Shown here: piece after piece, positions 1 to 64,000 of the stretch
How the letters are laid out: every line of letters starts with the position of its first letter
Numbering within the stretch: position 1 is the stretch's first letter
NCBI GenBank assembly: GCA_017527065.1
Contig: JAFXQO010000025.1
Location: 1-64,000 of the forward strand
Source of the DNA: Clostridia bacterium
Lineage (GTDB): Bacteria > Bacillota > Clostridia > Christensenellales > Aristaeellaceae
Length of the DNA stretch: 64,000 bases
Reading direction: 5' to 3'
Program-made: the position numbers and the translations under genes
The notes under the pieces: generated by a model
What the model saw: only the letters and a program-made list of their open reading frames with translations
The model's database searches: none
Told to the model about the DNA's origin: nothing

Positions 1-97
1 ATGGCGTGATTTCGTCCATGATCTCCAGGAATTCTTCTCGCTTCGTCTTCCGTTTCCGTCCGGCGTATTCCAAATCCGTAAAGGTTTGCTGCTTCAT
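1..97 (-). mobile_element. IS5-type transposase, N-terminal fragment cut by window edge
   Basis: An open frame starts at an ATG at 95-97 on the minus strand and runs off the left edge after 32 codons. Its start reads MKQQTFTDLEYAGRKRKTK and continues with an acidic stretch ending EIMDEITP. This resembles the first residues of IS5/IS1182-family transposases, in which a basic segment is followed by an F/LxxMDxIxPW motif. The preceding bases (revcomp of 98-115) are purine-rich and contain GAGAGAAAGCGAGTGAGAGCG, a weak ribosome site. I cannot see the catalytic DDE part or a convincing terminal inverted repeat, so whether the element is intact is unknown. Confidence 0.6.
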
Positions 98-166
98 CGC
101 TCTCACTCGCTTTCTCTCTTGATTATATCACTCCTTGTCTCATTCGCAACATTAATCAGTGACTAC

Positions 167-267
167 TTAGGAATTAGGAATTTTAGTTACCTGGAAAGGG
201 GAAACGACGGGGTCAGCTTTCAGAGTATATACAATTCCTAATTCCAAATTCCTAATTCCTAATTCCT
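167..267. repeat. GGAATTA-type inverted-array element, copy 1
   Basis: Two blocks built from a short GGAATTA / GGAATTGG-like unit lie in opposite orientation. The left block is 167-182 and the right block 233-267. The 50-base centre begins TAGTTACCTGG and ends AGAGTATATAC. The same arrangement recurs at 31116-31244, with centre AGTTACTCTGG...AAGGTATA. The right arm reads into the downstream end of the aminotransferase gene at 252-1436 and supplies its last codons and stop. Confidence 0.75.
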
Positions 268-1436
268 CGAACAAATTCTTTCATCCGTTCCATCGCTTCG
301 ATAACCTTGTCCGTGGCGGTGGCGTAGGAACAGCGGACGTAGCCCTCGCCGGACTCGCCGAAGGCCGTTCCGGGCACGCAGGCCACCTTCTTTTCCCTCA
401 GCAGCCGCTCGGCGAATTGCTGGGAGCTGAGGCCGGTCGACTTGATGCAGGGGAAGGTGTAGAAGGCCCCCCGGGGCTCGAAGCAGCTGAGGCCCATCTG
501 CTTATAGGCGTCCAGCATGATGCGGCGGCGGCGGTCGTAGGTGCGCACCATCTCGTTGACGTAGGCGTAGTCGGTCTCGCGGCCGACCTTGAGGGCCTCG
601 AGGGCGGCGTACTGGCCGGCCGTCGGCGCGCAGAGGATGGTGTACTGGTGCATCTTCAGCATCACCCGGAGGATCTCCGCCGGCGCGCAGGCGTAGCCCA
701 TGCGCCAGCCGGTCATGGCGAAGGCCTTGGAGAAGCCGTTCAGCGTGATCGTGCGCTCCTTCATGCCCGGGATGGAGGCAAAGCTTGCGTGCTTTTTGCC
801 GCCGTAGGTCAGTTCGGCGTAGATTTCATCCGAAATGACGATCACGTCAGTGTCCCGCAGCGCGTCGGCGATGGCCTCGAGATGGGGCCGCTCCATGATC
901 GCGCCGGTGGGGTTGTTGGGGTAGGGGAGTATGAGCGCCTTGGTGCGCGGCGTGAGGGCGGCTTTCAGGGCCTCGGGCGTGAGGCGGAACTCGTCCTCTT
1001 CCCGCGTGACGACGGGCCGGGGCACGCCGCCCGCGAAGATCACGCCGGGGCTGTAGGAGACGTAGCTCGGGTCGGGCATGAGCACCTCGTCGCCCGGCTC
1101 GACCAGCGCGCGCAGGGCCAGGTCGATGCCCTCGCTGGCGCCGACGGTCATGAAGATTTCGGTTTTCGGGTCGTAGCGCGTGCCGAAGCGCGCCTCGAGA
1201 TAGTCGCAGGCGGCCTCCCGCAGCGCCATGAGGCCGGCGTTGGCGGTGTAGTGGGTGCGGCCCTGCCGGAGCGAGTAGATGGCGGCGTCGTTCACCGACC
1301 ACTGGCTGGTGAAGTCCGGCTCGCCCACGCCCAGGGAGATGGCGTCTTTCATGGTGCTGACCACGTCGAAGAACTTGCGGATGCCGGAGGGCGGCACCTG
1401 GGCGATGCGGCTGTTGAGAACGCGGTCGTAATTCAC
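252..1436 (-). CDS. Pyridoxal-phosphate aminotransferase, class I/II
   Basis: A 394-residue fold-type I aminotransferase, probably an aspartate or aromatic amino acid transaminase acting in the cytosol. Visible family motifs are NNPTG at 174-178, SDEIYAEL at 202-209 with the PLP-pyridine Asp203, the SKAFAMTGWRMGY block with Schiff-base Lys237 and Arg245, and a C-terminal arginine region. It overlaps the upstream AsnC-family gene by four bases (ATGA), so the two are translationally coupled. The final residues GIRN come from the GGAATTA repeat at 233-267, which suggests the original stop was displaced. Substrate specificity cannot be read from sequence alone. Confidence 0.93.
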   Translation of the reverse strand: MNYDRVLNSRIAQVPPSGIRKFFDVVSTMKDAISLGVGEPDFTSQWSVNDAAIYSLRQGRTHYTANAGLMALREAACDYLEARFGTRYDPKTEIFMTVGASEGIDLALRALVEPGDEVLMPDPSYVSYSPGVIFAGGVPRPVVTREEDEFRLTPEALKAALTPRTKALILPYPNNPTGAIMERPHLEAIADALRDTDVIVISDEIYAELTYGGKKHASFASIPGMKERTITLNGFSKAFAMTGWRMGYACAPAEILRVMLKMHQYTILCAPTAGQYAALEALKVGRETDYAYVNEMVRTYDRRRRIMLDAYKQMGLSCFEPRGAFYTFPCIKSTGLSSQQFAERLLREKKVACVPGTAFGESGEGYVRCSYATATDKVIEAMERMKEFVRGIRN

Positions 1437-1927
1437 GGCGAGATCACCAGCCGTTCATCCTGCCGGCGATCCTCGAAGATCACGCCCTCCAGCTTGTACT
1501 TTTTCAGCACGAAGTGCGTGGCCGTGGAGAGCACGTGGTCCAGCGTGGACAGCTTTTCCGCCACGAACAGCGCCAGCTGCTTCATACTCGAGGCCTTCAC
1601 GGTGACCATCAGGTCGTAAGCGCCGCTCATGAGGTAGACGCTGGAGACTTCGTCAAAGCGGTAGATCTGCTCGGCGATGGCGTCGAAGCCCTCGTCGCGC
1701 TGGGGCGTGACGCGCACCTCGATGACCGCCTCCACCTGGTCGGCCTCCACGCGGTCCCAGTTGATCATGGCCGGGTATTTCAGGATGATCTTCTGGGCCT
1801 CGAGGCTGCGGATGACGGCGGTGACCTCCTCCTCCGAGTGGCCGGTCATCACGGCGATCCGGGCCGGCGTTGTGCGCGCGTCGTTAAAGAGGATTTCGAG
1901 AATGGAGAGTTCAAGGTCGCGAATCAT
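1433..1927 (-). CDS. Lrp/AsnC-family transcriptional regulator
   Basis: A 164-residue regulator with an N-terminal winged-helix DNA-binding domain (about 1-60) and a C-terminal RAM ligand-binding domain with the beta-rich VEAVIEVRV core. Lrp/AsnC proteins sense amino acids and control their metabolism. The ATG at 1927 is chosen because GGGAGG precedes it by 10 bases; an in-frame start at 1948 lacks such a site. It is the first gene of a two-gene unit with the aminotransferase, and a strong promoter lies at 1988-2016. Control of its own operon by amino acid level is an inference from this pairing. Confidence 0.92.
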   Translation of the reverse strand: MIRDLELSILEILFNDARTTPARIAVMTGHSEEEVTAVIRSLEAQKIILKYPAMINWDRVEADQVEAVIEVRVTPQRDEGFDAIAEQIYRFDEVSSVYLMSGAYDLMVTVKASSMKQLALFVAEKLSTLDHVLSTATHFVLKKYKLEGVIFEDRRQDERLVISP

Positions 1928-1987
1928 GGCGTGGGTCCTCCCGGTCAAATGTCGTGCGCGCCGCCGGGGCGCGCCGTATATTGCACT

Positions 1988-2016
1988 ATTATAAATTATC
2001 TTTTCCGCCGAGTCAA
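1988..2016 (-). promoter_or_regulatory. Sigma-A-type promoter for AsnC-aminotransferase operon
   Basis: Minus strand reads TTGACT (2011-2016), a 17-base spacer, then TATAAT (1988-1993). It sits about 60 bases upstream of the ATG at 1927. Confidence 0.85.
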
Positions 2017-2026
2017 CCGCGCCAAT

Positions 2027-2063
2027 GAAAAAAGGGGGCGGACGCTCGCGCGTCCGCCCCCTT
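2027..2063 (-). terminator. Rho-independent terminator of the Lpl-type importer operon
   Basis: A perfect 14-base stem (2032-2045 with 2050-2063) and a 4-base loop are followed on the minus strand by a run of six U. It lies about 40 bases after the stop of the binding-protein gene at 2104. Confidence 0.92.
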
Positions 2064-2103
2064 GGACCATGGCTTTATGCCGTGCGCCGGTTCATGCGAT
2101 TCA

Positions 2104-3714
2104 TCAGCCGGCCTTGTAGGCGGTGTAGTAATCGATGTAGTAGCTCAGCAGCTCGTCGTAGCCCAGGTCGTGGATGGTCTTGAAGAACTCAGCCAGGTTC
2201 TCCTCGGTCATTTCCTTCTCGCCGGAGATGAAGGCCACGTAGTTCTCCATCACATAGGCGTTGATGTCGGTGCGCAGCTCGGTCACGCGCTCCTGGACGT
2301 CCGCCTCGAAGAAGACGATGTTCGGATAGGTGGCCACGAGGTAGGGCAGCACGTTCTCATCAACCTTGTTGTTCCACTTGGTGGGGTTGTAGGGCCTCTT
2401 GGCCTCGCCCCACATGTCGATGTTCAGGCCCAGGTAGCCGCCGATGATGCCCTGGATGCGGCGGTTCTGATAGTCGCCGAAGCTGGTGTAGTCGCCGTCC
2501 TGGACTTCCTGGCAGGTGTAGGAGTAACGGCCGTCTTCGCCCTTCACGGCGGTGTAGCCGCTCTTCAGGCCATACAGGTACTCGGTCTCCTCGGCGGAGG
2601 GGCCCCAGTGGCTCATGAGGTAGTTGTCATAGTCATACAGCCAGTCAACCCACTTCATCAGGCGCTCAACCTTGCTCTCGTCGCAGGTGGAGGAGATGTT
2701 GAAGCTCTGGCAGTTGATAGCGTTGTAGCTGCGGGCGATGGCGGGGGTGTCGTTCCAGGCAGAGGTCAGCGGGATGGCCGCGGTCCACTCGTTGGGATCG
2801 ATGGCGTTGGAGGTGTTCTGGTCGAAGCCGGTCAGGTCCTCGGCCTTCTGGGCCGCGGTCTGGTTGCCGGCGTACTGATCGTCGAACACATCGGCGGAGA
2901 AGTAGCCCTTCGCGATGTAGTCCTTCATGACCTTCATGAACTCGGGGAAGCGCTCTTCATCGGCATAGATGAAGCAGGGCTGGCCGTCCACGTCGTCCAG
3001 CGCGATCTGGGTCAGATAGCTGGCGGAGTCGGTGATCCAGCCGAAGGCGTTGGCGATGAAGCGGGGCTGGTTGCCCAGGTCGCCGGTCAGCGGAACGATG
3101 GTCTTGCCTTCGTTCTCGGGCAGTTTCTCGCGCTCCTTGAACGCAGCCATGACCTCGGTGAACTCATCCAGGGTGGTGGGCATCGCAAGGCCCGCCTCGT
3201 CCAGCCAGCGCTGATTGATGTAGAAGGTCATCAGCGGGGACTCGGCGTTCTGGATGACGCCCAGGCTGTAGATGTGGCCGTCGGGCGCGGTGATGGTGGT
3301 CTTGTAATCCGGATGCGCCTCGTAGATACGGCTCAGGTTGGGCATGATCTCGGGGGTGATGTACTCATCCAGCGCGATCAGGTTGCCGTTGGTGACGCCC
3401 TGCTCGACGACCAGGCCGCTGCTCATAAAGAACTGATAGAACACGTCAACCATGTCGCCGGAAGCGAACATCGTGCTCTTCGTGGTGGTGGAGTCGTTGG
3501 ACTGGGTGACGGTGAAGTCGATGCCGAAATACTCGCGGCAGAAATCCCACCACCAGATGTCGGCGGCGTCGCCCTGGCTGGAGCGCTGATACACAGCGAT
3601 GGTGGCCTTGATGGGCTCATCATAGCCGCCGAAGTACTTGCCTTCCGCAGACGCGAAAGAGAAGCAGCCCAGCGCGAGGACGAGAACAAGGAGGAGACTA
3701 AGCAGTTTCTTCAT
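2104..3714 (-). CDS. Extracellular sugar-binding protein, LplA/YtcQ type
   Basis: A 536-residue binding protein of a CUT1 carbohydrate ABC importer, long as in the LplA/YtcQ branch. The start at 3714 gives a classic signal peptide beginning MKKLLSLLLVLVLALG and ending ASA before EGKYFGG, consistent with signal peptidase I. A Cys in ALGC is a poor lipobox. AAAGGGG lies 10 bases upstream; the longer frame back to 3855 has no such site. It is the last gene after two permeases, in contrast to the binding-protein-first order in Bacillus lplABC. A cluster of hairpins separates it from the permease gene and may set its expression level. The substrate is unknown, plausibly an oligosaccharide. Confidence 0.9.
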   Translation of the reverse strand: MKKLLSLLLVLVLALGCFSFASAEGKYFGGYDEPIKATIAVYQRSSQGDAADIWWWDFCREYFGIDFTVTQSNDSTTTKSTMFASGDMVDVFYQFFMSSGLVVEQGVTNGNLIALDEYITPEIMPNLSRIYEAHPDYKTTITAPDGHIYSLGVIQNAESPLMTFYINQRWLDEAGLAMPTTLDEFTEVMAAFKEREKLPENEGKTIVPLTGDLGNQPRFIANAFGWITDSASYLTQIALDDVDGQPCFIYADEERFPEFMKVMKDYIAKGYFSADVFDDQYAGNQTAAQKAEDLTGFDQNTSNAIDPNEWTAAIPLTSAWNDTPAIARSYNAINCQSFNISSTCDESKVERLMKWVDWLYDYDNYLMSHWGPSAEETEYLYGLKSGYTAVKGEDGRYSYTCQEVQDGDYTSFGDYQNRRIQGIIGGYLGLNIDMWGEAKRPYNPTKWNNKVDENVLPYLVATYPNIVFFEADVQERVTELRTDINAYVMENYVAFISGEKEMTEENLAEFFKTIHDLGYDELLSYYIDYYTAYKAG

Positions 3715-3787
3715 GGTTCTGAAACCCCTTTCTTTATTTCTCATGGCCTCATGGCCAGTGAGTTCACATAAGCACACCCTTGGGGTT

Positions 3788-3952
3788 GTCAGGGGCCGCA
3801 GCCCCTGACTTTCAATCCGCAGCGCCGGCTTTGCCGGCGCGAGGACGCGAACCAAGTGTTCGCTTCCTTGCGGATTTTCCGCCCGGAAACCGCCGCAGCG
3901 GTTTCAGGAAAATCCGAGGGGGTGTCTGCGAGGGGGAAAAGTTCCCCCTCGC
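3788..3952. repeat. Cluster of four intergenic hairpins between permease and binding-protein genes
   Basis: The spacer holds four perfect stem-loops: 3788-3809 (9-base arms, CGCA loop), 3822-3840 (8-base arms), a nested pair 3872-3915 enclosing 3886-3905 (arms GGATTTTCC and GAAACCGC, CGCA loop) and 3928-3952 (11-base arms). Two of the loops are CGCA. None is followed by a U-run on the minus strand. They look more like REP-type or mRNA-stabilising structures than a terminator. Confidence 0.8.
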
Positions 3953-3959
3953 AATGGCG

Positions 3960-4901
3960 TTAGCCCTTCAGCGAGCCGATCATGACGCCCTTCACAAAGT
4001 ATTTCTGAACGAAAGGATAGAGGATCAGCATCGGCAGGCAGGCGATGAAGATGATGGCGTATTTGGTGGTGAACATCAGGAAGGCCTGGTGCTGCATCAT
4101 GGCGATGTCTTCCTGAGTCATTTGCTGGATGTCCAGCGACTGGGTCTGGTTCTCGATCAGGATCTGCCTCAGGCGCAGCTGCAGCGGCCACTTGGTCTGG
4201 TCGGTGATGTAGATGAAGGCGGTGTACCAGCTGCCCCAGGTGCCCACCGCCGCGTACAGCGCCATGACGGCGATGATCGCGCCGGAGAGCGGCACCGCGA
4301 TGCGCAGGAAGGTCTGCCACTCGCTGGCGCCGTCGATGTAAGCCGATTCGTACACCTCCTGGGGGATCGAGGTCTGGAAGAAGGTGCGGGTGATGACCAG
4401 GTTCGAGTAGCCCACGCCCATGCCCAGGATCATGATCCACCGGGTGTTGATGAGGCCCAGGCTCTTGTTCAGCATGTAGCTGGGGATCAGGCCGCCGGAG
4501 AGGAACATGGTGATGAAGAAATACCAGGTGATGACCACGCGGCCGGGCAGATTCTTTTTTGACAGCGCGTAGGCCGAGGGGATGGTCAGGATCAGCACGT
4601 AGAGGGTGTGCACCACGGTGTAAAAGATGGTATTGCCGTAGCCGATCCAGATGGATTTGGTCTCAAACACCTTCTGGTAGGCCTCGACGGAGAACGTCTT
4701 CGGCCAGAAGTACAGCCGGCCCAGTGCCGCCTCCTCGGGCGTGGCGAAGGACACGATCAGCACGTACCACATGGGGTAGATCATGGTGAGGGTGATCAGG
4801 CCGATGATGAGGATGTTCACCGTGTCGAAGATCACGTCGCCGCGGGAGCGCTTGATGTGATTTTTATGCCGGGCAGGCAGTTTTGCGGGAGCGGTCGTCA
4901 T
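3960..4901 (-). CDS. Sugar ABC transporter permease, LplC/MalG-like
   Basis: A 313-residue inner-membrane subunit with about six membrane segments, starting near residue 25. The EAA loop that contacts the ATPase is seen in the YESAYIDGASEWQTFLRIAVP region, and the protein ends in the KYFVKGVMIGSLKG tail typical of the MalG branch. The ATG at 4901 is preferred over 4925 because GGAAGGGAGG precedes it. It lies 17 bases after the partner permease gene and pairs with that protein as the heterodimeric channel. No ATP-binding subunit is encoded here. Confidence 0.93.
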   Translation of the reverse strand: MTTAPAKLPARHKNHIKRSRGDVIFDTVNILIIGLITLTMIYPMWYVLIVSFATPEEAALGRLYFWPKTFSVEAYQKVFETKSIWIGYGNTIFYTVVHTLYVLILTIPSAYALSKKNLPGRVVITWYFFITMFLSGGLIPSYMLNKSLGLINTRWIMILGMGVGYSNLVITRTFFQTSIPQEVYESAYIDGASEWQTFLRIAVPLSGAIIAVMALYAAVGTWGSWYTAFIYITDQTKWPLQLRLRQILIENQTQSLDIQQMTQEDIAMMQHQAFLMFTTKYAIIFIACLPMLILYPFVQKYFVKGVMIGSLKG

Positions 4902-4918
4902 GTCGTTTCCTCCCTTCC

Positions 4919-5872
4919 TTACCACAGCGCCACGTCGGAGACCTTGCGGGCGATGGTGTTCGTGAGGATGATCAGGACCAGGTTGACGAAGGTGTTGAAC
5001 AGGCCGATGGCGGCGGAGGTATCCCAGTAGGTGGTGGAGCCGCCCGCGCCCAGCGTCAGTTCGTAAACATAAGTGGAAATCACGCGGCTGGCGGAGATGT
5101 TGCGCTGGGTCTGCAGGAGGAATACCTTTTCAAAGCCCACGCCGAGGATGCCGCCCACCCGCAGGATGAGCATGATCACGATGGTGGGCATGATCGTCGG
5201 GATGTTGATGTGCCTGATGATGTCCAGGCGGTTCGCGCCGTCCAGACGCGCCGCCTCGATGAGATCGGGGGAGACGTTGGCCAGGTTCGCCAGGTAGATG
5301 ATCGTGCCCCAGCCCAGGCCCTGCCACACGCCCGACCACACGTACAGGTGGTCGAACACGCTGGGTTTATACAGGAAGGCGACGGGCTCGCCGCCCAGCG
5401 CTTTGATGACGTTGTTTACGATGCCGTCCGACGCGTTGAAGAACATGTGGATCATGGCGCAGACCACAACGGTGGAGATGAAGTGCGGCATGTAGCTGAT
5501 CATCTGCACGGTCTTTTTGAACTTGGCGCTGGTCAGCTCGTTGATCATCAGCGCGAAGATGATCGCGCAGGGGAAGGTGCAGAAAGAATACAGCGATATG
5601 CGCACCGTGTTCCACAGGATCTGCCAGAACATCGGCCGGTTGAAGAACCACTCGAAGTGCTTGAAGCCATACCACGGGCTGCCCAGAATGCCCATCTTGG
5701 GCTTATAGTCTTTGAAGGCGATGACCACGCCGTAAAGCGGAATATAGTGCCAGATGAACGTGGTGACGATGGGGGGCAGGACCAGCAGGTACAGCTGCCA
5801 GTAGCGCTTGAGGCGCCTGACAACATCCGCCCACCAGTCTCCCTTTTTCCGGGTGGCTCCCGCGTTGACCAT
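4919..5872 (-). CDS. Sugar ABC transporter permease, LplB/MalF-like
   Basis: A 317-residue membrane protein with six predicted segments; the first one follows a basic N-terminus (RRLKRYWQLYLLVLPP). The ATPase-contact loop is IEAARLDGANRLDIIRHINIP. It is the first gene of the importer operon, with GGAGG nine bases before the ATG and a consensus promoter at 5956-5984. It forms the transmembrane channel together with the 3960-4901 product. The absence of a nucleotide-binding subunit suggests use of a shared MsmX-type ATPase, as is known for CUT1 importers of Firmicutes. Confidence 0.93.
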   Translation of the reverse strand: MVNAGATRKKGDWWADVVRRLKRYWQLYLLVLPPIVTTFIWHYIPLYGVVIAFKDYKPKMGILGSPWYGFKHFEWFFNRPMFWQILWNTVRISLYSFCTFPCAIIFALMINELTSAKFKKTVQMISYMPHFISTVVVCAMIHMFFNASDGIVNNVIKALGGEPVAFLYKPSVFDHLYVWSGVWQGLGWGTIIYLANLANVSPDLIEAARLDGANRLDIIRHINIPTIMPTIVIMLILRVGGILGVGFEKVFLLQTQRNISASRVISTYVYELTLGAGGSTTYWDTSAAIGLFNTFVNLVLIILTNTIARKVSDVALW

Positions 5873-5955
5873 AACCTATTCCTCCGTTGTCTCCTCTGCG
5901 CAAATTGTTTTTGTTTTTCCGTAAGCGGAGAAACCGCCTCCGTCATGTTGCCATA

Positions 5956-5984
5956 ATTATACAGTGTTCTTTACAGAATGTCAA
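5956..5984 (-). promoter_or_regulatory. Consensus promoter of Lpl-type importer operon
   Basis: Minus strand TTGACA (5979-5984), 17-base spacer, TATAAT (5956-5961): a perfect match to the housekeeping consensus. It lies 84 bases upstream of the first permease start. Confidence 0.92.
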
Positions 5985-6023
5985 CAGTTAGGTGCGGATT
6001 ATTACGGTAAGAATAATAAAGTA

Positions 6024-6066
6024 AATTCCCAAAGAAACTTCCGTATTGGAGCTTGCTTTGGGAATT
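6024..6066 (-). terminator. Stem-loop after GGDEF gene, probable terminator
   Basis: An 11-base perfect inverted repeat (6024-6034 with 6056-6066) with a 21-base loop that can partly extend the stem. On the minus strand it is followed by a U-rich stretch (TACTTTATTATT). It lies 10 bases after the stop codon at 6077. Confidence 0.65.
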
Positions 6067-6076
6067 CAGACTTAGT

Positions 6077-6898
6077 TTATCTGCCTGCTTTGCCGGCCTT
6101 TGCCGCCTTGAGCGCCAGCTTGTCCTCGTACATCCGCCGGTCCGCCTCGGCCAGGACCGCCTCCAGGTCGTAGCCCGCGTCGCCGTAGGCGGCGCCGCAG
6201 GCAATTTCGCATTCGATGCCGTCCTCCACTCGGTTGAGTTCCCGAAGGCCCTCCGCCCATTTCCGGCGCAGCGCTTCCGCTTCCGGCCGGCGCATGTGCA
6301 GCGCCACGACCACGAACTCGTCCCCGCCCACCCGGAAGGGGATCACGTTGCGGGCCTCAATGCGCTTCAGGCTCTCGGCGGCTTTTTTGATCAGCCTGTC
6401 CCCCGCTTCGTGGCCGTAGGTGTCGTTCATGTGTTTCAGGTTATTGACGTCCATATTGAACACGACGATGGCGTTCTGGGTGCGGAACAGGGTCGTTTTC
6501 AGCTCCATAAACTTACCTTTGTTGTACAGGCCGGTCAGGCCGTCGTGCTCCTTCTCGACTTTCAGCGCCTTGGAATAATCCGTTATGTCCCGGAACAGAT
6601 CCATGTACAGGCTGGTATCCACCAGGTGATGGATCTGAAACAGCTCGCCGCCTTCTGAAAACGTGGAGGTGATGACCATGTAGGTCTTCCCGTCGCTTTG
6701 GCGCAGCAGGTCCCAGGCTTCGCTCCGCTGCCCCTCCCGCGCAGGAGGGCAGGCCGCGGCCCAGTTGGTCTTCTCTTTTCCAATAAAAGCGCTCTTCTCA
6801 TCGGCATAGACCACTGCGCCGGAGGCGTCGGTGATCAGGTTGCCGCCAATGTCGTCTCTGAAAAAGCGCAGGATCGCGCTGTCAGCATTCAATCGCAT
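6077..6898 (-). CDS. GGDEF-domain protein, probable diguanylate cyclase
   Basis: A 273-residue protein with a PAS-like N-terminal half (about 1-110) and a C-terminal GGDEF domain. The signature RVGGDEFVVV is intact, as are the DGLTGLYNKGKF entry motif and the NMDVNNLKHMNDTYGHEAGD metal and nucleotide region. This supports synthesis of cyclic di-GMP from two GTP. No RxxD inhibitory site is seen five residues before GGDEF. I chose ATG 6898 because GGAG lies upstream; 6970 is an alternative adding 24 residues. It has no membrane segment, so it is probably cytosolic. It follows guaA, a GTP-pathway gene, which may be coincidence. Confidence 0.88.
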   Translation of the reverse strand: MRLNADSAILRFFRDDIGGNLITDASGAVVYADEKSAFIGKEKTNWAAACPPAREGQRSEAWDLLRQSDGKTYMVITSTFSEGGELFQIHHLVDTSLYMDLFRDITDYSKALKVEKEHDGLTGLYNKGKFMELKTTLFRTQNAIVVFNMDVNNLKHMNDTYGHEAGDRLIKKAAESLKRIEARNVIPFRVGGDEFVVVALHMRRPEAEALRRKWAEGLRELNRVEDGIECEIACGAAYGDAGYDLEAVLAEADRRMYEDKLALKAAKAGKAGR

Positions 6899-7020
6899 AT
6901 CTTCATTTCTCCATTCGCCTTGCCCGGCCAATCGAACTGGGGCATTCTGTTTTTTCGCCGCTTTTGCCATCCTTCAGGGGCTTCGTTATTGGCGGAAGAT
7001 GGGGAAGGGGGATCTGGGCG

Positions 7021-8559
7021 TCATTCCCACTCCACCGTTCCCGGCGGCTTCGACGTAATATCATACACCACCCTGTTCACGTGCTCCACTTCGTTGATGA
7101 TGCGGTTCGATATGCGGCCGAGCACCTCGTAGGGGAGCTTCGCCCAGTCGGCGGTCATGAAGTCGTCCGTCGTCACGGCGCGGATGGCGATCAATTCGTC
7201 GTATGTGCGCGCGTCGCCCATCACGCCGACCGTCCGCACGCCCGGCAGCACGGCGAAGAACTGCGCCGCCCTGTCCTCGCAGCCGCTCTTTTTCATCTCG
7301 TCCCGCAGCACCCAGTCGGCCTCCTGCAGGATCTTCACGCGCTCCGCCGTGACTTCGCCGATCACGCGCACGCCCAGGCCCGGCCCGGGGAAGGGCTGCC
7401 GCCAGACCAGCTCCCGCGGGATGCCCAGCTTTTCTCCCACGCGGCGCACCTCGTCCTTGAACAGGTCCTTCAAGGGCTCGATGACGCCGCTGAAGGCGAT
7501 GTCTTCGGGCAGCTTCACCTGGTTGTGATGCGTCTTGATGGTGGCTGCGTCGCCCTTGCCGCTCTCGATGCGGTCGGGATAGATCGTGCCCTGGGCGAAG
7601 AAGCCGCCGCTGTAGCGCGCGCGGATCTCGTCCCAGAACACCCGGTAGAACTCGGTGCCGATGATCCGGCGCTTGGCCTCCGGGTCGGTCACGCCCTTCA
7701 AATGGGAGAGGAACGCTTCCTGGCAGTTGACGCGCACGAAGTTCATGTCGAAAAGGCGCGTGAACGTCTCCTCCACGAAGTCGCCCTCGTCCTTGCGCAT
7801 CAGGCCCTGGTCGACGAACACGCAGGTGAGCTGTCTGCCCACCGCGCGGCTCAGAAGCGCCGCCGCCACCGAACTGTCCACGCCCCCCGACAGGCCCAGC
7901 ACCACGCCCTGGCCGCCGATTTCCCGGCGCAGGCGCGATACCGTCTCCTCGATGAAGTTGTCCATCACCCAGTCGCCCTTCACGCCGCAGGCCAGGAACA
8001 GGAAGTTGTGCAGGATCTGCTGGCCGAATTCGGAGTGGGTCACCTCGGGATGGAACTGCACCGCGTACAGCCCGCGGGCGGCGTCCTCCATGGCGGCGCA
8101 GGGGCAGCTGTCCGTGCGGGCGGTGACGGCGAAGCCCTCCGGCGGGCGCGAGATGTAGTCCGTGTGGCTCATCCAGCACACGCTCGCCTCCGGCAGCCCG
8201 GCGAAGAGCAGGCTGTTCGGGGAGACGCGCATCTCCACGCGGCCATATTCGCGGCCCGGCGCGCGCTCGATCTTTCCGCCCAGCATCCAGGCCATCAGCT
8301 GCGCGCCGTAGCAGATGCCCAGCACGGGAATGCCCAGATCGAGAATGTCCGCCGAATAGTGGGGCGATTCCTCGAGGTAGACGCTGTTCGGCCCGCCGGT
8401 GAAGATGACGCCCCTGTAGCCGCCCGCGCGGATGACGCTGAGCGGGGTGGTGTAGGGCAGTATCTCGCAGTACACGTGCTGGTCGCGCACGCGCCGGGCG
8501 ATCAGCTGGTTGTACTGCCCGCCGAAATCCAGAACGAGGATCTTTTCGGTCGCTGCCAT
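7021..8559 (-). CDS. guaA: GMP synthase (glutamine-hydrolysing)
   Basis: A 512-residue enzyme converting XMP, glutamine and ATP to GMP, the last step of guanine nucleotide synthesis. The N-terminal class I amidotransferase has the nucleophile motif GICYGAQ and the HPEVTHSEFG histidine-glutamate block. The central ATP pyrophosphatase has the P-loop LGLSGGVDSSVAAALL, and the C-terminal dimerisation domain ends KPPGTVEWE, the standard GuaA terminus. Length matches the family. AGGAAGGAG precedes the ATG. A weak promoter is visible at 8610-8639. Confidence 0.98.
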   Translation of the reverse strand: MAATEKILVLDFGGQYNQLIARRVRDQHVYCEILPYTTPLSVIRAGGYRGVIFTGGPNSVYLEESPHYSADILDLGIPVLGICYGAQLMAWMLGGKIERAPGREYGRVEMRVSPNSLLFAGLPEASVCWMSHTDYISRPPEGFAVTARTDSCPCAAMEDAARGLYAVQFHPEVTHSEFGQQILHNFLFLACGVKGDWVMDNFIEETVSRLRREIGGQGVVLGLSGGVDSSVAAALLSRAVGRQLTCVFVDQGLMRKDEGDFVEETFTRLFDMNFVRVNCQEAFLSHLKGVTDPEAKRRIIGTEFYRVFWDEIRARYSGGFFAQGTIYPDRIESGKGDAATIKTHHNQVKLPEDIAFSGVIEPLKDLFKDEVRRVGEKLGIPRELVWRQPFPGPGLGVRVIGEVTAERVKILQEADWVLRDEMKKSGCEDRAAQFFAVLPGVRTVGVMGDARTYDELIAIRAVTTDDFMTADWAKLPYEVLGRISNRIINEVEHVNRVVYDITSKPPGTVEWE

Positions 8560-8609
8560 GAATTCGCTCCTTCCTGTGCGTCGTCATGAGCCGTCTTTCC
8601 GATGCCCAC

Positions 8610-8639
8610 ATATTACATCGGCGCGGGGGGCTTTTTCAA
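8610..8639 (-). promoter_or_regulatory. Possible guaA promoter
   Basis: Minus strand TTGAAA (8634-8639), 18-base spacer, TAATAT (8610-8615). The match is moderate. I looked for a purine riboswitch in this leader and saw none. Confidence 0.45.
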
Positions 8640-8741
8640 CGGCGTTTGTGAAAAAATTGCGTTGAAGCCGCCGCCGCCCTGCAAAAAATGAGGCGGCGTC
8701 GTGCAATTTCAAGGCGATTTACAATAAAACGACGGTTTGTC

Positions 8742-8770
8742 TTGCAAAACCTGTTGAAGTGGGCTATAAT
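8742..8770 (+). promoter_or_regulatory. Promoter of RpiR-flavoprotein unit
   Basis: TTGCAA (8742-8747), 17-base spacer, TATAAT (8765-8770), about 40 bases before the start at 8811. Confidence 0.8.
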
Positions 8771-8810
8771 GTAATCGCGAATAATATGCCGGGAGGATTT
8801 TCGGATCGTT

Positions 8811-9698
8811 ATGGAAAAGAATATGGGCGACGCGCAGGAGCTGATCCAGCGCCTGAACCAGAGCGGCCGCAAGCTCTCAAAGAGCCACCGCCGGATCGCC
8901 GAGTGCATCGTGTCCCACTATGATAAGGCCGCCTTTATGACCGCGTCCCGCCTGGGCGAGTACGTGGGCGTGAGCGAATCGACCGTGGTGCGGTTCGCCT
9001 CCACACTGGGCTACGAGGGCTATCCGCAGCTTCAAAAGGCGCTGCAGGAGCTCATCCGCCACCGGCTGACCGCCAGCCAGCGCTTCGAGATGACCAGCGA
9101 TATGGATCAGGCTCAGGTGCTCAACAAGGTGCTCAAGGCGGACATGCAGAACATCCGCGCCACCATCGACGAGCTGGACACCGCCGTGTTCGAGAACGTG
9201 GTGGAGCTGCTGCTTCGCGCCAAGCAGATCTATGTGCTGGGCCTGCGCGCCAGCGCGCCCCTGGCGCAGTTCATGGCCCATTATCTGGGCTTCATTTTCA
9301 GGAACGTGGAGCTGGTCACCTCCGGCGTGAGCGACGTGTTCGAGCAGCTGGCGCGCATCGACGAGGATGACGTGCTCATCGGCATCAGCTTCCCCCGTTA
9401 CTCCAGCCGCACCATAGAGGCGATGGAATTCGCCAAGAGCCGCGGCGCGGAGCTGGTCGCCATCACGGACGGGCCCCTTTCCCCGCTGCACGCCAGGGCC
9501 GACCTGTGCCTCACCGCCAAGTCGGACATGGCGTCTTTCGTGGATTCCCTGGTCGCGCCGCTTTCGCTCATCAACGCGCTGATCGTGGCGCTGGGCCAGC
9601 GCCGCCGCCAGCAGGTGGCCGCCTATTTCGAGGGCATGGAGCGCATCTGGGACGAATACCATGTCTACCTGGGAAAGGAAAAAACGGGCAATGAATGA
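8811..9698 (+). CDS. RpiR-family transcriptional regulator (HTH plus SIS)
   Basis: A 295-residue regulator. Residues 1-80 form the RpiR helix-turn-helix with the characteristic SESTVVRFASTLGYEGYPQLQ segment. Residues about 125-265 form a SIS sugar-phosphate-binding domain (YVLGLRASAPLAQFMAHYL, IGISFPRYSSRTIEAMEFAK). RpiR proteins respond to phosphosugars. The target here is unclear because the next gene is a flavoprotein rather than a sugar enzyme. GGGAGG lies 14 bases before the ATG. The stop overlaps the next start by eight bases. Confidence 0.93.
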   Translation: MEKNMGDAQELIQRLNQSGRKLSKSHRRIAECIVSHYDKAAFMTASRLGEYVGVSESTVVRFASTLGYEGYPQLQKALQELIRHRLTASQRFEMTSDMDQAQVLNKVLKADMQNIRATIDELDTAVFENVVELLLRAKQIYVLGLRASAPLAQFMAHYLGFIFRNVELVTSGVSDVFEQLARIDEDDVLIGISFPRYSSRTIEAMEFAKSRGAELVAITDGPLSPLHARADLCLTAKSDMASFVDSLVAPLSLINALIVALGQRRRQQVAAYFEGMERIWDEYHVYLGKEKTGNE

Positions 9699-10965
9699 CA
9701 TCGCTGTGATCGGCGGCGGCGCGGCGGGCATGATGGCCGCCGTCTGCGCGGCCCGCCTGGGCGCGCGCGTGACGCTCTTCGAGCGCAACGAAAAACTGGG
9801 CAAGAAGATATACATCACCGGCAAGGGCCGCTGCAACGTGACCAACGCCGCGGACGAGGACGCGTTCCTGCGCAACATCATGCGCAACCCGCGCTTCTGC
9901 TACGCGGCCCTCAGCAACCTCAACAGCGCCGGCCTTATGGCGTTTTTCGAGGAACGCGGCGTGCCGCTCAAGGTGGAGCGCGGCGAGCGCGTGTTTCCCG
10001 TGTCCGACCATGCCAGCGACATCACCCGGGCGCTGGAACGGGAGCTCGCCCGGCTGAACGTGGCCGTGCGCCTGAACACGCGGGTGCGGGAATTGATGCT
10101 GGATGAAAGCGGCGCGGCCGCCGGCCTGGTGACCGACCGCGGGCAGACGTATGGCGCGGGGGCCGTGATCGTGGCCACAGGCGGGCAGAGCTATCCCTCC
10201 ACCGGCTCCACCGGCGACGGCTGGGCCATGGCCGAGGCCACCGGGCACCGCACGAAGCCGGCGCTGCCGGCGCTCACATCCATCGAGACGGAGGAGGACT
10301 GGCCCTTCGCCCTGAGCGGGCTGTCCCTCAGGAACGTGGCGCTGAGCGCCTATGACGCCAAGGGCAGGCGCTTTTACCGCGAGCAGGGCGAACTGCTCAT
10401 GACCCACTTCGGCGTTTCCGGCCCGCTGGCGCTCACCCTGTCCAGCCGGCTTCCGGAGGATCCGGCGGGCGTTCGCCTGGCGCTGGACCTCAAGCCCGCC
10501 CTGGACGAGGCCGCGCTGGACCGCCGCCTGGTGCGGGATCTGACCGAGCAGTCCAGGAAGCGGCTCGCCACCGTGATGGACGGGCTGGAGCCCCACGCGC
10601 TGGGGCTGAGCGTGCTGGAGCTGGCGCGCCTGTCGCCCGAAAAGCCGGCCAACGCGCTCACCCAGGAGGAAAGGCGCTCCATCGTGCGGCTTTTGAAGGC
10701 CATGCCCCTGACTGTGAAGCGGCTGCGGGGGCTGGAGGAGGCCATCGTGACCCGGGGCGGCGTCGCCGTGGCGGACATCAACCCTTCGACCATGGAATCG
10801 AAGCGCGTGCCCGGCCTGTATTTCGCCGGCGAAACCATCGACATCGACGCCCTCACCGGCGGCTTCAACCTGCAGCTGGCCTTTTCGACCGGCGCGCTGG
10901 CGGGGCGCAGCGCGGCGGAAGCCGCGATGCGGAATGGGGAATTGGAAATGGGAAATGGGGAATGA
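9691..10965 (+). CDS. FAD/NAD(P)-dependent oxidoreductase, HI0933/BaiN family
   Basis: A 424-residue flavoprotein. The ATG at 9691 gives the dinucleotide-binding start MNDIAVIGGGAAGMMAA, followed by the family signature GKKIYITGKGRCNVTN. The C-terminal FAD block is VPGLYFAGETIDIDALTGGFNLQLA. Members include BaiN and many uncharacterised aminoacetone-oxidase-like proteins, so the substrate is not known. It starts inside the end of the rpiR gene. The extreme C-terminus (MRNGELEMGNGE) is read from a degenerate copy of the GGAATTA repeat, not from family sequence. Confidence 0.92.
   Translation: MNDIAVIGGGAAGMMAAVCAARLGARVTLFERNEKLGKKIYITGKGRCNVTNAADEDAFLRNIMRNPRFCYAALSNLNSAGLMAFFEERGVPLKVERGERVFPVSDHASDITRALERELARLNVAVRLNTRVRELMLDESGAAAGLVTDRGQTYGAGAVIVATGGQSYPSTGSTGDGWAMAEATGHRTKPALPALTSIETEEDWPFALSGLSLRNVALSAYDAKGRRFYREQGELLMTHFGVSGPLALTLSSRLPEDPAGVRLALDLKPALDEAALDRRLVRDLTEQSRKRLATVMDGLEPHALGLSVLELARLSPEKPANALTQEERRSIVRLLKAMPLTVKRLRGLEEAIVTRGGVAVADINPSTMESKRVPGLYFAGETIDIDALTGGFNLQLAFSTGALAGRSAAEAAMRNGELEMGNGE
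10931..10964 (+). repeat. Degenerate GGAATTA-type repeat within a gene end
   Basis: The sequence is an array of GGAAT/GGAAAT units (GGAATGGGGAATTGGAAATG and onward). It encodes the last 11 residues of the flavoprotein and its stop. It matches the unit of the other dispersed arrays in this window but is more diverged. Confidence 0.55.
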
Positions 10966-11021
10966 GGGAGTCCCCGACGATCTGATTATATGGAACGATT
11001 CGTATTACGGAGGAGCAGGGC

Positions 11022-11705
11022 ATGAGCGAGTATTTTGCCGTGGCCATCGACGGGCCGGCGGCGGCGGGCAAATCCACCGTCGCGAAGCGCGTGGCCCGGG
11101 AACTGGGGGCGCTGTATCTGGACACCGGCGCGATGTACCGCGCGGTGGGGCTGTACATGCTGCGGCACGGCGTTTCGCTGGACGACGCCGAGGGCATCGC
11201 GCATCGCGCGGGCGAAGCGCGCGTGGACGTGAGGTATGTGGACGGGATCCAGCGCGTGTTCCTTTGCGGCGAGGATGTGTCGCAGGCGATCCGCGAGAAC
11301 GAAGTATCGGCGGCGGCCTCCGCGGTGTCGGCGGTGCCGGCGGTGCGGAAGATCCTGATGGCGCGGCAGCGGGAGATCGCGGCCGGTTCAAGCGTGGTCA
11401 TGGACGGCCGGGACATCGGCACGAAGGTGCTGCCGGACGCGCCGGTGAAGGTGTTCCTCACGGCGTCGGCCGAGGTGCGCGCCCGGCGGCGCTTCGAGGA
11501 GCTCAGCGCCAAGGGCCAGCCGGTGCCCTATGAACGGCTGCTGGAGGAGATCCGTCAACGGGACCACAACGACGCCACCCGCGCGGCTTCGCCCATGGTG
11601 CAGGCGGCGGACGCCCAGCTTCTGGACAGCAGCGACATGACCGTCGAGCAGGTGGTCGCCGCTATCGTCGCGATGGCGCGTGAGAAGATGGAGGGCCGGC
11701 GATGA
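11022..11705 (+). CDS. cmk: Cytidylate kinase
   Basis: A 227-residue CMP/dCMP kinase that makes CDP from CMP and ATP. The P-loop is IDGPAAAGKST near residue 9, followed by YLDTGAMYRAV and the conserved MDGRDIGTKVLPDA segment in the CMP-binding part. Length and motif spacing fit the family. GGAGGAG precedes the ATG. Its stop overlaps plsC by four bases, an arrangement (cmk-plsC) common in Clostridia. Confidence 0.97.
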   Translation: MSEYFAVAIDGPAAAGKSTVAKRVARELGALYLDTGAMYRAVGLYMLRHGVSLDDAEGIAHRAGEARVDVRYVDGIQRVFLCGEDVSQAIRENEVSAAASAVSAVPAVRKILMARQREIAAGSSVVMDGRDIGTKVLPDAPVKVFLTASAEVRARRRFEELSAKGQPVPYERLLEEIRQRDHNDATRAASPMVQAADAQLLDSSDMTVEQVVAAIVAMAREKMEGRR

Positions 11706-12286
11706 AGGAGAACAGGTTCTATTACACCTGCCGCGCGCTGGTCATTCCGCTTCTGCGCTTCCTCTTTCCCTTCCGGGTGGCGGGCGTGGAGAACATCCCA
11801 TCGGACGGGCCGGCGATTCTGTGCAGCAATCACGTGCATATGGTGGATCCTCTGTTCGTCGCCACGTCCACGCGGCGCTACGTCCGCTACATCTCCAAGA
11901 GGGAGCTGTTTGGGAACAGGTTCCTGGGCTGGTTCTTCCAGCGCCTGGGCATGTTTCCGGTGGCCCGGGGAGGCACCGACATGAGCGCCATGCGCACCAT
12001 GATGTCCATACTGAAGGAAGGGGGCGTGCTGGGCATCTTCCCCCAGGGCCACCGCTACCCCCATGACGACAACCGGACGCTTGAATCCGGCGTGGCCGTC
12101 ATCGCGCTGCGCGCCCGGGTTCCCGTGATCCCCATTCACGTGCGCGGCCCGGTGCGCCTTTTCCGCATGAATGAAATACGCATCGGCGAGCCCGTGGCGC
12201 TGGATGACCTCAAACGCATCGACGCGCCCACGCTGGCCGAGGCCGACAGCCGCCTGATCGACGCCATCTGGGCGCAGGAGGGCTGA
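11702..12286 (+). CDS. plsC: 1-acyl-sn-glycerol-3-phosphate acyltransferase
   Basis: A 194-residue PlsC-family enzyme that acylates lysophosphatidate during phospholipid synthesis at the membrane. The catalytic NHxxxxD motif is present as NHVHMVDP near residue 40. The substrate-binding block is FPQGHR near 113-118 instead of the usual FPEGTR, and VPVIPIHVRG follows. It is translationally coupled to cmk. The Q and H in the second motif are a mild departure but are seen in some clostridial homologues. Confidence 0.92.
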   Translation: MKENRFYYTCRALVIPLLRFLFPFRVAGVENIPSDGPAILCSNHVHMVDPLFVATSTRRYVRYISKRELFGNRFLGWFFQRLGMFPVARGGTDMSAMRTMMSILKEGGVLGIFPQGHRYPHDDNRTLESGVAVIALRARVPVIPIHVRGPVRLFRMNEIRIGEPVALDDLKRIDAPTLAEADSRLIDAIWAQEG

Positions 12287-12364
12287 GGGCGGCCCACGCG
12301 GCGCGGCGGCCGGAGTCATCCGGTAAAATTCACATGAAATGCGGCATTTCACGCAAAATATAAT

Positions 12365-12393
12365 TTGACAAACGCGGGAAAACAATCTATAAT
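12365..12393 (+). promoter_or_regulatory. Consensus promoter of yceD-rpmF
   Basis: TTGACA (12365-12370), 17-base spacer, TATAAT (12388-12393). This predicts a start of transcription near 12400, leaving room for the AGGTGAG ribosome site ahead of ATG 12427. Confidence 0.92.
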
Positions 12394-12426
12394 AGCAGAG
12401 TTGACATAGAGGTGAGAGCTTTGCTG

Positions 12427-12930
12427 ATGGATGTTTCCCGGGCGGTCAGGGATCCCGGCCAGTCGTATCCCTTCGAGGCGGCGGCTGAAATCGAGCCCAT
12501 GATCGTGCTGGACGATCCGGTGCGCTTCACAAATGTCCGCCTGAAAGGCCATCTGGTCGGAACGGGCGGGGGCGTCCGGCTGTCCGCATCCGTCGAGGCG
12601 GACGTGCAGTCCCGCTGCGCGCTGTGCCTCGAGCCCGTGGAGGAACATCTCGCGGCGGAGATCGACGCGCTGTTCGCCCGCGAGCCAGATCCCGACGATC
12701 CCGACCAGTACCGGCTGGAGGGCTATCAGATCGAGACGGACGACGTGGCGCGGGAGGCGCTGTTGCTGGAGCTGCCGATGCGCTTTCTGTGCAGCGCCGA
12801 TTGCAAGGGCCTCTGCCCCGTCTGCGGGGCCAATCGCAACAAAGTACCCTGTACATGCCAGGAGGGCGGCGAACGCCAGAATCCCTTTTCGGCATTGAGC
12901 AAATTGCTGACAGAGGATGAGGAGGTGTAA
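12427..12930 (+). CDS. yceD: YceD/DUF177 family protein
   Basis: A 167-residue DUF177 protein, the family linked to 23S rRNA accumulation and nearly always found next to rpmF. Cysteine pairs CALC (mid-protein) and the C-terminal [13 protein letters not shown] plus CTC are the family's metal-site-like residues. I chose ATG 12427 because AGGTGAG sits 10 bases upstream and the mapped promoter leaves almost no leader for the in-frame GTG at 12412. It lies two bases before rpmF, so the pair is one transcript. Confidence 0.9.
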
Positions 12931-12932
12931 CC

Positions 12933-13124
12933 ATGGCCGTACCGAAGGGAAAAACTTCTAAAGCGCGCAGAGATTCCCGCCGCGCTCAGAACTGGAAGCT
13001 GAGCCTGCCGGGCATCGTGAAGTGCCCGCGCTGCCAGAAAATGAAGCTGGCCCACCGCGTTTGCAAGAATTGCGGTTATTACGATGGCCAGCAGGTGGTC
13101 AAGGTGGATGCCGAGACCAAGTGA
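12933..13124 (+). CDS. rpmF: 50S ribosomal protein L32
   Basis: A 63-residue L32 with the invariant start [19 protein letters not shown] and a zinc-ribbon made of CPRC and CKNCGYY. The four cysteines mean this is the zinc-binding (C+) form. It follows yceD as in most bacteria and is closed by a terminator at 13140-13180. The fatty acid gene plsX, often next in line, is absent here. Confidence 0.98.
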
Positions 13125-13139
13125 TGTGCCGCAGCCTGT

Positions 13140-13180
13140 AAAGGCGCCTCATACGAGCGATGAGCGCGCCTTTCTTTTTG
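13140..13180 (+). terminator. Rho-independent terminator after rpmF
   Basis: Stem AAAGGCGC...GCGCCTTT extended by CTCAT/ATGAG with one bulge, then TTTCTTTTTG. It lies 16 bases after the rpmF stop. Confidence 0.85.
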
Positions 13181-13206
13181 TCTTTAGGGAAAGGTAGGGA
13201 AAAAAT

Positions 13207-13551
13207 ATGGAAATGCAGGGCTACGACCGGAAGGCGGCGCTCGCGTTCATGCTGCCGAAGCTGAACGGCGCCGAGTTCAAGCCCCTCGCCGCCGAGGCGG
13301 AAACGCTCCTCAATCAGGCCGTCGACGCCGACTTCGCCTACATGGCCCACGCGGGCATCCTCACCGCCGAGGGCCTCATGGGCCAGGGCTACTATGACGA
13401 CGATGACGCGTTCGAATTCATACTGGACCACATGGCGGCGGCGCGCCGCGCCGGGGAAAAAGACATGGACGCCCTCGCCGCCTTCGTCGATCAGTACATG
13501 GAGCTGCAGGAGCAATACCTGGACCGGGCCGGTCTGCTCAGTTGGGACTGA
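13207..13551 (+). CDS. Small acidic protein of unknown function
   Basis: A 114-residue protein I do not recognise. It is rich in Ala, Asp and Glu, predicted mostly helical, with a run of four Asp (YYDDDDAFEF) in the middle and no Cys-based motif, signal peptide or membrane segment. A purine-rich GGTAGGGA lies before the ATG. It stands between the rpmF terminator and a structured promoter that drives the large P-loop protein, so a link to the latter is possible but not shown. Codon use matches the neighbours, which supports a real gene. Confidence 0.6.
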   Translation: MEMQGYDRKAALAFMLPKLNGAEFKPLAAEAETLLNQAVDADFAYMAHAGILTAEGLMGQGYYDDDDAFEFILDHMAAARRAGEKDMDALAAFVDQYMELQEQYLDRAGLLSWD

Positions 13552-13575
13552 CAGACGACTATTGTGTGAAAACAA

Positions 13576-13643
13576 CGGGCTTTCGCAAGATTTACGCCAA
13601 CATTTTTAAGAAAATGTGATGTGAAACTCTTGACGAAAGCCCG
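13576..13643 (+). promoter_or_regulatory. Long inverted repeat overlapping the next promoter
   Basis: Arms CGGGCTTTCG (13576-13585) and CGAAAGCCCG (13634-13643), extended by AAGA/TCTT, can pair over a 40-base interior. The interior holds its own hairpin, ACATTTT/AAAATGT (13600-13617). The right arm lies inside the promoter at 13630-13658. It could be a terminator for the upstream gene, an operator or a cruciform. Confidence 0.7.
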
Positions 13644-13658
13644 CTGTTTATTTATAAT
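13630..13658 (+). promoter_or_regulatory. Promoter of the McrB-like P-loop gene
   Basis: TTGACG (13630-13635), 17-base spacer, TATAAT (13653-13658). The -35 and spacer overlap the right arm of the inverted repeat at 13576-13643. Confidence 0.8.
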
Positions 13659-13711
13659 CGTAAGGTGTGGTTCACAATCTGTAAATTTATGGAAAAGGAG
13701 GCATGAAGACG

Positions 13712-16195
13712 ATGATATTGCCCGGCAAATTGACTCTGGGCTATCTTCAGGAAGACAACCCTCAAAAGTTCTATTTTCGCGTCAGTCCCCTGCTGGTCAA
13801 AGACGAGACCGGCTGCAAACCGGTAGAAAACGTCCGGGAGGACTATCTCGAAGACGGATTTATACGCATTGTACCCGATAAGAATGAAATCAGCCATTTT
13901 AAGACGAGGATGCGCGCCCTCGGCCGGTATTGCCTGCTGGACCTGAGGCGTCATATGGGCGAAAACGATAAAATCCGGCCCAATAAAAACCATTCCGGTG
14001 AAAACGGCGACCGGAACGCCTTCATTGTTTATTCCGACGTCATCGCGGCGGTGCCGCCGCTGTTCATGGCGGAGGCCGTGGAGCCCGACCAGGACGGCTT
14101 GTTTCCCCGGCCCGGCACGCCTTTCGTGGCCGCCCTGCAGGAGGGCGAGATCAAGGGCGTCTACACCTGGGAGCAGCGCGACGGCGCGGCCTGCCTGACC
14201 GGCGCAAACCTGGCCTCCGGCGATCTGGCCGGCGCGGCCGGCAAACTCGTTTCCCTGGCGCTGGAGGAGACCGCCGTAAAAGTGCTCGTGGATCTGGCGG
14301 AATACGGCGTGAAGGCCGCGGAAGAGACTCCGCGCCCTGACGCGCCCGCGCCCGAAAGCGCCCCGAAGCCGGCTGAAAGCCCCCGCGCCGAGCGCGAGCC
14401 CGAAACCGAACCCGAAGCCAGGCCGGAGCCCAAGCCTGAGCGCGCGCCCGCGAAGGCGGCCGAGCCCGAAAAGGAGGAGAGCGTCCCCGAGGACAAGCCC
14501 TGGCTGCAGCATACCACCTTCGTGTTCCCCCGCGTGGTGAGCGCCAAGCTGTCGCCGCGGCGTCAGTCCATGCAGCAGCAGAGCGGCTTCAATCCGCGCC
14601 GCAGCACGGGCATCAAGGACATCATCGACGACATGTGGCGACAGTCCCGGCTGGATCAGCTGGGCCATCCCGTCCCGCCCGAGGCCAGCGGCACGCCCCT
14701 GGTGAGTCCGGTGGACAAGGCCGTGCAGGCCGTGCGGGAGGCCTGGAACCTGCCCGAGGCGCGGGCCAGCCTGGTGTCCGGCCTGCTGAAGCTGGAGGAG
14801 CTGGACGAGGCCCTGGGGGCGAACGGCCAGGGCAGCCCGGCCGATAACCGCGAGCAGCGGGACCGGGAGCAGCAGCTGCGCCGCTTCGAGGCCGACCGGC
14901 TGAAAATTCTCTGCGAGATCGATGAGCTGAAAAAGATGCGCGCCGACAAGCGGGCCGAGCTCATCGACGAGCTGAAACGCGCCCGGGCCGGCGAGATGGC
15001 GCAGCTCGAAAAGCGGAACAAGGCGCTGGCGGAGGAGAAGCGGCGCTGCGAAGAGGAGGCCGAAACCGCCCGCGCCGCCGCCCAGACCGCGTCGAAGGCG
15101 TTCCAGGAGGTCTGCCAGGGGCTGGACGAGCGCATCGCCGAGCAGGCGGCGCTTGGCCGCGCCCGGGATATGATGCTCGCCATGGCCCGGGTGGGCCGCG
15201 AGCCGCGGCGCGAGCCGGAGACGGAAGAGCTTTCCGCGGGCGAACTGATCTCCGCCGTTCGCGTGCGCTTCAATGAGGCCGGCATCGAGCTGGACAACGA
15301 CGAGGCCGTGAACATTTTGGCCTGCTTCACGCTGGGCCGGGTGATCGTCCTGTCCGGCCCGAGCGGCAGCGGCAAAAGCGCCCGCGTGCGCACGCTTGCC
15401 GCGGCGCTGGGCATCGCCGCGCCGGAATACGGCCGTTTCGCCGAGGCGCAGCCCGAGGAAGACTGGGTTTCCCTCGGCCGGGCCGTGGAGGACAGCGCGC
15501 CCAGCGGCGTGCCCCTGCTGCGCCTGCCCGATCTGCGCCGCGTGCTCACCGCGGCGGGAGAGGCCGTGCCCGCATTGCTCATGCTGGACGACGCCAACCG
15601 CGTGCCTGCCGAGCGGTATCTTGACGGCCTGCTCTCCCAGCTGGACGCCGACGCGCCGGGCCGCCTCGCCACCGGGGCGGGAGAGCTGCCCCTCAGCCGC
15701 GCGCTGCGCGTGATGCTCACATTGCGGGACGCCGGGAGCGGCGCGCCTGTGGGGGCGAAGCTGCTGGACCGCGCCTGGCTGATCCGCCTGGCCCCGGAGA
15801 AGGCGGATTCCGCCTGGCAGCCGCGCGTGAAGGCGCAGCCCGCGCCGGAGAAGGCCGTTTCCATGGAGACGCTGAAAAAGGTGTTCGATCCCGCGCGGGA
15901 GGTGCCCGGCGAGATCGTGGAGCGCATGAAGCTGCTGCGCGTCCGGCTGGGTCAGGCGGGCGTGCTGATTTCCCGGCGCGCGCTGGACGACATGTACGCC
16001 TACTGCGCCGCCGTGTCGCCGCTGATGACCTGCGCCCCCGCCCAGGTGCTGGACTATGCCTTCGCCCAGCGGGCCATGCCCACGATCCTGGCCGAAGCCG
16101 GTCTCGACGCGCTCCACGCGCTGCCGCAGCTGATGCCGGACATGCCGCGCTCGCTGGCGCTGCTCACCGCGCCGCTGCCGCTGCCGCCGCTGTGA
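13712..16195 (+). CDS. Large McrB-like AAA+ P-loop protein with coiled coil
   Basis: An 827-residue protein of no family I can name. In order: a unique N-terminal region (1-200); a Pro/Glu-rich low-complexity linker (about 205-262); a short conserved-looking patch; a charged coiled coil (about 380-490); and a P-loop ATPase region. Walker A is LSGPSGSGKSA near 549. Walker B-like ALLMLDDANR near 621 and the sensor-like RVMLTLRD before LLDRAWLIRL resemble McrB/MoxR-type AAA+ proteins (DExNR, ALRRRF). The acidic second Walker B residue is Asp. ATG 13712 is preferred because GGAGG sits 10 bases upstream; ATG 13703 would be one base from it. No nuclease partner lies alongside. Confidence 0.75.
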   Translation: MILPGKLTLGYLQEDNPQKFYFRVSPLLVKDETGCKPVENVREDYLEDGFIRIVPDKNEISHFKTRMRALGRYCLLDLRRHMGENDKIRPNKNHSGENGDRNAFIVYSDVIAAVPPLFMAEAVEPDQDGLFPRPGTPFVAALQEGEIKGVYTWEQRDGAACLTGANLASGDLAGAAGKLVSLALEETAVKVLVDLAEYGVKAAEETPRPDAPAPESAPKPAESPRAEREPETEPEARPEPKPERAPAKAAEPEKEESVPEDKPWLQHTTFVFPRVVSAKLSPRRQSMQQQSGFNPRRSTGIKDIIDDMWRQSRLDQLGHPVPPEASGTPLVSPVDKAVQAVREAWNLPEARASLVSGLLKLEELDEALGANGQGSPADNREQRDREQQLRRFEADRLKILCEIDELKKMRADKRAELIDELKRARAGEMAQLEKRNKALAEEKRRCEEEAETARAAAQTASKAFQEVCQGLDERIAEQAALGRARDMMLAMARVGREPRREPETEELSAGELISAVRVRFNEAGIELDNDEAVNILACFTLGRVIVLSGPSGSGKSARVRTLAAALGIAAPEYGRFAEAQPEEDWVSLGRAVEDSAPSGVPLLRLPDLRRVLTAAGEAVPALLMLDDANRVPAERYLDGLLSQLDADAPGRLATGAGELPLSRALRVMLTLRDAGSGAPVGAKLLDRAWLIRLAPEKADSAWQPRVKAQPAPEKAVSMETLKKVFDPAREVPGEIVERMKLLRVRLGQAGVLISRRALDDMYAYCAAVSPLMTCAPAQVLDYAFAQRAMPTILAEAGLDALHALPQLMPDMPRSLALLTAPLPLPPL

Positions 16196-16203
16196 TTTCA
16201 ATC

Positions 16204-16237
16204 AATTAGGAATTAGGAATTGGGAATTAGGAATTGG
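16204..16237. repeat. GGAATTA-type array
   Basis: AATTAGGAATTAGGAATTGG continues to 16237 as the same 7-9 base unit. It is a single arm, followed by GAGTTTGA, similar to GAGTTACT after the arm at 31116. It lies right after the stop at 16195. Confidence 0.75.
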
Positions 16238-16247
16238 AGTTTGAATA

Positions 16248-16291
16248 AAAAGACCCGGCGCGGCCGTATTTGCAGGCGCGCCGGGTCTTTT
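16248..16291. terminator. Bidirectional terminator between convergent genes
   Basis: A perfect 15-base stem, AAAAGACCCGGCGCG (16248-16262) with its complement (16277-16291), and a 14-base loop. The A and T ends provide a U-run on both strands, serving the P-loop gene (+) and the MerR gene (-). Confidence 0.92.
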
Positions 16292-16296
16292 ATGGG

Positions 16297-17124
16297 TCAG
16301 GCGAGGGGCTGTCTTTTTTTCACGGGGTAGCAGATTTCCGTGACGAATTCGTCCGGGTTTTGGGTCTCGTGGGGGCTGACGTGGTAGATATTGAACATCG
16401 GGCCCGCGGCCTCATAGCCGTTCGCCTCCATCCACGCAATGACCGCCGCGTAGACGTCCACGATCTGGGCGTAGCTTCCCTTGTAGACGCAGCTGGCGAC
16501 CGTGACCTCCGGCAGCGTGCGGAACTTGACATGTGCCGTATCGGGGTAGGAGCCCTTCACGGTCTTCCAGGCCATCATCTCCACGTTTTCTTCCTTATAT
16601 TCCCCGTCGAGGTAGCTCACCGCGCAGAGGCAGGGATCGGCCTCGACGAGCTTCATGCGGCCGGTCTCCTCTGCCAGCACGCCCCAGATTCTCCCCTCGT
16701 CCTCATAGCGGGGAATGGTCATCTGAACCGTCGCGGCGTAGCGCTCGGGGATCGTCTTGATCGTTACGTTGTAATTCATGTCTTCTTCCTTTCTCAGCCT
16801 TTTTCGGGCTGCGTCCAGAAGCGTCAGTTTGTGGGCCGTCTCCCGCAAGAGGGCCTCCAGTTCCTCCCGCCGCGCGGCAAAGAACCGCTCCAGCTGTGTC
16901 CGGTCGTCGTAAACCGCGAGGATCTTCACGATATCCGCGAGGGAAAAGCCCATGTCCCTGAGGGCCGCGATGCGGCCCGCCGTCGGGAGCTGGTCTTCCC
17001 TGTAATACCGGTAATCCGTAAAGCGGTCGATTTCAGCCGGTTTCAAAAGACCGATCTCATCGTAGTGGCGGAGCATCCTGACGCTGATTCTGGACAGCTT
17101 TGAAAATTCTCCGATTTTCAGCAT
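16297..17124 (-). CDS. MerR-family regulator with GyrI-like effector domain
   Basis: A 275-residue BmrR-type regulator. The N-terminal winged helix reads MLKIGEFSKLSRISVRMLRH followed by YDEIGLLKP. A coiled-coil dimerisation helix spans about 80-115. The C-terminal half (from NYNVTIKTIPERYAATV) is a GyrI/AraC-type small-molecule-binding domain. Such proteins sense lipophilic drugs or dyes. GGAGG precedes the ATG. The promoter just upstream has the 19-base spacer that MerR proteins untwist, so self-activation is likely. No efflux gene lies next to it, so the target operon is unknown. Confidence 0.92.
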   Translation of the reverse strand: MLKIGEFSKLSRISVRMLRHYDEIGLLKPAEIDRFTDYRYYREDQLPTAGRIAALRDMGFSLADIVKILAVYDDRTQLERFFAARREELEALLRETAHKLTLLDAARKRLRKEEDMNYNVTIKTIPERYAATVQMTIPRYEDEGRIWGVLAEETGRMKLVEADPCLCAVSYLDGEYKEENVEMMAWKTVKGSYPDTAHVKFRTLPEVTVASCVYKGSYAQIVDVYAAVIAWMEANGYEAAGPMFNIYHVSPHETQNPDEFVTEICYPVKKRQPLA

Positions 17125-17165
17125 GGCGGTACCTCCATCGCTGTGTCCTTTTTGAGCTCAGGCGC

Positions 17166-17196
17166 ATTATAATGCCTGACACAATGAGAGAGTCAA
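17166..17196 (-). promoter_or_regulatory. MerR-type promoter with 19-base spacer
   Basis: Minus strand TTGACT (17191-17196), 19-base spacer, TATAAT (17166-17171). Suboptimal 19-20 base spacers are the hallmark of promoters remodelled by MerR-family activators. Confidence 0.8.
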
Positions 17197-17212
17197 GGCC
17201 TTTTTTACCGGC

Positions 17213-18946
17213 TCAGGCCGGGCTTTCCAGCTTCAGCCGCTCCACCAGCGCGCGGATGTGGGCGCGGGCCTCGCTCTGCTGCGCCCAGGTTTCGTCCTGC
17301 GTGGGGGTCCGGTCGCCCATCAGGCCGATGAACTGGCTCACCTTCAGCCCCAGCGCCTGCTGCATCTCCTGGTCGGAGCCCTTGGGGCTCACCAGGTAAT
17401 AGCACAGAAGCGAATCCTCCTGGCCGATGCGGTGCGCTCGGTCCTCCGCCTGGGAGTGCACCGCTGGCGACCAGTCCAGTTCGCCGAACACCACGCAGGT
17501 CGCCCGCTGCAGGTTGAGTCCGCTGGCCGAGCGCAGCGAGATCACGCACAGGTCGGTCTTGCCCAGCATGAAGGCGTTGAGCGCGGCGTCCTTCTGGGCG
17601 TCCGTCTCCCGGCCCGTGATGAACACGGGGCGGTAAGGCTTCAGTTCCTTCCTGTAAATGTCCATCACCTTGTGATGATGGGCGAAGAGCAGCACCTTTT
17701 CGCCGCCGTCCAGGAGCGTCCTGACGAACGCGCACACATAGGGCGCCTTCGCGCAGCCCGTCGCCTGCCGCTCGTCCTGGGAGATCTGGTCCTCGATCAG
17801 CGCGCGGCGGGATTCGTCCGCTTCGTCCAGCAGGCGCAGGCGGGAGAAGGCGGGGGAGATCATCTCCCGGTAGAGCGCGTCGTCCCAGTCGATTTCCTGG
17901 ACCAGCCGGCGCTTGGGCGGCAGCTGCCTGAGCACGTCCCGCTTTGTGCGGCGCAGCATGAGGCCCTCCTCGCGCAGGTATTCTCCCAGCAGCTCCGGCT
18001 TGGCCACGATGTTGCTGCTGTAGCCGTAGCACCACTCGCGGGTGAAGCTCTCCCAGTCCCCCAGGAAGTGGAAGTCCAGGATGTTCACCACGTTCCAGAT
18101 CTCGCCGCCGTGGTTGTAGATGGGCGTGCCGGACAGGCCGATCACGTTGTCCGCCGCGCTGGAAACGAGGCTCGCCGCGGAGTATTTTTCCGTGCCCGCC
18201 CGCCGCAGCTCCTGGATCTCGTCGAAGATCACCGTGCGGAAATTGAGATCGGGCAGGGCGTCCTTCCAGCCCCGCAGCAGCAGGTAGTGGATGATGTAGA
18301 CGTCCGCTTCGGGGAGCGCGTAGGGCGTGAGCCCGCGGATGACGTGTATGCGCACGCCGCCCTCCAGCCGGAGAAACCGCTCCGTCTCCCGCGCCCAGTT
18401 GCGCGCCAGGTGGGCCGGCACGACCACCAGCGCCGGGAAGCCCGCCGTCGCGGCCAGATACGCCAGCGCCTGCACCGTCTTGCCCAGGCCCATCTCGTCG
18501 GCCAGCAGCGCCCGGTTGCTGCTCAGAAGAAACGCCAGCCCCTGCTGCTGGAAGGGCATCAGCCGTCCCTCGAAGCGGCCCTGGGGCGGCTCTGCGAACT
18601 GGGGCGCGCGCAGCTGCCTCTGCCGGGCGACGGCGTATTCCCGCGCTTCCTCAAGGGCCTTTCCCCAGCGCTCGCGGTCGGATTCCTTGATCTCCAGGGG
18701 ATAGCGCAGCATCAGCCAGTTCAGATCGCCGATGATGCGCCGGTGCGCCGTGAAGCGCGCCACGCCCCGGCCCCGGCCGTCGCAGCCCGGGAACAGCCGT
18801 TTGGCCAGTTCCGTCACGCAGGGCTCGCCCTTGATGGTCCAGCACCTGGCGCGCCGGTTGTAGCTCAGCGTGCCGAAGGTCTTGCCGGTGAAGGCGGGAT
18901 CGCGCAGGTACGCGGGATAAATATCGGGAAAATCATAGTCGTTCAT
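17213..18946 (-). CDS. SNF2-family helicase/ATPase
   Basis: A 577-residue superfamily 2 DNA translocase. Motif I is LADEMGLGKTVQALAYLA, Ia VVVPAHLARNW, II FDEIQEL (DEIQ in place of DEAH), III LSGTPIYN, V SLRSASGLNLQ, and VI QAEDRAHRIGQ. About 110 residues precede the motor and lack a zinc finger or chromodomain I can identify; the C-terminus adds about 50 residues. ATG 18946 overlaps the stop of the upstream nuclease-like gene by four bases, so the products are probably made together. SNF2 proteins with such partners occur in phages and defence loci (for example the DISARM SNF2 subunit). The role here is an inference. Confidence 0.92.
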   Translation of the reverse strand: MNDYDFPDIYPAYLRDPAFTGKTFGTLSYNRRARCWTIKGEPCVTELAKRLFPGCDGRGRGVARFTAHRRIIGDLNWLMLRYPLEIKESDRERWGKALEEAREYAVARQRQLRAPQFAEPPQGRFEGRLMPFQQQGLAFLLSSNRALLADEMGLGKTVQALAYLAATAGFPALVVVPAHLARNWARETERFLRLEGGVRIHVIRGLTPYALPEADVYIIHYLLLRGWKDALPDLNFRTVIFDEIQELRRAGTEKYSAASLVSSAADNVIGLSGTPIYNHGGEIWNVVNILDFHFLGDWESFTREWCYGYSSNIVAKPELLGEYLREEGLMLRRTKRDVLRQLPPKRRLVQEIDWDDALYREMISPAFSRLRLLDEADESRRALIEDQISQDERQATGCAKAPYVCAFVRTLLDGGEKVLLFAHHHKVMDIYRKELKPYRPVFITGRETDAQKDAALNAFMLGKTDLCVISLRSASGLNLQRATCVVFGELDWSPAVHSQAEDRAHRIGQEDSLLCYYLVSPKGSDQEMQQALGLKVSQFIGLMGDRTPTQDETWAQQSEARAHIRALVERLKLESPA

Positions 18947-19326
18947 GGCAAAGCAATCCCCCACAGTCGGTTGAGGGCGACCACCAGCACCGGCTTGCCG
19001 CCCAGCTCTCCCGGCAGGTCGACGCGGGTGTCCACAACCAGGATGAGCGCCTCCAGCGCGTCCTGGGCCAGGTAGCGGCGGCACTGATCCGCCAGGCGGC
19101 GCCTGTCCGGCTTGCCGCGCTTCACCTCGATACCCACCCCGTCCACCAGGAAATCGACGCGGCAGCGCGGGGCCAGGCGCGCCTCGTGCCGCACAACAAA
19201 ACCGCCGTCGTGAAGGGCGGCGGCGATGAGCTCGTGCAGTTGATATTCGCTGTGCGTGAGCGGGATGCGCAGCGTTTCCAGCGCGCGCCGCAGGGCCAGC
19301 AGTTTGTCCGAAAGTTCTCGTGTCAT
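18943..19326 (-). CDS. Small PD-(D/E)XK nuclease-like protein
   Basis: A 127-residue protein. Glu32 (YQLHELI), Asp58 (CRVDFLV), the Glu67-Val-Lys69 triad element (GIEVKRGK) and Gln81 (ADQCRRYL) are spaced as in the restriction-endonuclease fold: helix with Glu, beta-hairpin with Asp and ExK, then a helix with Gln. No separate DNA-binding domain is present. It overlaps the SNF2 gene by four bases and follows the membrane-protein gene by 10. The simplest model is a nuclease guided or powered by the SNF2 motor, for repair or defence. No direct activity evidence exists; I rely on the motif pattern. Confidence 0.75.
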   Translation of the reverse strand: MTRELSDKLLALRRALETLRIPLTHSEYQLHELIAAALHDGGFVVRHEARLAPRCRVDFLVDGVGIEVKRGKPDRRRLADQCRRYLAQDALEALILVVDTRVDLPGELGGKPVLVVALNRLWGIALP

Positions 19327-19336
19327 GGCGATCCGG

Positions 19337-19840
19337 TCAGGAGACGGCCTCGGGGGCGTCGCAGTCCGGGCAGGGCTTGTAGCCGGCGCGCAGCGCCTGG
19401 GCCAGCGTCACGGAAGGCGTGGTGTCCCGCACGTACTTGCACTCCTTCATGTGGTAGTATTTGCCGCCCTGGTTGCAGTACACGATGATCGGCTGGGGCG
19501 TGGGCGTCGGGTCGACGATGATGGCCGTGCGCCGGGGGGTATACACGTCGATGGCCTCCCGGTCGGAGGGCGCTTCGGGGCCGAGCACGTCCACCTGCAG
19601 CCGGTCGCCCACCACGCGCACGCCGCCGGTCTGCCGGGCGGGCGGATCGGTCAGGGGCGTGAGGATGAGCGCCAGCGCCAGCGCGATCAGCGCCGACGCG
19701 CCCACCTTGACGAGGCGGGGCCACCTGGTGCGCGTCCACATGAGGTAAAGACCCAGCGGCGGGCAGAACACAAGGCGCAGTATCACACCGAGGTTTTCAC
19801 GGCGCTTTCTGGCCGCGGCCCGGCTCTTTTTGCTGGACAA
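19337..19840 (-). CDS. Single-pass membrane protein with Ada-like metal-site tail
   Basis: A 167-residue protein starting at a TTG (AAGGA lies upstream). A basic N-terminus (KKSRAAARKRR) precedes two hydrophobic stretches at about 19-35 and 47-63. The C-terminal outer part ends in YHMKECKYV...ALRAGYKPCPDC. The His, Cys and CxxC pattern with GYKPC resembles the zinc site of the Ada N-terminal domain, and a second protein here (40880-41257) has the same tail. It is the first gene of the run leading to the nuclease and SNF2 genes, with gaps of 10 and -4 bases. The function is unknown. Confidence 0.75.
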   Translation of the reverse strand: MSSKKSRAAARKRRENLGVILRLVFCPPLGLYLMWTRTRWPRLVKVGASALIALALALILTPLTDPPARQTGGVRVVGDRLQVDVLGPEAPSDREAIDVYTPRRTAIIVDPTPTPQPIIVYCNQGGKYYHMKECKYVRDTTPSVTLAQALRAGYKPCPDCDAPEAVS

Positions 19841-19866
19841 GGCGGTTCACGTCCTTCTTTTGTAAA

Positions 19867-19896
19867 CCCCGGGCCGGAAAACCGGCGCGCCGGGGG
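19867..19896 (-). other. GC-rich hairpin in leader of membrane-nuclease-SNF2 run
   Basis: The arms CCCCGG-CCGG and CCGG-CCGGGG can pair with a small bulge around an AAAA loop, close to the TTG start at 19840. It lies in the transcript predicted from the promoter at 19931-19959 and might limit translation. Confidence 0.4.
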
Positions 19897-19930
19897 AAAA
19901 CTTGAATGATACAGTCAATGGATCGTACAT

Positions 19931-19959
19931 ATTGTACTCCAGAGCCTTCTCAAACGCAA
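19931..19959 (-). promoter_or_regulatory. Probable promoter of membrane-nuclease-SNF2 run
   Basis: Minus strand TTGCGT (19954-19959), 17-base spacer, TACAAT (19931-19936), about 90 bases before the TTG start. Confidence 0.55.
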
Positions 19960-20119
19960 GGGGTTGAGCATTGATTTTTGGCATACTTTTTGCTTTGTGC
20001 GTCAAATTTATAATTCGTGCCGGAAAATTAAAAAAATTAATGCAAAAAGAAGGACACAAGGCGGCGAAGCTGTAGTATAATGTAAATGGTATTCTATGCA
20101 ATGAAGGGAGGAGAGGCCG

Positions 20120-20638
20120 GTGGCAAACGCCTATGAGATCCTCGGCGTGACGCGCGGCGCCAGCGAGGGCGAAATCAGGCGGGCTTACCGCGACATGGCC
20201 CGGCGCTGGCATCCGGACCGCTTCCCGGAAGGCCCGGAGCGCCTGTGGGCCGAGCAGAAGATGACCTCCATCAACATCGCCTATCACGAGGCGCTGGAGG
20301 AGCGTACCGGCGGCATCGACCTGAGCGCGGCCGGCTCCGAGGACGACCAGTTCGCCGACGCGCGCAGGCTCCTGGAGATCGGCCAGGTTTCCGCGGCGCG
20401 CCAGGCGCTGATGCGCATCGCCGCCCGCAGCGCGGAATGGAACTACCTCTTCGGTGCGACCCTGCTCAGGCAGGGCGAATACGAAAAGGCCGTCTTGTAC
20501 TTTGGCATCGCCGCGCGCCAGAAGCCCCAGAACCAGCAGTACCGCGCCGCCTACATGAGCGCCGAGGCCATCCGCAACCAGAAGCGGGGGCAGGATTTCC
20601 TCTCCCGGGTCAAAAGCACGTTCACAGGCAAACGATAA
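20120..20638 (+). CDS. DnaJ-domain protein with TPR-like tail
   Basis: A 172-residue cochaperone-like protein. Residues 1-65 form a J domain (YEILGVTRGASEGEIRRAYR) with the essential HPD triplet in RRWHPDRFP, so it can stimulate DnaK. Residues about 85-150 look like two TPR helices (LLEIGQVSAARQALMRI, GEYEKAVLYFGIAARQKP). It lacks the zinc-finger and Gly-rich parts of true DnaJ. The start is a GTG with GGGAGGAG upstream. A TATAAT at 20076-20081 with a poor -35 box (AGGACA, 19-base spacer) may drive it. It is monocistronic, closed by the terminator at 20637. Confidence 0.9.
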   Translation: MANAYEILGVTRGASEGEIRRAYRDMARRWHPDRFPEGPERLWAEQKMTSINIAYHEALEERTGGIDLSAAGSEDDQFADARRLLEIGQVSAARQALMRIAARSAEWNYLFGATLLRQGEYEKAVLYFGIAARQKPQNQQYRAAYMSAEAIRNQKRGQDFLSRVKSTFTGKR

Positions 20639-20673
20639 GCCGCCTCTCTTCCGATGGGAAGGGGCGGCTTTTG
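20637..20673. terminator. Terminator between DnaJ-like gene and mazF
   Basis: Stem AAGCCGCC (20637-20644) with GGCGGCTT (20663-20670), extended internally by CTTCC/GGGAAG, then TTGTTG. It begins inside the last codon of the + gene and lies just beyond the mazF stop on the minus strand. Confidence 0.85.
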
Positions 20674-20677
20674 TTGA

Positions 20678-21019
20678 TCACAGCGATTCGATTGACATAT
20701 GGATTCTTTCCAGCACTTCGGCAAGCAAATCATCCGGAAGCGTTTCCACGAAGGCGATATGGCGGGCGTTGTAATCCAGGGATTTGACGTGTTCGCACAG
20801 GATTTCGCCCGTGGTTTTCGTGCGTTCATCCAGCTTGACATGGAGCGGATAGTCTTTGATCTGATTTGTAATGGGACAGAAGATCGCCAGGCCGGTGTAT
20901 CTGTGGAAGCTCTGGTTACTGACGACCAGAGCGGGGCGGCGTCCGGCCTGCTCGTGCCCGGCCTGCGGATTGAAGGTCAGCAAGACGATGTCGCCCTGCG
21001 CGGGGCGGTAGGCGGCCAT
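20678..21019 (-). CDS. mazF: MazF/PemK-type mRNA interferase toxin
   Basis: A 113-residue toxin of the MazF family, which cuts RNA at short motifs. Family features are the start PAQGDIVLLTFNPQAGHEQAGRRPALVVS with the conserved Gly-Asp and RP(A)LV strand, ITNQIKDYPLHV, and the late EHVKSLDYN segment. Length matches. Its ATG shares one base with the stop of the antitoxin gene (TGATG), so synthesis is coupled with the antitoxin made first. It is normally held inactive by the MazE tail. Confidence 0.95.
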   Translation of the reverse strand: MAAYRPAQGDIVLLTFNPQAGHEQAGRRPALVVSNQSFHRYTGLAIFCPITNQIKDYPLHVKLDERTKTTGEILCEHVKSLDYNARHIAFVETLPDDLLAEVLERIHMSIESL

Positions 21020-21261
21020 CAGTCAAACACCTCCAGGCCCACGTCAGCACCGGTGTCAATTTCCGAGGGGACATAATCTCCATGATAGTCCGCGAACAGG
21101 TCGTCGAGCGTTCTGCGCTGCGGGATCTTGCGAAGAATGATCCGGTCTGACTGGACGTCGATCGATACGGCGTCGTTCTCGCAGAGATGGGCGGCGGTCA
21201 GGACGGATTTCGGCAGGCGAATGCCCTGGCTGTTGCCCCAGCGCTGGATCGTGGCTTGCAT
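21019..21261 (-). CDS. mazE: MazE-type antitoxin (AbrB fold)
   Basis: An 80-residue antitoxin. The N-terminal swapped-hairpin DNA-binding domain reads QRWGNSQGIRLPKSVL, and the C-terminal acidic, flexible tail (DDLFADYHGDYVPSEIDTG) is the part that threads into MazF. The start is ATG 21261, with AGGAGGTG seven bases upstream; the in-frame GTG at 21270 lies inside that ribosome site. The MazEF complex usually represses its own promoter, and direct repeats of GGCTATAC lie within the promoter here. Confidence 0.95.
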   Translation of the reverse strand: MQATIQRWGNSQGIRLPKSVLTAAHLCENDAVSIDVQSDRIILRKIPQRRTLDDLFADYHGDYVPSEIDTGADVGLEVFD

Positions 21262-21281
21262 TGCGGTCACCTCCTGGAGAC

Positions 21282-21311
21282 AGTATAGCCGATGTATAGC
21301 CCTTTTGTCAA
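21282..21311 (-). promoter_or_regulatory. mazEF promoter with GGCTATAC direct repeat
   Basis: Minus strand TTGACA (21306-21311), 18-base spacer, TATACT (21282-21287). The octamer GGCTATAC occurs twice 11 bases apart, once in the spacer and once covering the -10, a candidate binding site for MazE. Confidence 0.8.
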
Positions 21312-21367
21312 TGCTTACATTTTTACCCGGTCCTGGATTCAGAAAGGAAACAGGCCGGACCGGCGGT

Positions 21368-22231
21368 TTAATTCCACATCTCCCTGATCCACCCCCGCAG
21401 GAAATCCCGCACGGCGCGGCTGTGGGTCTCCATGGCGCAGTGCCCGGCGGCGGCGAGCAGGTGGTATTCGGCGGTTGGGTAGTCCTTCTTGCGCAGGCGG
21501 CGGGGGATGGAGCCGCCCAGGATGTGATCCCTGCCGCCCCACAGGATCATGGCGGGCATGAACAGGGAGGAGAGGGCGGCGGTGTCGATGGAAAAGCCCT
21601 CCGTCAGCAGCCGGCGCGCCACGTCCTCATGGTCCATGAAGCGCATGAGCGGCAGGCGCATGAGTTCAGCCTGGGCGGCCTGCGGCTCGCGACCGTAAAC
21701 GCGGCTGAGCAGCCGCTCGAAGCGCTGGGGCGAGGCGATGTGGCGCCGCATCCAGCCGTGCAGCATGCCGGGGAAGGCTTTCGAGCGCACGATGGGCTGG
21801 AAGACGCGGGGCACGGGGGCGTACAGCATGGGGCTGACCATGAACAGCGAGGACACGGAATCGGGCTGCTGGATCGCCATCTCCGCGATGGCGCCGCAGG
21901 CGGAGCCGTGGGCCATCAGGTGCCAGGAGCCCAGCTGGCCGTCGCGCGACAGGTCGATGGTGTCCAGTACGCCCCAGAGATAGCGCGCGCGCAGCGACTG
22001 CTCGACGGGGATCTCGTCGCTGAATCCGCTCTCGCCGAAGCCCGGCATGTCGCACAGCACGCACAGGCAGCCCGCCTCGGTGAGCTCCGGCAGGATCAGC
22101 CGCCAGCAGGAGGTGAGGAACCCCGGCGCGCTCAGCAGGAACACGCGGTGTTTCACCGGCTCCGAAGGGCGGACGACATGGTAGCGGATGTTCAGCCCGC
22201 GTATGGTGATGTCGCGGCCTGCGTTTTCCAT
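21368..22231 (-). CDS. Alpha/beta-fold hydrolase
   Basis: A 287-residue hydrolase of unknown substrate. An oxyanion-type region SAPGFLTSCW and the loop CDMPGFGESG are visible. The nucleophile elbow appears as HGSACGAIA rather than GHSxGG, the acid as WGGRDHI, and the histidine as AAAGHCAM near the end, so the Ser-Asp-His triad can be assembled. It has no signal peptide. It is a lone minus-strand gene between mazEF and a divergent CorC-type gene. The altered elbow makes a lipase-like role uncertain; some such proteins are esterases or C-C hydrolases. Confidence 0.85.
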   Translation of the reverse strand: MENAGRDITIRGLNIRYHVVRPSEPVKHRVFLLSAPGFLTSCWRLILPELTEAGCLCVLCDMPGFGESGFSDEIPVEQSLRARYLWGVLDTIDLSRDGQLGSWHLMAHGSACGAIAEMAIQQPDSVSSLFMVSPMLYAPVPRVFQPIVRSKAFPGMLHGWMRRHIASPQRFERLLSRVYGREPQAAQAELMRLPLMRFMDHEDVARRLLTEGFSIDTAALSSLFMPAMILWGGRDHILGGSIPRRLRKKDYPTAEYHLLAAAGHCAMETHSRAVRDFLRGWIREMWN

Positions 22232-22596
22232 GGCGCTTCCCTCCCTCCGGCCGGCGCGGTTTTTCCCGCCCCGTATTTACAGACTGATATATTTTATCAC
22301 AAGATGCGCGATAAAGGAAGAGCCTCACAAAAATGCAAACAGTTCATCGAAAAGACGGGGCGGCGCGCCGTCATTCTGCAAAGAAAATGAAACAAAACCC
22401 GGCATTTCTATGTCAATGCGTCTGAAAACGCGCGGAACGCGGCCTGGCTTCGGGGGCGTGTCCGCGGAAGAAAAGGTTTCCCGGCATAAAAATGCAAAAT
22501 AATGGAAAAGCCCCTGTGCAAAAGGAGGCCGCTATGCTATAATAATGTTCATATACTGAGCCGGCCGGGGGCCGGACTGTTTTAGGAGGCGTTATC
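22232..22596. other. Intergenic region, divergent promoters
   Basis: The 365 bases between the hydrolase and CorC-type genes hold the + promoter at 22515-22543 and purine-rich ribosome sites. I see no reading frame with a ribosome site, no strong hairpin and no repeat element in 22260-22500. Confidence 0.5.
22515..22543 (+). promoter_or_regulatory. Extended -10 promoter of CorC-type gene
   Basis: TGCTATAAT (22535-22543) is an extended -10 box; the -35 TGTGCA (22515-22520) is weak and 17 bases away. Confidence 0.65.
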
Positions 22597-23949
22597 TTGG
22601 ATGTTCCCTTGTGGCCGGCGATTCTGATCGAGCTGTGCCTGCTGATCCTGACCCTGTTTTCAACCCTTTTTGAAGCCGTCGCCGACGGGCTCAGCGAGAG
22701 CCGCCTTGAGCGCATGAAGGAGGACGGCGATCTCCGCGCCGGGCGTCTGCTCGACCGCTTTTCGGAATGCCGCGCCGTGTTGAGCGCCGTGCACACCGCG
22801 CTGTGCCTTTTGCAGCTCGCCATGGGCGCCGTGGCCGCCGCGGGGCTGGCCCGGCCCCTCAGCGAAGCGCTGCAAAACATCCCCGCGCTGTTCGAGATGT
22901 CGGAGGGGCCGCTTTTCGCGCTGTGCCTCGTAATCGTGCTGCTGGCGCTGTGCCTTTTGACGCGCTTTCTGGGTGCGGAGCTTCCGCGCCGCATGGCCCA
23001 GCGCAACATCGACGCGCTCACGCGCTCGCTGCTGGGGCCGATGCTGGCCCTGCGCGCGCTGCTGCGCCCCATGACGGCGCTGATCGACCTCCTCACCGGC
23101 GCGGTGATGCGCCTGATGGGGGAGGACCCCAGCAAAGCCGATGAAAACGTGACCGAGGACGAGATCCTCGCCATGGTGGACATGGGCGAGGAATCCGGCT
23201 CCATAGAGTCGAACGAAAAGGAACTCATCGAAAACATCTTTGAATTCAACAGCCTGACCGCCGAGGACTGCATGGTGCACCGCACCGACCTCACCGCCAT
23301 CGACGCGGACACGCCGGAGGACGAGCTGATCGGCATCATCAGCGAGACCGGCTTCTCGCGCTTCCCCGTCTATGGCGACGACATCGACGACATCCTCGGC
23401 ATCCTCACCACCCGCGCCTACCTGCTCAACGCCCGCCTGCCGGAAAAGGAGCGCAAGGGCGTGCGCGAACTGCTGATCCCGGCCTTCTTCGTGCCGGAAA
23501 ACATGCGCGCCGACGTGCTGTTCCACGAGATGCAGAGCCGCAAGTCCCACATGGCCGTGGTGGTGGACGAATACGGCGGCACCAGCGGCCTGGTGACGCT
23601 GGAAGACCTGCTGGAGGAGATCGTGGGCAACATCTACGACGAGTTCGACCAGCAGGCCGGTCAGGAGATCATCCCCCAGCCAGACGGAAGCTGGCGCGTG
23701 GCCGGCTCGGTGGAGCTTGAGCCCCTGTGCGAGGCGCTGGGCATCGACGAGATCGAGAGCGAGGAGTTCGACACGCTGGGCGGCCTGGTGTTCAGCCAGC
23801 TCACCGCCATTCCCGAGGACGGCAGCCACCCCGAGGTGGAGTGCTTCGGGCTGCGCATCCGCGTGGACGAGCTGGCCGACCGCCGCGTGGAATGGGCCAC
23901 GGTGCGGAAGATCGAGCCGCAAGAAGGGGAGACCGAGGAGCGCGGATAA
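22597..23949 (+). CDS. CorC/HlyC-family membrane protein (CNNM, CBS)
   Basis: A 450-residue protein: an N-terminal DUF21/CNNM membrane domain (about 1-190, three or four segments), two CBS domains (about 205-330; MVHRTDLTAIDADTPEDELI, VVVDEYGGTSGLVTLEDLLE) and a C-terminal CorC/HlyC domain (about 345-435). The family exports Mg2+ or Co2+ or is annotated as hemolysin-related. The start is a TTG with AGGAGG seven bases upstream; no in-frame ATG is close. Transport of a divalent cation is the most likely role. Confidence 0.93.
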   Translation: MDVPLWPAILIELCLLILTLFSTLFEAVADGLSESRLERMKEDGDLRAGRLLDRFSECRAVLSAVHTALCLLQLAMGAVAAAGLARPLSEALQNIPALFEMSEGPLFALCLVIVLLALCLLTRFLGAELPRRMAQRNIDALTRSLLGPMLALRALLRPMTALIDLLTGAVMRLMGEDPSKADENVTEDEILAMVDMGEESGSIESNEKELIENIFEFNSLTAEDCMVHRTDLTAIDADTPEDELIGIISETGFSRFPVYGDDIDDILGILTTRAYLLNARLPEKERKGVRELLIPAFFVPENMRADVLFHEMQSRKSHMAVVVDEYGGTSGLVTLEDLLEEIVGNIYDEFDQQAGQEIIPQPDGSWRVAGSVELEPLCEALGIDEIESEEFDTLGGLVFSQLTAIPEDGSHPEVECFGLRIRVDELADRRVEWATVRKIEPQEGETEERG

Positions 23950-24068
23950 GGAGCGATTCCGCGGGAAATCAAAACAGGTATCGTGTGCCTTCATGTCCGT
24001 GGAGTCATATTTTACATACTTTTAATACACGGAAGAGGGAAAAATCGCCAATGCGTTATGACATCATA

Positions 24069-24098
24069 TTGATTTTCCTATATTATTTCACTTATAAT
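24069..24098 (+). promoter_or_regulatory. Promoter of giant repeat protein
   Basis: TTGATT (24069-24074), 18-base spacer, TATAAT (24093-24098), inside an AT-rich 150-base stretch that stands out from the GC-rich surroundings. Confidence 0.65.
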
Positions 24099-24151
24099 CG
24101 TATATATTGGAAGATGATAAATAGATTGGCGAACAGGGAGGAAACAGTACG

Positions 24152-27100
24152 GTGAAGAAGCGGTCAACTTTGATGTTCCTTGCGCTGCTGACGGTCTGCG
24201 TGTTTATCGTGGCGCTCAATAACCCTGTCGTTGGCATGGCCGACAGCGGGACGAGTCCTGGTAATGGCGGCGGTGATGCTCATTTAGAGATATGCGATCC
24301 GACGAATCCCAATGATCCGTACCATAACTTCAGTACGGCCACCATACCCGCGACCTGCACAACCGGATCGATCACTATTTTGAGATGCACTTCCTGCGGT
24401 CTGGAGAAGGACCCTGTCGTAAACAACGACGCTTTGGGTCATCTGTGGGATCAGACTCATATCGAGGTCATCAGCGCCGGTGACTGCCAGACCCCCGGCT
24501 CTGGGAGGATGACATGTCTGCGCTGCGGCGCCACGAAAACCATCCCTATCGAAGGTTCTCACAACTGGACCGAATGGAGAGTTATAAGCAAGGAAACCTG
24601 CGTCTCCAACGGTTTATATAAGCGCTACTGCACCATCTGCAGCCAGATCGAAAGCAAGAATGTTCCTGCGACCGGTGAGCATGTCTTCAATTATGAGGTC
24701 ATCAGCGCCGGCGACTGTCAGACTCCTGGCTCAGCAAGGAAGACATGCCTGGTCTGCGGCGTCACAGAAACCGTCGCCATCGCAGGTTCTCACGACTGGA
24801 CAGCATGGGAGATTGTGATCAAGGAAACATGCAGTAGCAAAGGTCTGTATCAACGCCACTGCACCATCTGCAATAGGGTTGACATCAAGATTGTTTACGC
24901 GACTGGCAAGCATATCTTCAATCTGGCGAACGCCCAGGTCGTCCGGCGCGCCTCCTGCACCAGGGACGGCAGCCTTGAGGCTACATGCACCCTGTGTGGC
25001 GAATTGTTTAGATATGAGAACGACGCGACCGCCAACAGGAACGGCACCATCGTGCTCAAGATCAGGAAGCGCGGGCACGACTGGGGTTACTCGGAGATTG
25101 GCATTCAGCCAACTTGCCTGCGGGATGGCCTTATTATCCGCAGGTGCAGGCATACGATGGAAACCGAACTGTACGAGGCCTGCGATATGATCGACGACGA
25201 GGAGGTCATTGACCGCTACGAGATGGCCTTCAACCCGCTGACCGGCGAGGAGACGAGCAAGTACCACAAGCTGAAGGAAGTCATTGTGGTAAAGGCCACG
25301 GCCCAATCGAGCGGTATCCATTATTTCACCTGTACTGTTTGCGGTTACACGTCCATGCAGATGTCCTATGACTATACGCCTGGGACAGATTCGACCGGCC
25401 CGGAGATCGACTGTGACCGGTCGAATCCCGATGATCCGAATCATAACTTTATAACAGTTGTCCAGCCTGCGAACTGCGTCACCGGAACAATAACCTTTTT
25501 GAAGTGCGCCAAGTGCGGCCTGCAAAAAGACCGTGTCGAAGAAAATGACGCTTTGGGCTATCAGGACCACCTGTGGGATGAAAAGAACGTCGAGATTATC
25601 AGCGCCGGCGATTGCACGGCGTTCGGTTCCGTGAGGAAGACATGTCTGCGCTGCGGCCTCACGAGGACTTTCAGCATCGTGGGTTCTCACAACTGGACCG
25701 AATGGGAGCTTGAGAGCCAGGAAACTTGCGTTGCCAACGGCACATACAAGCGCCACTGTACCATCTGCGAACTGGTCGACACCAAGAATGTCCCCGCGAC
25801 CGGCAAGCATGTTTTCAATCTGGAGAACGCCCAGGTTATCCAGCGCGCCTCCTGCACCATGAACGGCAGCTATGAGGCGACATGCACCCTGTGCGGCGGA
25901 TTGTTCAGCTATGAGAATCTGGGTGGTAACGACGCGATGGCCACCCAGGATGGCACCATCGCGCTGAAGATTCCGTTGCGCAAGCACGAATGGGGTTATA
26001 CAGAAATCGTCAATCAGACGCCCTATGGGCAGGATGCCGTCATAACCTGCAGGCATACAGAGGAAACGGAACTGTATGAGGCCTGCGATGCCACAGAGTA
26101 TCTCACGCTCTGTGACCCGACGAATCCCGACGCCCCAAATCATTATTTTATGGACTACATCGTGGATCCATCCTGCACGACCGGAACGATCATCATCAGG
26201 AAGTGTACCAACTGCGGCCTGGAAATAGACCGTATCGTTCAAGGCCCCGGTTTGGGCCACATGTGGGATGAGAACAGCGTCGAGATCGTCAGTCCCGGCG
26301 ATTGCCAGACCCCCGGTTCCGCGAGGAAGACATGCCTGCGCTGCGGTGTCACGAGAACCTTCGCCATCGTGGGTTCTCACAACTGGTCCGAATGGGAGGT
26401 CGTGAGCCGGGCGATCTGCGTCGCCAACGGCGCGAGTCAGCGCCACTGCACCATCTGCAATTTGGTTGACACCAAGATCATTCCTGCGACTGGCAAGCAT
26501 GTCTTCAATATGGCGGACGCCCAGGTCGTCCTGCGGGCTACCTGTGCTGTGTACGGTACCTATGAGGCCCAGTGCACTCAGTGCGGAGAGAGGTACTCCT
26601 ACAGGAATAATGGCGACAATGACATGATGGCCACCAGGGACGGCACCATCGCGCTGAAGATCAACAAGCGCGGGCATGACTGGGGTTACGCGGAGATCGT
26701 CAGGCAGCCAACCTGCCAGCAGGATGGACTGATTGCCTGCGCGTGCAGGCATACGGCGGAAACCGAACTGTTTGAGGCCTGCGATGCCGCCAGGGAAGAG
26801 GTCATTTCTAAAGACGAGATGGTCTTCGATGCGCGGGTCCAGGAAGAGATAAGTAAGTATCATCGGTTGACGCGGGTCGTACAGACCGTGGCCACGGCGC
26901 AGTCGAACGGCATATGCTTTTTCCGTTGTACGGTTCCGGGCTGCGGCTACAGGTCCATGGAGATGTCCTATGCCTATACGCCTGGAACCGATCCCGCCGG
27001 GCCGGAAATCGACTGTGACAAGTCGAATCCCGATGATCCGAACCATGACTTTACGCAAGTCGTCCAGCCTGCGGACTGCGTCAACGGAACGATAACCTTT

Positions 27101-28555
27101 TTGAAGTGCGCCAAGTGCGGCCTGCAGAAAGACCGTGTCGAACAGGACGACGCTTTGGGCTATCCGGACCACCTGTGGGATGAGAATAACGTCGAGATCA
27201 TCAGCGCGGGCGATTGCACGACGTTCGGTTCCGTGAGGAAGACATGCCTGCGCTGCGGCTTCACGAGGACTGTCAACATCGCAGGTTCTCACAACTGGAC
27301 CGCGTGGGAGCCTGTGAGGCAGGAAAGCTGCATCATCAATGGCACATATAAGCGCCATTGTACCATCTGCGAAATGGTTGACACCAAGAATGTTCCCGCG
27401 ACGGGCAAGCATGTCTTCAATCTGGAGAATGCCCAGGTTGTCCAGCGTGCCTCCTGCACTATGGACGGCAGCTTTGAGGCCAGATGCACCCTGTGCGGCG
27501 AATTGTTCAGCTATGAGAATCGGGGCGGCAACGACGCGATGGCCAACCGTGACGGCACCATTGCGCTGAGGATCCCGAAGCGCAAGCATGACTTCTATAC
27601 AGAAATCGTCAACCAGACGCCCGATGGGCAGAATGCCGTCAGGATCTGCAGGCATACGGAGGGAACGGAACTGTATGAAGCCTGCCATTACACGGAAAAT
27701 ATGATGCTCTGTGACCCGACAAATCCCGACGGTATGTATCATAACTTCAGGATGTACACCATAGACGCCAATTGCACCACCGGCATGGTAACCTTCCAGA
27801 AGTGCGGCGTCTGCGGCCTGGAAAAGGACCGTATCGTTGAAGGCTCCGGTTTGGGCCACCTGCCGGATATGAGCAGTGTCACTGTCGTAACACCCGGCAC
27901 ATGCATGAGTCCCGGCACAGGGCGGTGCGTCTGCCTGCGCTGCGGCGCGTCGGTTACCGTTCCCACTCCGCCCGAACATACCTGGGAAGACGGTGTTGTC
28001 GTCGAGAGAGCCACCTGCCAAAGAGACGGTACGGTTAAATATGTATGCAGCCTGTGCGGAGAGATCAAAGAAGAAGTGATTTTCCATGACGAGATGGTCT
28101 TCGACGAGCGGGTCGGCGAGGTGATAAACAAGTACCATCAGCTGAAGAGAATCATAGAGGTGCCGGCCACGGCCCAGTCCAGCGGCATCTGCTATTACCG
28201 CTGCACGGTTCCGGACTGTGGCTATGTTTCCCGGCAGATGTCTTACGCCTACAATCCCGACGAGGACCCCTACTCCGGCCCCGTGCTGCGCCTGCCCGGG
28301 TCGCTCGACGCCATCGACGCGGAGGCCTTCATGGGCTGCGCCGCGCGAACCGTCGTCATTCCGGAGGGATGCGCCTCCGTCGGCGACAGGGCCTTCGCGA
28401 ATTGCCCGAATCTGCGCTTCGTGGTCGTGCTTGACAGCGCGACGACATTCGGCTCGGATGTGTTCGTCGACAGCCCTGTGACGCTGATCTGCGTCGCGGA
28501 CAGCGGGGCGAATCAATACGCCACGGATAACGGCATTCCGGTGAAAAGGCCATAA
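24152..28555 (+). CDS. Giant secreted Cys-pair repeat protein with BspA-like C-terminus
   Basis: A 1467-residue surface or secreted protein starting at GTG with GGGAGG upstream. Residues 1-31 are a signal peptide (MKKRSTLMFLALLTVCVFIV). The body is a higher-order tandem repeat, A-B-A-B-A, each unit opening with CDPTNP or DCDxSNPDDPNH and carrying modules of the form HNWTEW...C...NG.YKRHCTIC and CLRCG. Over twenty CxxC pairs suggest small zinc-ribbon-like or disulfide-bonded modules. About 1380-1467 is a short leucine-rich BspA-like segment (IDAEAFMGC, VVIPEGCASVGDRAF). No LPxTG or SLH anchor is visible. Related Cys-pair modules are common in gut Firmicutes surface proteins; binding or adhesion is inferred. 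The gene is less GC-rich than its neighbours. Confidence 0.85.
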   Translation: MKKRSTLMFLALLTVCVFIVALNNPVVGMADSGTSPGNGGGDAHLEICDPTNPNDPYHNFSTATIPATCTTGSITILRCTSCGLEKDPVVNNDALGHLWDQTHIEVISAGDCQTPGSGRMTCLRCGATKTIPIEGSHNWTEWRVISKETCVSNGLYKRYCTICSQIESKNVPATGEHVFNYEVISAGDCQTPGSARKTCLVCGVTETVAIAGSHDWTAWEIVIKETCSSKGLYQRHCTICNRVDIKIVYATGKHIFNLANAQVVRRASCTRDGSLEATCTLCGELFRYENDATANRNGTIVLKIRKRGHDWGYSEIGIQPTCLRDGLIIRRCRHTMETELYEACDMIDDEEVIDRYEMAFNPLTGEETSKYHKLKEVIVVKATAQSSGIHYFTCTVCGYTSMQMSYDYTPGTDSTGPEIDCDRSNPDDPNHNFITVVQPANCVTGTITFLKCAKCGLQKDRVEENDALGYQDHLWDEKNVEIISAGDCTAFGSVRKTCLRCGLTRTFSIVGSHNWTEWELESQETCVANGTYKRHCTICELVDTKNVPATGKHVFNLENAQVIQRASCTMNGSYEATCTLCGGLFSYENLGGNDAMATQDGTIALKIPLRKHEWGYTEIVNQTPYGQDAVITCRHTEETELYEACDATEYLTLCDPTNPDAPNHYFMDYIVDPSCTTGTIIIRKCTNCGLEIDRIVQGPGLGHMWDENSVEIVSPGDCQTPGSARKTCLRCGVTRTFAIVGSHNWSEWEVVSRAICVANGASQRHCTICNLVDTKIIPATGKHVFNMADAQVVLRATCAVYGTYEAQCTQCGERYSYRNNGDNDMMATRDGTIALKINKRGHDWGYAEIVRQPTCQQDGLIACACRHTAETELFEACDAAREEVISKDEMVFDARVQEEISKYHRLTRVVQTVATAQSNGICFFRCTVPGCGYRSMEMSYAYTPGTDPAGPEIDCDKSNPDDPNHDFTQVVQPADCVNGTITFLKCAKCGLQKDRVEQDDALGYPDHLWDENNVEIISAGDCTTFGSVRKTCLRCGFTRTVNIAGSHNWTAWEPVRQESCIINGTYKRHCTICEMVDTKNVPATGKHVFNLENAQVVQRASCTMDGSFEARCTLCGELFSYENRGGNDAMANRDGTIALRIPKRKHDFYTEIVNQTPDGQNAVRICRHTEGTELYEACHYTENMMLCDPTNPDGMYHNFRMYTIDANCTTGMVTFQKCGVCGLEKDRIVEGSGLGHLPDMSSVTVVTPGTCMSPGTGRCVCLRCGASVTVPTPPEHTWEDGVVVERATCQRDGTVKYVCSLCGEIKEEVIFHDEMVFDERVGEVINKYHQLKRIIEVPATAQSSGICYYRCTVPDCGYVSRQMSYAYNPDEDPYSGPVLRLPGSLDAIDAEAFMGCAARTVVIPEGCASVGDRAFANCPNLRFVVVLDSATTFGSDVFVDSPVTLICVADSGANQYATDNGIPVKRP
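24287..28260 (+). repeat. Alternating A-B-A-B-A intragenic tandem repeat
   Basis: Unit A starts near 24287, 26101 and 27699 (opening CDPTNP); unit B starts near 25402 and 27002 (opening DCDxSNPDDPNH). The two B copies are near-identical at DNA level over long stretches, for example the segment encoding TFLKCAKCGLQKDRVE, pointing to recent duplication. The first A unit is longer, with an extra inner module. Confidence 0.85.
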
Positions 28556-28575
28556 GAGAAGAGAATAGCCGCAAG

Positions 28576-28618
28576 GCGCGCCGCGGGAGGCGATGAACCC
28601 TCCCGCGGCGCGCTTTTT
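28576..28618 (+). terminator. Strong terminator after giant repeat protein
   Basis: A perfect 15-base GC stem (28576-28590 with 28599-28613), 8-base loop, then TTTTTAA. Confidence 0.95.
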
Positions 28619-28668
28619 AATCTTATGTAAAAAACAGAAAAAAACAGGGCCGGAGCGCCGGCGGACGG

Positions 28669-28697
28669 TTGACAAACCGGAAAGACAATGCTAAGAT
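28669..28697 (+). promoter_or_regulatory. Promoter of the maltodextrin regulator gene
   Basis: TTGACA (28669-28674), 17-base spacer, TAAGAT (28692-28697), just upstream of paired LacI-type operators. Confidence 0.85.
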
Positions 28698-28706
28698 ATA
28701 ACCGCG

Positions 28707-28746
28707 TTGAAAACGTTACCGACACCGTTACCGGCAACGGTTTCAA
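28707..28746 (+). promoter_or_regulatory. Paired LacI/CcpA-type operator
   Basis: TGAAAACGTTACCG (28708-28721) and, on the other strand, TGAAACCGTTGCCG (28732-28745) each match the cre-like consensus TGWAANCGNTNWCA at 12 of 14 positions. Between and across them lies the palindrome ACCGTTACCGGCAACGGT (28724-28741). Lying downstream of the -10 box, bound repressor would block transcription; self-control by the adjacent LacI protein or CcpA is likely. Confidence 0.75.
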
Positions 28747-28767
28747 TCGCCGCAGGAGGCCGCAGCC

Positions 28768-29778
28768 ATGAAGATTTATACCATCCGCGACATCGCCCAA
28801 ATGGCGGACGTGAGCGTGACGACCGTGTCGCGCGTGCTGAACGACCGGCCGGATGTGAGCCGGGCGACGCAGGAAAAGGTGCGCCGGGTGATGGAGGCGT
28901 GTCACTTCGTGGGCAACGCGCACGCGCGGGGGCTCAAGCAGGCGGAGGGCGACCTGGTGGCGGTGATCATCCGTGGCCGGCGCAATCCCTTCCTGAACGA
29001 GCTGGCCGAGGCCATATCGCAGTGCGCGCAGGAGAGCCGGGCGGCCTTCGTGACCGAGTACATCGACGAGCGGGACGACGAGTTCAGCCGGGCGCTGACG
29101 CTGATCGGCGAGCGCCGCATCACGGGCATCATCTTCGTGGGCAGCCGCATCGACGGGCGCTGCGCAAAGCTGGCCGACGTGAACATCCCCATGGTGTTCA
29201 CCACCGTCTCCACCCTGGGCACGGCCCTGGAAGCGCGCGCCTCCTCCGTCTCCATCGACGACGAGCGCATGGCGCGGGAGGCCGTCGAGGCGCTGCTCGC
29301 CCGCGGGCACCGGCGCGTCGCCGTGTTCGGCGGCGACCCGGAGGGCGCGGACAGCCTGGCCCTGCGGGCCCGTGGGGCGCGGGAAGCCCTGGCGGCCCAC
29401 GGCCTGCCCCTCCCCGCGGCGCGCTACATCGAAACGCGCCTCACCCTGGACGCGGCTTACGCTGCGGCGCTTGAATACTTCCGGCAGGGCGACGCGGACG
29501 CGGCGTTCTGCATGAGCGACACCGCGGCCATGGGCGTCATGCGCGCGCTGAGCGATTTGGGGCGGCGCGTTCCGGAGGACGTGAGCGTGCTGGGCGTGGA
29601 CGGCGTGGACATCGGCGCGTTCCTCACGCCGCGGCTCTCGACCATCGCGCAGCCGGTTCAGGAGCTGGCTCGGCAGAGCGTCGGGGTGCTGCGGGAGATG
29701 ATGGAGCGCGGCGCGCCGGCGCGCCACGTGACCGTCGGCGCGGAGCTCGTGCTGCGCGAATCGGTGCGTTCAATGTAA
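28768..29778 (+). CDS. LacI-family regulator of the maltodextrin locus
   Basis: A 336-residue repressor. Residues 1-50 form the LacI helix-turn-helix (YTIRDIAQMADVSVTTVSRV) with the hinge helix NAHARGLKQ. Residues 60-330 form a periplasmic-binding-protein-like sugar sensor (RRITGIIFVGSRID, FCMSDTAAMGVMRALSDLGR, VSVLGVDGVDIG). CAGGAGG precedes the ATG. It is directly upstream of the sugar importer and amylase genes and has its own operator pair, so it most likely senses maltose or maltodextrin and represses the cluster. Confidence 0.93.
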   Translation: MKIYTIRDIAQMADVSVTTVSRVLNDRPDVSRATQEKVRRVMEACHFVGNAHARGLKQAEGDLVAVIIRGRRNPFLNELAEAISQCAQESRAAFVTEYIDERDDEFSRALTLIGERRITGIIFVGSRIDGRCAKLADVNIPMVFTTVSTLGTALEARASSVSIDDERMAREAVEALLARGHRRVAVFGGDPEGADSLALRARGAREALAAHGLPLPAARYIETRLTLDAAYAAALEYFRQGDADAAFCMSDTAAMGVMRALSDLGRRVPEDVSVLGVDGVDIGAFLTPRLSTIAQPVQELARQSVGVLREMMERGAPARHVTVGAELVLRESVRSM

Positions 29779-29782
29779 TCTG

Positions 29783-29798
29783 CACGGGACGACCCGTG
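29783..29798 (+). other. Short hairpin between regulator and binding-protein genes
   Basis: CACGGG-ACGA-CCCGTG, a 6-base stem, five bases after the LacI stop. No U-run follows, so read-through into the binding-protein gene is expected. Confidence 0.5.
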
Positions 29799-29822
29799 TA
29801 AGAATATAAAGGAGGAACTCCC

Positions 29823-31031
29823 ATGAAAAAGATCCTTGCTCTGGTTCTGGTCCTGATGATGGCCATGACCTCCGTCGCGTTCGCGGAAGATGTTTCGCTG
29901 CGCGTCTGGGTGGGCGACAACAACGACGAAGCCTGGATCAACGGCGTGATCGAGAACTTCAAGGCCGCTTATCCGGACAACAACTACACCATCGAAGTCG
30001 GCATCGTCTCCGAGGGCGACTGCTCCAAGAACGTGCTGGCCGATCCCGAGGCCGCGGCCGACGTGTTCACCTTCGCGGACGACCAGTTCAACAGCCTGTA
30101 CAACGCCGGCGCGCTGCAGGAAGTCGTGATCGATCCCGAGGCCGTCATCGCGAACAACGCGGAAGGCGCCGTGGCGGCCGCCACCGGCGCGGACGGCGTG
30201 CTGTACGCCTATCCGGCCACCGCTGACAACGGCTACTTCATGTTCTACTCCAAGGAGTACTTCACCGAGGAAGACGTCCAGTCCCTGGACAAGATGCTCG
30301 AGGTCGCCGCGGCCGCCGGCAAGAAGGTCGGCTTCCCGCTGAGCAACGGCTGGTACATCTACTCCTTCTTCAAGGGCGCGGGCCTGGACATGCACATCAA
30401 TGAGGATGGCGTGACCAACACATGCAACTGGAACGCCACCGACACCGAGATCAAGGGCGTCGAGGTCGTCGAGGCCCTGCTGGCCATCGCCCAGAACCCC
30501 GGCTTCATCAACGCGGACTCCGATCCCTTCGTGGCCGGCGTCAAGGACGGCTCCATCATCGCGGGCGTGTCCGGCACCTGGAACGCCAACGTGGCTCAGG
30601 AAGCCTGGGGCGACAACTACGCCGCCGTCAAGCTGCCCACCTTCACCGTGGCCGGCAAGCAGGTTCAGATGTCCTCCTTCGCGGGCTACAAGCTGGTCGG
30701 CGTGAATCCCCACTCTGAGTTCGTGGGCGACGCCATGGACTTCGCCGCCTTCATGACCAACGAAGAGAGCCAGCTGAGCCGCTTCGAGCTCCGCGGCCAG
30801 GGCCCGGCCAACAAGGCTGCCGCCGCTTCCGAGGCCGTTCAGGCCGCTCCCGCCATCGCCGCTCTGGCTGCGCAGGCCGCTTACGCCACCGTGCAGCGCG
30901 TGGCTGATCCTTACTGGACGCCCGCCGCAACCCTGGGCGAGATCATCGCCAACAACAACGCCGACGGCACTGACCTGCAGACCATGCTGGACAACACCGT
31001 CGCCGGCATCACCGCCTCTGCCCTGCAGTAA
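29823..31031 (+). CDS. malE: Maltodextrin-type sugar-binding protein
   Basis: A 402-residue binding protein of the family 1 (MalE-like) class. The signal peptide MKKILALVLVLMMAMTSVAFA is followed by EDVSLRVWVGDNN; the cleavage site is AFA-ED, with no lipobox Cys. The mature part shows the MalE-type segments YAYPATADNGYFMFYSKEYF and GISGTWNAN-like VSGTWNANVAQEAWG. AAAGGAGG precedes the ATG. It delivers dextrins to the permeases encoded after the 226-base gap. An mRNA hairpin at 31058-31107 may keep this transcript more abundant than the permease message. Confidence 0.9.
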   Translation: MKKILALVLVLMMAMTSVAFAEDVSLRVWVGDNNDEAWINGVIENFKAAYPDNNYTIEVGIVSEGDCSKNVLADPEAAADVFTFADDQFNSLYNAGALQEVVIDPEAVIANNAEGAVAAATGADGVLYAYPATADNGYFMFYSKEYFTEEDVQSLDKMLEVAAAAGKKVGFPLSNGWYIYSFFKGAGLDMHINEDGVTNTCNWNATDTEIKGVEVVEALLAIAQNPGFINADSDPFVAGVKDGSIIAGVSGTWNANVAQEAWGDNYAAVKLPTFTVAGKQVQMSSFAGYKLVGVNPHSEFVGDAMDFAAFMTNEESQLSRFELRGQGPANKAAAASEAVQAAPAIAALAAQAAYATVQRVADPYWTPAATLGEIIANNNADGTDLQTMLDNTVAGITASALQ

Positions 31032-31057
31032 TCGGTTCATCCGCTAACGAATGACTG

Positions 31058-31107
31058 ACTGCCGCCCCGTTCCTTTTCGGTTTATCATCCGGGAGCGGGG
31101 CGGCAGT
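31058..31107 (+). other. Long stem-loop between binding-protein and permease genes
   Basis: Arms ACTGCCGCCCCG (31058-31069) and CGGGGCGGCAGT (31096-31107) pair perfectly over a 26-base loop. No U-run follows. It is placed like the stabilising REP structures between malE and malF of enteric bacteria. Confidence 0.8.
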
Positions 31108-31115
31108 TCAATTAC

Positions 31116-31244
31116 AATTAGGAATTGGGAATTAGGAATTGGAGTTACTCTGGAGCCGCGCCCGCGGCGCGGCGGGGCAACGCCTTCCTGAAAACAAGGT
31201 ATAATTCCTAATTCCACATTCCCAATTCCTAATTCCTAATTAGG
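31116..31244. repeat. GGAATTA-type inverted-array element, copy 2
   Basis: Left arm 31116-31143 and right arm 31203-31244 are inverted arrays of the same short unit; the 60-base centre starts AGTTACTCTGG and is very GC-rich. The right arm ends in TTAGGAGG, which provides the ribosome site for the permease gene at 31258. It is the fullest copy seen. Confidence 0.85.
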
Positions 31245-31257
31245 AGGATCTTGAACT

Positions 31258-32727
31258 ATGAGCATGACGCAGCAAGCGCAGGCGCGGGGCAAGCGGTCCG
31301 GGCTGTCGCGCGCTTTCTCCTCGATCGGCGAGTTCTTTGCCGGAACGGCCGAGGCCTTCAGCAAGGGCGACGTTTGGACGCGTCTCTCCGCGCTGATCAG
31401 CGGCGCGGGCTTTTTCGCGCGGGGCCAGGTCGTCAAGGGCGTCCTCAAGACGCTGGTGGAAGCCCTGATCATCTACCTGATTCCAACCTTCATGGCGCCG
31501 AATCTTTCCAAATTCGGCACGCTGGGCACTGTGCTGGCCAAGAAGACCTTCGACCCCGTGACCCGCAAGAACGTCTGGAACGATTACGACAACTCCTTCC
31601 TCATCCTGCTGTTCAGCGTGATGAGCATGGCGCTCATCCTGGTGGCCGTCGTGCTGTGGATGAAGAACATGCGCGCGGCCTATGAGTTGCAGAAGACGCA
31701 GGAGCGCGGCAAGCACATCAATTCCTTCAAGGACGACGTGGAGGCCCTGCTTGGCAAGCGCTTCCACATCACGCTCCTGTCCCTGCCCACCCTGGGCGTG
31801 GTGATGTTCATCATCATCCCGCTGATCGTGATGATCCTCATCGCCTTCACCAATTACGACCACGACCACCTGCCGCCCAACGCGCTGTTCACGTGGGTCG
31901 GCTTCAATAACTTCAGGAGCCTGTTCAGCATGACCGCCGAGTCCAGCTTTGGCTATTCCTTCGGCCACGTGCTGAGCTGGACGCTGGTGTGGGCCGTGAC
32001 GGCCACGTTCACCTGCTTCATTTTGGGCATCCTGATGGCCATGTTCATCAACAACAAGAACACCCTGGGCAAGCGCTTCTGGCGCACCTGCTTCATGGTG
32101 ACCATGGCCGTGCCGCAGTTCGTGAGCCTGCTGCTGGTGCGCAACTTCTTCGCCAACCAGGGCATCGTGAACACCATCTGCAAGAACATCGGCCTCACGG
32201 ACTGGCTGTTCAATATCGGCGCCATTCCCACGGCCAACTACATCCCCTTCCTCACCAACCCGGCCTGGGCGCGGCCCATGATTATCCTCATCAACATCTG
32301 GGTCGGCATCCCGTATCAGATGCTGATCGCCACGGGCATCCTGATGAACATCCCCGCCGACCTGACCGAGGCGGCCCGCATCGACGGCGCCAACGCCTGG
32401 CAGTCCTTCTGGCACATCACCATGCCCTATATCATGTTCGTCATGGGTCCGTCGCTGGTGAACAGCGTGGTGGCGAACATCAATAACTTCAACGTCATAT
32501 ACCTCCTCAGCCACGACGTGTACGTGACGCAGAACCAGTACATGGCCAACGCCAACGCCAGCGAGGTCGACCTGCTGATCACCTGGCTGTTCGGCCTGAC
32601 GCAGGACCGGCAGAACTACAAGATGGCCTCCGTCATCGGCATCCTGGTGTTCGTGGTCTGCGCCATCATCACCCTGCTGGCATTCAACAGAATGATCAAG
32701 GGAGATAAGGAGGAGAGCTTCCAGTGA
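31258..32727 (+). CDS. malF: Maltodextrin ABC permease, MalF-like
   Basis: A 489-residue inner-membrane subunit. About 170 residues precede the core, with two hydrophobic stretches (VEALIIYLIPTFMAP; FLILLFSVMSMALILVAVV). Then come six segments with the ATPase-contact loop EAARIDGANAWQSFWHITMP. The extended front matches the MalF branch rather than shorter CUT1 permeases. The start ATG has TAGGAGG from the adjacent repeat element. Its stop overlaps the next gene's GTG by four bases. No MalK-like ATPase is encoded in the locus. Confidence 0.93.
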   Translation: MSMTQQAQARGKRSGLSRAFSSIGEFFAGTAEAFSKGDVWTRLSALISGAGFFARGQVVKGVLKTLVEALIIYLIPTFMAPNLSKFGTLGTVLAKKTFDPVTRKNVWNDYDNSFLILLFSVMSMALILVAVVLWMKNMRAAYELQKTQERGKHINSFKDDVEALLGKRFHITLLSLPTLGVVMFIIIPLIVMILIAFTNYDHDHLPPNALFTWVGFNNFRSLFSMTAESSFGYSFGHVLSWTLVWAVTATFTCFILGILMAMFINNKNTLGKRFWRTCFMVTMAVPQFVSLLLVRNFFANQGIVNTICKNIGLTDWLFNIGAIPTANYIPFLTNPAWARPMIILINIWVGIPYQMLIATGILMNIPADLTEAARIDGANAWQSFWHITMPYIMFVMGPSLVNSVVANINNFNVIYLLSHDVYVTQNQYMANANASEVDLLITWLFGLTQDRQNYKMASVIGILVFVVCAIITLLAFNRMIKGDKEESFQ

Positions 32728-33602
32728 CACACGCAGAGCATGTCAATAAGCCGAGCCGGAAGAAGATCGTGCGGCTCACCGTGCGCCATATCGTGCTGGC
32801 GCTGCTGGCCGCTTTCTGGCTGATCCCCATCCTGTGGCTGGTGCTCAACGCCTTCAGCGTGGACAAGGGCCCGAACCTGAGCCACTTCTTCCCGCAGGCG
32901 TTTACGCTGGATCACTTCCGCAACATCCTGCTGCCCGGCGGCGACTCGGTCAACCAGTTCCCGCGCTGGTTCCTGAACACGCTGATCGTGGGCTGCTTCA
33001 ACTGCGTCATCTCCAGCGCCTTCGTGCTGATGGTGGCCTACGCCATGAGCTGCATGCGCTTTAAGGCGCGCAAGCCCATGATGAACGTGGCCATCATCCT
33101 GAACCTGTTCCCCGGCTTCCTGTCCATGATCGTGGTCTACTTCATCCTGAAGGAGTTCGGCCTCACCAACAGCCTCACGGGCCTGGTGATCGTCTATTCC
33201 GCGGGCAGCGGCATGGGCTACCTCATCGCCAAGGGCTTCTTCGACACCATCTCGAAGTCGCTGCGCGAGGCGGCCTGGATCGAAGGAGCGAACGAGTTCA
33301 CCGTATTCTGGAAGATCATCCTGCCGCTGGCCAAGCCCATCATCGTGTACACGGTCATCAACGCCTTCCTGGCCCCCTGGATGGACTTCGTGATGGCCTC
33401 CCTGATGCTCAACAGCGGCGTGTCCTCCGGAAAGACCGTGGCGCTGGGCCTGTTCGCCATGGTGGACAAAGTCAACCGCAACAACTACTTCGGCGAGTTC
33501 TGCGCGGGCGGCGTGGTCGTGTCGATCCCGATCTCGATCCTGTTCGTCATCATGCAGAAGTTCTACGTCGAAGGCATCACCGGCGGTTCGGTGAAGGGCT
33601 GA
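32724..33602 (+). CDS. malG: Maltodextrin ABC permease, MalG-like
   Basis: A 292-residue partner permease starting at GTG (AAGGAGGAG upstream). It has six membrane segments, the EAA loop REAAWIEGANEFTVFWKIILP, and the terminal KFYVEGITGGSVKG that in MalG reaches into the channel. It is coupled to malF by a four-base overlap and to the amylase gene by one base (TGATG), so all three are read from one message. Confidence 0.94.
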   Translation: MTHAEHVNKPSRKKIVRLTVRHIVLALLAAFWLIPILWLVLNAFSVDKGPNLSHFFPQAFTLDHFRNILLPGGDSVNQFPRWFLNTLIVGCFNCVISSAFVLMVAYAMSCMRFKARKPMMNVAIILNLFPGFLSMIVVYFILKEFGLTNSLTGLVIVYSAGSGMGYLIAKGFFDTISKSLREAAWIEGANEFTVFWKIILPLAKPIIVYTVINAFLAPWMDFVMASLMLNSGVSSGKTVALGLFAMVDKVNRNNYFGEFCAGGVVVSIPISILFVIMQKFYVEGITGGSVKG

Positions 33603-35110
33603 TGAAGCGCTTCGCCTGCCTGCTGCTGGCGCTCGCCCTCCTCATGGGGGCGGGCGCCGCGGCGCCCGCCGAGGGTCCCGCGGCCTCGGGCGTGGCATAT
33701 GAAATCTTCGTGGGCTCCTTCGCGGACAGCGACGGAGACGGCCTCGGCGACCTCAGGGGCATCGAGGAGAAGCTGGACTACATCGCCTCCCTGGGCGTCG
33801 ATATGATCTGGCTCACCCCCATCCATCCCTCGCCGAGCTACCATCACTACGACGTGACGGACTACTACGCCGTCGCGCCGGAATTCGGCGCGCTGGAGGA
33901 CTTCGACAGCCTCGTGGCCGCCTGCCGCGAGCGGGGCATCGGCGTCATCCTCGACCTGGTGGTGAACCACACCGGCGTCGGGCACCCGTGGTTCTCCGAG
34001 GCGTGCGCCGCCCTGGCCGGAGGCAAAGAGAGTCCGGCCATCGAAATGTACACTTTCACCCAGGGCAGCGGCGATCACGAGGTTCCCGGCGCGTCCGGCT
34101 GGTACTACGAAGGCCGCTTCGGCCCGCACATGCCGGACCTGAATCTGGACAATGAAGATGTGCGGGGTGAGATCGCGCGCATCATCGCCTTCTGGCAGGA
34201 GCACGGCGTTTCCGGCTTCCGGCTGGACGCCACGACGAGCTACTACACCGGCGCGCCCGGCAAGTGCGCCGAGTTCGTGCGCTTTATTTGCGAAACGGCG
34301 AGGGCGAAGGACCCGGACTGCTACGTTGTGGGCGAGTGCTGGGCCGACGCGCAGACCATCCTGGGCATGTATTCGAGCGGGATAGACAGCCTGTTCAACT
34401 TCCCCGCCGCGGACGTGGACGGCCTGCTCGTTCAGGCCGCGCTGAACGGGCGCGGCGCGGCGGTCGCCCGGCGCATGGCCGAGTGGAACGGACAGCTTCG
34501 CGCCGCCTCGCCCGCAAGCCTTGACGCCCCCTTCCTTACCAACCACGACATCGCCCGCGCCCGGGGCATGCTGCGCTCGGACGAGGCGGCGATGAAGGCC
34601 GCGGCCATGCTGTATCTGCTGCTGCCCGGCCGGCCCTTCGTGTACTACGGCGAGGAGCTGGGCATGAGCGGCTCCGGGCGGGACGAGAACAAGCGCCTGC
34701 CCATGCTCTGGAGCGCCGCGGACGAAACGGCGAACTGCCTGCCCCCGGCGGACGCCGACCAGAAGCAGCGCCTGAAGGCGGGCGTCGCCGAGCAGGAGGG
34801 AAATGAGGAAAGCCTGCTCAACTGGTATCGCGCGCTGATCGCGCTGCGAAGCCTCGCGCCCGAACTGGCCCGCGGCGAAATGACCGCGCTGGACGCCGGA
34901 AACGACGCCGTGTGCGCCTTCACCGTAGAGGATGGGACAACCGCGATCGTGCTGGTCAACGCCTCGAAGGGCGAAACGGTTTCCCTCGACCTGGCCGCGC
35001 TGGGGCTGGATGACGCCGCCCTCCTGGGCTGCGTCGGCGTTCCGGCGGAGGACTTCCTCGCGGACGCCGCCCTCCCGCCCCTCTCCTGCGCCCTGCTCCG
35101 CGCTGAATGA
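33602..35110 (+). CDS. Secreted alpha-amylase, GH13
   Basis: A 502-residue GH13 enzyme that cuts alpha-1,4-glucans outside the cell. The signal peptide is MKRFACLLLALALLMGAGAAA. The four conserved GH13 blocks are LDLVVNHTG, GFRLDA with nucleophile Asp209, GECWAD with acid/base Glu245, and TNHD with Asp316. Catalytic domain A/B spans about 30-400, and a beta-domain C closes the protein. No starch-binding module or anchor is seen. It is coupled to malG by a one-base overlap, which fits a surface-to-import pipeline for starch dextrins. Confidence 0.95.
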   Translation: MKRFACLLLALALLMGAGAAAPAEGPAASGVAYEIFVGSFADSDGDGLGDLRGIEEKLDYIASLGVDMIWLTPIHPSPSYHHYDVTDYYAVAPEFGALEDFDSLVAACRERGIGVILDLVVNHTGVGHPWFSEACAALAGGKESPAIEMYTFTQGSGDHEVPGASGWYYEGRFGPHMPDLNLDNEDVRGEIARIIAFWQEHGVSGFRLDATTSYYTGAPGKCAEFVRFICETARAKDPDCYVVGECWADAQTILGMYSSGIDSLFNFPAADVDGLLVQAALNGRGAAVARRMAEWNGQLRAASPASLDAPFLTNHDIARARGMLRSDEAAMKAAAMLYLLLPGRPFVYYGEELGMSGSGRDENKRLPMLWSAADETANCLPPADADQKQRLKAGVAEQEGNEESLLNWYRALIALRSLAPELARGEMTALDAGNDAVCAFTVEDGTTAIVLVNASKGETVSLDLAALGLDDAALLGCVGVPAEDFLADAALPPLSCALLRAE

Positions 35111-35119
35111 CCGCTATAT

Positions 35120-35154
35120 AATTCCTAATTCCCAATTCCAAATTCCTAATTCCA
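35120..35154. repeat. GGAATTA-type array before malQ
   Basis: A single inverted arm (AATTCCTAATTCCCAATTCC and onward) fills the 59-base gap between the amylase stop and malQ. The flank CTATATA resembles the GGTATA flank of the right arm at 31203. It ends two bases before the malQ ribosome site. Confidence 0.75.
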
Positions 35155-35169
35155 GAAGGAGTGACAGCG

Positions 35170-36654
35170 ATGCGCCAAAGCGGCATCCTGATGCACATTT
35201 CCTCCCTGCCGGGCCCCGACGGCGTAGGCAGCCTGGGCAGGGAAGCGTTTGAATTCGCCGATTTCCTGCACGACGCGGGCATGACCATCTGGCAGGTGCT
35301 GCCGATGGGACCCACGGGCTACGGGGAGTCGCCCTATCAGTCCACCGGCATCTTCGCGGGCAATCCGCTGCTGATCTCCCTCGACCGGCTGGCGGAGGAA
35401 GGTCTTATCAAGCTGAAGCCGGGCGAGCGCTTCGAGCCGGCCGATTTGAAGCGGGTGGACTACGATGAAGCCCGCGCCCACAAGATGAAGCTGCTGCGCG
35501 CTGGGTTCTCCCAGTCCGAAGGGTCGCTGAAGAAGGAAATCGGGCGCTTTGAGGAAAAGAACGGCTGGGTGAGAGGCTTCGCGCTGTTCACCGCCCTCAA
35601 GCAGCGCTTCGGCGGCGTGAAGTGGAACGAATGGCCGGACAAGGGGGCCATGCGGCGCGACCCGAAGGCGCTGCGCCGCTACGAGGCGGAGCTGGACGAG
35701 GAGGTCCGCTTCCACATCTGGTGCCAGTATATCTTCGACCGGCAGTGGTCGGCGCTGAAGGCATACTGCAACGGCCTGGGCATCTCGCTCTTCGGCGACA
35801 TGCCCATCTACGCGGCGGAGGACAGCGCGGACGCCTGGCTGCATCCCGAGGTGTTCCAGCTCAGCCGCGACGGCCAGCCCAAGCGCGTGGCGGGCGTGCC
35901 GCCGGATTACTTCTCCGAGGACGGCCAGCTCTGGGGCAATCCCCTCTACCGCTGGACGTGGCTGCGCTTCCACGGCTACGGCTGGTGGGTCGACCGGATG
36001 GCGCGCATGGCGCAGCTGTACGACATCATCCGCGTGGACCATTTCATCGGCTTCGCCAACTACTATTCGATCCCCCACGGCGCGCCCAACGCCCGGGGCG
36101 GCAAGTGGGTCGTGGGGCCGGGCAAGGCGCTTTTCAAAACGCTCAAGCGCCGGCTGCCGGGGCTGAACGTGGTGGCCGAGGATCTGGGCGAGGTGAACGA
36201 CCGCGTGCGCCGGCTGATCGCCTGGACAGGCTATCCGGGCATGCGCGTGCTGCAGTTCGCCTTCGGCGGCGACGACACGAACATCCACCTGCCCGCCAAC
36301 GTCACCGAGAACACCGCCTACTACACCGGCACGCACGACAACTTCACCGCCCGCGCCTGGTCGGAGACCGCTTCGGAGGCGGAGCTCGCCCGGGCGGCGC
36401 AGGTCACGGGCTTCAAGTCCGTCGACGAGATCCCCTGGGCCTTTGTGCGCACGGTGTTTGCGAGCAAGGCCCGCATCGCCGTGGCCCCGATGCAGGACAT
36501 CCTGGGCCTGGGCGAGGAAGCCACGATGAACCATCCCGGCACGGTGGGCGGAAACTGGCTGTGGCGCATGCAGCCCGGCGCTGCGACCCCCGCCCTGGCC
36601 GAAAAACTCAACGCCCTCAACAAAGAATGCGACAGGAGTGAACCCAAGAGATGA
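35170..36654 (+). CDS. malQ: 4-alpha-glucanotransferase (amylomaltase)
   Basis: A 494-residue GH77 enzyme that transfers glucan segments between maltodextrins in the cytosol, making chains long enough for phosphorolysis. Family blocks are QVLPMGPTGYGESPYQS near the N-terminus, FGDMPIYAAEDSADAWLHP, IRVDHFIGFANYYSIP with the nucleophile Asp, VVAEDLGEVND with acid/base Glu, and YTGTHDN. ATG 35170 is chosen because AAGGAG lies eight bases upstream; the GTG at 35161 overlaps that site. It overlaps the phosphorylase gene by four bases. Confidence 0.97.
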   Translation: MRQSGILMHISSLPGPDGVGSLGREAFEFADFLHDAGMTIWQVLPMGPTGYGESPYQSTGIFAGNPLLISLDRLAEEGLIKLKPGERFEPADLKRVDYDEARAHKMKLLRAGFSQSEGSLKKEIGRFEEKNGWVRGFALFTALKQRFGGVKWNEWPDKGAMRRDPKALRRYEAELDEEVRFHIWCQYIFDRQWSALKAYCNGLGISLFGDMPIYAAEDSADAWLHPEVFQLSRDGQPKRVAGVPPDYFSEDGQLWGNPLYRWTWLRFHGYGWWVDRMARMAQLYDIIRVDHFIGFANYYSIPHGAPNARGGKWVVGPGKALFKTLKRRLPGLNVVAEDLGEVNDRVRRLIAWTGYPGMRVLQFAFGGDDTNIHLPANVTENTAYYTGTHDNFTARAWSETASEAELARAAQVTGFKSVDEIPWAFVRTVFASKARIAVAPMQDILGLGEEATMNHPGTVGGNWLWRMQPGAATPALAEKLNALNKECDRSEPKR

Positions 36655-38993
36655 TGAACGCCAAAGAACTGATCGCGCGGGCCGAGGCGCTGCTGCTCAC
36701 CCGCGAGCACATCGCCCTGAAGGAGGCGAACGCCGTCCAGCTGCACGACGCCCTGGCTTCCGCGGCCATGGAGGCGCTGGCCCCCGCCTGGATCGGAAGC
36801 GAAAGGGCCCGCGCCGGCAAGCGGCAGGCCTATTACCTCTCCGCCGAATACCTGGTGGGCCGCATGGTCTACAACAACCTGTTCTGCATGGGCCTCCTGG
36901 AGGACGCGCGGGCGCTGCTGGCCGAAAAGGGCGTGGACATCGCCGCCCTGGAGGACATCGAGGACGACGCCTTCGGCAACGGCGGCCTGGGCCGGCTGGC
37001 CGCCTGCTTCCTGGACAGCGCCGCCACCCACGATATCCCCCTCACCGGCTACGGCCTCAGATACCGCTACGGGCTGTTCAAGCAGTCCTTCGTGGACTTC
37101 CGCCAGCACGAGGAGCCGGACGACTGGGCAAAATACGGCGACCCCTGGTCCATCCGCCGGCTGGACGAGGCCGTGGTTGTGGAGATGAAGGAGGGCCGCG
37201 TGCTGGCCGTGCCCTACGACATGCCCGTGATCGGCTACGGCGCGAAGACCATAGGCACGCTGCGGCTGTGGCAGACCGAGAGCCTTCACGAGATCGACTT
37301 CCCGCTGTTCAACGCCCAGAAGTACGCCCAGGCCGCCGCGGACAAGAACCGCGCCGAGGACATCACGAAATTCCTCTATCCCAACGACACCCGCCCGGCC
37401 GGCCGCCGGATGCGCGTGAAGCAGCAGTACGTGCTGGTGAGCGCGTCCATCCAGGATATGCTGCGCGCCTACAGAAAGCGCCATGGAAGCGACTACGCCT
37501 TCTTCGCCGGCGAGCACGCCGTGCAGCTCAACGACACCCACCCGGTGATGGCCATTCCGGAGCTCATCCGCCTGCTGGAAAAGGACGGCGTCTCCTTCGA
37601 GGACGCCTTCCGGATCGCCCAAAGCACCTTCGCCTACACCAACCACACCGTCATGCAGGAGGCGCTGGAGAAGTGGGACCTGAGCCTGCTGCGCACGGTG
37701 TGCCCCGAGATCGTGGAGATCATGGCGGCGATCGACGCGCGGTTCAAGGAGGACCTGGCGCGGCGCGCTCTCCCCGTGCTGCCCACCCGCTGCATCATCG
37801 AGGGAAAGCGCGTGCACATGGCGCAGCTGGCCGTCTACGCCACCCACGCCACCAACGGCGTGGCCGCGCTGCATTCCGAGATCCTCAAAAAGGACGTGTT
37901 CGCCGACTGGTACGCCCTGTGGCCGGAGCGCTTCCAGAACAAGACCAACGGCATCACACAGCGCCGCTGGCTGGGCCTGTGTAACCCGGAATTCTCCGCG
38001 CTCATCGCGGGCAAAATCGGCGACGGCTTCCTCACGAACCTGGACGAGCTGGCGAAGCTGAAGCCCTTCATCGACGATAAGCTTTGCGGAGAATTCCGCG
38101 CGGTGAAGCGCCTGAAAAAGACGCAGCTGTGCGAAAAGATCGCCCGGCGCGAGGGCGTGACCCTCGATCCGGACATGATGTTCGACGTGCAGATCAAGCG
38201 GCTGCACGAGTACAAGCGCCAGTTCATGAACGCCCTGTCGATACTGGCCATCTGGTACGGCCTCAAGGACGGCTCCATCAGGGACTTCACGCCCACGGCG
38301 TACATCTTCGGCGCGAAGGCCGCGCCGGGCTACGACCGGGCCAAAGCCGTCATCCGGCTGATCAACATGATCGCCGACAAGGTGAACGGCGATCCCGAGA
38401 CGAAGGATCGCCTGAAAGTCGTATTCGTGCAGAACTACAACTGCTCCTACGCGGAGGACATCATTCCCGCCGCCGACGTGAGCGAGCAGATCTCCCCCGC
38501 GGGCACCGAGGCCAGCGGTACCGGCAACATGAAGCTAATGCTGAACGGCGCGGTCACGCTGGGCACCTTCGACGGCGCGAATGTGGAGATCGTTGAGGAG
38601 GCCGGGCGCGAGAACAACTATATCTTCGGCGCCACGGTGGAGGAGCTGAACGCCCTCAAGCCGGTCTACAGGCCCCGCGACATCTACAAGAGCGACAAGC
38701 TGATCGCGCGCGTACTGGACGCCCTGGTGGACGGCACCTTCCCGGACGAAGACGGCGGCCTGAAGGAACTCTACACCGCCATCCTGGACGGCGCCAGCTG
38801 GCATCAGCCCGACCACTACTTCGTGCTGAAGGACTTCCGGCCCTACCTGGAGGCCAAGCTGGCCGCGAACCGCGACTACGCCGCCGACCCGCAGGGCTTC
38901 GCGCGCAAGTGTCTGGTGAACGCCGCCTCCGCGGGCAAGTTCTCCTCCGACCGCACCGTCGCCCAGTACGCGAAGGAAATCTGGAACGTATAA
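36651..38993 (+). CDS. glgP: Glycogen/maltodextrin phosphorylase
   Basis: A 780-residue GT35 phosphorylase releasing glucose-1-phosphate from alpha-1,4-glucan ends. PLP-binding Lys628 sits in EASGTGNMKLMLNGA. The substrate gate NGGLGRLAACFLDS and QLNDTHP are present. Length is in the usual bacterial range. It is coupled to malQ by a four-base overlap, completing the starch-to-glucose-1-phosphate path. The context favours maltodextrin over stored glycogen, since no glgB, glgC or glgA is nearby; malP would be an equally fair symbol. Confidence 0.96.
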   Translation: MMNAKELIARAEALLLTREHIALKEANAVQLHDALASAAMEALAPAWIGSERARAGKRQAYYLSAEYLVGRMVYNNLFCMGLLEDARALLAEKGVDIAALEDIEDDAFGNGGLGRLAACFLDSAATHDIPLTGYGLRYRYGLFKQSFVDFRQHEEPDDWAKYGDPWSIRRLDEAVVVEMKEGRVLAVPYDMPVIGYGAKTIGTLRLWQTESLHEIDFPLFNAQKYAQAAADKNRAEDITKFLYPNDTRPAGRRMRVKQQYVLVSASIQDMLRAYRKRHGSDYAFFAGEHAVQLNDTHPVMAIPELIRLLEKDGVSFEDAFRIAQSTFAYTNHTVMQEALEKWDLSLLRTVCPEIVEIMAAIDARFKEDLARRALPVLPTRCIIEGKRVHMAQLAVYATHATNGVAALHSEILKKDVFADWYALWPERFQNKTNGITQRRWLGLCNPEFSALIAGKIGDGFLTNLDELAKLKPFIDDKLCGEFRAVKRLKKTQLCEKIARREGVTLDPDMMFDVQIKRLHEYKRQFMNALSILAIWYGLKDGSIRDFTPTAYIFGAKAAPGYDRAKAVIRLINMIADKVNGDPETKDRLKVVFVQNYNCSYAEDIIPAADVSEQISPAGTEASGTGNMKLMLNGAVTLGTFDGANVEIVEEAGRENNYIFGATVEELNALKPVYRPRDIYKSDKLIARVLDALVDGTFPDEDGGLKELYTAILDGASWHQPDHYFVLKDFRPYLEAKLAANRDYAADPQGFARKCLVNAASAGKFSSDRTVAQYAKEIWNV

Positions 38994-39012
38994 TCAAAAG
39001 GAGAAAACGACC

Positions 39013-40809
39013 ATGAGCGACCGCACCCCCGAGCGCGGCGAGATCGCGCTGCGCGACAAATGGAAACTGGAAGACATTTACCCCTCGCAGGAGGCCTGGG
39101 AAGCGGATTACAAAAAGGCCGGCGAGCTGCTGGCGGCCTTCCCGGCCTATGAGGGCAGGCTCGGCAGCCTGGAAACCCTGCGCGAGGCCCTGCGCGCTGC
39201 GACGGAAATCGAGCGCCTGGGCGAGAGCCTTTACACCTACGCCCGCATGAAGCGCGACGAGGACAACCGCAAGGACGAATACCAGGCGCTTTCGGAGCGT
39301 GCCCAGTCGCTGCTGGTGCAGGCCGAGACGGCCGCGGCCTTTGTGCAGCCGGAGCTGCTGGCCCAGCCGACCGGATACATCGGGCAGGCCGCCGCCGCGC
39401 CGGGCTTTGAGGACTACCGCGTGCAGCTTAATGAGATCGAGCGCCAGCGCCCGCACACGCTGTCCGCCGCCGAGGAGCGCCTCGTCGCCATGACCGGCGA
39501 CATGGGCGCCGCGCCGGACACCATCTTCTCCATGCTCAGCGACGCGGACATGAAGTTTCCCCAGGTGCCGGGCGAGGACGGAAAGCCGGTGGAGCTGACC
39601 CACTCCAGCTACATCCCGCTCATGATGAGCCGCAACCGCGACGTGCGCCGGGCGGCCTTCGCGGGCATGTATGAGACGCACAAGGCGTTTTCCGCCACCA
39701 TCCCGGCCATCTACAGCGCGTCGGTCAAGGCGGACGTGTTCTACGCCCGGGCGGCGAAGCACGAGAGCGCGCTGGCGGCCCGCCTTTTCCCGGACGCCGT
39801 GCCGCAGGACGTGTATTCCGGCCTGATCGGGACGGTGCACCGCCACGTGGACAAGCTGGGCCGGTACATGACCCGCAAGGGCGAGCAGATCGGCGTGAGC
39901 GACATGGGCATGGAGGATGTCTACGTGCCCGCCGTGGAGGGCTTCGACATCAAGCTGCCCTTCGACGAGGCTTACGCGCTGATGGTGGACTGCCTGAAGC
40001 CGCTGGGAGCGGACTATCAGGCGACCCTCCGCAAGGCGCGGGAGGAGCGCTGGATCGACGTTTACGAAAACGCGGGCAAGTCCTCCGGCGCGTATTCCTG
40101 GGGCACCTACGATTCTCATCCCTTCGTGCTGATGAACTATCATCCCAGCCTCGATTCGCTGCTGACCATCGCCCACGAGATGGGCCACTCCATGCACACC
40201 TACTACTCGAACGCCGCCCAGCCCTACACCACCGCGGGCTATTCGCTTTTCGTGGCCGAGGTGGCCTCGACGACGAACGAGTGCCTGGTGCTGATGGAGC
40301 TCATGGAGCGCTATAAGGACGACAAAAAGGCCCAGGCGTACCTCATCGCGCAGCTTCTGGAGAACTTCCGCACCACGGTGTTCCGCCAGACGATGTTCGC
40401 CGAGTTCGAGCGCGACGCCCACGCCATGGCCGAGCGGGGCGAGCCGCTCACGGCGGAGTCGCTGAACGCGGTATACGCCGCCCTCAACGCCCGCTACTAT
40501 CCCACCCTGCGCCAGAACGAGCTGATCGCCTACGAGTGGATGCGCATCCCCCACTTCTACCGGGCCTTCTACGTCTACAAGTACGCCACCGGCTTCTCCG
40601 CCGCCATGGCGCTGGCCAGCGGCATTCGCCGCGAGGGCGCGCCGGCCGTGGAGCGCTACCGCAAGTTCCTATCGCTTGGCTGCAGCCTGCATCCGATCGA
40701 CCTGTTGAAGGTCGCGGGCGTGGACATGTCCGATCCCGCCTCCGTCGAAACCGCGCTGGGCGAGTTCGACAGACTGGTGGACAGGTATCTGGAACTGACG
40801 GAAGGATAA
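39013..40809 (+). CDS. pepF: Oligoendopeptidase F, M3 family
   Basis: A 598-residue cytosolic zinc peptidase that cuts oligopeptides. The zinc motif is HEMGH at 388-392 in TIAHEMGHSMHTYY, with the third ligand Glu in the downstream FVAEVASTTNECL helix. The N-terminal part (KWKLEDIYPSQEAWEADYK) matches the PepF start. AAAAGGAG lies before the ATG, 19 bases after the phosphorylase stop, so it is probably cotranscribed with the maltodextrin genes. A peptidase at the end of a sugar operon has no obvious reason. Confidence 0.95.
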   Translation: MSDRTPERGEIALRDKWKLEDIYPSQEAWEADYKKAGELLAAFPAYEGRLGSLETLREALRAATEIERLGESLYTYARMKRDEDNRKDEYQALSERAQSLLVQAETAAAFVQPELLAQPTGYIGQAAAAPGFEDYRVQLNEIERQRPHTLSAAEERLVAMTGDMGAAPDTIFSMLSDADMKFPQVPGEDGKPVELTHSSYIPLMMSRNRDVRRAAFAGMYETHKAFSATIPAIYSASVKADVFYARAAKHESALAARLFPDAVPQDVYSGLIGTVHRHVDKLGRYMTRKGEQIGVSDMGMEDVYVPAVEGFDIKLPFDEAYALMVDCLKPLGADYQATLRKAREERWIDVYENAGKSSGAYSWGTYDSHPFVLMNYHPSLDSLLTIAHEMGHSMHTYYSNAAQPYTTAGYSLFVAEVASTTNECLVLMELMERYKDDKKAQAYLIAQLLENFRTTVFRQTMFAEFERDAHAMAERGEPLTAESLNAVYAALNARYYPTLRQNELIAYEWMRIPHFYRAFYVYKYATGFSAAMALASGIRREGAPAVERYRKFLSLGCSLHPIDLLKVAGVDMSDPASVETALGEFDRLVDRYLELTEG

Positions 40810-40836
40810 AATGGGGAATTATAAGTTACTGAAATG

Positions 40837-40874
40837 AAAAAGCGCGCTTCCGCCCGCGAGGGAGGGAGCGCGCT
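40837..40874 (-). terminator. Terminator of the 40880-41257 gene
   Basis: Stem AGCGCGCT (40841-40848) with its complement (40867-40874), extended by TTCC/GGGA, followed on the minus strand by UUUUU. It may also act weakly for pepF on the + strand. Confidence 0.85.
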
Positions 40875-40879
40875 ATGCG

Positions 40880-41257
40880 TCATGGGTTGCAGCGGCCGCA
40901 GGGCTTGTAGCCTTCGGCGAGGGCGTCCTCGCGCGGGCCGGTGAAGTCGCGGCGGTTCTTCTCCTTCATGTCCTGGACGGAGGAGCAGTCCGGCCGGTGG
41001 AAGCGATGGGTGCTTGTGTTCAGCACAAAAGTGACGGAGGCGGGCGTCGGTTCGGCCGCGGGTTCAACAGTCGGCTCAATCGTGGGCGCAATCGTCGGTT
41101 CTGCGGCGTGATGGACGACCTCCAGCGGCACGAGCCGCGCGGCGCGGCGCCGCCCGTCCGCGGCGATGAGCAGGCATACGGCCAGAACCACCGCCAGCGC
41201 GGCGGCGTATCGCCAGCCCGTCCGCGCGGGGCGCAGGGAATCGTTGCGTTTGGCCAT
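40880..41257 (-). CDS. Single-pass membrane protein with Ada-like metal-site tail
   Basis: A 125-residue protein. ATG 41257 is chosen because GGAG lies upstream; the frame extends further but without a ribosome site. A basic start (MAKRNDSLRPARTGWRY) precedes one hydrophobic helix (AAALAVVLAVCLLIAAD), then a Pro/Thr/Glu linker with PTIEPTVEPAAEPTP repeats. The C-terminal domain has FHRPDCSSV...NRRDFTGPREDALAEGYKPCGRC. This is close to the Ada zinc-site pattern (HxxxC, then GYxPCxxC). Its tail matches that of the 19337-19840 protein, with a similar overall plan. The function is unknown, probably extracytoplasmic metal binding. Confidence 0.8.
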   Translation of the reverse strand: MAKRNDSLRPARTGWRYAAALAVVLAVCLLIAADGRRRAARLVPLEVVHHAAEPTIAPTIEPTVEPAAEPTPASVTFVLNTSTHRFHRPDCSSVQDMKEKNRRDFTGPREDALAEGYKPCGRCNP

Positions 41258-41324
41258 TGTCCCGCGCTCCTTTGCAAAAGAGGAAATGCCGCATGAGAGA
41301 CAGATGAAGTTATTGAGTTTTCTT

Positions 41325-41654
41325 CTATTCCAGTGAATGCAAATACACATCCAGCAGGGAAAGCGCTGTTTGCCTCTCTTTTTCAGAGCAGGTGTTAAGG
41401 CGCTGGAGGAGTTCTTCTTGTTTCAGCATGAGGTTTGTACTGCTCTCCGTCAGGATTTCATCAGGCGTAATGCGCAGCGCTTTGCAGATACGCTGGAGCG
41501 TGTCGATGCGCATGTTTGCTGTGCCGCGTTCAATGTCGGCGTAAGTGCGGTCGGCTACGCCTGCCAGTTCCGCTACTTGCATCTGTGTAAGCCCGCGCTT
41601 CTTGCGGACGGCGAGAAGCCGGTCGCCAATTTCATGAAAACCTTGAATGAGCAT
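41325..41654 (-). CDS. XRE-family transcriptional regulator
   Basis: A 109-residue regulator with a Cro/C1-type helix-turn-helix (RLLAVRKKRGLTQMQVAELA, then RTYADIERGTANMRIDTLQRIC), followed by a helical tail of about 35 residues. GGGGG lies before the ATG. The palindrome AGGAATTTTAGTTCCT (41681-41696) just upstream is a candidate self-operator. The tail is about 70 bases upstream of the membrane-protein gene on the same strand, so they may be cotranscribed. Such small regulators often derive from mobile elements, though nothing else here shows that. Confidence 0.92.
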   Translation of the reverse strand: MLIQGFHEIGDRLLAVRKKRGLTQMQVAELAGVADRTYADIERGTANMRIDTLQRICKALRITPDEILTESSTNLMLKQEELLQRLNTCSEKERQTALSLLDVYLHSLE

Positions 41655-41902
41655 TTTACATCCCCCAATTTAGCTTATACAGGAATTTTAGTTCCTATTC
41701 TCCTCGACAAACAGGCGGTATAAGTACATAATTATAAGAAGCAAGGCTCCTATTTCATGGAGATTAGAGGAACAACAGTCTGTTTTCAGCATAGCTTTCA
41801 AGAGGTAAACGGGGGAGGAGTCATTCAAATGAAGCGAATCATTATCAGCATTCAAATGGTTATTACATTGGTGTCATCAACTTCCTATCAATATAATAGA
41901 AA

Positions 41903-41933
41903 GACTTCTGGCTTGAGTAAAAAGCCAGAAGTC
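41903..41933. terminator. Second stem-loop downstream of serine hydrolase gene
   Basis: GACTTCTGGCTT (41903-41914) pairs perfectly with AAGCCAGAAGTC (41922-41933), 7-base loop; on the minus strand TTTCTATTATATT follows. It may back up the terminator at 41953. Confidence 0.6.
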
Positions 41934-41952
41934 AATTATAACAGAAAAGGAG

Positions 41953-41988
41953 AAAAAAACCCGACATTTCCTGCTAAGGAATGTCGGG
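41953..41988 (-). terminator. Terminator of serine hydrolase gene
   Basis: Stem CCCGACATT (41960-41968) with AATGTCGGG (41980-41988), closed further by CC/GG, then seven U on the minus strand. It lies eight bases after the stop at 41996. Confidence 0.92.
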
Positions 41989-41995
41989 ACGAGCG

Positions 41996-43036
41996 TCAGT
42001 ACATGATATTCACGCCAAACACGGTCTTGAACCCTTCGCGGCGCAGAGGGAAGAGGGCGCTGTTCTGGCGGGTGGGATGCACGCGGTTGGTGAGCAGCAC
42101 CACGTAGTCGCCGGATACCGTGTCGATCCACAGGCTGGTACCGGTGAAGCCGGTGTGGCCCACGATGTTGCCCTCCCGGCGCTCCCGGTAGGCGATCCAG
42201 CCCAGGCACCGGTTGTCGCCCAGGTGCGCCGTCTGGTTGGTAAACGCCTTGTCCAGCCAGTCCTTCTCGAAGAAGGGATGGCAGCGCGCCGGGATGACCG
42301 CCGCGCAGAAGCGGCCCAGATCCTCCGCGGTGGAGAACACGCCCGCGTGACCGGCCACGCCGCCCAGCATCCAGCTGGTCTCGTCGTGCACCGTGCCGCG
42401 CACGGGCGATTCGTCCCGGTCGGTGCGGAACTCGGTGGCGGCGCAGTAGACGGTCTTGGGCGGGTTGTAGCAGGTGTTCTTCATGCCCAACAGGTCGAAG
42501 ATCTCGCCCGCCGCCTGGTCCTGGGGCTTGCCATAGGCCTGCGCCACGATCTCCCCCAGGAAGATGAAGGACAGGTCGCTGTACCACACGCGCGTGTTGC
42601 GCGGTATGACCGGCTCCAGCATGAGCAGGCCGTCGATGCGCTCCTGCCGCGTGGGGCCGAAGCGGTCCGGCCAGCAGTCCGGGATGAGGCCGGCGGTGTG
42701 GGTCAGTAGGTTCCACAGCGTCACCTCTCTGAGCGCCGGGTGCATGGGCCGGTCCAGCATCTCGGGAAGCCGGGAGTGCAGCGTGTAGGTCCCGTCCTGC
42801 AGGAGCTTCATGATGGCGGGCCAGGTGCCGGTCATCTTCGAGAGCGAGGCCACGTCGAACAGCGTGTCCTTCGTCATCGGCTCCCGCGTGGGCAAAAGCT
42901 GCGCCCATCCGCAGGCCTCGTGCATGAGCGTCTCGCCGTTCCGCCCGGCCAGCAGCACCGCGCCGGGAATCTTTTCTTCGTCAACAGCCTGCCTGATCCG
43001 CGCCCAGAACAGATCAAGTCCCTTCATGTCCATCAT
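41996..43036 (-). CDS. Serine hydrolase, class C beta-lactamase family
   Basis: A 346-residue penicillin-binding-protein-like hydrolase. The catalytic SxxK is SLSK in FDVASLSKMTGTWPA, the YxN equivalent is YSD in VWYSDLSFIFLGEI, and the third motif is HTG in GHTGFTGTS. This set fits esterase or D-aminopeptidase-type members (EstB, AmpH) as well as peptidoglycan enzymes. No signal peptide is present, so a cytosolic role is more likely than antibiotic resistance. AGGGGG precedes the ATG. It is last in a run with GNAT upstream. Confidence 0.9.
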   Translation of the reverse strand: MMDMKGLDLFWARIRQAVDEEKIPGAVLLAGRNGETLMHEACGWAQLLPTREPMTKDTLFDVASLSKMTGTWPAIMKLLQDGTYTLHSRLPEMLDRPMHPALREVTLWNLLTHTAGLIPDCWPDRFGPTRQERIDGLLMLEPVIPRNTRVWYSDLSFIFLGEIVAQAYGKPQDQAAGEIFDLLGMKNTCYNPPKTVYCAATEFRTDRDESPVRGTVHDETSWMLGGVAGHAGVFSTAEDLGRFCAAVIPARCHPFFEKDWLDKAFTNQTAHLGDNRCLGWIAYRERREGNIVGHTGFTGTSLWIDTVSGDYVVLLTNRVHPTRQNSALFPLRREGFKTVFGVNIMY

Positions 43037-43062
43037 AACGATATGCCCCCTCTGTCAAATCG

Positions 43063-43695
43063 TTAGAAATCCGCAATGGCAGGGCGATGCCCTTCCCTGT
43101 CCGACGTCGAGCGGCCGTAATAGGGCGCGTCGCCGTAGAACCTGTCCTTCAGCGCGCAGCCGGAATAATACCGCCTGAAGTAGAAATAATCGTCGGCGTA
43201 GCGGTTGTAGGCGTAGTCGTATACGGTTCGCTTTTCAAACAGCCGGAATCCGGCCTTTTCCGCCGTCCTGCGGGAAGCGGGATTGTCCACGTCCATGACC
43301 GCGATCAGGTAATCGAAGCCATGCGTCCGGCAAATGGATTCCGCAAAAGCCGCGGCCGCTTCGGAGGCGTAGCCTTTCCCCGCGAATCGGCCGATCATCA
43401 TCCAGCCCAGCTCGTATTCGCGCAGCATGTTCTGTTTGGAGAACGTGAGACAGCCCATGATCCCGCCGGTTTCCCTGTTTTCGACGGCATAGCAGCGCCA
43501 TGCGTCGATGTCGCCGTCTTCCTCGATCCGCCTGAATGCACGGATGTATTCCGGCATGTCTTCGCGCCGCGCGCCCACGGCCAGAAAGTCGGGACAAAAC
43601 TCCAAAACAGCGGGATCGGTCTTGATGTGATATAGCGCTTCTTCATCCCCTTCGCGGAACGAGCGGACGGTCAGCCTTTCGGTTTCGATCAGCAT
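43063..43695 (-). CDS. GNAT-family N-acetyltransferase, RimJ/RimL type
   Basis: A 210-residue acetyltransferase. It starts MLIETERLTVRSFREGDEEA, typical of the RimJ/RimL branch. The acetyl-CoA site lies in WMMIGRFAGKGYASEAAAAF, followed by the DVDNPASRRTAEKAGFRLFE block. ATG 43695 has GGAAGGGGAAAGAG upstream. The substrate is not predictable; it could be a ribosomal protein terminus, an amine or an antibiotic. It sits 26 bases upstream of the serine hydrolase gene. Confidence 0.92.
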   Translation of the reverse strand: MLIETERLTVRSFREGDEEALYHIKTDPAVLEFCPDFLAVGARREDMPEYIRAFRRIEEDGDIDAWRCYAVENRETGGIMGCLTFSKQNMLREYELGWMMIGRFAGKGYASEAAAAFAESICRTHGFDYLIAVMDVDNPASRRTAEKAGFRLFEKRTVYDYAYNRYADDYFYFRRYYSGCALKDRFYGDAPYYGRSTSDREGHRPAIADF

Positions 43696-43714
43696 GTCTC
43701 TTTCCCCTTCCAAA

Positions 43715-43766
43715 CAATACCGCAAGCCCTGGCGGCACGGCCGCGCTTGCAGAGCTTGCGGTATTG
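43715..43766. other. Intergenic stem-loop before GNAT gene
   Basis: A 13-base perfect inverted repeat, CAATACCGCAAGC (43715-43727) with its complement (43754-43766), enclosing 26 GC-rich bases. The U-run on the minus strand is poor (UGUUUGG). It could be a weak terminator for the isomerase gene. Confidence 0.65.
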
Positions 43767-43794
43767 CGCCGGTTCATTGACTGACGGGCGCTCG

Positions 43795-44577
43795 TCAGAA
43801 CCTTCCGCCCAGCTTCTTCAGCGTGTTCAGGCTGTAGAGCATGCAGTCCAGAGACCCCTGATCCACGGCGTTGTCCTGCTCGATCATGGCGTACTTCACG
43901 CCGATGTCGTCGCAGGCCTTCATGATGGCGGTCCAGTTCATGTTGCCCTTGCCGATGGGGGCGATGACGTTGCGGTTCTCGGCGGTGCCGTTCATCTCCT
44001 TGAAGTGGACGACGTCCATGCGGCCGCGCACCTTCTCGATCCAATCCAGCGGGCTGGCACCGCCCATCTGCACCCAGAACACGTCCAGCTCGAACTGCAG
44101 CGAGGGGCTGGCGTTCTCAAACAGCAGCTCCAGGCCGGTCTTGCCGACCTTCTCGAAGCGCTGGAACTCGAAGGCGTGGTTGTGGTAGATGAAGTGCAGG
44201 CCGTTGTCCAGCAGCCTGTCCGCGATCTTGCTGGCCTTCCCGGCGAATGTGACGAAGCCCTCGGGGCTGGCGCGGTACTCGCCCGGCAGGCCGCCGATGC
44301 CCGGATATTCGCAGCCCAGCGTCTTGTGGAACGCGATGACCTTGTCCAGGTCCTCTTCCATCTCCTGGAAGGTGATGTGGGTGCAGGCGCAGGTCAGCCC
44401 GGCCTCGTCCAGCATGTCCTTCAGCTGCTCGGCGGGGATCGCCCGGTTCTGGCCGGAGAGCTGGCAGGTGTTGTAGCCCATGGCCTTGAGCGCCTTCATG
44501 GTCAGCAGCATTTCGCCCGCTTCCTGGCAGTGGTTCCTCACCGAATACATCTGCGCGCCGATCTGGAAATTCGTCAT
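43795..44577 (-). CDS. Sugar phosphate isomerase/epimerase, TIM barrel
   Basis: A 260-residue xylose-isomerase-like TIM-barrel protein. Metal-ligand motifs appear as CACTHITF, YHNHAFEFQ, LQFELDVFW and VHFKEMNG. ATG 44577 has GGAGGGG seven bases upstream. It follows a Gfo/Idh dehydrogenase gene by about 70 bases, a pairing known in inositol and keto-sugar catabolism (IolE/IolG-like) and in glycoside oxidation routes. The substrate is unknown. A GGAATTA array lies between the two genes. Confidence 0.9.
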   Translation of the reverse strand: MTNFQIGAQMYSVRNHCQEAGEMLLTMKALKAMGYNTCQLSGQNRAIPAEQLKDMLDEAGLTCACTHITFQEMEEDLDKVIAFHKTLGCEYPGIGGLPGEYRASPEGFVTFAGKASKIADRLLDNGLHFIYHNHAFEFQRFEKVGKTGLELLFENASPSLQFELDVFWVQMGGASPLDWIEKVRGRMDVVHFKEMNGTAENRNVIAPIGKGNMNWTAIMKACDDIGVKYAMIEQDNAVDQGSLDCMLYSLNTLKKLGGRF

Positions 44578-44611
44578 ATCAAACCCCTCCGTTCTCATTT
44601 CAGAGTAACTT

Positions 44612-44645
44612 CAATTCCTAATTCCCAATTCCTAATTCCTAATTT
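44612..44645. repeat. GGAATTA-type array between dehydrogenase and isomerase genes
   Basis: A single arm of the AATTCCTAATTCCCAATTCC type directly after the dehydrogenase stop. The adjoining CAGAGTAACTTC is the complement of the GAGTTACTCTG that follows the left arm at 31143, so this is one end of the same element. Confidence 0.8.
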
Positions 44646-44648
44646 CCA

Positions 44649-45680
44649 TCAAGCCTTGTAGAGTTCGACCCACTTTCCTTCTTCGCTCGAGCGGATGATG
44701 CTGAGCACCAGGCTGAGGGCCGGGAAGGCGCTGCGGCCGTCGATCCAGAAGTGTTTGCCCTGGTCGAGGCAGCCGTAGTAGTCCTCCAGCTGGCTCACGT
44801 GGCCGTTGCCCCAAACCGTCTTGCCCACGATGGCCTTGTCGTCGCCGGAGTCGATGAGCTTGAGCTCGCCGTTTTCCACCAGGTAGAGCTTCGGCCCGAA
44901 CATCTTCAGGACGCCCTTCTCCAAGTGGATGTTCACCTCGATGGCGTCGTCGGCCACGTTGTTGTTGCTGGTGTGGATCAGGGCGCGCTGGCCGCCCGCG
45001 TAGAGCGCCACGGCCATGGCGTTGTCCTCGACCTCGATCTGGCCCTCGTTCAGCCCGGTGAACACCGAGCCGCGCACCTTTTCGATGGGGCCGCCCAGGA
45101 AGGACAAAAGATCCAGCGTGTGGATGGACTGGTTGATGAGGGAGCCCGCGCCTTCTGTGGCCTTCACGCCGCGCCAGCCGGATTCGGAATAGTACGCGCC
45201 CTCGCGCCGCCAGCATACGGAGGCCGCCGCGCCAAGGAACGCGCCCATCTCGCCGGACTCGATGATCTCTTTGGCGCGCTGGACGGAGGAATTGTAGCGG
45301 TTCTGGAAGATGACGCCCAGCATGGGCGCGCCTTCCTTCTCGGAGGCGGCGATCATGGCGCGCGCGTCCTCGATGGTGCTGGCCATGGGCTTCTCGGTGA
45401 TGACGTTGCGGCCCTGGTTCAGCGCCTCGATGGTCACGGGCGCGTGCAGGTAATGGGGCAGGCAGATGTGAACCACGTCGATGTCCTTCAGCGCGACCAC
45501 CTCGTGCCAGTCGGCGTAGCCCTTCGCGCCGGTCTTTTCCACGGCCATTTGAAGGCGTTCCTCGCGGATGTCGCACACGGCGGCGATCTCGACGTTTTTC
45601 ATGCCCTGCAGCGCGGCGATGTGCACCTTGCTGATGCCGCCGCAGCCGATGATGGCGGCGCGGAATTTCCTCTGTTCCAT
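44649..45680 (-). CDS. Gfo/Idh/MocA-family oxidoreductase
   Basis: A 343-residue NAD(P)-dependent sugar dehydrogenase. The Rossmann fingerprint is AAIIGCGGISKVHIAALQG near the N-terminus, followed by VVHICLPHYLHAPVTIEAL and the EKP motif in VITEKPMAST, where Lys is catalytic. The C-terminal beta-sheet domain binds substrate (GGAFINQ-like SLINQSIHTLDLL, with the catalytic His). ATG 45680 has GGGAGGG upstream. It is paired with the isomerase that follows. The substrate is unknown, probably a sugar or cyclitol. Confidence 0.93.
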   Translation of the reverse strand: MEQRKFRAAIIGCGGISKVHIAALQGMKNVEIAAVCDIREERLQMAVEKTGAKGYADWHEVVALKDIDVVHICLPHYLHAPVTIEALNQGRNVITEKPMASTIEDARAMIAASEKEGAPMLGVIFQNRYNSSVQRAKEIIESGEMGAFLGAAASVCWRREGAYYSESGWRGVKATEGAGSLINQSIHTLDLLSFLGGPIEKVRGSVFTGLNEGQIEVEDNAMAVALYAGGQRALIHTSNNNVADDAIEVNIHLEKGVLKMFGPKLYLVENGELKLIDSGDDKAIVGKTVWGNGHVSQLEDYYGCLDQGKHFWIDGRSAFPALSLVLSIIRSSEEGKWVELYKA

Positions 45681-45711
45681 GTTGCTTTCCCTCCCGTGCG
45701 TTGGTTGCTTA

Positions 45712-46437
45712 TTATTTTGTCGTTGTGAAAACATAGGTTCCGATGGATACGGCCACGGCCAGGTTCAGGGAGTCGATCTCCTTCGACTGGGGGATCAGCA
45801 CGCTTTGCCCCAGCTGCGCGAAGCGGGCGGGCAGGCCGGTCTGCTCGTTGCCGAACACCAGCGCGTAGAGCGGCGCGTGGCCGGCGGCGGCCTCGTTCAG
45901 CGGGACGGCCCCGTCCAGCATGAAGGGGTACAGCGCGTGATCGGGATAGAGGGCGCGGTAATCCTCGAAGGCGTCGAATGTGCGCACGTTCATGGCGTAG
46001 AACGCGCCCATCGAGGCGCGCAGCACGTGCGGGTCGAAGGCGTCCACGCAGGGCCTGACGATCGCCACGTCGCGGATGCCGAAGCCCAGGCAGGCGCGCA
46101 GCGCGGTGCCCAGGTTGCCGCCGTCCGAGATCTGGCAGAGCACGACGTGGGGGCGGCTGCCGTCCAGCTCGGCCTCGTATTTGTCGAACACCAGCGCGGC
46201 GAAGCAGTTGTCCTTCTGGGATTCGCGCCGCAGCACGCGGTCGGCGAACTCCTCGCGGATGCCCAGCGCGGCGCATTTCTCCCGCAGCAGCGACACGCCC
46301 TCGTTGCGCAGCCCCTCCGAATGGAGCAGCAGCCGCGAGACGGCCCGCGGGCGCGCTTCGAGCAGCTTCAGCGCGGGGAACACGCCCAGCGCGTAGCTGT
46401 AGGGGAGTTTGCGGCCGTACGGCTCGAGCCTGGGCAA
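45712..46437 (-). CDS. TrmH/SpoU-family RNA methyltransferase
   Basis: A 241-residue SAM-dependent 2'-O-methyltransferase of the knotted SPOUT class. The three family motifs are DGGNLGTALRACLGFG, LVFGNEQTGLP and IPQSKEIDSLNLAVAVSIGTY. A short N-terminal substrate-binding domain (about 1-85) precedes them. The start is TTG with GGGGTG upstream, the only candidate before the domain. The RNA target (tRNA or 23S rRNA) cannot be told. It is 31 bases ahead of the dehydrogenase gene, so cotranscription is possible. Confidence 0.92.
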   Translation of the reverse strand: MPRLEPYGRKLPYSYALGVFPALKLLEARPRAVSRLLLHSEGLRNEGVSLLREKCAALGIREEFADRVLRRESQKDNCFAALVFDKYEAELDGSRPHVVLCQISDGGNLGTALRACLGFGIRDVAIVRPCVDAFDPHVLRASMGAFYAMNVRTFDAFEDYRALYPDHALYPFMLDGAVPLNEAAAGHAPLYALVFGNEQTGLPARFAQLGQSVLIPQSKEIDSLNLAVAVSIGTYVFTTTK

Positions 46438-46538
46438 GGATCAGCACCCCGCTTCCCATATTCTTTCACTATACAGTATACACCCTTCGACCGGATTGCG
46501 CAATCACCGCGCCCAAATAAAACAATCGGGGCGGATCG

Positions 46539-47708
46539 TTATTCGCGCCCGTTGAGGGGCTTCATGCGGGCGTATTTCGGCACAAAGGCGATCAGCGCCA
46601 GGCCGGAGATGCCCGCCATCAGCGCGAAGCCCATGCGGATGCCGCCCATGGCGCTGGCGACCAGGCCGCCGGCCAGTATGCCGAAGGCGCGGGCGACGCC
46701 GAAGCCCACCACGGCGATGAGCATCTGACCGCTGGCCTTGAGCTCGTCCGGGATGGTGTCGTTGATGTACTTGGACATGGACACGGTCATCACGATGAAG
46801 CCCCAGCTGTGCAGCAGCTGGCTGGCCATGGCCACGTAGGCGCTGCCCGTGGAGGCCAGTATGATCCACCTGAGGGTAAGCGCGCAGGCGGAGATGGACA
46901 TGAGCTTGCCCACGCCCAGCTTTTTATAGAGTTTGTCCGCGTTCAGAAGGAAGGGCACCTCGCTCACGGCCGAGATGAAATAGCACAGGCCCAGGAGGCC
47001 GTTGGTGCCGCCCGGCAGCGAGGTGAAGTGGATGGAGAAAAAGCTGTAGAAATAGCCCATGGTGAGCTGCAGGAGCATCATCAGCGTGAACAGGGCCGGC
47101 ATGTGCTTCATCTTCAGTATGGCGGTCATGTTCATCCGGCGGCCGGTGGCGGCCTGGTGCCCGGCGGTGGCGGGCAGCACGCGGGTGATAAACAGCGCGC
47201 CGATCAGCAGCGCCGACGTGCCGTACAGGATGAAATTCATGCGCTCCGGCGCGAGGAACTGGCCCCACAAAAGGTTCATCACCGCGAAGGACAGGCAGCC
47301 CATCAGCCGGATGGGGCCGAAGGGCTGGTTGCCCGGCGTGAGGGCTTCCAGAATGATCGAATCGCCGATCGGCTGGATGGAGGTGTACGCCGCGGAAAAG
47401 AGCACGCTGACCGGCAAAAGCCACCAGAAGGAACCGGAGACGCGGTACAGCAGCGCGATCGCCGCGCTGGCGGCGATGAGCGCGCGCAGCACGCTGTTGC
47501 GGGTTTTGGAGCGGTCGGCCGCCGCGCCCCAGAAGGGCTGCGCGAAAATCGAGATGATGGGCGTCGCCGCCAGGATGACGCTCAGCTGCGCCGTCGACAT
47601 GCCAACCGCCTCGTAATACTTGGAGACATAGCCCTGGTAAATGGCGTTCGCCATGTAATAAAAGGACAGGAACAGGCCGTATTGCCAGGGATAATCGCGC
47701 CGCTTCAT
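46539..47708 (-). CDS. Major facilitator superfamily transporter
   Basis: A 389-residue membrane protein with twelve predicted segments, of the LacY/nucleoside-symporter-like MFS subgroup (AQPFWGAAADRSKTRN loop 2-3, matching GxxADR(x)xRR). It has a small central loop after segment 6. The tail ends in RMKPLNGRE. The start ATG is clear, with GGGAGG upstream. The substrate is unknown, plausibly a sugar or nucleoside. It is the first gene of the minus-strand run that goes down to 41996. Confidence 0.92.
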   Translation of the reverse strand: MKRRDYPWQYGLFLSFYYMANAIYQGYVSKYYEAVGMSTAQLSVILAATPIISIFAQPFWGAAADRSKTRNSVLRALIAASAAIALLYRVSGSFWWLLPVSVLFSAAYTSIQPIGDSIILEALTPGNQPFGPIRLMGCLSFAVMNLLWGQFLAPERMNFILYGTSALLIGALFITRVLPATAGHQAATGRRMNMTAILKMKHMPALFTLMMLLQLTMGYFYSFFSIHFTSLPGGTNGLLGLCYFISAVSEVPFLLNADKLYKKLGVGKLMSISACALTLRWIILASTGSAYVAMASQLLHSWGFIVMTVSMSKYINDTIPDELKASGQMLIAVVGFGVARAFGILAGGLVASAMGGIRMGFALMAGISGLALIAFVPKYARMKPLNGRE

Positions 47709-47824
47709 CGTTCAGCCTCCCAACGCCGCAGTCATTATCTGCATTTTACCAGAATATTGTTGAGTTTAGTCGCACGATTTGAGGTTTTATGAAATAGTTT
47801 TGCGTGTGAAGGGGTGTTGGCGGC

Positions 47825-48934
47825 GTGAAGAAGGCGAGAGGGGCGATCCTCTGGGCGGCGCTGCTGGCCGTGGCGGCGCTGTCCTGCCTCGCGCCGGAGC
47901 GGCAGGCGGGGCTCCAGCGCGAGGCGCTGCTGCGGAGCCGCTACGGCGGCTGGGCGGGGGTGCTCAGGCTGTGGGTGTTCGAGGGCTGGGAGAGCGGCGG
48001 CTCCTTCGCCTCCTGGCTGAACGCCGCCGCGGCCGCGTTCGAGAAGGCGCATGCCGGCGTCTACATCCAGCTGACCGAGGTGGGCGAGGACGCGATGCGG
48101 GCTTTCGCCGGCGGCGCGGCCAGTCCGCCGGACATGATCCTCTTCCCGCCGGGCCTCCTGGAGAATCCGTCCTCGCTCCTCGCCCTGCCGGGCGACTGGG
48201 CCCTGCGCCCGGGGCTGGAGAGCTGCGGCGTCGTGGGGGAGACCCGCTACGCGCTGCCCGTGGCGATGGGCGCTTACGGCATCGTCTTCAACCGCGCCGC
48301 GCTGGACGGCCTGCCCGCCGACTGGAGCGCCCTGCCCGACGCGCCGGACCTTGCAGGATGCGAGGCCTGGCTGGACTGGCCGGCCGACGGGGTGTACCTT
48401 CGCTGGTCCCGGGCCATGGACGATCTGCTCGCGCCGTCTTTCCGGGAAGACGCGGCCCCGCAGGCCCCGCGCGCCGGAGAGGGGCTCGACCTGGGCCTGC
48501 CCGCGGCGGCGCTGCCCGACCGCCTCCCGGCGGACTTCGGCCAAAGCGCGTCGGTGTACGATCGCTTTGTGAACGGCGGGATCGCGGCCATGCCGGCGAC
48601 CCAGCGGGAGATCAGGCGGCTGCAGCTTCTCTCGGAGAGCGGGCGCGGCCCGGACTGGGCCGTAGCCCCGCGCGCCAGCGGCTATACGGACCAGGTGGCG
48701 CTGCTGGCTGTGACGGACTGCGGCAAGAGCGAACAGGCGGCGCGGCAGGCGCTGTGTCTGGATTTCGCGGCGCGGCTGGTGAGCGGGGAGACACAGCGGA
48801 ACCTCCGGAAGGCGGGGGCTTTTCCGGTGATCGACCTGCCGCCGGTCTACGCCGGCAGCGAGGGCATGGCGCAGCTGGAGGCGGGCCTTGCGGCGGTGGA
48901 GATCAGCCCCGCAGCGGCGTTCGGAGGGCAATAA
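47825..48934 (+). CDS. Orphan extracellular binding-protein-like protein
   Basis: A 369-residue exported protein starting at GTG. The signal peptide (KKARGAILWAALLAVAALSC) ends near LSC-LAPE, a possible lipobox. The mature part resembles family 1 solute-binding proteins: LRLWVFEGWES, an early FEKAHAGVYIQLTEV strand-helix, PDMILFPPGLL, and ALPVAMGAYGIVFNRAAL. No permease or ATPase gene is adjacent, and convergent importer genes belong to a different class. It might be a sensor or a subunit for a distant transporter. The sequence is unusually rich in Ala, Gly and Pro. Confidence 0.8.
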   Translation: MKKARGAILWAALLAVAALSCLAPERQAGLQREALLRSRYGGWAGVLRLWVFEGWESGGSFASWLNAAAAAFEKAHAGVYIQLTEVGEDAMRAFAGGAASPPDMILFPPGLLENPSSLLALPGDWALRPGLESCGVVGETRYALPVAMGAYGIVFNRAALDGLPADWSALPDAPDLAGCEAWLDWPADGVYLRWSRAMDDLLAPSFREDAAPQAPRAGEGLDLGLPAAALPDRLPADFGQSASVYDRFVNGGIAAMPATQREIRRLQLLSESGRGPDWAVAPRASGYTDQVALLAVTDCGKSEQAARQALCLDFAARLVSGETQRNLRKAGAFPVIDLPPVYAGSEGMAQLEAGLAAVEISPAAAFGGQ

Positions 48935-48959
48935 AAACCCGCGGACCTGGATCCGCGGG
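48931..48959 (-). terminator. Terminator of amino acid importer operon
   Basis: Stem CCCGCGGA (48938-48945) with TCCGCGGG (48952-48959), 6-base loop, followed on the minus strand by UUUUUAUU. It sits 21 bases after the ATPase stop at 48980 and just behind the + gene's stop. Confidence 0.88.
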
Positions 48960-48979
48960 GATGCGCGTGGGGCGGCCGG

Positions 48980-49722
<743 letters not shown>

Positions 49723-49726
<4 letters not shown>

Positions 49727-50397
49727 TTGACCGTTCCTCCATAGCTCGCCAGCTTCTTTTCCCCGCGCCGCTGCAGCCAGGTGAGCAGCGTGCAGAACGC
49801 CAGATAGATCAGCGCGACCTCGCTGTACAGGCCCAGCGACTCGTATACGCGCCCGTTGATGACCTGCGCCTGGCGGAACATCTCCATCACCGTGATGGTG
49901 GCCGCCATGCTGGTGCCCTTCAGCATGGAGATGAGCGAGTTTGACAGCGCCGGGAAGGCCGTGCGGAAGGCCTGCGGAAGCACCACGTGGATCATGATCT
50001 GCAGGTAGTTGAGCCGCACGCAGTAGCCGGCCTCCACCTGCCCCACGGACACGCTCTCCAGCGCGCCGCGCATGGTCTCGGCCATGTAGGCGCCCTCGTT
50101 GAAGCCGAACACCAGCACGGCGGAGGTGTAGGCGTTCAGCTTGATGCCGGCGCTGGGCAGGCCGTAGAACACCAGGTACAGCTGAACCAGCAGCGGCGTG
50201 CCGCGGATGATCCAGATGTAGAAGCGGCAGATCTGCCGGAGCACCTTCACGTCGGCGTATTGGATCAGCGCCACGATCACGGCGATGAACAGCGCCAGGA
50301 TGAAGGACACGGCCGTCAGTGGCAGCGTCACCTTAACGCCGTATTCCAGCAGCTTGGGGAAGGAGTCCGCCAGGATTTTCCATAAACGCTCATTCAT
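49723..50397 (-). CDS. Polar amino acid ABC permease, HisM/GlnP-like
   Basis: A 224-residue permease with about five membrane segments and the ATPase-contact loop typical of the amino acid class (ESVSVGQVEAGYCVRLNYLQ, then VVLPQAFRTAFPALSN). The single permease gene implies a homodimeric channel. It overlaps both neighbours by four bases, linking it to the M20 peptidase and the ATPase. Confidence 0.95.
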
Positions 50398-51800
50398 GCG
50401 GGATTGTCATCCTTTACACAGGTTTCTTCCATCAGCCGAAGCAGCACGCGCACGCCCTGCAGCCAGGCCCTGACTGAGATGCGCTCGTTGGTGCCGTGCA
50501 CGCCTTCGGCGGAGACGTCTTCCTCCTCCAGGAAGGGGCCGAAGCGCATCACGCAGCGGCTCAGCGGCTCATACTGCCGCGCGTCGGTGGCCCCGCGGTT
50601 CTGGGCGGGAATGAACACCAGCCGGTCGAAGTAATGCCTCAGCACGCGCGTGAGCGCCTTGAAGCCCCAGGCGTCGATGTCGGAGGGCGTGGAGGCGGCG
50701 ATCTGCTGAGCCCAGTCCAGCTCGACGCCCTCGCCGACCAGCGCCCGGCAGTGGGCCAGCACCGATTCGGGCGTGTCGCCGGGGATCAGGCGGAAGTTGA
50801 TGATGGCCTCCATGTCCTGGGGCATCACGTTGCCCGCCGGCGCGCCGCCGGAGATCATCGTGGGCGCGGCCGTGGTCTGGACCAGGTGGTAGAGGCTCTC
50901 GCGCCCCAGGAACCAGCCGAGGAGCTCGGCCTCGTGGGCGTCGGGGTCTTGCGCCCAGGTCTTCATGGGCTCCTCGGTCATCAGCGGGGCGAGGACGCGC
51001 AGGCTGCGGCGCACGGAATCGGACAGACGCGGCGCGGGCAGGTTGTGGACGATGGCGGAGATGGCGTCCGAGAGCCGGCCCAGGGAGGTGCCGCGGAAGG
51101 GATTCGAGCTGTGCCCGCCGGTGGATCTCACCCGCAGCCGCAGGTCGCCATAGCCCTTTTCATACAGGCCCACGGCGCAGGTCATCTCGCCCGGCGCGCC
51201 CCAGTCCGCCGCGTCCACCACGTCGCCCGCGCCCTCGTCCAGCACGAAGGCCAGGCGCACGCCCCGCTCTTTCAGCGCCTTCACGATGGCCATGGCCCCG
51301 GTGGAGCAGGTCTCCTCGTCCTCGCCGAAGGCCAGGTAAACCGTGCGCCGGAAGGAAGCGCCCCGGGCCAGCAGGTACTCCGCGCTCTCCAGTTCGCCCA
51401 CGAGCATCTGCTTGATGTCCATCGCGCCCCGGCCCCAGATATAGCCGCCGCTCACGTCGCCGGAGAAGGGGCCATGGAGCCAGTTGCCCTCCGTGCCCGG
51501 CACCACGGGCACTACGTCCTGGTGGGCCATGAACAGGGCCGGCTCCAGGGACGGGTCATCGCCGGGCAGCGTGATGAGCAGGCTGTGGCCGATGGTCTCC
51601 CACACGCCCCGCGCCGCCACATGCGGGTAGCTTTTGCGCAGGTACGCCTGCATGCGCTCGAAGGCGCCGTAATCGACGCGGCCGGTGTCAACGTAGCTGA
51701 CGGTGGGGAAGGTCAGCGCGCCGGAGAGCCGGGCGACGGCGGCTTCGGCGGGAAAATCCGGGTAATCGGTTTCATTCAGGAACAGATCAGCGTTTTTCAT
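50394..51800 (-). CDS. M20-family metallopeptidase
   Basis: A 468-residue di-zinc peptidase or deacylase of the CPG2/ArgE/DapE fold. Zinc and catalytic residues appear as FMAHQDVVPV, GRGAMDIKQ and GEDEETCSTGA; a dimerisation domain is inserted at about 200-340. ATG 51800 is preferred: the upstream in-frame ATG at 51836 lies in the loop of a hairpin. The gene sits inside an amino acid importer operon, between the binding protein and the permease, which suggests the imported solute is an N-acyl amino acid or dipeptide hydrolysed on entry. Confidence 0.93.
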   Translation of the reverse strand: MKNADLFLNETDYPDFPAEAAVARLSGALTFPTVSYVDTGRVDYGAFERMQAYLRKSYPHVAARGVWETIGHSLLITLPGDDPSLEPALFMAHQDVVPVVPGTEGNWLHGPFSGDVSGGYIWGRGAMDIKQMLVGELESAEYLLARGASFRRTVYLAFGEDEETCSTGAMAIVKALKERGVRLAFVLDEGAGDVVDAADWGAPGEMTCAVGLYEKGYGDLRLRVRSTGGHSSNPFRGTSLGRLSDAISAIVHNLPAPRLSDSVRRSLRVLAPLMTEEPMKTWAQDPDAHEAELLGWFLGRESLYHLVQTTAAPTMISGGAPAGNVMPQDMEAIINFRLIPGDTPESVLAHCRALVGEGVELDWAQQIAASTPSDIDAWGFKALTRVLRHYFDRLVFIPAQNRGATDARQYEPLSRCVMRFGPFLEEEDVSAEGVHGTNERISVRAWLQGVRVLLRLMEETCVKDDNPA

Positions 51801-51815
51801 CGAAACACCATCAAA

Positions 51816-51845
51816 GCCACAGGGGCATATATACACCCCTGTGGC
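51816..51845 (-). other. Intercistronic hairpin in importer operon
   Basis: A 10-base perfect stem, GCCACAGGGG with CCCCTGTGGC, and a 10-base loop between the binding-protein stop and the M20 start. No U-run follows, so it is more likely an mRNA stabiliser or partial attenuator, giving more binding protein than downstream products. Confidence 0.75.
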
Positions 51846-51868
51846 GTCGTTCGGTTGTTTGAAGCGTT

Positions 51869-52675
51869 TTATTCGGCGGCGGCTTCCAGCTCGTCGTCGG
51901 ACTTGGTCATGTCGAGGCCGAAGTACTTGACGGAAATTTCGGCGAGCGTGCCGTCCTCCCGGGCCTGCTGGAGGATGTCGTTGATGGCGGCGATGAGCGT
52001 GTCGGTGTCCTCAGCCTTGCGCACCGGATAGGCGACCGGATCGCCGGCCAGGATCTGGACGACCTTGATCTTGGCGTCCGGATGCTGGGTCAGGTAGTCT
52101 TCGACGGACACCTGCGCGTTGATCGTGGCGTCCACGCGGCCCTGCTCCAGGAGAGCCATGGTCTCGCCCAGGGTGGAGACGTAGGTCACGGTCGCGCCGT
52201 TCTCCTCGGCGATCTGCGCGTAGGTGGAGGAGGGGGAGTTGGCGGTGGTGCGGCCCTTCAGGTCTTCCACGGTCTTGATGTCCTCATTGTCCGAGGCGAC
52301 GACCAGCACCTTGTGGGTGTAGACATAGGGGGTGGAGAAGGAATACTTTTCCGCGCGGGTTTCGGTGTAGCCCACGCCGTTGCAGGCGATGTCGAAGCGG
52401 CCGGAATCGACGCCGGCGAGGATGGAATCCCAGTCGGTCTCCTGGAACTCGGGCTCGACGCCCAGGCCATGGGCGATCAGCGTGCCGATTTCGATGTCCA
52501 GGCCGACCAGCTTGTCGTCCTCATCGTGATAGGTCCAGGGCGACCAGTTGCCCTCCGTTGCGATGATGATGGTGCCGCGCGCCTGGATCTCGGCCAGGAG
52601 GTCTCCCTCGGCGAAGGCGGAGGACGCCAGCATCATGACGACGAGCAGGACGAGGATTGTTTTGACTGTTTTCAT
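51869..52675 (-). CDS. Polar amino acid-binding protein
   Basis: A 268-residue family 3 solute-binding protein. ATG 52675 gives the signal peptide MKTVKTILVLLVVMMLASSA with FA-EGD cleavage and no lipobox Cys; GGGAGG is upstream. Typical features are GTIIIATEGNWSPWTYHDED, LVGLDIEIGTLIA, and NGVGYTETRAEKYSFSTPY. It is the first gene of the operon and delivers the ligand to the homodimeric permease. Ligand identity is unknown. Confidence 0.94.
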   Translation of the reverse strand: MKTVKTILVLLVVMMLASSAFAEGDLLAEIQARGTIIIATEGNWSPWTYHDEDDKLVGLDIEIGTLIAHGLGVEPEFQETDWDSILAGVDSGRFDIACNGVGYTETRAEKYSFSTPYVYTHKVLVVASDNEDIKTVEDLKGRTTANSPSSTYAQIAEENGATVTYVSTLGETMALLEQGRVDATINAQVSVEDYLTQHPDAKIKVVQILAGDPVAYPVRKAEDTDTLIAAINDILQQAREDGTLAEISVKYFGLDMTKSDDELEAAAE

Positions 52676-52755
52676 GGATCGAGCCTCCCTTTTTTGCCGG
52701 AATAGGGCGTTGATTTTTCGCGGTCTCAGGAACCGCTTTTCCGAAGGATGATACC

Positions 52756-52784
52756 AGCCTAACATATTCCATGAATAAAGTCAA
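52756..52784 (-). promoter_or_regulatory. Possible promoter of amino acid importer operon
   Basis: Minus strand TTGACT (52779-52784), 17-base spacer, TAGGCT (52756-52761). The -10 box is poor, so an activator may be needed. Confidence 0.4.
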
Positions 52785-52862
52785 TGGTGTGAAACGGCTA
52801 TAAAATGTTAATCATGTATGGCAATTCCGCGCATTTTTTTGCGCATTTTTCACGCCTATAGA

Positions 52863-52898
52863 TTTACATCGGTTTGATTCATTGGTATAATCAATACC
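52863..52898 (+). promoter_or_regulatory. Nitroreductase promoter with inverted repeat at -10
   Basis: TTTACA (52863-52868), 17-base spacer, TATAAT (52886-52891). The -10 box lies in the inverted repeat GGTAT-AATCA-ATACC (52884-52898), a likely repressor site. Confidence 0.8.
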
Positions 52899-52929
52899 GG
52901 CATACAATCATAATGAGGAGGCGACATAA

Positions 52930-53523
52930 ATGGACGCAATGACAGCCGTTATGACCCGAAGGAGCACCCGCAGGATGAAGCCCAATCCCCTGCCGCGCCG
53001 CCTTGTGGAGCAGGTGATCGAGGCGGGGCGCGCGGCCCCGAGCGGCGGCAACAGCCAGACCACGCGCTTTATCGTGATCGAGCGGAAGGCGGCGCTTTCG
53101 GCGCTGGCCGTTCTGGTCGAGCGGGCCTTCGCCGCCATGGCGCTTGAACCGGGGCTGTACCGCTCGCTGCGGCATTCCATCGAGGCCTCGAAGAAGGGCG
53201 GCTACGTGTTCCACTACGGCGCGCCGGTGCTCATTGTGACGGCCAACAAGGCGGCTTACGGCAACGCCATGGCGGACAGCGCCTGCGCGCTGGAGAACAT
53301 GATGATCGCGGCCAACGCGCTGGACCTGGGCAGCTGCTGGATCAACCAGCTGCACTGGCTGACCGACGATCCGTCCGTGCGCGCGTACCTCGAGGGCCTC
53401 GGCCTTGAGAAGGACGAGACCGTGACCGGCGGGCTCATCCTCGGCTGGCCCGACACGGAGGATGGCCTGCCGCCCCGCGCGCCGCTGCCGCGCACCGGCA
53501 ATCCCGTGGTGTGGGTCGAGTGA
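52930..53523 (+). CDS. Nitroreductase-family flavoprotein
   Basis: A 197-residue FMN-dependent oxidoreductase. It starts MTRRSTRRMKPNPLPRRLVE, with the RRSxR FMN-phosphate motif and APSGGNSQTTRF. The mid part has SACALENMMIAANALDLGSCW, and the end has GGLILGWPDTEDG. Substrates of this family range from nitroaromatics to quinones. TGAGGAGG precedes the ATG. It is a single gene with its own promoter. Only two bases separate its stop from the converging MATE gene. Confidence 0.93.
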   Translation: MDAMTAVMTRRSTRRMKPNPLPRRLVEQVIEAGRAAPSGGNSQTTRFIVIERKAALSALAVLVERAFAAMALEPGLYRSLRHSIEASKKGGYVFHYGAPVLIVTANKAAYGNAMADSACALENMMIAANALDLGSCWINQLHWLTDDPSVRAYLEGLGLEKDETVTGGLILGWPDTEDGLPPRAPLPRTGNPVVWVE

Positions 53524-53525
53524 GG

Positions 53526-54878
53526 TCAGCGCGTGAGCTTTCGGATCCAGCGGTAGCTGTTCACCTCGAACACCGCCACGATGCACTTGACCACCTGGTC
53601 GCTCTTGAGGAACAGGAACACCCAAACCGGGGCCAGACGCCACACATAGGCCGCCAGCAGCGAGAAGGTGATCACCATGCCCCATTGGAAGATGAGGTCG
53701 TTGTAGAACACGAAGTTGGTGTTGCCGCCGCCGCGCACGATGCCGGTGAGGCAGGGGGCCTGGTAGCAGGAGCCGATGGAAGTAAGCGAAAGCACGGTCA
53801 TGAACTGCCGCGCCAGACCCCGCGTTCCGGGCGCGACGTTGTAGAAGCTGACGATGGGCTCCTTCAGCAGGAAGATCAGCCCGCCGGTGATCAGGCCGAA
53901 GCCCAGGAACAGGCACTGCAGCGTGACCACATATTCGCGCAGGCGCGAGTGGTCGCCGCTGCCCACCACCTTGCCGATGAAAACCGACGAGGCGCTGCCC
54001 GAGCCGTAGCTCACCACCATGATCACCGAGAACAGCGACACGGCGATGCTGTTCGCCGCCACGGCCGCGCCGCCCAGGTGGCCCAGGATGCTGGTCTGTA
54101 TGAACTGGGCGATGCCCCAGGACAGGCCGGAGAGGATCACCGGCGTGGCCACGCGCACGTAGTCCTTCGTGAGCAGGCGGTCGCCCCGCAGCAGCTCGCC
54201 CGGCTTCATGCGCAGCTTTTTGTCGATCCTGAGGGCGTAGAAAAGCGTCACGCCCAATTCGCACCCGCGGGCGATCAGCGTGGCGAGGGCCGCGCCCTGC
54301 ACGCCCAGGCAGGGCAGGCCGAGCCGGCCGAAGATCAGCCCGTAATTCAGCGCGATGTTGACCACCAGCGCCATGACCGACACCGCCATGCCGATGCGCA
54401 CGTTCTCGACCGAGCGCATGGTGGCCAGCAGCACCGTCGTGGCCGCGTAGAACAGATACGACACGCACACGATGCGCATGTACTTTACGCCCTCGCTCAC
54501 GATGGGCTCCTCGCGGCTCAATAGCCGCAGGATCGGCGCGGGCAGGATCAGGCCGGCCAGCATGAACAGCGCCCCCACGGCCAGCGCCACCTTGAGGCCG
54601 ATGCCGTTGATGCGGGGGATGGGCGCGCGGTCGCGCTTGCCCCAGTACTGGGAGGCGAGCACCACCACGCCCTCGCCCACGCCGGAGACGATCATCTGCA
54701 GCAGGAACTGCACCTGGTTGGCCAGCGCCACGCCCGAGAGCGCCTCTTCGCTCCAGCGCCCCAGCATGATGTTGTCCGCCAGGTTGACGCTGTACACGAT
54801 CAGGTTTTGCAGCGCGATGAACACAAGCAGCGAGAAAAACTGCCTGTAGAACGACTTGTCCTTTGTGATGTGGGCCAT
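53526..54878 (-). CDS. MATE-family efflux transporter
   Basis: A 450-residue membrane protein with twelve segments in two similar halves. MATE features include an early NLADNIMLGRWSEEALSGVALANQ (segment 2 region) and the matching second-half stretch SYGSGSASSVFIGKVVGSGD. The family exports cationic drugs or metabolites using Na+ or H+. The ATG has GGAG and AAGGA upstream. It is last in a run with the NYN protein and another MATE. Confidence 0.94.
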   Translation of the reverse strand: MAHITKDKSFYRQFFSLLVFIALQNLIVYSVNLADNIMLGRWSEEALSGVALANQVQFLLQMIVSGVGEGVVVLASQYWGKRDRAPIPRINGIGLKVALAVGALFMLAGLILPAPILRLLSREEPIVSEGVKYMRIVCVSYLFYAATTVLLATMRSVENVRIGMAVSVMALVVNIALNYGLIFGRLGLPCLGVQGAALATLIARGCELGVTLFYALRIDKKLRMKPGELLRGDRLLTKDYVRVATPVILSGLSWGIAQFIQTSILGHLGGAAVAANSIAVSLFSVIMVVSYGSGSASSVFIGKVVGSGDHSRLREYVVTLQCLFLGFGLITGGLIFLLKEPIVSFYNVAPGTRGLARQFMTVLSLTSIGSCYQAPCLTGIVRGGGNTNFVFYNDLIFQWGMVITFSLLAAYVWRLAPVWVFLFLKSDQVVKCIVAVFEVNSYRWIRKLTR

Positions 54879-54911
54879 GTCCTTTTCTCCGCTCTCTGGC
54901 CGGTTCGCCGC

Positions 54912-55910
54912 TCAGCAGATTTTGAGCAGCATGGTGTGCTGTTCGTCCATTTCGACCACCAGCAGACCCTCTTTTTCCAGCGCCTTCATGATGTCGCTGA
55001 ATTTCTTGAAGCCGATCTGCCGCTCCTCGAAGCTGGGGTAGTCGGCCTGGATCTCCGCCTTCAATATGGACGGATTGACGCGCTCGAAGCCGTTCTCCTT
55101 GAAGCGGTTCAGCGCCTCGCGGAAGGCGGGCAGCCAGTTGCTGCGGGTCAGCTGCGGCGCGCTGCTCTCGGCGGCCGCGTTCACGCCGATCATCAGCGAG
55201 GAGGACTCCGTCCAGGCCCGCAGCTCGCTGGTGTCCTTCACGATGAGCTGGATGAACCGCCCGAAGGTGGAACAGCCGTAGTTGCGCTCGTTGAAGTCCG
55301 GGTGCAGGCGCATCAGCGTGTCCTTGAGCGTGCTGGCGTACATCTGGTCCTCGTCCTGATCCTGCAGGATGGTGATCACCAGCTTGCGCATCTCGTCCAG
55401 CGACAGGTCCGCGCCGTGGTCGGCGTCCTGCTCCTGGGCGGGGCGGGCGGTCTTCTTCGGCTTGCTCGCCGTCGCCACCGATTCCAGGAAGATGAACTCG
55501 TTGCACGCCTTGATGAATATGCCGCTGGCCACTTCGCTGCGCGAGATGCCCAGCACGTGTTTGCCCATCGCCTTGAGCCGGCCCACCAGCGGCATGTAGT
55601 CGCTGTCGCCGGAGACGATGCAGAAGCTGTCGATCAGGGGATTGGTGTAGGCCACCTCCATGGCGTCGATGACCAGCTGGATGTCCAGGTTGTTCTTCTG
55701 GTTTTTTCCGTAGCGCAGCGACGGCACCACGGAGAACGTGTTCGACAGCAGGCATTCCTTGAGGTTCGAGTAGCGGTCGGTGTAGCCGTACACCTTGCCC
55801 AGCAGTATGTCGCCGCGAATCTTGACTTTTTCAATGATGTTGTTCAGCATCGATTCCTTCGCGCCTGCGTTTTCCAGGTCGACGAAGACCGCGAAATTTG
55901 TTGTTCCCAC
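54912..55910 (-). CDS. NYN (PIN-like RNase) protein with two OST-HTH domains
   Basis: A 332-residue protein starting at GTG (AAGGAG upstream). The NYN domain (1-145) carries the acidic metal-site residues Asp11, Asp76, Asp82, Asp102 and Asp104 (FVDLENAG, NNLDIQLVIDAME, VSGDSDYMPLV). A charged linker is followed by two LOTUS/OST-HTH domains (about 172-215 and 245-330; SLKDTLMRLHPDF-like TLKDTLMRLHPDFNERNYG, ILKAEIQADYPSFEERQIGF). Such LabA/DUF88-type proteins are thought to process RNA. It lies between two MATE genes, an odd setting. The function in bacteria is poorly known. Confidence 0.88.
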   Translation of the reverse strand: MGTTNFAVFVDLENAGAKESMLNNIIEKVKIRGDILLGKVYGYTDRYSNLKECLLSNTFSVVPSLRYGKNQKNNLDIQLVIDAMEVAYTNPLIDSFCIVSGDSDYMPLVGRLKAMGKHVLGISRSEVASGIFIKACNEFIFLESVATASKPKKTARPAQEQDADHGADLSLDEMRKLVITILQDQDEDQMYASTLKDTLMRLHPDFNERNYGCSTFGRFIQLIVKDTSELRAWTESSSLMIGVNAAAESSAPQLTRSNWLPAFREALNRFKENGFERVNPSILKAEIQADYPSFEERQIGFKKFSDIMKALEKEGLLVVEMDEQHTMLLKIC

Positions 55911-55954
55911 AGATATTACTCCTTATTTGCGTCAAATGAATGGCATTTTCTTCT

Positions 55955-57346
55955 TTATGCCGCCTTCTTCTTTCCGCGCTTCCCGGCGTTCAGCCCGGCG
56001 GAACGTTCTTCCGGCGCCTTGTACCACCAGGACAGGAAGATCACGGAGGGAATCATGCCCAGTACCCAGCCGGAGGGCGCGGCGATCCATATGCCGATAT
56101 AACCCCAGAATATGGGCAGCAGCAGAGAAAGCCCGATTTTGCAGACCAGTTCCACGATGCTGGATAGAAGCGTGACCCTCACCGCGCCGATTCCGCGCAG
56201 GCAGGAATTCAGCGACCAGATGGACCCAAGGGCGATCAGCAGCGCCGCTTCGATCCGGATCATGGCCACAGCCCGTTCGAACACGGCTTCATTGCCCTCA
56301 TCCATAAAGACCAGGGCCAGGCGCGGGGCAAAGAGCTCAATGACCAAGGTCGACAGGAGGGCGAGCGAGCAGACGATCATCAGGCCCTTGCGCAGGCCTT
56401 CCTTGATGCGGTCATATCTCTTTGCGCCGAAGTTCTGCCCCGCGTACACGGAAAACGAGAAAGCCAGATTGGAAAACGAGACCGTTGCCAGCTGCTCCAC
56501 CTTGCTGCCGATCGTAAAGGCCGCCACGGTATCCGACCCGTAGGAATTGATGACGGCGGTGATGACGAACATGCCGACGCAGAGCGTGGCGCTCTGAAGG
56601 CACATGGGCACGCCGATCCGCACGTATTCGCGGATCATTTCCCTGTCAAAGCGCCAGGCGGCGGCGTCAGGGCGCAGCCGGGGGTATTTCTTCAGCATGT
56701 ATACGCCGCACAGCACCGCCGACACGCACTGGGAGAGGATCGTTGCCCAGGCGACGCCGGCGACGCCGCTGTTCAGCGCGAGCACGAAAAGGAGATCCAG
56801 GACAACGTTCAGGAGCGAGCAGATAACCAGGAAATACAGCGGCGTCCTTGAGTCGCCGATGGCCCTGAGGACGGCCGCCACCCCGTTATACGACATGAGG
56901 GCGATCGTCAGGCCGCCGACGATGCGTATATACTTTACGGAGTCATCGATGATGTTTTCCGGCGTGCCCAGAAGCCGCATAAACGGCCGGGCTCCGAAGA
57001 ACGCGATGAGCCCCAGCGTTATTCCGCCAAAGAGGACCAGATACAGCGCGTGAGAGATCGCTTTTTTCAAGCGGGCCTCCTGCCGGGCGCCTTCGGCCTG
57101 GGAGACGATGACGGACAGGGCGTTGGTCATGCCTCCGCCCATCTGCATGAAAAACATCATCGTCGAACTGGTCGCTCCGATGGCGGCCAGGGCCTCGATG
57201 CTCACATAGCGGCCCACGACGATCGTGTCCACCATATTGTACATGAGCTGGAAAAGGCCGCCGATGAACATGGGGATGGCAAAAACGATCAACAGTTTCG
57301 CGGGATCGCCCTGAGTCATATTGAGACTGGTACTTTTCTTCTGCAT
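55955..57346 (-). CDS. MATE-family efflux transporter
   Basis: A 463-residue twelve-segment transporter of the DinF/NorM type. The segment 2 block reads FQLMYNMVDTIVVGRYVSIEALAAIG, and the second half has the matching SFSNLAFSFSVYAGQNFGAKRYD stretch. ATG 57346 is right for the family; the frame runs further upstream into an Arg-rich frame that is the shadow of topB. GGAGGAAAC lies upstream. It sits 43 bases after topB and before the NYN gene. Confidence 0.94.
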   Translation of the reverse strand: MQKKSTSLNMTQGDPAKLLIVFAIPMFIGGLFQLMYNMVDTIVVGRYVSIEALAAIGATSSTMMFFMQMGGGMTNALSVIVSQAEGARQEARLKKAISHALYLVLFGGITLGLIAFFGARPFMRLLGTPENIIDDSVKYIRIVGGLTIALMSYNGVAAVLRAIGDSRTPLYFLVICSLLNVVLDLLFVLALNSGVAGVAWATILSQCVSAVLCGVYMLKKYPRLRPDAAAWRFDREMIREYVRIGVPMCLQSATLCVGMFVITAVINSYGSDTVAAFTIGSKVEQLATVSFSNLAFSFSVYAGQNFGAKRYDRIKEGLRKGLMIVCSLALLSTLVIELFAPRLALVFMDEGNEAVFERAVAMIRIEAALLIALGSIWSLNSCLRGIGAVRVTLLSSIVELVCKIGLSLLLPIFWGYIGIWIAAPSGWVLGMIPSVIFLSWWYKAPEERSAGLNAGKRGKKKAA

Positions 57347-57389
57347 AGGCTTTGTTTCCTCCGCAACAGTGTCCGCACTTTGTTTTCTC

Positions 57390-59678
<2,289 letters not shown>

Positions 59679-59742
59679 ATCTTTTCTCCGGCATGTGGAA
59701 CCGGCGCATCAGGCGATGCCGTCCGATGCGCCGGTTTGTCGT

Positions 59743-61017
59743 TCAGTAATCGCTCTCCCGCGCGCTCCATTCCACCCGCGCGCCCAGTTTTGCGAGCTTC
59801 TTGTCGATGTTCTCGTAGCCGCGCCGGATGAAGTGCGCGTTGGAGATCTCCGTCGTGCCCTCGGCGATCAGCCCGGCCACCACCAGCGCCGCGCCGGCCC
59901 GCAGGTCGGTGGCCGCCACGGGCGCGCTGGTGAGCTTGTCGACGCCCTCCACGATGGCCACCCGATCCACCACGCGGATGTTCGCGCCCATGCGCCGCAG
60001 CTCGTCCACATAGCGGAAGCGCGCCTCGAAGATGTTCTCCGTGACGAAGCTGGTGCCGCCGGCGATGGAGAGCATGCTCACCATGGGCTGCTGCAGGTCG
60101 GTGGGGAAGCCGGGGTAGTACTGGGTCTTGACGTTGATGCCCCGCAGGTTCCCGCCGCCGCGCACGTGGATGCGGTCGTCCTCGTCGCGCACGTAGACGC
60201 CCATCTCCAGGAGCTTGGCCGACAGCGCCTCCATGTGGAAGGGGATGGTGTCGGTGAGCACCACGTCGCCGCCCGTCGCCGCCGCGGCGATCATCAGCGT
60301 GCCGGTCTCGATCTGGTCCGGAATGACGGCGTAGGTGGAGCCGTGCAGCTCCCGGCCGCCGCGTATGCGGATGGTGTCCGTGCCCGCGCCCTTGACCCAC
60401 GCGCCCATGCTGCCCAGGAAGTTGGCCAGGTCGACGATGTGCGGCTCCTTGGCCGCGTTGTGGATGGTGGTGCTGCCCTCGGCGTAAACGGCGGCCAGCA
60501 TGGTGTTGACCGTCGCGCCCACGCTGGGCATGTCCAGGTGCACGTCCGCGCCGACGAGGTGATCGCCCACGGCGTTGAACACGCCGCCCTGGGTGTTCAC
60601 GTCGGCGCCCAGCGTGGTCCAGCCCTTGATGGTCTGGTCGATGGGGCGCGCGCCGATGTCGCAGCCCCCGGGCATGGGCACGTGGGCTTTGCCGAAGCGC
60701 CCCATCAGCGCCGGCACGAGATAGTAGGACGCGCGCATCCGGCGGGCCAGCTCGTAGGGCGGGTCGTAGCGGTTGATTGTCGTCGGGTCGACGCGCATGG
60801 TGTCGCCGTCGAACTCCACGACCGCGCCCAGCCATGCGAGCATGTCCGCCAGCACGTGCACATCCGCCACGTCGGGCAGGTTTTCGATGGTGCAGGGCGA
60901 ATTCGCCAGCACCGTCGCCGGGATGATGGCGACGGCCGCGTTTTTGCCGCCGCTCACCTTGACCTCGCCGCGCAGCGGAACGCCGCCTTCTATTGTAAAG
61001 AATTCTTTCTTAGCCAT
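59743..61017 (-). CDS. murA: UDP-N-acetylglucosamine 1-carboxyvinyltransferase
   Basis: A 424-residue enzyme for the first committed step of peptidoglycan synthesis, transferring enolpyruvate to UDP-GlcNAc. Lys25-Asn26 in VSGGKNAAVA and active Cys119 in PGGCDIGARPIDQTIKGW are in place, so fosfomycin sensitivity is expected. Length and the two inverse alpha-beta domains fit. A consensus-like promoter is at 61097-61125. The ribosome site GGAGG is unusually far (18 bases) from the ATG. Confidence 0.97.
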   Translation of the reverse strand: MAKKEFFTIEGGVPLRGEVKVSGGKNAAVAIIPATVLANSPCTIENLPDVADVHVLADMLAWLGAVVEFDGDTMRVDPTTINRYDPPYELARRMRASYYLVPALMGRFGKAHVPMPGGCDIGARPIDQTIKGWTTLGADVNTQGGVFNAVGDHLVGADVHLDMPSVGATVNTMLAAVYAEGSTTIHNAAKEPHIVDLANFLGSMGAWVKGAGTDTIRIRGGRELHGSTYAVIPDQIETGTLMIAAAATGGDVVLTDTIPFHMEALSAKLLEMGVYVRDEDDRIHVRGGGNLRGINVKTQYYPGFPTDLQQPMVSMLSIAGGTSFVTENIFEARFRYVDELRRMGANIRVVDRVAIVEGVDKLTSAPVAATDLRAGAALVVAGLIAEGTTEISNAHFIRRGYENIDKKLAKLGARVEWSARESDY

Positions 61018-61096
61018 TCTGTCTGCAAGCCGGATCCTCCGGCACTCCCGTCTGTTATCTCAGCGCCTGTCGGCCTTCCGACAGCATTCCCAAATC

Positions 61097-61125
61097 ATTA
61101 TAAACGCTTGTCCGTGTTCTTTCAA
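61097..61125 (-). promoter_or_regulatory. murA promoter
   Basis: Minus strand TTGAAA (61120-61125), 17-base spacer, TATAAT (61097-61102), about 80 bases upstream of the murA start. Confidence 0.82.
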
Positions 61126-61246
61126 GCGCTGTCCGGTTATTTTTCGCGGTCTGCCGGACCCCGTCAGGCAGGATTTGACCGGTCTTTGTCGAAATATGAG
61201 AAAGATGTTTTCCCGAAATCGACGCCGTAAAGGAGAAGGAACGCCC

Positions 61247-61951
61247 ATGCTGCGCACGGTGAAGGCCGGAAAGGAAACCATAGAATACGAGCTCATTCAG
61301 ACCGCGCGCGCCTCGCTCCAGCTGCGGGCGCTGCCGGACAGGCTGCGCCTGTTCGCGCCGAAGAACTACCCGCTTCGCCAGGCGGACCAGTTCGTGCGCG
61401 ACCGGGCCGACTGGATCCGCCAGGCGCGGGCGCAGCTGGACGCCTACCGTGACCGGGAGGCGGAGCGTTTCCCCATGACGGACGGCATGTCCGTGCCCCT
61501 GGAGGGCAGGCAGTGGACGCTGCGCCTTGAGACGGCCCCGCGGCGGAGCGCGCGATTCGAAGACGGCGTCATACTGCTGCGCGCGCCGGACATCTCGCCC
61601 GACGCCGTGCGCGGGCAGCTGCGCGACGCCCTCATCGAGCGCGCGCGGGCGCGCATCGAACAACGGCTGGCGCATTACATCCCGCTGATCGGCCGCCGGC
61701 CCGGCCGCGTGACCATCCGCGAGCAGCGCACCAAGTGGGGCAGCTGCTCCAGCAAGAACAACCTGAACTTCAACTGGAAGCTCATCATGGCCCCGCCCGA
61801 GGCGCTGGACTACGTGGTCGTCCACGAGCTGTGCCACCTGTATGAATTCAACCATTCGGCGAAGTTCTGGGAGCGCATGGCGCGTTACCAGCCGGATTAC
61901 GCCGTGTGGCGCGATTTCCTGCGCTCCGGCTGGGCCCACCCCTACAACTGA
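61247..61951 (+). CDS. YgjP/WLM-family metallopeptidase-like protein
   Basis: A 234-residue protein of the YgjP (DUF45, M48-like) family. The zinc motif is HELCH at 193-197 in VVHELCHLYEFNHSAKFW, and REQRTKWGSCSSKNNLNFNW is the conserved block before it. ATG 61247 has AAAGGAGAAGG upstream; the longer frame to 60773 is antisense to murA. YgjP-type proteins are thought to be peptidases linked to stress or DNA repair; the substrate is unknown. The next gene lies 33 bases on. Confidence 0.92.
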   Translation: MLRTVKAGKETIEYELIQTARASLQLRALPDRLRLFAPKNYPLRQADQFVRDRADWIRQARAQLDAYRDREAERFPMTDGMSVPLEGRQWTLRLETAPRRSARFEDGVILLRAPDISPDAVRGQLRDALIERARARIEQRLAHYIPLIGRRPGRVTIREQRTKWGSCSSKNNLNFNWKLIMAPPEALDYVVVHELCHLYEFNHSAKFWERMARYQPDYAVWRDFLRSGWAHPYN

Positions 61952-61984
61952 CGGTTTATATTATACGGAAAGGATGGAATCACT

Positions 61985-62629
61985 ATGCAGGCGGATTATG
62001 AACTGCTCTATCTGAAGGGAGAAAACGCCCTGCCCCTCTCCGGCGAATTCGACCCGGAGGCCCTGCCGGCGCCCTGGAAGGCCCTGAACGAGGCCAGGCT
62101 CGACCAGTGTCCCTGGGGCGGCGAGTACCGGCCCCTGTGCGGGGCGCGGGCGGGCTGGAACGAGAACGGCATCCACGTGCTCATGTACGCGAAGGAGCCG
62201 GAGATCCGGGCCGAAGTGACGGAGATCGGCGGCATGGTCTGCAACGACAGCTGCCTGGAGTTCTTCCTCGCGCCGGACGCGGCAAAGCCCCTCTACGTCA
62301 ACTGCGAGGTAAATCCCAACTGCGTGATGCACATTGGCCTGGGGGAGGGGCGGCATGGCCGCGCCGTCCTGAAGGAGATCCCGGCGGGCTTCAATCCCAC
62401 CCACTCCGAGCATAAAGGCGGCTGGTGGGCCGTGAGCTACACCATCCCCGCCGCGTTTCTGAAGGAACATTTCGGCGTGACGCCCGCCGCCGGGCAGATG
62501 ATGCGCGGCAATTTCTACAAGTGCGGCGACATGACCGGCCACGTCCACTACTGCATGTTCAAGCCCTACGACACGCCCAGGCCGGACTACCACCGGCCGG
62601 AGCAGTTCGCGTCGATGGTGTTGAAATAA
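61985..62629 (+). CDS. CBM9-like carbohydrate-binding family protein
   Basis: A 214-residue protein of the CBM9/DOMON-like fold. Typical features are an early PAPWKALNEARLDQCPWGGE, then NDSCLEFFLAPDAAKPLYVNCEVN, GWWAVSYTIPAAFL and the late RGNFYKCGDMTGHVHYCMF. No signal peptide is present, so it is probably cytosolic, unlike most CBM9 proteins. AAAGG precedes the ATG. It ends just before a convergent glycosidase gene, but the facing orientation gives no operon link. Confidence 0.85.
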   Translation: MQADYELLYLKGENALPLSGEFDPEALPAPWKALNEARLDQCPWGGEYRPLCGARAGWNENGIHVLMYAKEPEIRAEVTEIGGMVCNDSCLEFFLAPDAAKPLYVNCEVNPNCVMHIGLGEGRHGRAVLKEIPAGFNPTHSEHKGGWWAVSYTIPAAFLKEHFGVTPAAGQMMRGNFYKCGDMTGHVHYCMFKPYDTPRPDYHRPEQFASMVLK

Positions 62630-62642
62630 GCTCATACAACGC

Positions 62643-62674
62643 CCAGCGCCCCGGCCGTTTGGCCGGGGCGCTGG
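62643..62674. terminator. Long GC palindrome between convergent genes
   Basis: A 14-base perfect stem (62643-62656 with 62661-62674) with a GTTT loop between the CBM9-like (+) and glycosidase (-) stops. No U-run follows on either strand, so termination strength is uncertain, but position and stem suggest a shared 3' end. Confidence 0.7.
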
Positions 62675-62688
62675 CGCGTCCATGGGCG

Positions 62689-64000
62689 TTATTCGATGGC
62701 CACCGTGCGGAGGAGGCGGCCCGATTCATCCGATATGGCGCGCACGCCGCAGGGCCCCGCGTACACCTGGCGGCCGTCCGCCCGGGCGACGGCCTTCTCC
62801 CCGTCGTTGTCGACGCGGTAGACGTGGCCGTTCCACTGAACCTCATACTGGCAGGGCAGTCCGCCGGCCATGCTGAAGCGCACCTCGCCCTCCCTGAGGC
62901 CCACGCCCCAGATGCGCTCGATGTAGCCCAGCGCCGAGAGCAGCGTGGGGCCGTAGGCGTCCTGGATGGGTTCGGAAGAGCCCGGCGCGATGGGACGGTG
63001 GGATTTCAGCCCCACCTTCGAGGGCGCGCCGGTAAACGGGTCGAACTGCTGGGAAAACACATATTCCCCGTCGATGATCGCCAGCATGAGCCGCCGGCCG
63101 AGCCGCGTGACGATGGGCTCGTAGCCGTAGTTCTCCAGCGCCGTCATGGCGCGCTGGTAGGTGAGGCCCTCGCACTGGCCGCTCCAGTTGTTTTCCGGCG
63201 CGTTGCGGAAGGCGGGATCGTTCGCCGCCACGCTGGGCAGGGGCATGGGCGTCCAGAATTCGGCGGGGTTGAGCAGGTGTTCCCGCACGAAGCGGTCCGC
63301 CATGTCCTGGGAAACGCTGCCCCAGTACATGCAGCGCAGCGTGTTGTGGCAGAGGACGTTCACCGTGTTCCCGTGTTTGTCGCGGTCGTAGAGCGCGCCC
63401 CGCGCCTCGTCCCAGAGGCGGCTTCGCAGCGTCGTGGCGACGCGGCCGGCCTTCTCCCGCCAGCGCTTTGCGTCGTCCTCCTGCCCGCGCAGGCGGCTGA
63501 TCTTCGCCAGCGTGCTACGGCATGCGAAGGAGAAGGAGGTCACGTCCATGGAGGCCATGGGCACCACCCGCAGATCCTCGGGCGGCGTTTCGCTGGGCCA
63601 GCGGCCCGGCGCGTCGCCGTAGCGCACGGCGTTGTCCTCGCCGGTGTCGAAGGCGCAGAAGGCCGAGAGCAGGCCGTCGCCGCTGATGTCGCGCCGCCGC
63701 CAGAGGTATTCGTCGAAGCGGCGCAGGGTATCGGCCAACATGTCGAGCCAGGCCCGGTCGCGGCCCAGCAGATAGTAAAGGTTCATCGCCGGGCCGGGGA
63801 AGCAGAAGCCCTGGAACTGGTTGAACTGCGGATCGATAGCGCCGCCCTCGCAGGCGATGGCCCCGGCCAGGCGGCCGTCTTCGCGCTGGTGGCGCATGAA
63901 GAGCAGGCTGTTGTTGACCGCGGCCTGCAGGTCGCGCAGGGCGTACATCTCGCCGCCCATGGGCTGGGTCTCCAGCCAGATCTTCTCGTAACCCCCGCCC
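62689..64000 (-). CDS. Glycoside hydrolase of the (alpha/alpha)6-barrel type, 5' end outside window
   Basis: The frame is open to the right edge, and codons before the internal Met at 63960 read KIWLETQPMGGEMYALRDL, so the gene begins beyond 64000. At least 436 residues are visible. The fold is a six-hairpin glycosidase (MGH1/GH63-like or a related family): QFNQFQGFCFPGPAMNLYYL, SMDVTSFSFACRSTLAKISR, and PLPSVAANDPAFRNAPENNWSG. A beta-sandwich-like tail follows after about 350. No domain gives a definite substrate. It converges on the CBM9-like gene. Confidence 0.8.
   Translation of the reverse strand, partial: GGGYEKIWLETQPMGGEMYALRDLQAAVNNSLLFMRHQREDGRLAGAIACEGGAIDPQFNQFQGFCFPGPAMNLYYLLGRDRAWLDMLADTLRRFDEYLWRRRDISGDGLLSAFCAFDTGEDNAVRYGDAPGRWPSETPPEDLRVVPMASMDVTSFSFACRSTLAKISRLRGQEDDAKRWREKAGRVATTLRSRLWDEARGALYDRDKHGNTVNVLCHNTLRCMYWGSVSQDMADRFVREHLLNPAEFWTPMPLPSVAANDPAFRNAPENNWSGQCEGLTYQRAMTALENYGYEPIVTRLGRRLMLAIIDGEYVFSQQFDPFTGAPSKVGLKSHRPIAPGSSEPIQDAYGPTLLSALGYIERIWGVGLREGEVRFSMAGGLPCQYEVQWNGHVYRVDNDGEKAVARADGRQVYAGPCGVRAISDESGRLLRTVAIE

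Follow-up and report, generated by a model that had tools for sequence, protein, structure and literature searches.

Stand-alone VRR-NUC proteins resemble Holliday-junction resolvases, cut four-way junctions and carry a conserved lysine (K47) and glutamine (Q57), as set out in an excerpt of PMC4103454. In prophage Phi1207.3, a VRR-NUC gene (orf24) is numbered immediately ahead of an SNF2 gene (orf25) and after a primase gene, according to an excerpt of PMC4260502. The archaeal XPB–Bax1 system cuts at junctions between double- and single-stranded DNA and its two genes lie close together (PMC7293015, excerpt), while ZRANB3 is an ATP-dependent structure-specific nuclease, and bacterial ZRANB3-like proteins are mentioned in the same excerpt (PMC5481773).

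The DNA analyzed here, termed the window, is a 64,000-nucleotide stretch from a Clostridia bacterium (contig JAFXQO010000025.1), and a run of three genes was located on its minus strand:

17213..18946, minus strand: SNF2 (SF2) ATPase/translocase of 577 amino acids, counted from ATG (PF00176, 1.1e-28; Helicase_C, 6.7e-12)
18602..18946, minus strand: conserved N-terminal region of the SNF2 protein, ~115 amino acids, without a Pfam match; a candidate DNA-structure recognition part
18943..19326, minus strand: PD-(D/E)XK nuclease of 127 amino acids, overlapping the SNF2 start by 4 bases
19337..19840, minus strand: membrane protein of 167 amino acids with a TTG start
19352..19498, minus strand: C-terminal Ada-like Cys/His motif of the membrane protein, weak match (PF02805, E 0.064)

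The membrane gene is separated from the nuclease gene by 10 bases and the nuclease gene runs 4 bases into the SNF2 gene; the membrane gene is probably cotranscribed with the other two in the window.

The 127-residue protein had been taken for a nuclease in a preliminary description of this DNA, and structure prediction agrees with that assignment, as the model adopts a restriction-endonuclease fold with the alpha-beta-beta-beta-alpha-beta core of the PD-(D/E)XK class. The D...(D/E)xK metal site of that class also appears to be present, D58, E67 and K69 being invariant. Residues E27, D58, E67, K69 and Q81 are unchanged throughout the 31 chromosomal nucleases and throughout a second alignment of 30 (6 chromosomal, 24 viral). 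Of the residues named earlier, D58, E67, K69 and Q81 thus hold, while the column of E32 varies and the conserved acidic residue is E27. In profile searches, the nuclease gave no Pfam match at E ≤ 1 and matched phrog_5928 (5.2e-19), a viral family listed there with unknown function, for which a fold can now be predicted and a constant partner named. A PDB sequence search with two nuclease profiles returned one chance-level match (E 0.42) for one profile and none for the other, and Foldseek with the nuclease alone returned no match at E ≤ 0.001.

The SNF2 assignment of the neighboring protein is clear from its PF00176 and Helicase_C (PF00271) matches, both above cut-off, and motif patterns I, II, III and VI were found in it, as had been claimed. 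Using our own motif patterns, motifs II, III and VI were detected in 26 of 26 motors and motif I in 25. The motor matches phrog_62, a DNA helicase family, at 5.8e-90. Its residues before 131 gave no Pfam match, and the N-terminal ~115 amino acids contain invariant P, L, G, R, FPG, R, NW and P columns (alignment A3). The best NCBIfam matches of the motor fall far under their cut-offs (pilus_reg_Snf2, 129 bits versus 1100; SCO1167-type helicase, 127 versus 1200), and those of the DISARM and Dpd systems were likewise missed (DpdE, 52 versus 500; DrmD, 44 versus 950 and 22 versus 610). Values of dN/dS among four close relatives in the window's group were 0.08-0.10 for the motor and 0.14-0.24 for the nuclease, and both proteins are under purifying selection.

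By analogy, the design of an SNF2 motor with a small nuclease resembles VRR-NUC–SNF2, XPB–Bax1 and ZRANB3, and it falls outside the definition of each as tested here. In the phage VRR-NUC–SNF2 arrangement, as far as the excerpts describe it, a small PD-(D/E)XK-type nuclease gene is also numbered just before an SNF2 gene and a lysine and a glutamine are also conserved. Cleavage of four-way junctions by a dimer is a further defining property of VRR-NUC. However, a scan of 30 nucleases at E ≤ 0.1 gave matches to 15 families, none of them VRR_NUC, the present pair is carried on host chromosomes, often in fused form, and the lengths differ from those given in the excerpts (nuclease, 127 versus 100 amino acids; motor, 577 versus 458). 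XPB–Bax1 comprises an XPB-type helicase and a Bax1 of several hundred residues (375-477 in the Bax1-entry chains matched), whereas the motor here is of SNF2 type and the nuclease has 127 residues. ZRANB3 also joins an SNF2 motor to a nuclease and, according to the excerpt, cuts DNA structures in an ATP-dependent manner, but its nuclease is a C-terminal HNH domain, whereas in seven fused versions of the present pair the nuclease is N-terminal and of PD-(D/E)XK type by model. By profile, the two proteins belong to the same families as phrog_5928 and phrog_62, which are described as viral and are here host-chromosomal. Among the literature matches listed, titles and opening abstracts described neither the nuclease–SNF2 pair nor its chromosomal form.

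The two genes were mapped across 150 genomes belonging to the family of the window. The nuclease was found in 106, the motor in 109 and both in 105, where a motor was called at a best match of 5.9e-120 or better and weaker matches were other SNF2 proteins of ~1000 amino acids. The nuclease was present in 39 of 50 genera, with one match per genome. Of the 106 genomes with the nuclease and the 109 with the motor, 105 in each case have the partner gene too, a pairing far beyond chance; only G604 has the nuclease without the motor, and the motor without the nuclease was seen in G615 and G622 and in G563 and G601, in both of which the motor lies at the end of a contig. In 97 of the genomes with both genes the two are adjacent, and in 26 of these they form one frame of at least 700 amino acids. 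The eight scored as non-adjacent are three in which a contig end falls at or close to one of the genes (G559, G562 and G576), one with a 710-base gap (G656), one in which comEC splits the pair (G675) and three in which the genes are unlinked (G627, G647 and G673). In these last three, the contig extends past the motor at the end where the nuclease would be expected, and no second nuclease was found in the fetched stretches around the unlinked motors. That both genes are kept although unlinked favors a partnership.

A survey of 248 genomes from the order gave nuclease matches in 27, and the same 27 carry the motor (E 2.2e-229 or better); one further genome has a distant SNF2 protein only (9.5e-41). 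The nuclease was present in nine of 11 genomes of family f23 and three of eight of family f17. Across 299 genomes drawn from the phylum, it was found only in the window's own genome, apart from one weak partial match (E 9.9e-4). Single-protein scans of genome contigs recover close relatives only. In the 31 chromosomal loci fetched with flanks via the nuclease, some of which are near relatives of one another, the nuclease always comes first with the motor neighboring on the same strand. Seven of the 31 are single open frames of 740-760 amino acids, with the nuclease N-terminal and a linker of ~29-56 residues. In the structure model of a fused protein, the nuclease half was poorly predicted (pLDDT mostly below 60) and structural matches fell mainly within residues 235-716.

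The nuclease–SNF2 pair on its own had been called phage-like, and this was amply confirmed. A tblastn search located the nuclease in nine phage records, and in all four of those looked at (Ruegeria 45A6, Pseudomonas LKA5, Arthrobacter Colucci and Tunturiibacter Tunturi_5) the next gene encodes an SNF2 protein. Scanning IMG/VR with a profile brought up the nuclease on 28 contigs (including four near-identical pairs), and on all 28 the SNF2 gene lies downstream on the same strand. By eye, the motor frame starts within 20 bases of the nuclease or overlaps it in 19 of the 28, and starts 246-684 bases further on in nine. The viral neighbor set comprised 140 of 150 proteins, five being the nuclease itself and five from L088 being omitted. 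Among the 25 commonest of its 143 families, the top labeled ones were DnaB-like helicase, primase, SSB and PAPS reductase, with three proteins each, followed by Holliday-junction resolvase, DNA methyltransferases and portal protein with two each. Several viral pairs sit in replication/recombination blocks, although the counts are small.

The relationship between the viral and chromosomal forms was explored with a tree of 59 SNF2 proteins, in which the 31 chromosomal sequences formed one clade (support 100/100) nested among the 28 viral ones. The tree was rooted on four named phages, with long branches at that root; near-copies (L064, L080, L083 and L086) and L005, which shares a contig with L057, were left out, and L079 and L089 each entered by a single matching piece. 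Tree distances for SNF2 and RuvB were correlated across 27 genomes (Mantel r 0.75; best of 2000 shuffles, 0.41). In the SNF2 tree, family f17 and most genera agree with RuvB; the members of f23 do not stay together, and f1, the window's own family, lacks support as a single group. In G114, which belongs to the same genus as the fused-gene genome G129, ~330 bases lie between the matched parts in place of the fused gene, and the order is queA-ruvB-ruvA-ruvC beside an L,D-transpeptidase. G114 thus has the site without the pair, which alone gives no direction of change. On the evidence of these sequences, the simplest account would be a single takeover from a phage, followed by mostly vertical descent with scattered losses. 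The pair is real and widespread, and it has apparently been domesticated; a phage helicase–nuclease pair would in this way have become a chromosomal gene kept mostly by vertical descent in 106 of the 150 family genomes.

Taken together, we lean towards the reading that the 127-amino-acid nuclease and the 577-amino-acid SNF2 translocase form a junction-processing helicase–nuclease of phage origin. The unit would have been acquired from tailed phages, most simply in a single event, by an ancestor shared by a small number of related bacterial families, with mainly vertical inheritance since. Its two proteins are encoded by genes that overlap or lie close together, or are joined in a single chain. 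In the mechanism proposed, the conserved N-terminal region of the motor may direct it to branched DNA such as a stalled fork, a D-loop or a Holliday junction; the motor would then move along the duplex with ATP and deliver the nuclease to the branch, where cutting would take place at the putative E27/D58/E67/K69 metal site. A junction-processing role is proposed because the VRR-NUC, XPB–Bax1 and ZRANB3 analogs have measured activity, as described in the excerpts cited above. A role in repair or recombination is proposed because the viral neighbors include DnaB-like helicase, SSB, primase and Holliday-junction resolvase, and because in five of the 31 chromosomal loci (L006, L038, L047, L049 and L057) 3-41 bases separate the end of the fused gene from ruvC, the first gene of a ruvC-ruvA-ruvB row that in L049 is cut by the contig end. 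Neighbors vary among the other loci (penicillin-binding protein in L130 and L135, phosphofructokinase in L133, Jag in L129), so the ruvCAB link is suggestive rather than general. The pairing, the predicted fold, the intact motifs, the clade and inheritance pattern and the purifying selection are all computed results; we infer a physical complex in the unfused form, the branched substrate, and a function in repair or recombination rather than restriction.

The main rival is a compact restriction-like defense, in which the motor would scan incoming DNA and the nuclease destroy it, as in ATP-dependent restriction or in ZorD of Zorya, and we consider it rather unlikely. ZorD of Zorya type I does combine an SNF2 motor and a nuclease in one protein, and the window motor matches the PADLOC ZorD model at 7.3e-46. 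However, it reached just 76 bits against a cut-off of 1500 for the NCBIfam ZorD equivalog, and such SNF2 matches can follow from the shared motor core. In Zorya type I, ZorA, ZorB and ZorE adjoin ZorD. No Zorya family was found for ten flanking window genes scanned at E ≤ 1e-5. The chromosomal neighbor set comprised 137 proteins of at least 90 amino acids from 26 of the 31 loci, taken from up to three genes per side. Fifteen PADLOC families matched one to five of these neighbors each (E ≤ 1e-10), and Zorya, DISARM and Dpd were not among them. A modification gene was also absent from the 25 commonest of the 153 neighbor families. The proposed defense setting was not found: these commonest families are of envelope, transport, metabolic and ruvABC type, including LysM, YkuD, ABC transporter, RuvABC and metabolic enzymes. 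The single nuclease match per genome, the near-vertical inheritance and the presence of the same pair in phages also speak against restriction. The host-type character of those commonest families also weighs against the pair being the cargo of a prophage or prophage remnant rather than a host gene, a reading suggested by its wide occurrence in phages. Terminase, portal and capsid were absent from the 25 commonest of the 78 PHROG families of the chromosomal neighbors, a count that allows for rare phage genes, and with a single clade, near-vertical inheritance and purifying selection as well, we hold prophage cargo to be highly improbable. A RapA-like service to RNA polymerase or to chromosome upkeep, with the nuclease as an accessory, is slightly easier to entertain and still very unlikely. 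RapA is among the bacterial SNF2 proteins, and a jumbo-phage Swi2/Snf2-type helicase has been linked to phage RNA polymerase genes, according to an excerpt of PMC7824862. Nevertheless, the motor scored 22.3 bits against 576 with the RapA model NF003426, no RNA polymerase family was among the 25 commonest neighbor families on either the chromosomal or the viral side, and the invariant nuclease residues would need another reason.

The membrane gene was the basis for the earlier proposal of a three-gene, membrane-anchored defense or DNA-uptake system. The close spacing of the three genes speaks for it, as do their joint presence in L002, L003 and L004 as well as the window, the purifying selection on the membrane protein among these close relatives (dN/dS 0.06-0.43) and the comEC gene between nuclease and motor in G675. 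These loci are, however, all close relatives of the window and make up only four of 31, on which distribution the system was rejected; it retains hardly any probability. When the three families were checked for co-occurrence as had been suggested, the nuclease and SNF2 genes did occur together and the membrane protein rarely accompanied them. The latter gave any match in 15 of 248 order genomes, many of them to the C-terminal motif, with four in the 27 nuclease genomes (G000, G201, G017 and G067) versus 11 in the 221 without the nuclease. Near full-length matches were confined to its own genome and G201; those of G201 lie on contigs other than that of the pair. Because it adjoins the pair in so few loci and is near full-length in so few genomes, the membrane gene was left out of the unit; it is not a conserved part of it and looks like a chance neighbor. 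The DNA-uptake link comes down to the comEC of G675 (L135), one of 40 chromosomal stretches searched. The Ada-like site could be matched, but only at 13.7 bits against a cut-off of 23. The idea that this zinc motif ties the membrane protein to the pair was rejected, as a similar motif is found on another exported protein, the L,D-transpeptidase of L005, which ends in such a C-terminal Cys/His motif, and in genomes without the nuclease.

Returning to junction processing, a broader and more tentative form of this reading, which we would put as possible rather than probable, is that a phage recombination module has become the near-core junction-processing SNF2–PD-(D/E)XK enzyme of a bacterial family, fused in many genomes and, in one group, set immediately ahead of ruvC-ruvA-ruvB, and acting beside or in place of RuvABC/RecG-type pathways. 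If true, phage parts would have given rise to a bacterial equivalent of XPB–Bax1 or ZRANB3. If branched DNA is cut, the pair would also represent a DNA-repair nuclease unnamed by the family libraries used, and the fused versions would be convenient for biochemistry. In the window, the genes neighboring the run encode a MerR regulator, a DnaJ-TPR protein and MazEF.

The SNF2 genes of some phage loci were found to carry an internal insert within the motor. In the phage locus L089 (frame 3804-6563, 919 aa), the insert splits the Walker A region and starts with an intein-like cysteine stretch. The corresponding gene of the phage loci L079/L080 (frame 4715-7630, 971 aa) is also interrupted, and in L079 the insert is located further along the motor than that of L089. 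The L089 and L079 inserts are probably inteins that occupy two differing sites.

At the chromosomal locus of the Aristaeellaceae genome G675 (L135 1392-5989), a ComEC-type competence gene (PF03772 3.6e-50) separates the nuclease gene from the SNF2 gene; all three lie on the same strand, and a penicillin-binding protein gene precedes this arrangement. An L,D-transpeptidase encoded at another chromosomal locus (L005 4037-6088) was observed to end, at its C terminus, in a YYH..C...PC..C type motif resembling that of the membrane protein in the window. The motif type seen in these two proteins may represent an exported metal-site module of the lineage.

A Methanophagales archaeon contig (L007 5635-6276) gave a nuclease-like match of partial length, with 38% over 63 residues, and no SNF2 match was found within that locus. 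The window itself encodes a MazF/MazE toxin-antitoxin pair at 20678-21270 (PF02452 1.7e-28, PF04014 3e-10) and an 830-aa protein at 13703-16195. The latter includes an AAA-type ATPase region, its middle part is long and charged, and its Pfam matches were weak and all under cut-off.
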